A DNA stretch of 27,206 nt from Candidatus Cloacimonadota bacterium. Lineage in GTDB: Bacteria; Cloacimonadota; Cloacimonadia; JGIOTU-2; B8-G9. The number at the start of each line of letters is the position of its first letter. The first letter of the stretch is position 1. The stretch spans positions 1 through 27,206 of the forward strand of contig QMNM01000002.1 in assembly GCA_003647765.1 (NCBI GenBank), given 5' to 3'. The notes under the pieces were generated by a model. That model did no database searches and was not told where the DNA came from. It saw only the letters and a list, made by a program, of their open reading frames with translations. This document shows, one piece after another, positions 1-27,206 of this stretch. A program made the position numbers and the translations under genes.

Positions 1-261
1 GATGTTATTATCTGCCGATGCGAAAGGGTTACAGCAGGAGAGATTAGAAAATGGATAAAAAAAGGCATTACTGATATGAATCAATTAAAAGAACTTACTT
101 ATGCAGGAATGGGTGCTTGTGGAAGTAAAACCTGCGAACCTTTGATTTTGCGATTGTATCAAGAAGAGGGCATTCCGTTAGATAAAATAACTTATAATAC
201 CAAAAGACCTTTACTTATGGAAGTCCCTTTGGGAAGATTTGTAAATGAGAATATAGAGTAA
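1..261 (+). CDS. BFD-type [2Fe-2S] subunit or domain, C-terminal end (partial)
   Basis: The reading frame is open from base 1 to a TAA at 259-261, so only the last 86 residues of a longer protein are present. Visible Cys residues at fragment positions 5, 7, 40 and 45 form C-x-C-x32-C-x4-C, the cluster ligand pattern of the BFD-like (bacterioferritin-associated ferredoxin-like) [2Fe-2S] domain. The segment AGMGACGSKTCEPLI is characteristic of this domain at the C-terminus of sarcosine oxidase alpha-like, HcnA-like and glycerol-3-phosphate dehydrogenase-like flavoproteins. The next gene on the same strand encodes a DAO-fold FAD subunit, so the pair is probably part of one amino-acid or amine dehydrogenase that passes electrons through this cluster. 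The substrate cannot be told. An ATG at 76 lies inside the domain, after the first two Cys, and is not a plausible start. Confidence 0.85.
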   Translation, partial: DVIICRCERVTAGEIRKWIKKGITDMNQLKELTYAGMGACGSKTCEPLILRLYQEEGIPLDKITYNTKRPLLMEVPLGRFVNENIE

Positions 262-270
262 TAACACGCA

Positions 271-301
271 AAAGAACACTGGTAAGGAATTAAAAATAAC
301 T
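271..301 (+). repeat. Direct repeat, copy 1
   Basis: AAGAACACTGGTAAGGAATT and the following A/T-rich bases match positions 522-551 (AAGAACACTGATAAAAAATT), with a few substitutions and one single-base indel. The two copies bracket the hairpins at 408-468. No transposase is present and the function is unknown. Confidence 0.5.
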
Positions 302-407
302 AATTACAAATGTCTAATAAAATATCAAAATCCAAATTTCTAATGATGAACTACTGCAGTGTTACTTTAATTCTGATAAATTATGATATTTTGAAAAGGT
401 ATGGAAG

Positions 408-427
408 CCCACGATTTTAATCGTGGG
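408..427. repeat. REP-like hairpin
   Basis: CCCACGAT-TTTA-ATCGTGGG is a perfect 8-bp stem with a 4-base loop. No T tract follows, so it is not a typical intrinsic terminator for the upstream gene. A second hairpin with the same TTTA loop lies at 453-468, which suggests a composite palindromic element. Confidence 0.65.
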
Positions 428-452
428 TATCGTAAACAAATAACTCATATAT

Positions 453-468
453 AACCATTTTAATGGTT
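453..468. repeat. Small hairpin with TTTA loop
   Basis: AACCAT-TTTA-ATGGTT is a perfect 6-bp stem with the same loop sequence as the hairpin at 408-427, from which it is separated by 25 bases. The TTGAAACGGTTATGC that follows may be a diverged further arm. Confidence 0.5.
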
Positions 469-521
469 TTAAAACCCTTGAAACGGTTATGCATACATCG
501 GATTACATTTATTCCACAACT

Positions 522-551
522 GAAGAACACTGATAAAAAATTAAAATTACT
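522..551 (+). repeat. Direct repeat, copy 2
   Basis: Diverged copy of 271-301; see that entry. It ends about 70 bases before the start of the FAD oxidoreductase gene. Confidence 0.5.
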
Positions 552-622
552 CCGTGTTTTCTGTGTCTCTGTGGTTGCTTTGGCAGTGTTTTTCCGTGTC
601 GGATTAATCCATAGGAGAACAG

Positions 623-1777
623 ATGAGTAATAATTATGATGTAATTGTTATAGGTGCTGGTTCTGTTGGAGTGCCTACTGCTTTATTATTAAGTCAAAAA
701 AAATTAAGAGTATTAGTTATTGATAAAAACAGTTCACCCGGTCAGGGACAGAACAAAAAAGCAATTGGTGGCATTAGAGCAACTCATTCTGATAAAGGAA
801 AAATTCTGACATCCTTGCGTAGTATTGAGTTTTTCTCCACTTGGCAAGATAAATATGGAGATGACATTGACTGGATGTCAAATGGATATTCCTTTCCAGC
901 TTATAATGAGCAAGATGAGAAAATGCTGAAGGACTTATTGGAAATCCAGCAATCTTTTGGATTAAACATAAAATGGATAAGTGCAGAGGAATATCAGAAA
1001 CTTGTGCCAGGTATCAATCCAGATGGCTTACGAGGTTCTACTTATTCTCCAGAAGATGGCAGTGCTTCGCCTTTTAAGGCAATAAATGCTTTCTATTTCA
1101 AAAGTATAGACTTCGGATGTGAGTATAAATTTGATGAACAGGTAATAAGTATTGGTATTGAGCATAACAAGGTTAAAAGCGTAAGCACTGATAAGGGAAA
1201 ATATTTCTGTGATTATATTGTAAATGCAGGTGGTAATAATGCAAAGGATATTGGACTAATGATTGGCATTGATATACCAGTAAAGCCAGATAGTCATGAA
1301 GCCGCAATAACAGAGAGAGTAAAACCATTTTTTAAGCCGATGGTAGTGGATATGCGTCCTGCGACAGGCTCAAAGAATTACTACTTTTATCAGAGTAAGC
1401 GTGGGCAGATTGTTTTTTGCATTACACCAGAACCACCATTTTATGGAACTGATAGTCGTTCAACTTCTGTTTTTCTGCCACAAGTAGCAAAAAGGATGAT
1501 AGAATTATTCCCTAGATTGAAGAATATCAAAGTTCGGCGTACTTGGCGTGGACAGTATCCAATGTCTCCTGATGGATTTCCTATTGTAGGCGAACTGAAA
1601 GAGGTGAAAGGATTTATCAATGCTGTTGGAATGTGTGGACAAGGATTTATGTTGGGACCAGGAATAGGGAACTTAATTACAAGAATTATCACAAACAATC
1701 TGACGAAAGATGATAATGATATACTATATAATTTCAGTTTATACCGTGATTTTTCCGGAACTGAAAAGTTTAAATAG
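623..1777 (+). CDS. FAD-dependent oxidoreductase, DAO (D-amino-acid oxidase) family
   Basis: This 384-residue protein begins with the dinucleotide-binding fold VIVIGAGSVGVPTALLLSQ (GxGxxG near residues 10-15), followed by the acidic end of the second strand in VLVIDK. Near the C-terminus, MSPDGFPIVGELKEVKGF and the Gly-rich GMCGQGFMLGPGIG (about residues 340-360) match the conserved FAD-contacting end of sarcosine oxidase beta, glycine oxidase and D-proline or hydroxyproline dehydrogenase beta subunits. These enzymes oxidise the C-N bond of a secondary or primary amine. Length is normal for a beta-type subunit. AGGAG at 613-617, six bases before ATG, supports the start. The upstream [2Fe-2S] gene suggests a multi-subunit dehydrogenase rather than an oxygen-using oxidase. 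Substrate unknown. The product is likely cytoplasmic, as no signal peptide is seen. Confidence 0.88.
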   Translation: MSNNYDVIVIGAGSVGVPTALLLSQKKLRVLVIDKNSSPGQGQNKKAIGGIRATHSDKGKILTSLRSIEFFSTWQDKYGDDIDWMSNGYSFPAYNEQDEKMLKDLLEIQQSFGLNIKWISAEEYQKLVPGINPDGLRGSTYSPEDGSASPFKAINAFYFKSIDFGCEYKFDEQVISIGIEHNKVKSVSTDKGKYFCDYIVNAGGNNAKDIGLMIGIDIPVKPDSHEAAITERVKPFFKPMVVDMRPATGSKNYYFYQSKRGQIVFCITPEPPFYGTDSRSTSVFLPQVAKRMIELFPRLKNIKVRRTWRGQYPMSPDGFPIVGELKEVKGFINAVGMCGQGFMLGPGIGNLITRIITNNLTKDDNDILYNFSLYRDFSGTEKFK

Positions 1778-1809
1778 ATAGCCGCAAATTGCTTACTTTT
1801 ACTTAAAAT

Positions 1810-2049
1810 ATGCTAACGATAAAATGTGCTAAGTGCAGAAGGAAGATTTTTAGATATTTAAAGATAGGTAAAGGCAAACTATGGCATTGCTGGAATGATA
1901 GAATAATTAAGGATTACAGCATTCATAATGGAAATGAGATAAGATGTCAATGTGGGAATTTAATCGGTATTGATGAAGGAAAATGGATTAAATTGAAACA
2001 GTACTCTTTTATATGTTCAGGCACAAAAAATAGAAGTATTCGCAAATAA
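1810..2049 (+). CDS. Small zinc-ribbon protein
   Basis: A 79-residue basic protein with an N-terminal CAKCRRK (CxxC) and a second pair CQC near residues 47-49; further Cys residues lie between and after (HCWND, FICSG). The opening IKCAKCRRKIFRYLKIGKGK and the central HCWNDRI resemble a family of small conserved zinc-ribbon proteins of unknown role; zinc binding is inferred from the Cys spacing. It starts 32 bases after the FAD gene, so co-transcription is possible. It ends 18 bases from the convergent TPR gene. No strong Shine-Dalgarno is visible. The function is unknown, and nucleic-acid or protein binding would only be a guess. Confidence 0.7.
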   Translation: MLTIKCAKCRRKIFRYLKIGKGKLWHCWNDRIIKDYSIHNGNEIRCQCGNLIGIDEGKWIKLKQYSFICSGTKNRSIRK

Positions 2050-2067
2050 TTATCACAAATTCTATTG

Positions 2068-3168
2068 CTATTTATCATGGTCCTGTTCTGATAATTGCCG
2101 AATAATCTCAAATGCTTTCTCATTTTCATTATTATCTATATACAAATTTGATAAGGAATGCAACGCATTAGTGCACCATTCTTTATAATTATGAAATTCA
2201 TTGATAATAAAAAGAAAAGTGAATTCCGCAGAATCAAAATCATTTAACTGTTGATACATTCTACCCTTGTAATATAAAGCGGAAACAATTTGCTCACCAT
2301 TATTTTCATTGATTACATCATTACAAAATCTAATGCCCTCAATATAATCTTGAAGTTTTAAATAGCCATCAAAAATCTTTTTATTGTAGTATATTATCTT
2401 ATCTTCAACTTTAGGATATTGCCTTAATATTTGATAAATATTTATCATCTCTTCAAAAACACTAATTTTTTCATAAATATCAGCTAATTGTTGGTATAAC
2501 TTTATACTTGTTTCAGTTGTATCTTGCTCAATCAAATTTACTAATAAATTGATAGCGAGGCGATAATCTAAATCTGCAAGATAATTATCTACCTTACATT
2601 GATATGCATCGTCAATAAGTTGGCTATCAGGAAAATTCTTAATTAGTGTGTCTAAAATGCTAATACTTTTGTTATAATTTTTCTGTTTATTATAAAGTAT
2701 TGCAATTTTATAATATAAACTGTCCAAAGTTAGTTGTTGAGAGTGAACTTCGGAGTCCTGTAAGGAATATTTATTTATCAATATCCTGTATTCTGTAATA
2801 GCCCTATCATACTGTTTAAGTTGCTCAAAGAATAAAGCAATCTTATACCGAAATTCAGGCACTTTTGCACTATTTGGGAACTTCTGGATAAAATTAAAAT
2901 AGACCTGTGTTGGACTTTCATAGTTTCCTAAACAATAATTACATTGTTCAATTTGCAAATAGATTTTTTCTTTCTCTTCTTGATTGGTCAATTTGGGAAA
3001 TAATTTTGAATAATACAATTTTGCTTTAGAATAGTTCTTTTGTGAAAAATACAAATTACCCAATTTTTTTAATGAATTATAAGATAAACTATCTTCTTTA
3101 ACTTTTACTTGTGCAAAAGTAAATTGATAAATAAGCAGGATAATTAGAAATAACAATAATTTTTTCAT
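2068..3168 (-). CDS. Exported tetratricopeptide-repeat protein
   Basis: This 366-residue protein has a clear signal peptide: KK, then a hydrophobic stretch, ending FTFAQ with probable cleavage around residue 20. The mature part is a series of TPR-like helical pairs, for example LYFSQKNYSKAKLYYSKLFP, FEQLKQYDRAITEYRILI, YNKQKNYNKSISILDTLIK and ALYYKGRMYQQLNDFDSAEF. The arrangement resembles YbgF/BamD-type periplasmic TPR proteins, which act as scaffolds in the envelope, but no specific partner can be named. No N-terminal lipobox is visible. The start codon is only 6 bases from a repeat-family hairpin (3175-3213), and no Shine-Dalgarno is evident. It is divergent from tsaC. Confidence 0.8.
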   Translation of the reverse strand: MKKLLLFLIILLIYQFTFAQVKVKEDSLSYNSLKKLGNLYFSQKNYSKAKLYYSKLFPKLTNQEEKEKIYLQIEQCNYCLGNYESPTQVYFNFIQKFPNSAKVPEFRYKIALFFEQLKQYDRAITEYRILINKYSLQDSEVHSQQLTLDSLYYKIAILYNKQKNYNKSISILDTLIKNFPDSQLIDDAYQCKVDNYLADLDYRLAINLLVNLIEQDTTETSIKLYQQLADIYEKISVFEEMINIYQILRQYPKVEDKIIYYNKKIFDGYLKLQDYIEGIRFCNDVINENNGEQIVSALYYKGRMYQQLNDFDSAEFTFLFIINEFHNYKEWCTNALHSLSNLYIDNNENEKAFEIIRQLSEQDHDK

Positions 3169-3174
3169 AATTGT

Positions 3175-3213
3175 GAAAGCTGACTCGAGTTCAAAGAACC
3201 AGAATTGAGTTTC
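3175..3213. repeat. Dispersed 18-base-arm hairpin, copy A (diverged)
   Basis: GAAAGCTGACTCGAGTTC, loop AAA, then GAACCAGAATTGAGTTTC. It is a decayed relative of the well-paired copy at 27052-27090 and of the copy at 18308-18346. It fills more than half of the 74-base gap between the divergent TPR and tsaC genes, so it overlaps whatever promoters or leaders they use. Confidence 0.8.
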
Positions 3214-3242
3214 TATTTCTTTGTATGATTTAGTGGCTAAAA

Positions 3243-3869
3243 ATGAATACCAAACTAATAAAATTTAATAAAGATTATACTTCAAAAGAGATAAGAGAGT
3301 GTGCTGATATTTTATTACAAAATAAGGTCTTGATTCATCCCACAGAAAATCTTTATGGATTTGGGAGTATAATTTCCAACCAAAAAGGAATTGATAATAT
3401 TATTAAATTAAAGAAAAGGCAAAAGCCACACAGATTTATCATCCTAATTAGCAATTATTCACAATTAAGCAGATTAGCATTTGTTAAATCAAATTTGGAA
3501 TATGCGCTAATGCAAAAATTCTGGCCAGGGTCCCTTACAATTATATTTAAGGCCAATCCTAATTTGAATAATAAATATAGTTATAATAGTACTGTTGCCG
3601 TAAGAATGGTAGGAAATGAGATTACCAGAAAAATTATTGATTATATAGACATTCCGATAATAAGCACCAGTTTAAATAAATCTGGCGAGATCCCTATCAA
3701 TTCAGTATATGAAATTGTAAGACGATTTTCAGGCAAAGTCGGTGGCATTGCTATTGATAATATTCATCATTTCCAAAATATAGCATCTACTGTGGTTCAA
3801 ATCAAAAAAGATAAAATTTATGTTTTAAGAAGAGGAGCAATTGATGAAAATGAACTTTATAAAATATAG
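3243..3869 (+). CDS. tsaC: L-threonylcarbamoyladenylate synthase (Sua5/YrdC family)
   Basis: This 208-residue protein of the YrdC fold makes threonylcarbamoyl-AMP from threonine, bicarbonate and ATP, the first step of the t6A37 modification of ANN-decoding tRNAs. Visible family motifs are HPTENLYGFG (counterpart of the usual PTDTVYGLG), KLKKRQKPHRFIILIS (KxR...P ATP-binding stretch), FWPGSLTIIF, VAVRMVGN and ISTSLNKSGEIP. The length fits the short TsaC/YrdC form without the extra Sua5 C-terminal domain. The ATG at 3243 lacks an obvious Shine-Dalgarno. The TsaB, TsaD and TsaE partners are not in the window. Confidence 0.92.
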   Translation: MNTKLIKFNKDYTSKEIRECADILLQNKVLIHPTENLYGFGSIISNQKGIDNIIKLKKRQKPHRFIILISNYSQLSRLAFVKSNLEYALMQKFWPGSLTIIFKANPNLNNKYSYNSTVAVRMVGNEITRKIIDYIDIPIISTSLNKSGEIPINSVYEIVRRFSGKVGGIAIDNIHHFQNIASTVVQIKKDKIYVLRRGAIDENELYKI

Positions 3870-3884
3870 TTAAACTAAATTTTT

Positions 3885-3932
3885 TTGCCACAAAATTTCA
3901 GGTAAAAAAACAAAAAGATATCAGACACTGTT
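3885..3932 (+). repeat. Dispersed GCCACAAAAT element, copy D1
   Basis: TTGCCACAAAATTTCAGG, then a run of A, then ACAAAAAGATATCAGACACT. It matches copies at 4509-4550 and 18224-18270 (same orientation) and 10657-10749 and 15212-15248 (reverse orientation). It occupies most of the gap between the convergent tsaC gene and the metal-binding protein gene, and ends exactly one base before the latter's stop codon. Confidence 0.75.
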
Positions 3933-4415
3933 CTATCCGTGAAAAATTCTATCAGCAAGTGTATGGAATAAACAAGGTAAATATATACCGATAATGACTG
4001 TTATCAGTACCTTCCATCCGAAACTATCAAGATTTATGCTGATATCTATATTTAGAATACCTATCTTTTTTAGAACAATCAATGGCAATAGTATAATCAA
4101 AAGTAAGTATATAATCCTTGTTAATGGACCAAAAATAATAGAATGAGAAATGCCTCTATGTTTAAATACAGAAGTATACGGCACCCAAATAAATCCAAAA
4201 ATTCCCCAGTTTTTTTTGCATTCATTTTTTTTTAGATCCAAATCAGGAGATAGAAAATAATTTGAAAATATATAACTAGCAGTAAAAATCAGCAATAAAA
4301 TGTTAAGTGCTGGACTTATTATTTTTTCAAGACGATGGAAAAAAATTAAGATTATAGCCAGACATATAAAGTACATTACAAAATTTATTTTATTATGAGC
4401 TCTCCAATTAGGCAT
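3933..4415 (-). CDS. Predicted membrane metal-binding protein, DUF2227-like
   Basis: About 160 residues when started at the ATG at 4413-4415 (MPNWRAHNKIN). An upstream ATG at 4470-4472 would add 19 residues, but the internal start is preceded by AAGGGA at good spacing, and homologues of this family typically begin with a short polar HxxxN-like segment. Hydrophobic segments predict about four membrane helices. Conserved-looking polar motifs are AHNKIN near the N-terminus, LSPDLDL, and KHRGISHS; this His/Asp set suggests a metal-dependent hydrolase-like site as in the YdjM/DUF2227 type families. The family assignment rests on motif recognition only, and the reaction is unknown. It converges with tsaC. 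Confidence 0.7.
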   Translation of the reverse strand: MPNWRAHNKINFVMYFICLAIILIFFHRLEKIISPALNILLLIFTASYIFSNYFLSPDLDLKKNECKKNWGIFGFIWVPYTSVFKHRGISHSIIFGPLTRIIYLLLIILLPLIVLKKIGILNIDISINLDSFGWKVLITVIIGIYLPCLFHTLADRIFHG

Positions 4416-4760
4416 ATTTTTTCCCTTATTATAATTAGAGAAATTTAAAAAATGCATTAACAAGATTGTCAATATTTCTTTATGGGACTTCTTTATTTCA
4501 TAATTTCTTTAGCCACAAAATTATACGAAAAAAGATATCAAACACTGTTTTACTATTTTGATAAAAAGAACAAAAAACTTTACTAAAAAAGATTGAAATG
4601 TGTTTTTTGGAAAAAATGATTTAGCCAATTAAATAAAAAGAAATAGCATAGTGAATAACGTTGACCAAATCTGCTGAATGACTCTGATAAGAAATTATAA
4701 AAAAATAAAAAAGTTTCACTGGTATTTTCCAGTGGCGAATTAAATTCACGGGAGAGTTGA
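4416..4760. other. Gene-free divergent region upstream of bamA
   Basis: This 345-base AT-rich gap lies between the divergent DUF2227-like gene and bamA. It contains repeat copy D2 (4509-4550). The last 15 bases carry GGGAGAG ahead of the bamA ATG, which can serve as the ribosome-binding site. A 73-residue antisense ORF here has no family features and overlaps the bamA start. No clear promoter or terminator was found. Confidence 0.5.
4509..4550 (+). repeat. Dispersed GCCACAAAAT element, copy D2
   Basis: TTAGCCACAAAATTATACGA, then AAAAAGATATCAAACACTGT. It is the same element as D1 (3885-3932) but lacks the internal CACAAAAA stretch present in D3 (18224-18270), so it is a shortened copy. Confidence 0.7.
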
Positions 4761-7019
4761 ATGTTTAATTTACGCATACTTAAATACATAGTGATTAGTA
4801 TCATTATTTTGGTATATAGTTCAATTTTTTGTCAGGAATATCAATTGATAACAGATATTGAGATTCAAGGCACAATCAATGTGTCAGAAGAATTGATAAA
4901 ATCAGCATCTGGAATTAGATTGGGTGATATTTATGATGAGAAAGAATCTGGAAAAATAATACACAATATCTACAATTTGCATTTATTCAAAGATATTACG
5001 ATAGAAAAAGTATCAGAACAAGATGGCATTAAACTAATTATCAAAGTAGTAGAAAATCCAATTATAGATGAAGTAATTATCTCTGGCAATAAGAAGATAA
5101 GCAGAGAAAAAATAAGAGAAATTGTAAATGTATCAAAAGGAGATTATTGGTCTGATTATATGGCTTTTAATGTTCGTCGTAAAATTTTAGATGAATATTA
5201 TAAAAAAGGTTATCATCTTGCAGATGTGAGTTTTTCGCATGAGCAGTTGTCTAAAAATCATATAATTTTAGTTATCAATATTTACGAGGGAGAAAAAGTA
5301 TCTGTTAACACACTAAGTTTTTATGGCAATGAGAAACTAACAGATAAGCAATTAAGAAAAGTAATGAACACGAGACAAAAGGGTTTTTTACATTCAGGAA
5401 AATTTAATAATGAGGAGTTTGAGGAGGACTTGAAAAAGATTAGTGATTTATACAAAAATAAGGGCTTTATTGATGCAAAAGTTATTGACTATAATATTAG
5501 TTATAAGGATGTTAAAAGTATAGATATTACAATAAATATATCCGAAGGTAAGCGATATAAAATTGGTAATATTTCTGTAGATGGTAATACAAGGTTCACA
5601 GATGAGGAAATATTAAGAAATATAAAATTCAAGGAAAATAGTTTTTTTAATCAGAAGGCGTTCAATGAGAAATTGAATCAGATTAATTCAATGTACTATG
5701 AAGAGGGTTATATTTATTCCAGTATTGACAGGAAATTGATAAAAAGTGATGATAGAATTGATATAGAATTACAGATTTATGAGAATACGCGTGCTAAAAT
5801 AAGGAAAATTTTTATTAAAGGAAACAAGAAAACAAAAGAGAAGGTAATTAGGCGACAATTAGCAATTAAGCCAGGTGATTATTTTAGACAATCACTCGTT
5901 TTAAGAAGTCAGAGAAATATTTATAATCTTGGACTGTTCACGCCTGAGATATATCTTGATTACAGACAAATCAATGACAAAGGTGATATTGACCTTATTC
6001 TTAATGTAAATGATAAACAGAGCGGCTCTGTAAATGGTGGTGTTGCTTATAATTCTGTGGATAAAATTATTGGCACAATAAGTTTTTCTCATAATAATAT
6101 ATTAGGTAATGCTTGGCGTGGTGATTTTCAATGGGAGTTTAGCAAAAAAAAACAGGATTTTCAGATTGGTTTTACAAATCCATACTTATGGGACACTTCA
6201 ACTTTATTTGGATTTAATTTATATCATACTCGTCGTAGCTGGTCAGAATCTAATTATAAGATTTATCGTGATGGTGGTTCTATTAGAGTAGGATTGTCCA
6301 TACCATGGCTTGATTATTCCAGAGCAACTTTTAGCTACTCATTATTACAAAAACAATATAAGTTTATTGAAAAATACAATGAAAACGAAGATAGTCCTGA
6401 TCTGAAAAATTTGGTTGATAAAGGAAAACAGGTTTATAGTAGCAGTTCAATAACACTTGTAAGGGATAGTCAGGATAACATATTTCAGCCAACTATGGGT
6501 TCGGTATTTTCTTTATACACTGAGATAGCAGGTGGGCCATTTTTAGGTGACTTCAATTATTTTAAGGAGATTTTTGAGACAAAATGGTTCTTGAAAATGT
6601 TTTGGAAAGTAGCATTAAGATGTAAATGGAGATTAGGTTATATAACTGCTTTTGGTGCGAGTGATGTAGCTCCATTAGATGAAAAATTTTACCCAGGTGG
6701 TACAGGTATTGATGGAGTTCGTGGTTATCCAGACCGCTCTCTTGGTCCAAGAGATGGAGGGAATACAGAGACAATATTTTCTGCTGAATTTGCCGTGCCT
6801 ATTTCCGGTGACCAGGTGATTGGATTATTATTCTTTGATGCTGGAAACGCCTACAAATATGTATCTGATGTAAACCTCTGGGAATTAAAAAAAGGTGCTG
6901 GAATAGGAATTCGTGTTACTACACCATTGGGACTTATTGGATTTGATATGGCTTATGGCTTTGACCGTGGAGAAAAAGGTAAATGGCAATCTCATTTCCA
7001 ATTCGGAACAACATTCTAA
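4761..7019 (+). CDS. bamA: Outer membrane protein assembly factor BamA (Omp85)
   Basis: This 752-residue protein inserts beta-barrel proteins into the outer membrane. It has an N-terminal signal peptide (hydrophobic to about residue 24, ending SSIFCQ). Five POTRA domains can be traced: about 27-100, 101-180, 181-266, 267-345 and 346-422, each with the GNxxxxxxxI / YxxxGY pattern (ISGNKKISREKI, YKKGYHLADV, YKNKGFIDAKV, YYEEGYIYSS). A C-terminal 16-strand barrel region starts at about residue 425. The lid-loop signature VRGY is at residues 653-656, within GVRGYPDRSLGPRDGG. The protein ends with the aromatic FQFGTTF, a typical beta-signal. GGGAGAG lies before the ATG. Full length is normal. The following gene encodes a large secreted protein, 49 bases downstream. 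Confidence 0.95.
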   Translation: MFNLRILKYIVISIIILVYSSIFCQEYQLITDIEIQGTINVSEELIKSASGIRLGDIYDEKESGKIIHNIYNLHLFKDITIEKVSEQDGIKLIIKVVENPIIDEVIISGNKKISREKIREIVNVSKGDYWSDYMAFNVRRKILDEYYKKGYHLADVSFSHEQLSKNHIILVINIYEGEKVSVNTLSFYGNEKLTDKQLRKVMNTRQKGFLHSGKFNNEEFEEDLKKISDLYKNKGFIDAKVIDYNISYKDVKSIDITINISEGKRYKIGNISVDGNTRFTDEEILRNIKFKENSFFNQKAFNEKLNQINSMYYEEGYIYSSIDRKLIKSDDRIDIELQIYENTRAKIRKIFIKGNKKTKEKVIRRQLAIKPGDYFRQSLVLRSQRNIYNLGLFTPEIYLDYRQINDKGDIDLILNVNDKQSGSVNGGVAYNSVDKIIGTISFSHNNILGNAWRGDFQWEFSKKKQDFQIGFTNPYLWDTSTLFGFNLYHTRRSWSESNYKIYRDGGSIRVGLSIPWLDYSRATFSYSLLQKQYKFIEKYNENEDSPDLKNLVDKGKQVYSSSSITLVRDSQDNIFQPTMGSVFSLYTEIAGGPFLGDFNYFKEIFETKWFLKMFWKVALRCKWRLGYITAFGASDVAPLDEKFYPGGTGIDGVRGYPDRSLGPRDGGNTETIFSAEFAVPISGDQVIGLLFFDAGNAYKYVSDVNLWELKKGAGIGIRVTTPLGLIGFDMAYGFDRGEKGKWQSHFQFGTTF

Positions 7020-7030
7020 ATTGCCACAAA

Positions 7031-7056
7031 ATCCCGTAGGGATGAAACATTTATAG
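7031..7056 (+). repeat. REP-like CC-GTA-GG element fused to a ribosome-binding site
   Basis: ATCCC-GTA-GGGAT (7031-7043) is a perfect 5-bp hairpin, followed by GAAACATTTATAG. The 26-base unit matches 27101-27126 at 24 positions. Its last bases (ATAG) run directly into AGGAGG (7055-7060), the Shine-Dalgarno for the ATG at 7069. The preceding TTGCCACAAAAT (7020-7031) is the start of the D-family repeat, so two repeat types are joined here. Confidence 0.75.
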
Positions 7057-7068
7057 GAGGAGTAAATT

Positions 7069-10000
7069 ATGAAGAAAATATGTATAGCATTGATTGGACT
7101 ATTTATATTAACAGCATTCCAATTAGTTGCACACAGCAATATCCAATTTGAAAATCTCGGTAATAAAATCATTGTTCATTATGAAAGTGAAAAATATCAG
7201 CAAAGAGAAGAACATAATGATATTTACAAAATGATTGCTCTATATTCTGATACTGCGAAAATTCTTATTGATAATTTTAATATCTCAATTTACTCAAAAC
7301 AAGGGAAATTCTTACATAGCACAAATAAATCTAATTGTCCTCTTGTCCTCTCGAACTCTTGTCCTCTTGAACTCTTGTCCTCCGAAAACTGGGTAGAGAT
7401 AGTAAATCATTATGTAATGAGAGAGTTAAAAGCATATCAGATTAGAATTAGGACGAAAATAGAAAATGATGAAGAAATAGCTATATTGGATAATATTGAT
7501 TTTGAGATTATTCCAATAGACAAGACGGATTTACCAAATGGCGTTTCTCAGGCATTCTTACCAATTTACAAATCATTTATAGACAATTTTGATACTTCAT
7601 ATCTGTATGATTTGCCAATTAGAAAATCTAAAATGTTGATTATTTCTCATCAAGATTTATTAAACAATCCTAATCCAGCAATAGCAGAGTACTTACAAGA
7701 TTTTATAGATTGGAAATCTGCAAAAGGAATTTCCATTGTTACTGCTGACATTGAGACAATAGGAAATACAACCACACAGATAAAGAATTATATTCAAAAT
7801 GCTTATGATACTTGGGAAATTCCACCGGATTATCTTTTATTGATTGGAGATGTTGATGATAATTATGAAATTCCATCTTGGTATATTAGTACTGAACATG
7901 ATGTAACAGACCATCCTTATACTCTTTTGGCAGGAAATGATTATTTTCCTGAAATATTAGTTGGCAGAATTTCCATTGATAATCTGATAGAGTTCCCGAC
8001 AGTTCTTAATAAAATTTTGGATTATGAGAAAAGACCTTGCCTTGATGATCCTGAGTGGCTTACACGAGCCCTTGTTGTAGCTGGAAATTATAGTACTTCA
8101 CCTCCAACACCAACTACACCAATTAAAACATCTCGCTGGTTACGAGAGAAATTGCTTAATTTCGGCTACACTCAAGTAGATACAGTATTTTATCCACCAA
8201 CTGCATCTGGAACTACTGAAATTACAGCGTTTATAAATAATCATCTTGGATTTGTTAATTATCGTGGTTGGGGAGATGCTAATGGCTGGCATTGGCCAGA
8301 ATTCCAAATACCTGATGTACAAGCATTAACTAATGACTCGTATTTACCTGTAATTACATCCTTCGTGTGTAATACAGGCGATTTTGCTAATAGTGTGGAT
8401 CCTTGTTTTGGTGAAGCATGGCTAAGACTCGGAACACCTATGGGTCCAAAAGGAGGAGTAATATTTATTGGACCATCTGACCTACATACAAGCACAAAAT
8501 ATAATAATTCAATCTCCTCAGGATTTTATTATGGATTATTAGATGAAAATATACTCGGCTTTGGCAGTGCAGTTTTAAGAGGAAAATTAGAACTATACAA
8601 TAATTTCCCTCTTAATAGAGAATCTGGTGATAAGGTAGAATTTTATTTCCATGTATATAATATTTTAGGTGACCCTTCACTGTCAATGTGGACAAAAATT
8701 CCTGAGGAGATAAATTGTGATTTGCCAGATGAAATCAGCATAGGCACAAACTATTTGGAATTTAATTTGCCTAATATGGATGGCGGCATTGTTACAGCAA
8801 GGAAAGATGACGAATTTCATGTTAATGAAATAATTGAGAGTGGACAGGCAATTCTTTATATCACTCCACAAACAGAAGGCGACATGGAAGTGGTGATTAC
8901 AAAAGGTAATTATATCCCATTTATTGACACAATAAATATAGTATCAGAACCAACTGATGTTGGACTTTCTAATTATAATATATTAGGAGATGGCATTGTA
9001 AATCCAGGCGATAATATCACATTGGAAATTACTTTACAAAATCACGGCACACAATCTGTCAACTCAGTTTCTGCTGAATTATCTACAAATAATCAATTTG
9101 TTAATATTACGACTAATTCTGCGGATTTTGGGACTATCAATCCAACTGCAACAGCAACTGCTAATTATCAATTTGAGCTTATGTCCAACTGCCCTGATAA
9201 TGAGGTATTGGAATTCACACTGAATATTTCAACTGGAAATATTAGTAAATTTGAAATAATTGTTACAGGTTTGGCTTTTGAAATTGATACTGTTATTGTA
9301 GATGATGCAAATGGTATATTAGACCCTGGCGAACAGAAAGAGATTACTGTTTCTATTGAAAATATTGGAAGTTCAGATGCTGTAAATTTAACAGGAATTT
9401 TAACTGCTTTAACAGATGCTGTAAATATTATAGATTCAACAGGTGATTTTGGCAATATTGTTAGTTCTGATATTGGACAGGCAAATTTCACTGTAATGGC
9501 TTATGAGGACTGTTTTGTAGGACGGAATGCTGGATTCAGAATTGATCTTACTGATGGAAATGGTTTAGTGTCATCTGTTAGTTTCTCTTTAGAAATTGGT
9601 GAAGTTGACAGCACAGCACCGACTGGGCCTGATGGTTATGGCTATTTTGCTTATGATAGCAATGATACAGAATATTCTGAATGTCCAACTTATCAATGGT
9701 ATGAAATTGACCCAAACCAGGGAGGCGATGGAACAGTAATTTTAATGCGCGATGATGTCTCACATACAATTGAATTGCCTTTTGATTTTACATATTACGG
9801 AGTAGCACACGACACTATTACAATCTGTTCAAATGGCTGGATTTCGTTTATGCCTACCTGGATGACAAATTTCCGTAATTGGAGTATCCCATCTGCATTA
9901 GGAGCTTATGCAATGGCTGCTCCATATTGGGACGATTTACAAGGAGAATATAATCCTGCTGACTCTAGTTATGCAGATATGAGAATTTGCTATTATTATG

Positions 10001-10629
10001 ATACGGAGAACAGCCGTTTTATCATAGAATGGAATGATTGTTTTGACCATAGCGGAATCTTTTTGGAAAAGTTTGAGATTGTCTTATATGACCCAGCAAT
10101 ATATCAAACTCAAGATGGCAATGGTGAGATTCAATTTAATTATCATACAATAAATAATCCTGATGCGACAAGTAATTATGCTACTGTTGGAATAGAGAAT
10201 TTAGACCAATCTGATGGATTGCTTTATACTTATGCTAATATCTATTCAGCAAGTGCAACTCCTTTGGATAATGAGCTTGCTATTAAATTTACTACTGACC
10301 CACCTGATAATTATGTAGGAATTGATGACAATGAAACAGTTTTAGCCACTGGAATTAAATTGTATCAGAACTATCCTAATCCATTTAATCCGAAAACCTG
10401 TATTAAATATTCGCTTACCAAATCTGCAAATGTCTGTTTGAAGATATATAATATCAAAGGTGAATTTGTAAAGACATTGTTAGATGAAAGGCAGAAATCT
10501 GGTTATCATAATGTAATTTGGGATGGTAATCATTATAAAAATAAAGCAGTTAATTCGGGTATCTATTTCTATCGTCTAAAAGTAGATGATAAGGTAATAG
10601 ACACAAGGAAATGTTTGCTTTTGAAGTGA
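7069..10629 (+). CDS. Secreted C25 (gingipain-like) family protein with T9SS-type sorting domain
   Basis: This 1186-residue protein begins with a signal peptide (about 1-22). A peptidase C25-like domain spans roughly 195-560, with LLIGDVDDNYEIPSWY, LVGRISIDN and the Cys motif SFVCNTGDFAN (Cys434). The gingipain catalytic His should lie 33 residues before the Cys (RgpB His211/Cys244); here that position is Trp401 in NYRGWGDANG, so activity is uncertain. His408 is the nearest alternative. Two beta-sandwich repeats (about 630-860) with DGIVNPGD and NGILDPGEQ follow, then a further beta-rich domain. From about 1098, LYQNYPNPFNPKT to GIYFYRLKVDD and the C-terminal CLLLK form a FlgD-like / T9SS type A sorting domain. 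This predicts export and surface attachment or release by type IX secretion. A repeat array encodes residues 90-106. AGGAGG supports the start. Confidence 0.88.
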   Translation: MKKICIALIGLFILTAFQLVAHSNIQFENLGNKIIVHYESEKYQQREEHNDIYKMIALYSDTAKILIDNFNISIYSKQGKFLHSTNKSNCPLVLSNSCPLELLSSENWVEIVNHYVMRELKAYQIRIRTKIENDEEIAILDNIDFEIIPIDKTDLPNGVSQAFLPIYKSFIDNFDTSYLYDLPIRKSKMLIISHQDLLNNPNPAIAEYLQDFIDWKSAKGISIVTADIETIGNTTTQIKNYIQNAYDTWEIPPDYLLLIGDVDDNYEIPSWYISTEHDVTDHPYTLLAGNDYFPEILVGRISIDNLIEFPTVLNKILDYEKRPCLDDPEWLTRALVVAGNYSTSPPTPTTPIKTSRWLREKLLNFGYTQVDTVFYPPTASGTTEITAFINNHLGFVNYRGWGDANGWHWPEFQIPDVQALTNDSYLPVITSFVCNTGDFANSVDPCFGEAWLRLGTPMGPKGGVIFIGPSDLHTSTKYNNSISSGFYYGLLDENILGFGSAVLRGKLELYNNFPLNRESGDKVEFYFHVYNILGDPSLSMWTKIPEEINCDLPDEISIGTNYLEFNLPNMDGGIVTARKDDEFHVNEIIESGQAILYITPQTEGDMEVVITKGNYIPFIDTINIVSEPTDVGLSNYNILGDGIVNPGDNITLEITLQNHGTQSVNSVSAELSTNNQFVNITTNSADFGTINPTATATANYQFELMSNCPDNEVLEFTLNISTGNISKFEIIVTGLAFEIDTVIVDDANGILDPGEQKEITVSIENIGSSDAVNLTGILTALTDAVNIIDSTGDFGNIVSSDIGQANFTVMAYEDCFVGRNAGFRIDLTDGNGLVSSVSFSLEIGEVDSTAPTGPDGYGYFAYDSNDTEYSECPTYQWYEIDPNQGGDGTVILMRDDVSHTIELPFDFTYYGVAHDTITICSNGWISFMPTWMTNFRNWSIPSALGAYAMAAPYWDDLQGEYNPADSSYADMRICYYYDTENSRFIIEWNDCFDHSGIFLEKFEIVLYDPAIYQTQDGNGEIQFNYHTINNPDATSNYATVGIENLDQSDGLLYTYANIYSASATPLDNELAIKFTTDPPDNYVGIDDNETVLATGIKLYQNYPNPFNPKTCIKYSLTKSANVCLKIYNIKGEFVKTLLDERQKSGYHNVIWDGNHYKNKAVNSGIYFYRLKVDDKVIDTRKCLLLK
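7337..7384 (+). repeat. Six-unit GNNNTCTT octamer array inside the C25 gene
   Basis: Six consecutive octamers: GTCCTCTT, GTCCTCTC, GAACTCTT, GTCCTCTT, GAACTCTT, GTCCTCCG. Total 48 bases, a multiple of three, so the reading frame is kept. It encodes the Cys/Pro/Leu/Ser-rich residues 90-106 (CPLVLSNSCPLELLSSE). The same unit builds the array upstream of purQ at 18514-18593. Confidence 0.9.
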
Positions 10630-10656
10630 TGCGTAGCCAACCAGACCAAATACCAT

Positions 10657-10749
10657 AATATCTTTTTGTGTTTTTTACGCATTACGCACTACGCATTACG
10701 CACTACGCATTACGCATTACGCATTACGCATTGTGTAATTTTGTGTCTT
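10657..10749 (-). repeat. Dispersed element D4 (reverse) split by a heptamer array
   Basis: Left part AATATCTTTTTGTGTTTTTT (10657-10676) and right part GTGTAATTTTGTGTCTTA (from 10733) together form the reverse complement of the D element. Copy D3 at 18224-18270 has the same two halves joined directly. The heptamer array 10677-10732 separates them. Confidence 0.75.
10677..10732 (+). repeat. Eight-unit ACGCATT/ACGCACT tandem array
   Basis: Eight perfect-length heptamers in the order ACGCATT, ACGCACT, ACGCATT, ACGCACT, then four ACGCATT. Only position 6 of the unit varies (T or C). It lies between the C25 gene and the leuC-type gene. ATGCGTA, a reverse-strand version of the unit, also occurs just after the C25 stop near 10629. 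It resembles the short tandemly repeated repetitive (STRR) heptamers known from cyanobacteria in style, not in sequence. Confidence 0.92.
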
Positions 10750-10772
10750 ACTATTAAAAAATTGGAGGCATA

Positions 10773-12032
10773 ATGGGAGAGACATTTGTTCAAAAAGTAT
10801 TTTCAAAGACAATTGGCAGACCAGTACAAGTTGGAGAGATTATATTTGTTGAACCAGATTATGTTCTTACTCATGACAATACTGCGGCTATTATGAAAAA
10901 ATTAGACCAGGTTAAGAAATCCATCAAAGTGAAATATCCTGAACGATTGGTGATTGTGTTGGATCATATAACTCCAGCTGCAAATTCTTCTTCAGCAGAG
11001 AATCATAAACAAATAAGGGGCTTTGTTAAAGAACAGGGAATTATTCACTTTTCCGAAGTTGGGCAGGGAATATGTCATCAGAGATTACCAGAAATGGGTT
11101 TAGCCAAGCCTGGTAGTATTATTGTAGGCAGTGATAGTCATACTTGCACTTATGGAGCATTAAATGTATTTTCAACTGGGATTGATAGAACAGAAGCAGC
11201 CGCTATATGGATTACTGGACAGGTCTGGCTCAAAACACCGCATAGTTTTAAAATAAATCTTACAGGAAAATTTAATCAAGGTGTTTATGCAAAAGACCTA
11301 ATATTGCATATAATTGGAAAATTAAGAGCAGATGGTGCAAATTATCGTTCAGTAGAATTTCACGGTGATGCCATTACTAAATTTTCTATTTCTGATAGAA
11401 TGACTATTAGTAATATGGTTGTGGAAATGGGTGGTAAAAATGGTGTTTTTCCTGTTGATGAGCAAACAAAAGAATGGTTGTCAAAAAGGGGAGTTATTGA
11501 ATATGAGCCAGTATGGGCTGATCAAGATGCTGAATATGAAAAGGAATTTACTTTTGATTTATCCGAAGTTGAACCGCAAATCGCTTTGCCGCATTCTGTT
11601 GATAATGTTAAACCAGTATCAACTGCAAAAGGTATCAAAATTAATCAGGGATTGATTGGCACTTGCACAAATGGACGGATTGAAGATTTGCGCATATCTG
11701 CTAAAATTCTCAAAGGTAAAAAAGTGCATAAAGATGTAAGATTGCTAATATTGCCTGCTTCTGCACAAATATATCAGCAAGCTATTAGTGAAGGTATTTT
11801 ATCAGATTTAGTACAAAGTGGTGCTGTGATTTTGCCACCTGGATGTGGACCTTGTTTAGGTGCACATCAAGGCGTAATGGCAGATGGAGAAGTAACCATA
11901 TCTACTGCTAATAGAAATTTCAAAGGTAGAATGGGCAATAAGTTAGCATTTATTTATCTCGCTTCACCTGCTACTGTTGCCGCATCTGCTTTAACAGGTG
12001 AAATTACTGACCCAAGAGAATTTTATGACTAA
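10773..12032 (+). CDS. 3-isopropylmalate dehydratase large-subunit family protein (LeuC-type)
   Basis: This 419-residue aconitase-superfamily hydro-lyase subunit carries a [4Fe-4S] cluster. The three cluster ligands are Cys298 (GTCTNGR), Cys358 and Cys361 (PPGCGPCLG); the 60- and 3-residue spacing equals that of E. coli LeuC (Cys347, Cys407, Cys410). Other family motifs are DYVLTHDNTAAIM, VLDHITPA, VGSDSHTCTYGALN and TGIDRTEAAAIW. The length matches the shorter clostridial/archaeal LeuC-HACN type, whose members include isopropylmalate, homoaconitate, methylmalate and dimethylmalate dehydratases. No small subunit (LeuD type) follows, so the pathway cannot be assigned. TTGGAGG precedes the ATG. 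It is the first gene of a four-gene overlapping run. Confidence 0.85.
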   Translation: MGETFVQKVFSKTIGRPVQVGEIIFVEPDYVLTHDNTAAIMKKLDQVKKSIKVKYPERLVIVLDHITPAANSSSAENHKQIRGFVKEQGIIHFSEVGQGICHQRLPEMGLAKPGSIIVGSDSHTCTYGALNVFSTGIDRTEAAAIWITGQVWLKTPHSFKINLTGKFNQGVYAKDLILHIIGKLRADGANYRSVEFHGDAITKFSISDRMTISNMVVEMGGKNGVFPVDEQTKEWLSKRGVIEYEPVWADQDAEYEKEFTFDLSEVEPQIALPHSVDNVKPVSTAKGIKINQGLIGTCTNGRIEDLRISAKILKGKKVHKDVRLLILPASAQIYQQAISEGILSDLVQSGAVILPPGCGPCLGAHQGVMADGEVTISTANRNFKGRMGNKLAFIYLASPATVAASALTGEITDPREFYD

Positions 12033-12501
12033 AATCAAATATAATACCAATTATTGCTTTGCAGTTGATAAGATGTTAGGCACTCTTGCTAAATGGCTGA
12101 GAATTTTAGGATATGATACATTTTATCATCATCATATAACTAATGCTAAATTATTAAAAATTGCTCGTAAAGACAAAAGAATTATCATTACTAAAAGTAG
12201 ATATTTTCATAAAATATATACAAAAGTGCCAATTATATTTGTTCATCAAGATAAATTAAAGTTGCAGATGCGCGAATTGCATTCCGAATTAAATTTGACA
12301 GACCAAGCTCTATTTACCAGATGTGTAATATGTAATACTCTAACAAAAAGTATTGATAAACATACAATAAAAAATATAGTTCCACCATATATCTATAAAA
12401 CTCATAATGCATTTTATCATTGTATAATATGTGGGAAAGTATATTGGCAGGGAACTCATTATGAACAGGCAAAGAAATTTTTTAAGGAGATAATTAAGTG
12501 A
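12025..12501 (+). CDS. Mut7-C (DUF82) RNase-like domain protein with zinc ribbon
   Basis: About 158 residues from the ATG at 12025, which overlaps the end of the leuC-type gene by 8 bases; AAGAGA lies upstream. An earlier in-frame start at 11998 would sit deeper inside the upstream gene. The protein has the PIN-like N-terminus FAVDKMLGTLAKWLRILGYD, typical of the Mut7-C domain (acidic D plus LxxLAKWLRxLGYD), then IIITKSRYF. A C-terminal zinc ribbon follows, with CVIC and CIICGKVYWQGTHY. Members are predicted RNases, but the biological substrate is not established. It overlaps the next gene by four bases (GTGA), so the two are translationally coupled. Confidence 0.85.
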   Translation: MTKIKYNTNYCFAVDKMLGTLAKWLRILGYDTFYHHHITNAKLLKIARKDKRIIITKSRYFHKIYTKVPIIFVHQDKLKLQMRELHSELNLTDQALFTRCVICNTLTKSIDKHTIKNIVPPYIYKTHNAFYHCIICGKVYWQGTHYEQAKKFFKEIIK

Positions 12502-14237
12502 CTTCAAATATAACTAATGAAAAAATAAGAGGGATGTTTACTTTTGTATTACATTCACATTTACCTTATGTAATAGAGCATGGCAAGTGGCCTCACGGAA
12601 TGGATTGGCTGAATGAAGCTGCTGCTGAAACATATCTACCATTATTGGATGTATTCTATCAATTGGTACAAGAGGGTTTTACACCAAAAGTAACTATTGG
12701 AATTACTCCTATTTTGGCTGAGCAGCTAAGTAATCCTTTATTTAAGGAGGAATTCAAAAATTATCTGAAATTGAAGATAAATGCTGGATTAAATGATAAA
12801 GAGCAATTCAAAAAAGAAGGTAAAACATTGTTGACAAATCAGGCACAAAACTGGATAGATTTTTATACTCGTAATTTAAGGCATTTTGAAAATAAGTATA
12901 ATGAGGATATTATTGGTGCATTCAAAAAGTTGCAAGATAATGGTGCTATAGAAATTATTACTTGTGCGGCTACACATGGATATTTACCACTTCTTGGAAC
13001 TGATAATTCTGTTAAAGCACAAATTCAGTTAGGCGTAGACACATACAAAAAGCATTTTGATAGACAGCCAAATGGTTTTTGGCTACCTGAATGTGCATAT
13101 CGTCCAGGATATAACTGGAAAAGCCCTATAAAAAAATACAGCATTCCATTCAACAGAATTGGAATAGAAGAATTCCTTAGCGATAATGGTATAAAGTATT
13201 TTATAATTGACACTGCAATGCTTAAAGGTGGTGAACCAATAGGTGTGTACATTGATAGGTTTAAAACATTACGCAAAATGTGGGAGCAATTCTCCACTGC
13301 ATATAAACCAGCAAAAGAGGATATTACGAAGTCGCCTTACAAAATATATCTTGTCGGACAGAATCCGAATAAGTGTCCTGTTGCTATATTGACGCGTGAT
13401 CCAAAAACAAGCTTACAAGTATGGAGTGGAGAGCATGGCTATCCAGGAGATGGAAACTATTTGGAATTTCACAAAAAGCATTTTCCAGGCGGATTACGAT
13501 ATTGGAAAATAACAAGCAGTAAAGCGGATTTAGGTAGTAAAGAAGAATATAATATTGATAATGTAGATGATAGATTAAGAGAGAATGCTGGACATTTTAA
13601 GCAATTGGTAAAGGACATTTTAAGCAAAGAACAAAATAATGACAATCCATTTCCTGTATTAGTTGCTCCTTATGATACTGAATTATTGGGACATTGGTGG
13701 TTTGAAGGTCCACGATGGATATATTATGTATTAAGATGGATGAATGAAGACCCAGAAATGATGTTAGCAACTGGCAGTGAAATGATTGACCAGACATTGC
13801 CAGAGACCATTGTTTCTATTCCAGAAGGTTCCTGGGGTAAAGCAGGATTCCATTGGGTCTGGCTTAATGAAGATACAAAATGGACTTGGCAACATATTTA
13901 CGAAGATGAACAAAAATTCGCAGAACTAATTGATAAATATGGACAAAACAAAGATGCTACTTTACAGCGTATCCTTAAACAAATTGCACGTGAGTTGTTA
14001 TTAGAAGAAAGTTCTGACTGGCAATTTCTAATTACTACACAAAGTGCAAGAGATTATGCAGAAATCAGAATTGCTGAGCATCATGATAAATTCAAAGAAT
14101 TGGTAAATGTATTGGATAATTACATAAGCACTGGCTCAATATCTCAATCCGAGTTTAATCTTTTAACGGATTTGGAACAAAGAGATGCTGTATTTGATGA
14201 TATTGATACTAAATATTGGGAACTTGAACAAGATTAG
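12498..14237 (+). CDS. GH57 1,4-alpha-glucan branching enzyme-like protein
   Basis: A 579-residue cytoplasmic glycoside hydrolase family 57 protein. The N-terminal FVLHSHLPYVIEHGKWPHG with NEAAAETYLPLLDV is the signature of the GH57 branching-enzyme group, which transfers alpha-glucan chains to make alpha-1,6 branches in glycogen-like polymer. Predicted catalytic residues are the nucleophile Glu198 in FWLPECAYRPG and the acid/base Asp393 in APYDTELLGHWW. The C-terminal helical region (DUF1957-like, about 440-550) contains DWQFLITTQSARDYAE, also typical. The GTG start at 12498 is favoured by AAGGAGA at 12484-12490; an ATG at 12534 has no properly spaced site. An amylase or 4-alpha-glucanotransferase activity is less likely, given these motifs. 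No other glycogen genes are in the window. Confidence 0.88.
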   Translation: MTSNITNEKIRGMFTFVLHSHLPYVIEHGKWPHGMDWLNEAAAETYLPLLDVFYQLVQEGFTPKVTIGITPILAEQLSNPLFKEEFKNYLKLKINAGLNDKEQFKKEGKTLLTNQAQNWIDFYTRNLRHFENKYNEDIIGAFKKLQDNGAIEIITCAATHGYLPLLGTDNSVKAQIQLGVDTYKKHFDRQPNGFWLPECAYRPGYNWKSPIKKYSIPFNRIGIEEFLSDNGIKYFIIDTAMLKGGEPIGVYIDRFKTLRKMWEQFSTAYKPAKEDITKSPYKIYLVGQNPNKCPVAILTRDPKTSLQVWSGEHGYPGDGNYLEFHKKHFPGGLRYWKITSSKADLGSKEEYNIDNVDDRLRENAGHFKQLVKDILSKEQNNDNPFPVLVAPYDTELLGHWWFEGPRWIYYVLRWMNEDPEMMLATGSEMIDQTLPETIVSIPEGSWGKAGFHWVWLNEDTKWTWQHIYEDEQKFAELIDKYGQNKDATLQRILKQIARELLLEESSDWQFLITTQSARDYAEIRIAEHHDKFKELVNVLDNYISTGSISQSEFNLLTDLEQRDAVFDDIDTKYWELEQD

Positions 14238-14258
14238 GGAAGCGAGCAAAACTTAATT

Positions 14259-15128
14259 ATGCAGATTGAACTTGCTGAGAATTCGGGCTTTTGTTTTGGC
14301 GTGAAAAGGGCAATTAATATCGCAATAAAAACAGGGCAGAATCATACTGGTAAAGTAGTAACACTTGGTCCAATTATTCATAATCCACAAATGGTAAGCA
14401 AATTGAAAGAGAGTGGAATTGACTTTGTAGATGATATAGACCAAATTACAAAAGATATGACTGTTATAATCCGTTCTCACGGAATTACTATTGAAGAATA
14501 TAATAATTTGAAGAGAAAAAGAGCAAAAATTGTAGATGCTACCTGTCCAATGGTAAAAAAAGTCCAGAACTATGCAAAGGAATTTACTAATAAGGGATAC
14601 CAGTTAATTATTATTGGTGAAAAAGAACATCCAGAAGTTAAAGGAATTATCGGACATGTTGATAATAATGCAATAGTTATCCAAGATGAATATGAAAAGA
14701 TTAATTTAGCTAATAATAAAAAGTTAGGTGTAATTGCTCAAACTACACAGCCGATTGAGAGATTTCAGAAAATAATCTATCGTCTGGTCCCATTATGTGA
14801 AGAATTGCATATTATCAATACTATTTGCGGAGCTACTTCTATTCGGCAGAAGGCAACGAAATCATTAGCTCAAGATTCTGATGTAATGATAATTATAGGT
14901 GGTAAAAATAGTGCTAATACTACAAATTTGGCTGACATTTGTCGTAAATTAGGAACGCGCACATATCATATAGAAACAGCAAAAGAGATACAAAAAGAGT
15001 GGTTTGTAGATGTAGAAAAAGTAGGACTTTCTGCTGGTGCATCTACTCCACAATGGATTATAAATCAAGTTTATCAAAAAATAAAGAATATAGATAATAC
15101 GGAGAACGATAACAAAGCTCTATCTTGA
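14259..15128 (+). CDS. ispH: 4-hydroxy-3-methylbut-2-enyl diphosphate reductase
   Basis: A 289-residue [4Fe-4S] enzyme of the last step of the MEP isoprenoid pathway, converting HMBPP to IPP and DMAPP. The three cluster Cys are Cys12 (SGFCFGVKRA), Cys96 (DATCPMV) and Cys190 (NTICGATSIRQ). Substrate-binding His41 (GPIIHNPQ) and His74 (RSHG) are present, as are AQTTQP, IGGKNSANTTNL and GLSAGASTPQWII. Length is normal for the single-domain form. It lies 21 bases after the GH57 gene. In many Clostridia IspH is fused to S1 domains; here an S1 protein gene follows as a separate gene 259 bases downstream. Confidence 0.96.
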   Translation: MQIELAENSGFCFGVKRAINIAIKTGQNHTGKVVTLGPIIHNPQMVSKLKESGIDFVDDIDQITKDMTVIIRSHGITIEEYNNLKRKRAKIVDATCPMVKKVQNYAKEFTNKGYQLIIIGEKEHPEVKGIIGHVDNNAIVIQDEYEKINLANNKKLGVIAQTTQPIERFQKIIYRLVPLCEELHIINTICGATSIRQKATKSLAQDSDVMIIIGGKNSANTTNLADICRKLGTRTYHIETAKEIQKEWFVDVEKVGLSAGASTPQWIINQVYQKIKNIDNTENDNKALS

Positions 15129-15211
15129 TATAGCATTCAACACAATATTACTTCACCACAAATGCACAAAGATACAGAGAATTATTCATAACTATATATT
15201 ATTCTTTGTAT

Positions 15212-15248
15212 GATATATTTTTGTGTTTTTACTTGAAATTTTGTGGCT
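15212..15248 (-). repeat. Dispersed GCCACAAAAT element, copy D5 (reverse)
   Basis: GATATATTTTTGTGTTTTTA followed by CTTGAAATTTTGTGGCT is the reverse complement of the D element (compare 18224-18270). An inverted partial copy, TTCACCACAAATGCACAAAG, lies about 50 bases upstream (from 15153), so the segment 15153-15248 is a loose inverted repeat downstream of ispH. Confidence 0.65.
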
Positions 15249-15265
15249 GAAAAATTTTTGTGGTT

Positions 15266-15275
15266 TGCTTATAAT
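15266..15275 (+). promoter_or_regulatory. Possible -10 box upstream of the S1 gene
   Basis: TATAAT (15270-15275) is preceded by TG two bases upstream (15266-15267). No good -35 hexamer is seen at 17 bases. Transcription from here would give a leader of about 105 bases containing a small hairpin, TAGAAG-GCAT-CTTCTA (15320-15335). In such AT-rich DNA this could be chance. Confidence 0.3.
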
Positions 15276-15387
15276 ATGAGTAATCAGCAATATCAAGATA
15301 GAATAATATTTAGTCCTTTTAGAAGGCATCTTCTATAAGGGTGAATGTTGAAAAAAGAGTTCTCTCCAATAAAGGAGGAAAGTAATA

Positions 15388-17430
15388 ATGAATGAAAATC
15401 AAGAAGTAAAAGAAAAAAAAGTCGCAGAAAAGCTTATGAAACAAAACGAACATAACGAAAATCAAGAGAGGATAATAAGTGAACAGGTGAATGTTGAAGT
15501 AAGCCACGAAAATACGCAAAAACAGAGACAAAATGAGATAGTAGCCGCGCTTGACAACAAGGAACAAGTAGAACAACCTTCTAAGGTAGTTAATATAGAA
15601 AAAGAAAAAAATGAGGTTAAAGAAAAAGAGAGTGAACATAATTTTTCCGAAAATGCTAGTAGTTTGAAAGATATAGTACCTGATGTAAAGTCCGATAAGA
15701 AATATTATCATCTTCTTAATCGAGAAGAACAAATTCAAATGTATGAAGAGACCTTTACTCACATGCATGTTGGGGATATTATAAATGGAACTATTCTAAA
15801 AATTACAGATAAGGAAGTGATGATAGATATTGGCTTTAAATCAGAGGGATCTATTCCATTATCTGAATTTGAGGATTCTGATGATCTCAAAATTGGGAAC
15901 AAAATATGGGTTTATATTGAGCAAATTGAAGATAGTGAAGGAAAGCCACTTCTATCAAAAAAGAAGGCAGATTTCTATCGCAGTTTTGATAAGATAGAGC
16001 AAATTTATAAAAATGGCGAAAAAGTTAAAGGCGTTCTGAAAAGAAGAGTAAAGGGTGGAATGATTGTGGACATTTTGGGATTGGATGCTTTTTTACCAGG
16101 TTCACATGTCTCTACTAAGAAAATACCTAATTTAGACCAATTGATTGATAGAGAATATGAGTTCAAAATTATCAGTATAGATAAGCAAAAACGAAATATA
16201 ATTATCTCGCATAGAGAAGTATTAGAAGAGGATATGAGGCAAAAGCGGACAGAGCTATTCTCTAAATTAGAAGAAGGGCAAGAATTGATAGGTGAAGTAA
16301 AAAATATCACTAATTATGGTGTTTTTATTGATTTAGGCGGAGTTGACGGACTGCTACATATTACTGATATGTCCTGGGGCAGAATTGAGCATCCTTCTGA
16401 AATGCTTAATATTGGCGATAAATTAAAGGTAAAAATACTGGATTTTGACAAAGAGGAAAAAAGAGTATCATTGGGACTTAAACAGTTAGTTCCTCATCCA
16501 TGGAAAAATATTGAAATCAAATATCCAGAGGGTTCAAAGGTAAAAGGCAAAGTAACTAATCTAACGAATTATGGTGCTTTTGTAGAGTTGGAAAGAGGAG
16601 TGGAAGGATTAGTGCATATATCAGAAATGTCCTGGACAAAACATATTACTCATCCAAAACATTTATTAAAAGTTGGTGATAATGTGGAAGCAATAGTCCT
16701 TTCCGTAGATAAAGAAAGACATCATATATCATTAGGAATGAAACAGATTGAGCCAGATCCATGGTTAACAGTTCATCTGCGTCATCCTGTTGGTTCAAAG
16801 ATTACTGGAAAAATAAAGAATATTACTCCTTTTGGAGCATTTATTGAAATAGAGCCTGGAATTGACGGACTGATTCACATCTCTGATATTTCATGGACAA
16901 GGCGAATTTATCATCCTAATGAAATCTTGAAAATCGGTGATGAAGTTACAGCAGTTGTCTTAAATATTGATAAAGTGCTTCGTAGAATATCAATGGGAAT
17001 CAAACAATTAGAAGAAGATCCCTGGCAGAAGGCTGAAAATGATATTCCTATAAATACCGAAGTAGAAGGTGAAGTAGTAAAAGTTATTAATAAAGGGCTA
17101 CTTATAAGATTGCCTAACGGTATTGAAGGATTTGCCCCTCTATCTCATCTTAATGTGCCTGGCTTAAAAGATCCTTCAGATTCCTTTAATATTGGAGAAA
17201 AATTACAGCTTAAAGTAATAGAATTAGATATTCAAAACCGTCGGCTGATTCTTAGTGCACGTGCTTATTTCTTCGGAAGAGATGAAAAAGAAATCAAAAA
17301 GTATATTAAAAAACATCGCAAAACAAAAGATAAAGTTAAATCAGAAGAGACCGATACAGAAAAATCAGATGAAAAAGAACAGGTAAAAAATGAACCAGAA
17401 AATAAAAAGTCAGAAGAGAATAAAGAATAA
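15388..17430 (+). CDS. rpsA: 30S ribosomal protein S1 (six S1 domains, extended N-terminus)
   Basis: A 680-residue protein with six S1 RNA-binding domains at about residues 126-195, 209-277, 296-366, 379-454, 467-541 and 553-627. Domains 3 to 5 are most canonical (NITNYGVFIDLGGVDGLLHI, NYGAFVELERGVEGLVHISE, PFGAFIEIEPGIDGLIHISD), and domain 6 ends with RRLILSARAYF. Six domains match the E. coli S1 layout, which binds mRNA on the small subunit. It is longer than E. coli S1 because of a Glu/Lys/Gln/Asn-rich extension (residues 1 to about 115) and a Lys/Glu-rich tail (about 630-680). Both look disordered. AAAGGAGG six to seven bases before ATG is the strongest Shine-Dalgarno in the window. It follows ispH. 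Confidence 0.92.
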   Translation: MNENQEVKEKKVAEKLMKQNEHNENQERIISEQVNVEVSHENTQKQRQNEIVAALDNKEQVEQPSKVVNIEKEKNEVKEKESEHNFSENASSLKDIVPDVKSDKKYYHLLNREEQIQMYEETFTHMHVGDIINGTILKITDKEVMIDIGFKSEGSIPLSEFEDSDDLKIGNKIWVYIEQIEDSEGKPLLSKKKADFYRSFDKIEQIYKNGEKVKGVLKRRVKGGMIVDILGLDAFLPGSHVSTKKIPNLDQLIDREYEFKIISIDKQKRNIIISHREVLEEDMRQKRTELFSKLEEGQELIGEVKNITNYGVFIDLGGVDGLLHITDMSWGRIEHPSEMLNIGDKLKVKILDFDKEEKRVSLGLKQLVPHPWKNIEIKYPEGSKVKGKVTNLTNYGAFVELERGVEGLVHISEMSWTKHITHPKHLLKVGDNVEAIVLSVDKERHHISLGMKQIEPDPWLTVHLRHPVGSKITGKIKNITPFGAFIEIEPGIDGLIHISDISWTRRIYHPNEILKIGDEVTAVVLNIDKVLRRISMGIKQLEEDPWQKAENDIPINTEVEGEVVKVINKGLLIRLPNGIEGFAPLSHLNVPGLKDPSDSFNIGEKLQLKVIELDIQNRRLILSARAYFFGRDEKEIKKYIKKHRKTKDKVKSEETDTEKSDEKEQVKNEPENKKSEENKE

Positions 17431-17481
17431 TAACTTGATTAATAAAATGTAGTTGAATGAGAGAGAAAATGTATAATCTCT

Positions 17482-18198
17482 TTATTTCCATATTGATTCA
17501 TCTATTAACCAGTTAATCAAGAAATCCAAACTTTGTTTATCTAAGGACTCAATATCTTTTTTGTAATTTCTTGTTATAAGTAATTTTTTATTCTTCTCGT
17601 TTGATAAGCAGGTATCATATATAAACTTTGAAGTTTCGTAACACCCTTCATCGTAAGAAGTTGTGATGATTAGCAAGTGCCGTTCTTTATAATCATCAAG
17701 CATTTCTTTAAGTATATACCTGTTCATATCATTTGGATAGATAAGAACAGTACTGTTTATTATTTGGTTTTCAGATACATATTGGAGTGCAGGTTCTATT
17801 CCATTATTATAAGCAATGATAGTTATTTTATATTTATCAATTTCCTCTTTTTTCATTAAATATTCAGTAGATGCCTGCACATCAAATTTTAATCTTGGAT
17901 AATCAAATCTTGTAATTGGATTGCGAAAATCATAAGTAATCACAGCAAAGCCATTTTGTTGAAGAATTTTAATGAAAGAGCTCAGCATTGATTGATTTTG
18001 TCCAATAGATGGCACTAATACTATGGCTGGAGCAAAATGTCTAAACGAAGGGTAATAGTATATATTTATATCTTTCCTATCTAGCGTCCTTACTGTTAAT
18101 TCTGAATTTGTATTTTTACTGCAAGATAATAATAACAATATAAATAGAATAACTATAAAAAATGACTTGCTAATATATCGTTCTAACTTTGTTCTCAT
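17482..18198 (-). CDS. Lipoprotein with alpha/beta-hydrolase-like fold, catalytic Ser apparently lost
   Basis: This 238-residue protein begins with a lipoprotein signal: basic start, hydrophobic stretch, and lipobox LLLSC with Cys26 as the predicted lipidation site. The rest reads like a dienelactone-hydrolase / alpha-beta hydrolase: IVLVPSIGQNQSML (oxyanion strand region, usually HG), NGFAVITYDFRNP, and at the nucleophile elbow ITIIAYNNGIEPAL. The usual GxSxG Ser is replaced by Asn (AYNNG). The C-terminal QSLDFLINWL is typical of the last helix. The protein may therefore be a non-catalytic binding protein, or the alignment at the elbow may be wrong. It converges with rpsA, 51 bases away. Function unknown. 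Confidence 0.7.
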   Translation of the reverse strand: MRTKLERYISKSFFIVILFILLLLSCSKNTNSELTVRTLDRKDINIYYYPSFRHFAPAIVLVPSIGQNQSMLSSFIKILQQNGFAVITYDFRNPITRFDYPRLKFDVQASTEYLMKKEEIDKYKITIIAYNNGIEPALQYVSENQIINSTVLIYPNDMNRYILKEMLDDYKERHLLIITTSYDEGCYETSKFIYDTCLSNEKNKKLLITRNYKKDIESLDKQSLDFLINWLIDESIWK

Positions 18199-18223
18199 TA
18201 TTTTAGTCGGTTAACTTTTGATA

Positions 18224-18270
18224 TTAGCCACGAAATTACACGAAAAAACACAAAAAGATATTAGACATTG
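18224..18270 (+). repeat. Dispersed GCCACAAAAT element, copy D3
   Basis: TTAGCCACGAAATTACACGA, then AAAAACACAAAAAGATATTA and GACATTG. It is the most complete copy, and the reference for seeing that D4 (10657-10749) is interrupted. It starts 26 bases upstream of the lipoprotein start codon. Confidence 0.75.
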
Positions 18271-18307
18271 ATAATATTGGCATCTTTCAACCGTGTGAAA
18301 CCCGTGT

Positions 18308-18346
18308 GAAAGCCGACTCGAGTTAAAAGAACCCGAATCGAGTTTC
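18308..18346. repeat. Dispersed 18-base-arm hairpin, copy B
   Basis: GAAAGCCGACTCGAGTTA, loop AAA, GAACCCGAATCGAGTTTC. It is closely similar to copy C (27052-27090), with a few stem mismatches. It is preceded by GTGT and followed by CTGT or TGTAAA, as in copy C, which helps define the element's edges. Confidence 0.85.
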
Positions 18347-18354
18347 TGTAAAAG

Positions 18355-18370
18355 CGACTTTGGAAGGTCG
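18355..18370. repeat. GGAAGGTC hairpin, copy 1
   Basis: CGACTTT-GG-AAGGTCG pairs along 7 positions (one G-T). The segment CTTTGGAAGGTCGTTCTA matches the second copy, CCTTGGAAGGTCATCCTA, at 18491-18508, so the two are a short dispersed repeat within the same gap. Confidence 0.6.
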
Positions 18371-18489
18371 TTCTACTTTTTCAATTTTCATTAGCAGGAA
18401 TCCGAGATAGAATATGTCAAATTTTTATGGAATGCTATACTATTGCAAAGATATATAAATTCTTATTCTCTTGAATTTTTGTTTTAACA

Positions 18490-18501
18490 ACCTTGGAAGG
18501 T
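18490..18501. repeat. GGAAGGTC hairpin, copy 2
   Basis: ACCTT-GG-AAGGT, a 5-bp palindrome with GG centre, related to 18355-18370. It sits directly upstream of the octamer array. Confidence 0.55.
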
Positions 18502-18513
18502 CATCCTATTCTT

Positions 18514-18593
18514 GTTATCTTGTCCTCTTGTTATCTTGAACTCTTGAATTCTTGTTATCTTGAACTCTTGAACTCTTGTTTTCTTGTTATCTT
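18514..18593 (+). repeat. Ten-unit GNNNTCTT octamer array upstream of purQ
   Basis: Ten consecutive octamers: GTTATCTT, GTCCTCTT, GTTATCTT, GAACTCTT, GAATTCTT, GTTATCTT, GAACTCTT, GAACTCTT, GTTTTCTT, GTTATCTT. A degenerate eleventh (CTATTCTT) precedes them. Positions 1 and 5-8 (G....TCTT) are invariant, while positions 2-4 take only TTA, TCC, AAC, AAT or TTT. Weaker relatives (TTCTTATTCTCTTGAATTTT) lie near 18460-18480. The array ends 13 bases before the purQ ATG and so occupies its leader or promoter. Confidence 0.92.
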
Positions 18594-18606
18594 ATTTTGG
18601 ACCAAT

Positions 18607-19314
18607 ATGAGATTTAATATAATAGTTTTTCCTGGTTCTAATTGTGATTATGACACATACTTTGTATTAAAAAATGTATTTCATTGCAAAGTAGATTTTA
18701 TTTGGCATAAGCAAGATAAATTAAAGAATGCTGATTGTGTAATATTGCCGGGTGGCTTTTCTTATGGTGATTACTTGCGTCCTGGTGCAATTGCTTCATT
18801 TTCGCCAATTATGCAAGAGCTAAAGAAATTTGCTCAAAGAGGTGGTTTGGTCTTGGGTATATGTAATGGATTCCAAATGCTATTAGAAATGGGACTTTTG
18901 CCAGGTAGCTTAATGCTTAATAATACATTAAGTTTCATTTGTCGCAATGTGTATATTAAAGTAATAAATATGCATACGCCATTTACAAATACAATTGCAG
19001 AGAAAAATGTGTTGAAAATCCCGATAGCTCATAAAGAGGGAAACTATTTTATTGATGAAGAGAAGTTAAAAGAATTACAAAAAAATAATCAAATTGTATT
19101 TCAATATTGTGATAAACAGGGAAATACTACAGAGTATACAAATCCAAATGGTTCTGTAAATAACATTGCTGGAATTATCAATAAAAATGGCAATGTTCTT
19201 GGAATGATGCCACATCCAGAGCGAGCTTCGGAAATGATACTCGGTTCTGATGATGGAAAGTTTATCTTTCAGTCAATTATCGCAAGTACTTTTGCGAATC
19301 ATCATAAAATTTGA
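18607..19314 (+). CDS. purQ: Phosphoribosylformylglycinamidine synthase, glutaminase subunit
   Basis: A 235-residue class I glutamine amidotransferase that supplies ammonia to PurL in step four of purine synthesis. It begins at ATG 18607 ([16 protein letters not shown]), the normal N-terminus of PurQ. The longer frame from 18493 is rejected because its extra 38 residues translate a tandem octamer repeat. The catalytic Cys86 is in [13 protein letters not shown]; the His and Glu of the triad are in [25 protein letters not shown] is also PurQ-typical. PurS and PurL are not nearby. Only a weak TTGGA precedes the start, and the octamer array lies immediately upstream. Confidence 0.95.
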
Positions 19315-19430
19315 TAAAATTAAACAAATTATAATCTATAAAAAACATAAGAAATTATCAATATATTTTCTTATTTTGGATATCTTTCCACCAAAGATGA
19401 CATAAGAATTTGTCTATGGCGAGAATCCTA

Positions 19431-20090
19431 ATGAAAAAAATCATTATTGACAGTTTCCTGAATTTATTATTTCCACCAATTTGCTTTGGCTGTGATAAAA
19501 GATTGAAAAAAGATGAAATACTATGTAAAGAATGCCAATCAAAATTAATCTATTATCAAAATGATAAAATTTACTTAAAAGACAATGTCTATTTCACTGA
19601 CTATATATCTGTATTTAGTTACAATTCAATTGTTCAAAATCTGATTCATAATTTCAAATATAATGGTTTTAAGAAGATTGGAAAATTTTTAGGCAAAGAG
19701 ATGGCAAAAAAAATTATGCAATCTAAGTTTCTCCCACAAATTAACTTGATAATTTCAGTTCCATTGCATAGAATTAAAATGCGAGAGCGAGGATTTAACC
19801 AGTCAGATATATTAGGAAAATCAGTTGCTCAAAATGTACATTTGCCTTATAAAAAAAACATAATTGTAAGAACTCGCTATACAGAGACCCAAACAAAACT
19901 TGACATAAAAGCACGGCAGAAAAATGTTGAAAATGCTTTTATAGTAAAAAATATTGGCTTATTAAAGAATAAAAATGTTTTAATAATTGATGATGTTTTT
20001 ACGACTGGATCAACTATTAATGAAATATCAAAAGTGATTCTATCTGCTGGTGGGAAAAGAGTATATGCTTTAACATCTGCTCATGCATAA
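19431..20090 (+). CDS. comF: ComF family phosphoribosyltransferase-like protein
   Basis: About 219 residues from ATG 19431 (MKKIIIDSFLNLLFPP). A TTG at 19410 and an ATG at 19416 are also in frame, but homologues usually begin shortly before the LLFPP segment. The N-terminal zinc finger CFGCDKRLKKDEILCKEC (CxxC...CxxC) is followed by IISVPLHRIKMRERGFNQS and the PRPP-binding motif VLIIDDVFTTGSTINE near the C-terminus. ComF proteins take part in DNA uptake and recombination of single strands in naturally competent bacteria, but many non-competent species have them, so competence cannot be inferred. It is followed after 6 bases by a small conserved gene, probably in one transcript. Confidence 0.9.
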   Translation: MKKIIIDSFLNLLFPPICFGCDKRLKKDEILCKECQSKLIYYQNDKIYLKDNVYFTDYISVFSYNSIVQNLIHNFKYNGFKKIGKFLGKEMAKKIMQSKFLPQINLIISVPLHRIKMRERGFNQSDILGKSVAQNVHLPYKKNIIVRTRYTETQTKLDIKARQKNVENAFIVKNIGLLKNKNVLIIDDVFTTGSTINEISKVILSAGGKRVYALTSAHA

Positions 20091-20096
20091 CAAATT

Positions 20097-20474
20097 ATGA
20101 TAATAGAAGTATCAGAAGACAAGACAGTAGAATTATTGGATAGGGTAGCAAATTTTTTTGTAGAGAGAAGATTGGGTTCAGCATCTTTGATGTTTATTGA
20201 ATCTATATATCCGCTAAATTTTATTATAAGTCAATTGATGTATTTTGTTGCTCCTTTTGCTGAAATCATTTTTAATCCAGTAGAATACCAACAATTTGCC
20301 GCTATTATTAAAAAAGAGGAAAATATTAAATATTTGTTAGATAAAATAGATGAATTGGATACGGAATTTCACAAAAAATTAAAAGAGGAAAAGAAGAAAG
20401 ATAAGTATAAACACAAAAAACGAAGACAAAGATTTTTCAGAAAATTGTCGCGCTTGCTTGGGAAAAGGGATTAA
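20097..20474 (+). CDS. Small conserved protein of unknown function
   Basis: 125 residues starting six bases after comF, with no evident Shine-Dalgarno. The first two thirds hold a segment that could be membrane-associated: RRLGSASLMFIESIYPLNFI, then SQLMYFVAPFAEIIF. The C-terminus is a very basic Lys/Arg-rich tail (KKKDKYKHKKRRQRFFRK). The pattern LxFxES-x-PLNFI-x-SQ looks like a small conserved protein I have the impression occurs in several anaerobic lineages, but I cannot name a family. It ends 213 bases before the MutL gene, so a link to that module is possible but not shown. Confidence 0.65.
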   Translation: MIIEVSEDKTVELLDRVANFFVERRLGSASLMFIESIYPLNFIISQLMYFVAPFAEIIFNPVEYQQFAAIIKKEENIKYLLDKIDELDTEFHKKLKEEKKKDKYKHKKRRQRFFRKLSRLLGKRD

Positions 20475-20577
20475 GAACTTGTGATATGACTCAATCAGCC
20501 AATACACGACTTATCCTTGATACACAGGATATTGCAGATTAAGAAAAATGCATAATGGTCTTCAAGAGAAGTACTTA

Positions 20578-20592
20578 AGGATTTGAAATCCT
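20578..20592. other. Small hairpin between the 125-residue gene and mutL
   Basis: AGGATT-TGA-AATCCT, a perfect 6-bp stem. TATCC...GGATA (about 20509-20532) lies upstream and could pair as an alternative. There is no T tract, so termination is uncertain. Confidence 0.4.
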
Positions 20593-20619
20593 GTATTTAT
20601 GGCTGGATTTTATAAATAT

Positions 20620-20631
20620 TTTAGTACTAAA
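20620..20631. promoter_or_regulatory. 12-bp perfect palindrome upstream of mutL
   Basis: TTTAGTACTAAA is a perfect dyad 56 bases before the mutL-type start codon. It is of operator size, but no regulator gene is nearby and AT-rich palindromes arise by chance. Confidence 0.3.
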
Positions 20632-20687
20632 TTTTTATAGTATTAACTATTCTTCAATATGTAATATAAGCAATTGGAGGTTAATAT

Positions 20688-22550
20688 ATGGCAAAGGAAT
20701 TAAGGTCAATTTTGGCTACAGATTGTGGAAGCACTACGACCAAAGCTATATTGATAGAAAAAATTGATGGAGTATATCGTTTGATAGTGCGAGGTGAAGC
20801 ACCCACAACAGTAGAAGCACCTTTTGAAGATGTTACAAAGGGAGTGCTTAATGCTGTGGAAGAGGTAGAGGATTTAGTTCATATTCAGGGTAATAAAAAT
20901 AGAAAACTCATTGTGGATGAGGGAATTGCTATTAATCAGAAAGGTGATGTAGGGGTTGACGCTTATGTTTCTACAAGTAGTGCTGGTGGTGGTCTACAAA
21001 TGATGGTTACAGGTGTTGTAAAAAGTATGACAGGAGAGAGTGCAGAGCGAGCAGCTCTTGGTGCTGGTGCGATTGTGATGGATGTATTGGCAAGTAATGA
21101 TAAACGACTTCCACATGAGCAAATTGAACGCATTCGTCATCTACGACCTGATATGATTCTTATGTCAGGTGGCATTGATGGTGGCACAACAAAACATATT
21201 GCTGAGATGGCAGAGCTGGTCTCTGCTGCTGATCCAAAGCCACGTCTTGGCTCATCTTATAAATTGCCTGTTATATTTTCTGGCAATATAAAAGCTCGGG
21301 ACATTGTTAAAGACACATTAAGTGAAAAAACAAATTTGATTGTAACTGAAAATATCCGTCCAGTATTAGAAAGAGAAAATTTAGGACCTGCCCGTGATAA
21401 AATCCACGACCTATTTATGGAACATGTAATGGCACAAGCTCCGGGATATAAAAAACTAATGTCCTGGACATGCGCAGTAAATGAAGATGGAACCATAGAG
21501 AATGTCCCTATTATGCCAACGCCAGGAGCAGTTGGCAATATTATGCAAACAATTGCCAGAAAGGACAATATTCAAGTTGTAGGTGTTGATATTGGTGGTG
21601 CAACCACTGATATATTTTCCGTTTTTACAAAGAATTTCATTTTCAACCGAACTGTCAGTGCTAATTTAGGGATGAGTTATAGTATTTCTAATGTGTTAGC
21701 ATCAGCAGGATTAGACAATATTATGCGTTGGGTTCCGTTTGATATGTCTGAGCAAGAAGTACGAAATATGATAAAAAATAAAATGATTCGTCCGACAACC
21801 ATTCCATTTTTGATGAAGGAATTGATTTTGGAACAGGCAATTGCAAAGGAAGCTCTGAGATTAGCATTTATTCAGCACAAGCAATTTGCAGTTACATTAA
21901 AAGGCACACAGGCACAAAGAGATATTTCTGAAGCATTCGCTCAATCAACATCAGGAAAGACAATTGTAGATATGATGTCATTAGATATTTTGGTTGGAAG
22001 TGGTGGAGTATTATCTCATGCACCTCGCCGTAATCAAGCTGCAATGATGTTAATTGATGCTTTTCTGCCAGAAGGTATTACAAAACTTGCAGTTGATAGT
22101 ATTTTTATGATGCCTCAATTAGGTGTATTATCAACTATTAGTGAACAAGCAGCTACACAGGTATTTGAAAAGGACTGTTTAATACATTTAGGTACTTGTG
22201 TTGCTCCTGTTGGTGCTATTAAACCAGATAAAGTATCTTTACATGCAAAAATTGAATTACAAGACAGAATTTTTGATGAAGATATAAAATTTGGTGAATT
22301 AGTATTGATACCTTTGGGTGTAAGCGAGAAAGCCATTGCAACTTTAACACCAGCTAGAGGATTAGATTTAGGTAAAGGTAAAGGTAATACTATAAAAACA
22401 GAACTAAGCGGTGGTGTAGTAGGAATAATTCTTGATACTCGTGGCAGACAACCATTTATTATTCCTACTGAAAGAAAACGAAGAATAGCAACCTTAAAAA
22501 AATGGATGACAGCCCTAAATGCTTATCCTGAAGATGCATTGAACTCGTAA
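20688..22550 (+). CDS. mutL: MutL-family mutase-associated ATPase (glutamate mutase MutL family)
   Basis: A 620-residue ASKHA-type protein of the GlmL/MutL family, not the mismatch-repair MutL. It carries two phosphate-binding signatures: ATDCGSTTTKAILIE (Asp12) and VGVDIGGATTDIFSVF (Asp301), the second being the actin/Hsp70-like phosphate-2 loop. Members are encoded with adenosylcobalamin-dependent mutases (glutamate mutase, ornithine and lysine aminomutases) and are thought to act as chaperones or reactivases that exchange damaged B12 cofactor. Here no mutase is adjacent, but a methylmalonyl-CoA mutase large subunit lies 2.2 kb away on the other strand. GGAGG precedes the ATG. Full length is normal. 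The next gene, 76 bases on, encodes a KOW-like protein that I believe commonly accompanies it. Confidence 0.88.
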   Translation: MAKELRSILATDCGSTTTKAILIEKIDGVYRLIVRGEAPTTVEAPFEDVTKGVLNAVEEVEDLVHIQGNKNRKLIVDEGIAINQKGDVGVDAYVSTSSAGGGLQMMVTGVVKSMTGESAERAALGAGAIVMDVLASNDKRLPHEQIERIRHLRPDMILMSGGIDGGTTKHIAEMAELVSAADPKPRLGSSYKLPVIFSGNIKARDIVKDTLSEKTNLIVTENIRPVLERENLGPARDKIHDLFMEHVMAQAPGYKKLMSWTCAVNEDGTIENVPIMPTPGAVGNIMQTIARKDNIQVVGVDIGGATTDIFSVFTKNFIFNRTVSANLGMSYSISNVLASAGLDNIMRWVPFDMSEQEVRNMIKNKMIRPTTIPFLMKELILEQAIAKEALRLAFIQHKQFAVTLKGTQAQRDISEAFAQSTSGKTIVDMMSLDILVGSGGVLSHAPRRNQAAMMLIDAFLPEGITKLAVDSIFMMPQLGVLSTISEQAATQVFEKDCLIHLGTCVAPVGAIKPDKVSLHAKIELQDRIFDEDIKFGELVLIPLGVSEKAIATLTPARGLDLGKGKGNTIKTELSGGVVGIILDTRGRQPFIIPTERKRRIATLKKWMTALNAYPEDALNS

Positions 22551-22626
22551 CTAATTTATTCAGCAAAGAACACTTACGATTTATATCCTCATATATGAAT
22601 AAATACAATGGAAAGGAAGTACAAAT

Positions 22627-23751
22627 ATGGCACAAGCATATACTCCTGGTTTGACTATAACGGAAAATATGATATTGCGTAAGGATAGAATTTTACCGCT
22701 TAAAGGAGAAGTAATTGTAAAAAAGGGAGATATTGTAAAATCAGAAGACATTGTGGCTAAAACAGAACTGCCTGGAGATATTGTTCCAATAAATATAGCA
22801 AATAAGTTAAGTATATCTCCAAATGAAGTTCCACATAAAATGTTAAAAAAAGCAGGAGAAAAGATTAAAAATGGCGAAATTCTTGCTGTGACTAATACAT
22901 TCTTTGGACTGTTCAAAAATAAAGTTCTCTCGCCTTTTGATGGTACAATAGAAAATATTTCTAATATTACAGGTCAAGTGCTATTAAGACAGCCACCTAT
23001 ACCAGTACAGATTTCGGCCTTTATTGATGGAATAGTCAGCAAAGTATATCCTCAAGAAGGCGTGCAGATAGAAACTAAAGCTGCTTATGTGCAAGGTATT
23101 TTCGGCATTGGAGGAGAAGTTATTGGAGAACTGAAAATGGTTGTTTCTTCTCCTGACAAGGTACTTACTGCTGATGATATTACTCCTGATTGTAAAGGAA
23201 AAATTATTGTTGGCGGGAAAATGGTAGAATATGAAGCAATCAAAAAAGCTGTATCTTTAAAAGTGAAAGGTATAGTCGTAGGCGGGCTTGATGACAAAGA
23301 TTTAAGGAAGTTTCTTGGATATGATATTGGTGTCGCTATTACTGGGCACGAAAAAAAAGGCCTAACTTTAGTAGTAACTGAAGGGTTTGGTTCTATTAAT
23401 ATGGCAAATGAAACTTTTAATTTACTTAACAAATTTAAAGGTTATAAGACATCAATTCATGGTAAAACGCAAATAAGAGCAGGAGTAATGCGTCCAGAGA
23501 TTATCATTCCTATAAAGTTCAAAACCGAAGACCTGAAACAGAAAGCGAAAAAGATAACGGGCTTGAAAATTGGCAGTCAAATAAGAATTATTAGAGAACC
23601 ACATTTTGGAAAAATAGGTAAAGTTACAGCCCTACCTGAAGATCTTGCAGTTGTACAAAGTGAAACTAAGGTGAGAATATTGAAGGCACATTTAGAAGAT
23701 GGTAAAGAAGTAATAGTTCCCCGCGCTAATGTAGAAGCAATTGAAGAATAA
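22627..23751 (+). CDS. Conserved MutL-linked protein with barrel-like N-terminus and KOW/SH3-like C-terminus
   Basis: This 374-residue cytoplasmic protein is of unknown function. Residues 20-125 read like repeated biotinyl/lipoyl-type hairpins (LKGEVIVKKGDIVKSEDIVA, PFDGTIENIS, IDGIVSKVYPQEG), but no biotin or lipoyl Lys motif is seen. A central domain (about 155-290) contains IGGEVIGELKMVV, KGIVVGGLDDKDLRKFLGYD, VAITGHEKKGLTLVVTEGFG and TQIRAGVMRPEI. The C-terminal 60 residues form a KOW/SH3-like unit (GSQIRIIREPHFGKIGKV ... VIVPRANVEAIEE) of the kind found in NusG and ribosomal proteins. It probably forms an operon with mutL (76-base gap, AAGGAAG before the ATG). Its role may be in mutase maturation, by association only. 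Confidence 0.75.
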   Translation: MAQAYTPGLTITENMILRKDRILPLKGEVIVKKGDIVKSEDIVAKTELPGDIVPINIANKLSISPNEVPHKMLKKAGEKIKNGEILAVTNTFFGLFKNKVLSPFDGTIENISNITGQVLLRQPPIPVQISAFIDGIVSKVYPQEGVQIETKAAYVQGIFGIGGEVIGELKMVVSSPDKVLTADDITPDCKGKIIVGGKMVEYEAIKKAVSLKVKGIVVGGLDDKDLRKFLGYDIGVAITGHEKKGLTLVVTEGFGSINMANETFNLLNKFKGYKTSIHGKTQIRAGVMRPEIIIPIKFKTEDLKQKAKKITGLKIGSQIRIIREPHFGKIGKVTALPEDLAVVQSETKVRILKAHLEDGKEVIVPRANVEAIEE

Positions 23752-23781
23752 TGATTGAGAATGGATGGTAGGATATAAAGA

Positions 23782-23859
23782 TGGCGGGAGTGACGAGACT
23801 CGAACTCGCGACCTTCTGCGTGACAGGCAGACGTTCTAACCAAACTGAACTACACCCCC
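23782..23859 (-). tRNA. tRNA-Asp (GUC)
   Basis: On the minus strand the gene begins GGGGGTGTAGTTCAG and ends CACTCCC-G-CCA. The acceptor stem pairs 7 of 7 with one G-T. The anticodon loop is CTGTCAC (anticodon GTC). The T-loop TTCGAGT is present. CCA is encoded. It is the last of four tandem tRNA genes. Confidence 0.95.
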
Positions 23860-23911
23860 AATAATGTATAAATGCCTATAATGTTAATTTCATTGTCAAA
23901 TAAATATTCAG

Positions 23912-24000
23912 TGGTACCAGAGGCCGGACTTGAACCGGCACGGATGAAATCATCCGAGGGATTTTAAGTCCCTTGCGTCTACCATTTCCGCCACTCTGGC
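23912..24000 (-). tRNA. tRNA-Leu (UAA)
   Basis: An 89-base gene with a long variable arm (CTCGGATGATTTCATCCGT), as expected for a class II tRNA. The acceptor GCCAGAG pairs with CTCTGGT (one G-T). Anticodon stem AGGGA/TCCCT encloses CTTAAAA, anticodon TAA. CCA is encoded. Confidence 0.95.
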
Positions 24001-24002
24001 AT

Positions 24003-24077
24003 TGGAGGCGACACTCAGATTCGAACTGAGGTATAAAGGCTTTGCAGGCCTCTGCCTTACCACTTGGCTATGTCGCC
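24003..24077 (-). tRNA. tRNA-Cys (GCA)
   Basis: A 75-base gene with acceptor GGCGACA/TGTCGCC, discriminator T and encoded CCA. The anticodon loop contains TGCAA, anticodon GCA, and the T-arm has GTTCGAATC. Only two bases separate it from tRNA-Leu, so the cluster is processed from one transcript. Confidence 0.95.
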
Positions 24078-24083
24078 TAAAAA

Positions 24084-24159
24084 TGGAGCGGGAAACGGGA
24101 CTTGAACCCGCGACAGCCACCTTGGCAAGGTGGTGCTCTGCCAACTGAGCTATTCCCGC
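24084..24159 (-). tRNA. tRNA-Gly (GCC)
   Basis: A 76-base gene beginning GCGGGAATAGCTCAG and ending TTCCCGC-T-CCA. Anticodon stem CCACC/GGTGG encloses TTGCCAA, anticodon GCC. It is the first gene of the Gly-Cys-Leu-Asp cluster. The 136 bases between it and the neighbouring coding gene are AT-rich and hold nothing else recognisable. Confidence 0.95.
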
Positions 24160-24295
24160 TTAATTATTCAAAAAACTATTAACTCTTTTTTCTGTGTCAA
24201 GAAATTATAAAATTTTTTCCTCAATAGCGAAAAGTGTTAATTTATAGATAATTCTGTTGAATTTGTGTCCTTCGTAGATAAAACAATTATCAATC

Positions 24296-24757
24296 CTAAA
24301 TATTATTTCGCCACATAAAATTAACATCAACCAGCCTCTTTGATAAGATAGTCGCCAACTTTTTCATAACTAAATATCCTATATGATTATTTTTCTCAAA
24401 TAAATTATAGAGTGCTTGTTTATCAATTTTAATTGTATCTATATTATCAATCGCTATTACACGAGCAGACCTACGCTTCTCTCCTAAAAAAGATATTTCA
24501 CCAAAAACATCGCCTTTTCTTAATACTGATAAATGCTTACTATTTTTTATGGAATGATGAAATTGACTCAACTTAAGTTCTACATTCACTCTCCCTTTCA
24601 GAAGAATATAAAAACAGGAACCAAAATTTGATTCCTCCAAAATTACTTCATTTGACTTAAAACTAACTTCCTGGCAAATATCTATAATACTGTCTATCTC
24701 TTCTGAACTTAAATCCTCAAATATTTCAAACTGTGCAACCTCTTTTTTGTCTAACAT
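24296..24757 (-). CDS. Stand-alone cyclic-nucleotide-binding domain protein
   Basis: A 153-residue single-domain protein of the cNMP-binding (CAP_ED) fold: LSSEEIDSIIDICQEVSF, then VILEESNFGSCFYILLKGRV, and the phosphate-binding cassette GDVFGEISFLGEKRRSARV, which keeps the Gly-Glu and Arg-Ser-Ala residues that contact cyclic nucleotide. There is no helix-turn-helix or other effector domain, unlike CRP. Its start lies 14 bases after the methylmalonyl-CoA mutase stop, with AGGAG in the gap, so the two genes form an operon. It might be a small regulatory subunit acting through protein contacts; its partner and ligand are unknown. Confidence 0.88.
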   Translation of the reverse strand: MLDKKEVAQFEIFEDLSSEEIDSIIDICQEVSFKSNEVILEESNFGSCFYILLKGRVNVELKLSQFHHSIKNSKHLSVLRKGDVFGEISFLGEKRRSARVIAIDNIDTIKIDKQALYNLFEKNNHIGYLVMKKLATILSKRLVDVNFMWRNNI

Positions 24758-24771
24758 TATTTTATCTCCTC

Positions 24772-26436
24772 TTATAGGATAACATTCTCTTCATAAATGC
24801 CAAATACTTTTCTCAGCACATCTGATATTTCACCCAAAGTCGCATATTCACGCACAGCTGAAATAATTGCAGGCATTAAATTTTCCCTATTTCTTGCTGA
24901 TTCTTCAATATGCTGTAAAGTTTGTTTTACTTTATGATTATTACGACTTGCCTTGATTTTCTTCAATTTCTCTTTTTGAATTTCTCCAATCTTTGGGTCA
25001 ACTCTCAACAGCTCTCGTGTTTCATCTTCTTCAATTGCATATTTATTAACACCGACAACAATTCGTTCATTATTTTCAACTGATTTTTGATATTGATACG
25101 CACTATTTTGAATCTCTTTTTGCACATAACCCTTTTCAATTGCTTTAACCATTCCACCAAGTTTATCAATTTTTTCAATATATTTTTTTGCTTCTATTAC
25201 CATCTGTTCGGTTAACGATTCAATACAATATGAGCCAGCCAGTGGGTCAATAGTATTAGTAATTCCACTTTCATAAGCAATGATTTGTTGAGTTCTCAAT
25301 GCTATTCTTGCAGATTTTTCACTCGGCAGAGCTAATGCTTCATCACGAGAATTTGTATGTAATGATTGTGTCCCTCCTAATACAGCTGCTAATGCCTGAA
25401 TAGTCACTCTTATTATATTATTATCTGGCTGTTGAGCAGTAAGACTAGACCCAGCAGTTTGAGTATGAAATCGTAGCATCATAGATTTAGGATTTTTTGC
25501 ACCGAATCTTTCCTTCATTATTACTGCCCAAAGTTTTCTAGCGGCACGAAACTTGGCTACTTCTTCTAATAAATCATTATGAGCATTAAAAAAGAACGAC
25601 AAACGCGGAGCGAACTTGTCTATTTCTAATCCAGCATCAAGTGCAGCTTTAACATAAGCAATTCCATTTGCAAGTGTAAATGCTATTTCCTGTACTGCTG
25701 TTGAACCAGCTTCTCGTATATGATAACCTGAAATAGAAATAACATTCCATAAAGGGATATTTTGTGCACAGTATGCAAAAATGTCTGTAATAATACGCAT
25801 AGAAGGTTCTGGCGGAAAGATATAAGTGCCACGAGCAATATATTCTTTAAGAATATCATTTTGAATTGTGCCTTTAATTTTATCAATTGGAACACCTTGT
25901 TTTTCTGCTACAACAATATACATTGCAAGAAGAATAGAAGCTGTGGCATTTATTGTCATTGAAGTAGAGACCTTATCCAATGGTATTCCATCAAAAAGCG
26001 TTTCCATATCTGCAAGTGTATCAATAGCCACACCTACTTTGCCAACTTCACCTTCGCTTATAATATTATCGCTGTCATATCCTACTTGAGTAGGCAAGTC
26101 AAATGCTATACTTAATCCAGTTTGTCCTTGTTGTAATAGATACTTATACCTTCTATTAGATTCCTCAGCATCGCCAAAACCAGCATATTGACGCATTGTC
26201 CATAAGCGTCCACGATACATAGTCGGTTGTATGCCACGAGTAAAAGGATAAATTCCTGGAAAGCCAATATCATTCTGTTCATCAATTCCAGTGCAATCCT
26301 CTGGTGTATATACACGCTTTAGCTTATGTCCTGAAACTGATAAAAATTCTTTATATCGCTCAGGATATTTAGAAATAATCTTTTCAATAAGTTTTTCGTA
26401 TTGATTCTTTATTTTTATAAATTCATCTTTTTGCAT
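24772..26436 (-). CDS. Methylmalonyl-CoA mutase large (catalytic) subunit, without B12 domain
   Basis: A 554-residue TIM-barrel subunit of an adenosylcobalamin-dependent acyl-CoA mutase that interconverts methylmalonyl-CoA and succinyl-CoA. The N-terminal [20 protein letters not shown] and [19 protein letters not shown] plus [17 protein letters not shown] are the active-site signature. [43 protein letters not shown] and [18 protein letters not shown] are further family motifs. It ends at [13 protein letters not shown], so the cobalamin-binding DxHxxG domain is absent and must be supplied by a separate small subunit not in this window, as in many anaerobes and archaea. Isobutyryl- or ethylmalonyl-CoA mutase activity is less likely but not excluded. 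AGGAGATAAG precedes the ATG. Co-transcribed with the cNMP-binding gene. Confidence 0.93.
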
Positions 26437-26512
26437 TCTTATCTCCTAATATCTATGATAAAAACATTTCATTTCAAAGTTAAATCATTTGTACATCCTT
26501 GAAAAATATAGG

Positions 26513-26782
26513 TCATATTGGCTTATACCTATCTACAATTCTATGTTTGCCAATGGTTAATAAAATAATCTTATTCTCTTGTTTGAGAAAAAAACAACGA
26601 TAATGAATATCTACATAAAATTCCCATTCATTATTCAAACGGTGAGTATTCAACGATGGATGTTTCGGATTTGATTCCAGAAATTTTAGCTGTTTTTTGA
26701 GCTTTTTCTTAATTTTATCAGGAAGTTTTTTGTAGGTGCGTTTAAATTCTTTAGTAAAGATAAAGTCTATTTGTCCAGCCAT
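26513..26782 (-). CDS. RelE/ParE-type toxin
   Basis: An 89-residue basic protein with the RelE/ParE superfamily pattern: FTKEFKRTYKKLPDKIKKKL at the N-terminus, central HRLNNEWEFYVDIHYRCFF, and C-terminal LLTIGKHRIVDRYKPI. Most members of the RelE branch cleave mRNA on the ribosome, and ParE members poison gyrase; the sequence alone does not decide, though the closing GKHxxxDRY suggests a RelE/YafQ-like ribonuclease. The start overlaps the antitoxin gene by 16 bases, the usual coupled arrangement, antitoxin first. It is followed by 76 non-coding bases and the mutase gene. Confidence 0.85.
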   Translation of the reverse strand: MAGQIDFIFTKEFKRTYKKLPDKIKKKLKKQLKFLESNPKHPSLNTHRLNNEWEFYVDIHYRCFFLKQENKIILLTIGKHRIVDRYKPI

Positions 26783-27006
26783 CTGATTGCTTCATTCATA
26801 TTTGAGAAACGCAAAATTTCTCCATTATTAACTTCTTTCTTTGCAGTTTGGATACTTTGTTGAACATCACGCTGGTTGAATATTTCCATACTAATTTGCA
26901 ATTCTAATAATCTATTATATATATCATAAGGTAAAATTACTTCCAATATTTTCCCCTGAAAATCTTTAATATATTTTGTTTTATGTTGGATTTCTGTAAT
27001 GTTCAT
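26767..27006 (-). CDS. Antitoxin of the RelE/ParE-type pair
   Basis: 79 residues preceding and overlapping the toxin gene. The N-terminal half (ITEIQHKTKYIKDFQGKILE, then VILPYDIYNRLLELQISMEI) may form a dimerising or DNA-binding region. The C-terminal half is acidic and helical (VNNGEILRFSNMNEAIRWLD), as expected for a toxin-neutralising tail. Family membership (RelB/Phd-like) is inferred from context more than from motif. AAGGAA lies before the ATG. A repeat-family hairpin begins 46 bases upstream, where the promoter would be. Confidence 0.75.
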   Translation of the reverse strand: MNITEIQHKTKYIKDFQGKILEVILPYDIYNRLLELQISMEIFNQRDVQQSIQTAKKEVNNGEILRFSNMNEAIRWLDK

Positions 27007-27051
27007 AATTTCCTTTTATACATAATATTGATTATACTATTTTTAGAGTGT

Positions 27052-27090
27052 GAAACCCGACTCGAGTTCAAAGAACCCGAGTCGAGTTTC
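27052..27090. repeat. Dispersed 18-base-arm hairpin, copy C (best paired)
   Basis: GAAACCCGACTCGAGTTC, loop AAA, GAACCCGAGTCGAGTTTC: 16 of 18 positions pair. Flanked by GTGT and TGTG as in copy B. It lies 46 bases upstream of the antitoxin start. Confidence 0.9.
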
Positions 27091-27100
27091 TGTGAAAAAA

Positions 27101-27126
27101 ATCCCGTAGGCATGAAATATTTATAG
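27101..27126 (+). repeat. REP-like CC-GTA-GG element
   Basis: ATCCC-GTA-GGCAT followed by GAAATATTTATAG. It matches 7031-7056 at 24 of 26 positions; here the stem has one mismatch and no Shine-Dalgarno follows. Confidence 0.75.
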
Positions 27127-27150
27127 CAATAATTACAGTGTCAAATCATA

Positions 27151-27175
27151 GCTCCGTAGGAGCGATATAAATCGC
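27151..27175 (+). repeat. REP-like double hairpin with GTAG
   Basis: GCTCC-GTA-GGAGC (27151-27163), overlapping a second hairpin GCGAT-ATAA-ATCGC (27162-27175). The GTA loop and CC/GG closing pairs are kept from the elements at 7031 and 27101, while the outer stem differs in a compensated way. GTAG followed by a palindrome is the layout of REP elements mobilised by REP-associated tyrosine transposases; no such gene is in this window. Confidence 0.65.
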
Positions 27176-27206
27176 TTTAACCATTTTTACCCCTTATACA
27201 GAATTA

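Follow-up and report, generated by a model that had tools for sequence, protein, structure and literature searches.

An octamer array upstream of purQ is probably one copy of a dispersed, lineage-specific repeat family in a Candidatus Cloacimonadota genome

The octamer array just upstream of purQ probably belongs to a lineage-specific family of selfish or neutral repeats that is dispersed through the genome, each unit consisting of the pentamer TCTTG and three non-G bases. In the best reading of the data, the array has no dedicated role near purQ: it is neither a leader of this gene nor a phase switch. In the window (the whole stretch of 27,206 nucleotides that was analysed), positions 18514-18593 read as ten tandem octamers of the form G-NNN-TCTT with five invariant positions, in the order GTTATCTT GTCCTCTT GTTATCTT GAACTCTT GAATTCTT GTTATCTT GAACTCTT GAACTCTT GTTTTCTT GTTATCTT. 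The variable triplet is TTA in four units, AAC in three, and TCC, AAT, and TTT in one each. Thirteen bases (18594-18606) separate the array from the ATG of purQ at 18607; the gene occupies positions 18607-19314 on the forward strand, and its product was identified with Pfam (GATase_5, PF13507). The earlier note's description of ten octamers with five triplets, 13 nucleotides before purQ, was thus correct to the base. The array was recovered independently by TRF. Its more natural register is TCTTG+NNN, which starts at 18510 and gives ten perfect cores over positions 18510-18593 of the forward strand. In 100 composition-matched windows generated by a first-order Markov model, chains of identical pentamers spaced at period 8 reached at most 3 units, whereas this array has 10. 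It folds weakly (-4.1 kcal/mol for one strand and -7.7 kcal/mol for the other), and a hairpin role for the octamer array was therefore rejected.

The earlier note had made its view of the array as patterned depend on the array not being unique in the genome, and it is far from unique: the three-unit TCTTG+NNN pattern has 234 matches in the 1.97-Mb genome, and the reversed-pattern control has 1. When all pentamers with gaps of 1-9 nucleotides were scanned over 0.58 Mb of this genome, only two families stood out as strong, TCTTG+3 (26 loci) and TACGC+2 (approximately 25 loci), and 81 of the 104 TCTTG+3 triples had unequal spacers. Individual arrays were analysed in detail in 66 stretches comprising 0.69 Mb of the 1.97 Mb; the source is a single, fragmented assembly of 360 contigs with 88.8% completeness, in which short reads could have collapsed array lengths. 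Beyond this genome, the three-unit pattern matched one of 58 relatives (two matches), and the four-unit pattern, searched in 124 genomes of the group, was found in the genome of origin and as one single match elsewhere; the family is essentially absent from the 123 other group genomes. Octamer families built on TCTTG but with other spacer vocabularies occur in a Prevotellaceae bin from the rumen (T[CT]N), where autocorrelation indicates ordinary slippage, and in several Bacteroidales (CRG). An Acidobacteria bin has TCTTG octamers with RGG spacers, a case that is not clean because the reversed control was also high. Viral stretches with five-unit octamer matches numbered 7 in 2.9 million contigs, and a literature search for the unit sequences returned nothing relevant.

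The family is defined by a steady core and a restricted spacer. Among 22 arrays of at least four units in the 0.69-Mb sample, 4 of 113 interior cores were mutated, a rate of 0.7% per base, which is a lower estimate because the chain rule requires exact cores at both ends and tolerates a single missing core at a time. Spacer letters in the same arrays deviated from their own array's consensus at 33%, a contrast too large to be caused by the chain rule. The second family, TACGC+NN, has the same design of constant core and variable spacer, with 1.0% substitution per core base and 30% spacer deviation. Its array in the window, with AT and AC spacers, lies at positions 10675-10732 of the forward strand (TRF, pentamer scan, core and spacer rates) and begins ATTACGCACTACGC. 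Four-unit matches to TACGC+NN number 189 in the genome, and apart from three matches in two relatives the pattern is confined to it. Both families avoid G in the spacer: it occupies 4 of 405 positions in the octamers versus approximately 65 expected at the genomic 16.5% G, and 0 of 410 in the heptamers. Mutual information between octamer spacer positions was 0.96 bits versus 0.11 with shuffled columns, and the triplets therefore behave as discrete words, not as independent letters. Triplet choice is thus more restricted than base composition predicts, as the earlier note had supposed. AAC is present in 19 of 22 arrays and TCT in 10 of 22; the same triplets recur across unrelated arrays, with few forms intermediate between AAC and TCT.

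The order of the spacers speaks for duplication in blocks rather than slippage of single units, because neighbouring spacers are less alike than shuffled ones (identical in 0.21 versus 0.28 of octamer pairs and in 0.27 versus 0.36 of heptamer pairs) and identity is raised at lags 2 and 4 in the octamers and at lag 4 in the heptamers. These autocorrelation effects are modest in the octamers, approximately 2 standard deviations, and firmer in the heptamers. Spacer identity is 0.268 within arrays and 0.151 between them. Under simple slippage one would expect neither a core some 40-fold steadier than the spacer nor adjacent spacers that are less alike than shuffled ones.

The arrays are mostly intergenic, although they also interrupt genes. 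By crude ORF calls made without a gene finder, 16 of 26 are intergenic, 8 lie inside ORFs, and 2 lie at ORF ends, and intergenic DNA makes up approximately 17% of the sample. Orientation is balanced, with 5 sense and 6 antisense among the intergenic arrays flanked by co-directional genes, and arrays also occur downstream of stop codons. In the window, a second array (TCTTG with TCC or AAC, one core mutated to TCTCG; positions 7335-7386, forward strand; TRF, alignment) lies in frame in a PorU-like gene (7069-10629, forward strand), identified by domain search and alignment as encoding a C25 peptidase with a type IX secretion tail. In the alignment, 10 PorU relatives lack 16 residues at the insert site, which correspond to 48 nucleotides or six octamers, and an octamer segment in NnrDE is missing from 13 of 13 aligned relatives. 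The alignments thus show that the segments in both proteins are additions. Further host genes are those for LptD, RsmA (C-terminal tail), NrnA (C-terminal tail), a histidine kinase (tail), and FtsH (N-terminus). Such arrays are a warning for annotators, as they give housekeeping genes false-looking protein tails and inserts.

The purQ array is part of a small repeat island at 18.2-18.6 kb, so termed because several modules cluster there with it. Dispersed modules TTAGCCACGAAATTACACGAAAAAACACAAAAA and a CTCGAG-type palindromic module occupy intergenic positions 18219-18350 of the forward strand (sequence and module comparison). They are followed on the same strand by a copy of hairpin module B, GCGACTTTGGAAGGTCGTTCTAC, which has no octamers (18353-18376; module survey, folding), and by a degenerate copy of this module (consensus AACGACCTTGGAAGGTCGTTCTACTTCTTG), which runs straight into the array (18485-18509; module survey). 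Module B (AACGACCTTGGAAGGTCGTTCTACTTCTTG) was found in 13 copies in the first sample. Several arrays begin where module B ends, or where a longer CACGAA/"ADAVK" module, ending in ATTCCTATTTCACAGCATCAGCGTTCTCTTCTTG, stops; at a gene end, the ATTCCTATTTCACAGCATCAGCGTTCTCTTCTTG-ending module adds the tail ENADAVK. Module TTTCACAGCATCAGC together with octamers gives a common C-terminal tail, ENADA(V/I)K, to an unrelated histidine kinase, RsmA, and NrnA (loci L148:9620, L182:9227, L197:8108, L149:14860, and L201:311). At least five relatives have purS directly before purQ, with 22-49 nucleotides between the two; in this genome, purS is on another contig (C32), directly followed by a coaD-like ORF. 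The island (window positions 18200-18606) marks a broken purS-purQ linkage.

Several known kinds of repeats resemble this family in part. Short tandemly repeated repetitive (STRR) sequences of cyanobacteria comprise several heptamer families between the genes of one genome. By this definition alone, the families described here are alike in being scattered between the genes of one genome. As in STRR-type repeats, many short-unit arrays are dispersed in a single genome (at least 26 loci in 0.69 Mb), the arrays are predominantly intergenic (16 of 26 versus approximately 17% intergenic DNA), and the distribution is patchy and lineage specific, with unrelated genomes carrying their own versions. 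However, the octamer period is 8 and the STRR period is 7, a heptanucleotide length that the sister TACGC+NN unit shares; the octamer family works like an STRR but is not one. Rickettsia palindromic elements insert in frame in housekeeping proteins, and Streptococcus BOX elements are modular, their central units varying in number. In-frame insertions absent from orthologues are also found here (13 relatives for NnrDE, 10 for PorU). In contrast to both of these elements, the variable part of the TCTTG family is an 8-bp tandem array rather than a fixed-length palindrome; the array folds weakly, and only the adjoining module B is palindromic.

The nearest published kinds are the (GGGANTN)n arrays of Xanthomonas (PMC4692102) and the TAACTGA arrays of Beggiatoaceae (PMC4679880). 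In Xanthomonas, approximately 185 (GGGAATC)n or heterogeneous (GGGANTN)n arrays are dispersed per genome (PMC4692102). These arrays and the GGGGA(C/T)T arrays of Nostoc are mostly intergenic, lie on both strands, and adjoin different genes in related species; their constant part forms G-quadruplexes, and 7-11% of them are inside genes (PMC4692102). The TCTTG family is similar in its constant and variable positions in fixed register, its mostly intergenic placement, and its use of both strands. Unlike the Xanthomonas heptamers, it is an octamer, is more often inside genes, and has no G-run capable of forming G-quadruplexes, as TCTTG has a single G and the spacers are nearly G-free. TAACTGA heptamers have a patchy phylogeny, with arrays in Beggiatoaceae, Cyanobacteria, and some Bacteroidetes; the word is fixed, related heptamers are rare, and the arrays often lie just before start codons, to which they are strongly forward oriented, with some in ORFs near protein ends (PMC4679880). 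The octamers are likewise dispersed, short, tandem, patchy in phylogeny, and in some cases inside ORFs; however, their spacer varies, and forward orientation upstream of starts is not seen (5 sense, 6 antisense). The degenerate octamer design, namely the period, the lack of a G-tract, and the restricted three-base spacer, sets the TCTTG family apart.

Several other explanations bear on these data. Ordinary microsatellite decay, that is, arrays made by local slippage and altered by chance point mutations, agrees with the local homogeneity of some arrays, with the excess of spacer identity within arrays over that between arrays, and with the presence of homogeneous TCTTGNNN microsatellites in many unrelated genomes among the matches listed. 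However, decay should mutate core and spacer equally, yet they differ approximately 40-fold in two families, and the recurrence of triplets in unrelated arrays with few AAC-TCT intermediates also argues against it. We consider this explanation distinctly unlikely; in its purely local, chance form it is largely refuted by the core-to-spacer contrast. A phase-variable leader or contingency locus, in which a change in octamer number would turn purQ, or else the PorU-like gene, on or off, is very improbable. On the one hand, tandem octamers do lie just before the purQ start and in frame in the PorU-like gene, where an 8-bp change would shift the frame. On the other hand, imperfect units lower slippage, arrays inside genes are in frame, and the hosts are housekeeping genes (purQ and those for NnrDE, RsmA, and NrnA) rather than typical contingency genes. 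The near-perfect, singly slipping units of phase-variable SSRs are not what we see, as adjacent spacers are identical in 21% of cases versus 28% when shuffled, the opposite of single-unit slippage. The purQ leader or phase switch proposed in the earlier note is unsupported on wider grounds as well: the genes that arrays precede, follow, or interrupt are unrelated, the arrays occur in both orientations, and relatives lack such a leader. There is only a slight chance, in our view, that the family is a coding insertion element like those of Rickettsia, kept for its tolerated peptides (QEFKSSRV..., tails ENADAVK). In-frame insertions in several ORFs, a C-terminal tail module common to several proteins, and the coding use of the purine strand in 7 of 8 internal arrays would suit it; however, the majority of arrays are intergenic, the family consists of short units in tandem rather than a fixed-length palindrome, and the strand bias follows from the TGA stops that TCTTGA brings on the opposite strand.

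A protein-binding ladder, in which a protein that binds DNA or RNA recognises TCTTG, the triplet sets the 8-nucleotide step, and arrays titrate or position the protein, also seems unlikely. The near-invariant core beside a variable spacer is in its favour, the design is common to two families, one array lies 13 nucleotides before purQ, and TAACTGA repeats in Beggiatoaceae have been proposed as post-transcriptional sites (PMC4679880). Nevertheless, arrays occur in both orientations, after stops, and in ORFs whose mRNA carries the purine strand, which makes a common RNA-level role unlikely; the spacers are not free, being G-free discrete words that a pure spacer would not need; and no candidate binding protein was found. 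The far stronger conservation of the core than of the spacer leaves this earlier suggestion a small probability, but no evidence implicates a protein that binds the arrays. Of the three earlier suggestions, the data support the selfish STRR-like one, here widened to a selfish or neutral repeat: it fits the lineage-specific, genome-wide dispersal, balanced orientation, insertion in unrelated coding genes, and mosaic junctions. As such a repeat, the octamer family would spread and turn over alongside the sister heptamer family and the hairpin modules. The proposed source of new arrays and units is a copying process (gene conversion or template switching) in which strands pair again at the exact pentamer; as the pairing handle, cores would stay identical, triplets would travel along as interchangeable words, and copy number would shift by at least two units at a time. 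Protection of the core may thus reflect this pairing, or the core may be a binding word. The octamer arrays showed no identifiable transposition boundary or target duplication, and no enzyme that would copy them was identified. A Y1/RAYT transposase was rejected as the mover: the genome has a single Y1-type gene, whose flanks contain neither an array nor module B.

Another possibility, which we hold to be doubtful, is that a sequence-specific copying process adds or swaps units at the protected pentamer handle and shuffles the G-free triplets, with the octamer and heptamer families as two outputs that differ in handle and step. If this is true, core-plus-triplet arrays elsewhere, such as TCTAGA+NNN in rumen Prevotellaceae, would be further cases of that copying. 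Heptamer and octamer arrays have been known in bacteria for decades with no agreed mechanism of spreading; two families with a conserved core and a restricted spacer, together with gene inserts that relatives lack, help to distinguish a core that propagation or binding requires from slippage alone.

Other repeat families were seen in passing. On many contigs of the same genome, TRF recorded AAAGATT-type 9/10-mers, GAACTTACGC 10-mers, TTCTGNN heptamers, CACAGAG and CACGAA arrays, and a CTCGAGT-type palindromic element. A genome of the same class (G047) has homogeneous CGCATAA heptamer arrays genome-wide, with 29 four-unit matches. In the rumen Prevotellaceae bin (G124), TCTAG+4 occurs at 15 loci in 294 kb sampled, both strands counted; its TCTAGA+NNN nonamers (L300:11261, L311:1841, L312:11088, and L315:10176) have freely variable triplets, and some copies adjoin GC-rich inverted repeats, for example ggcgcgcctt.
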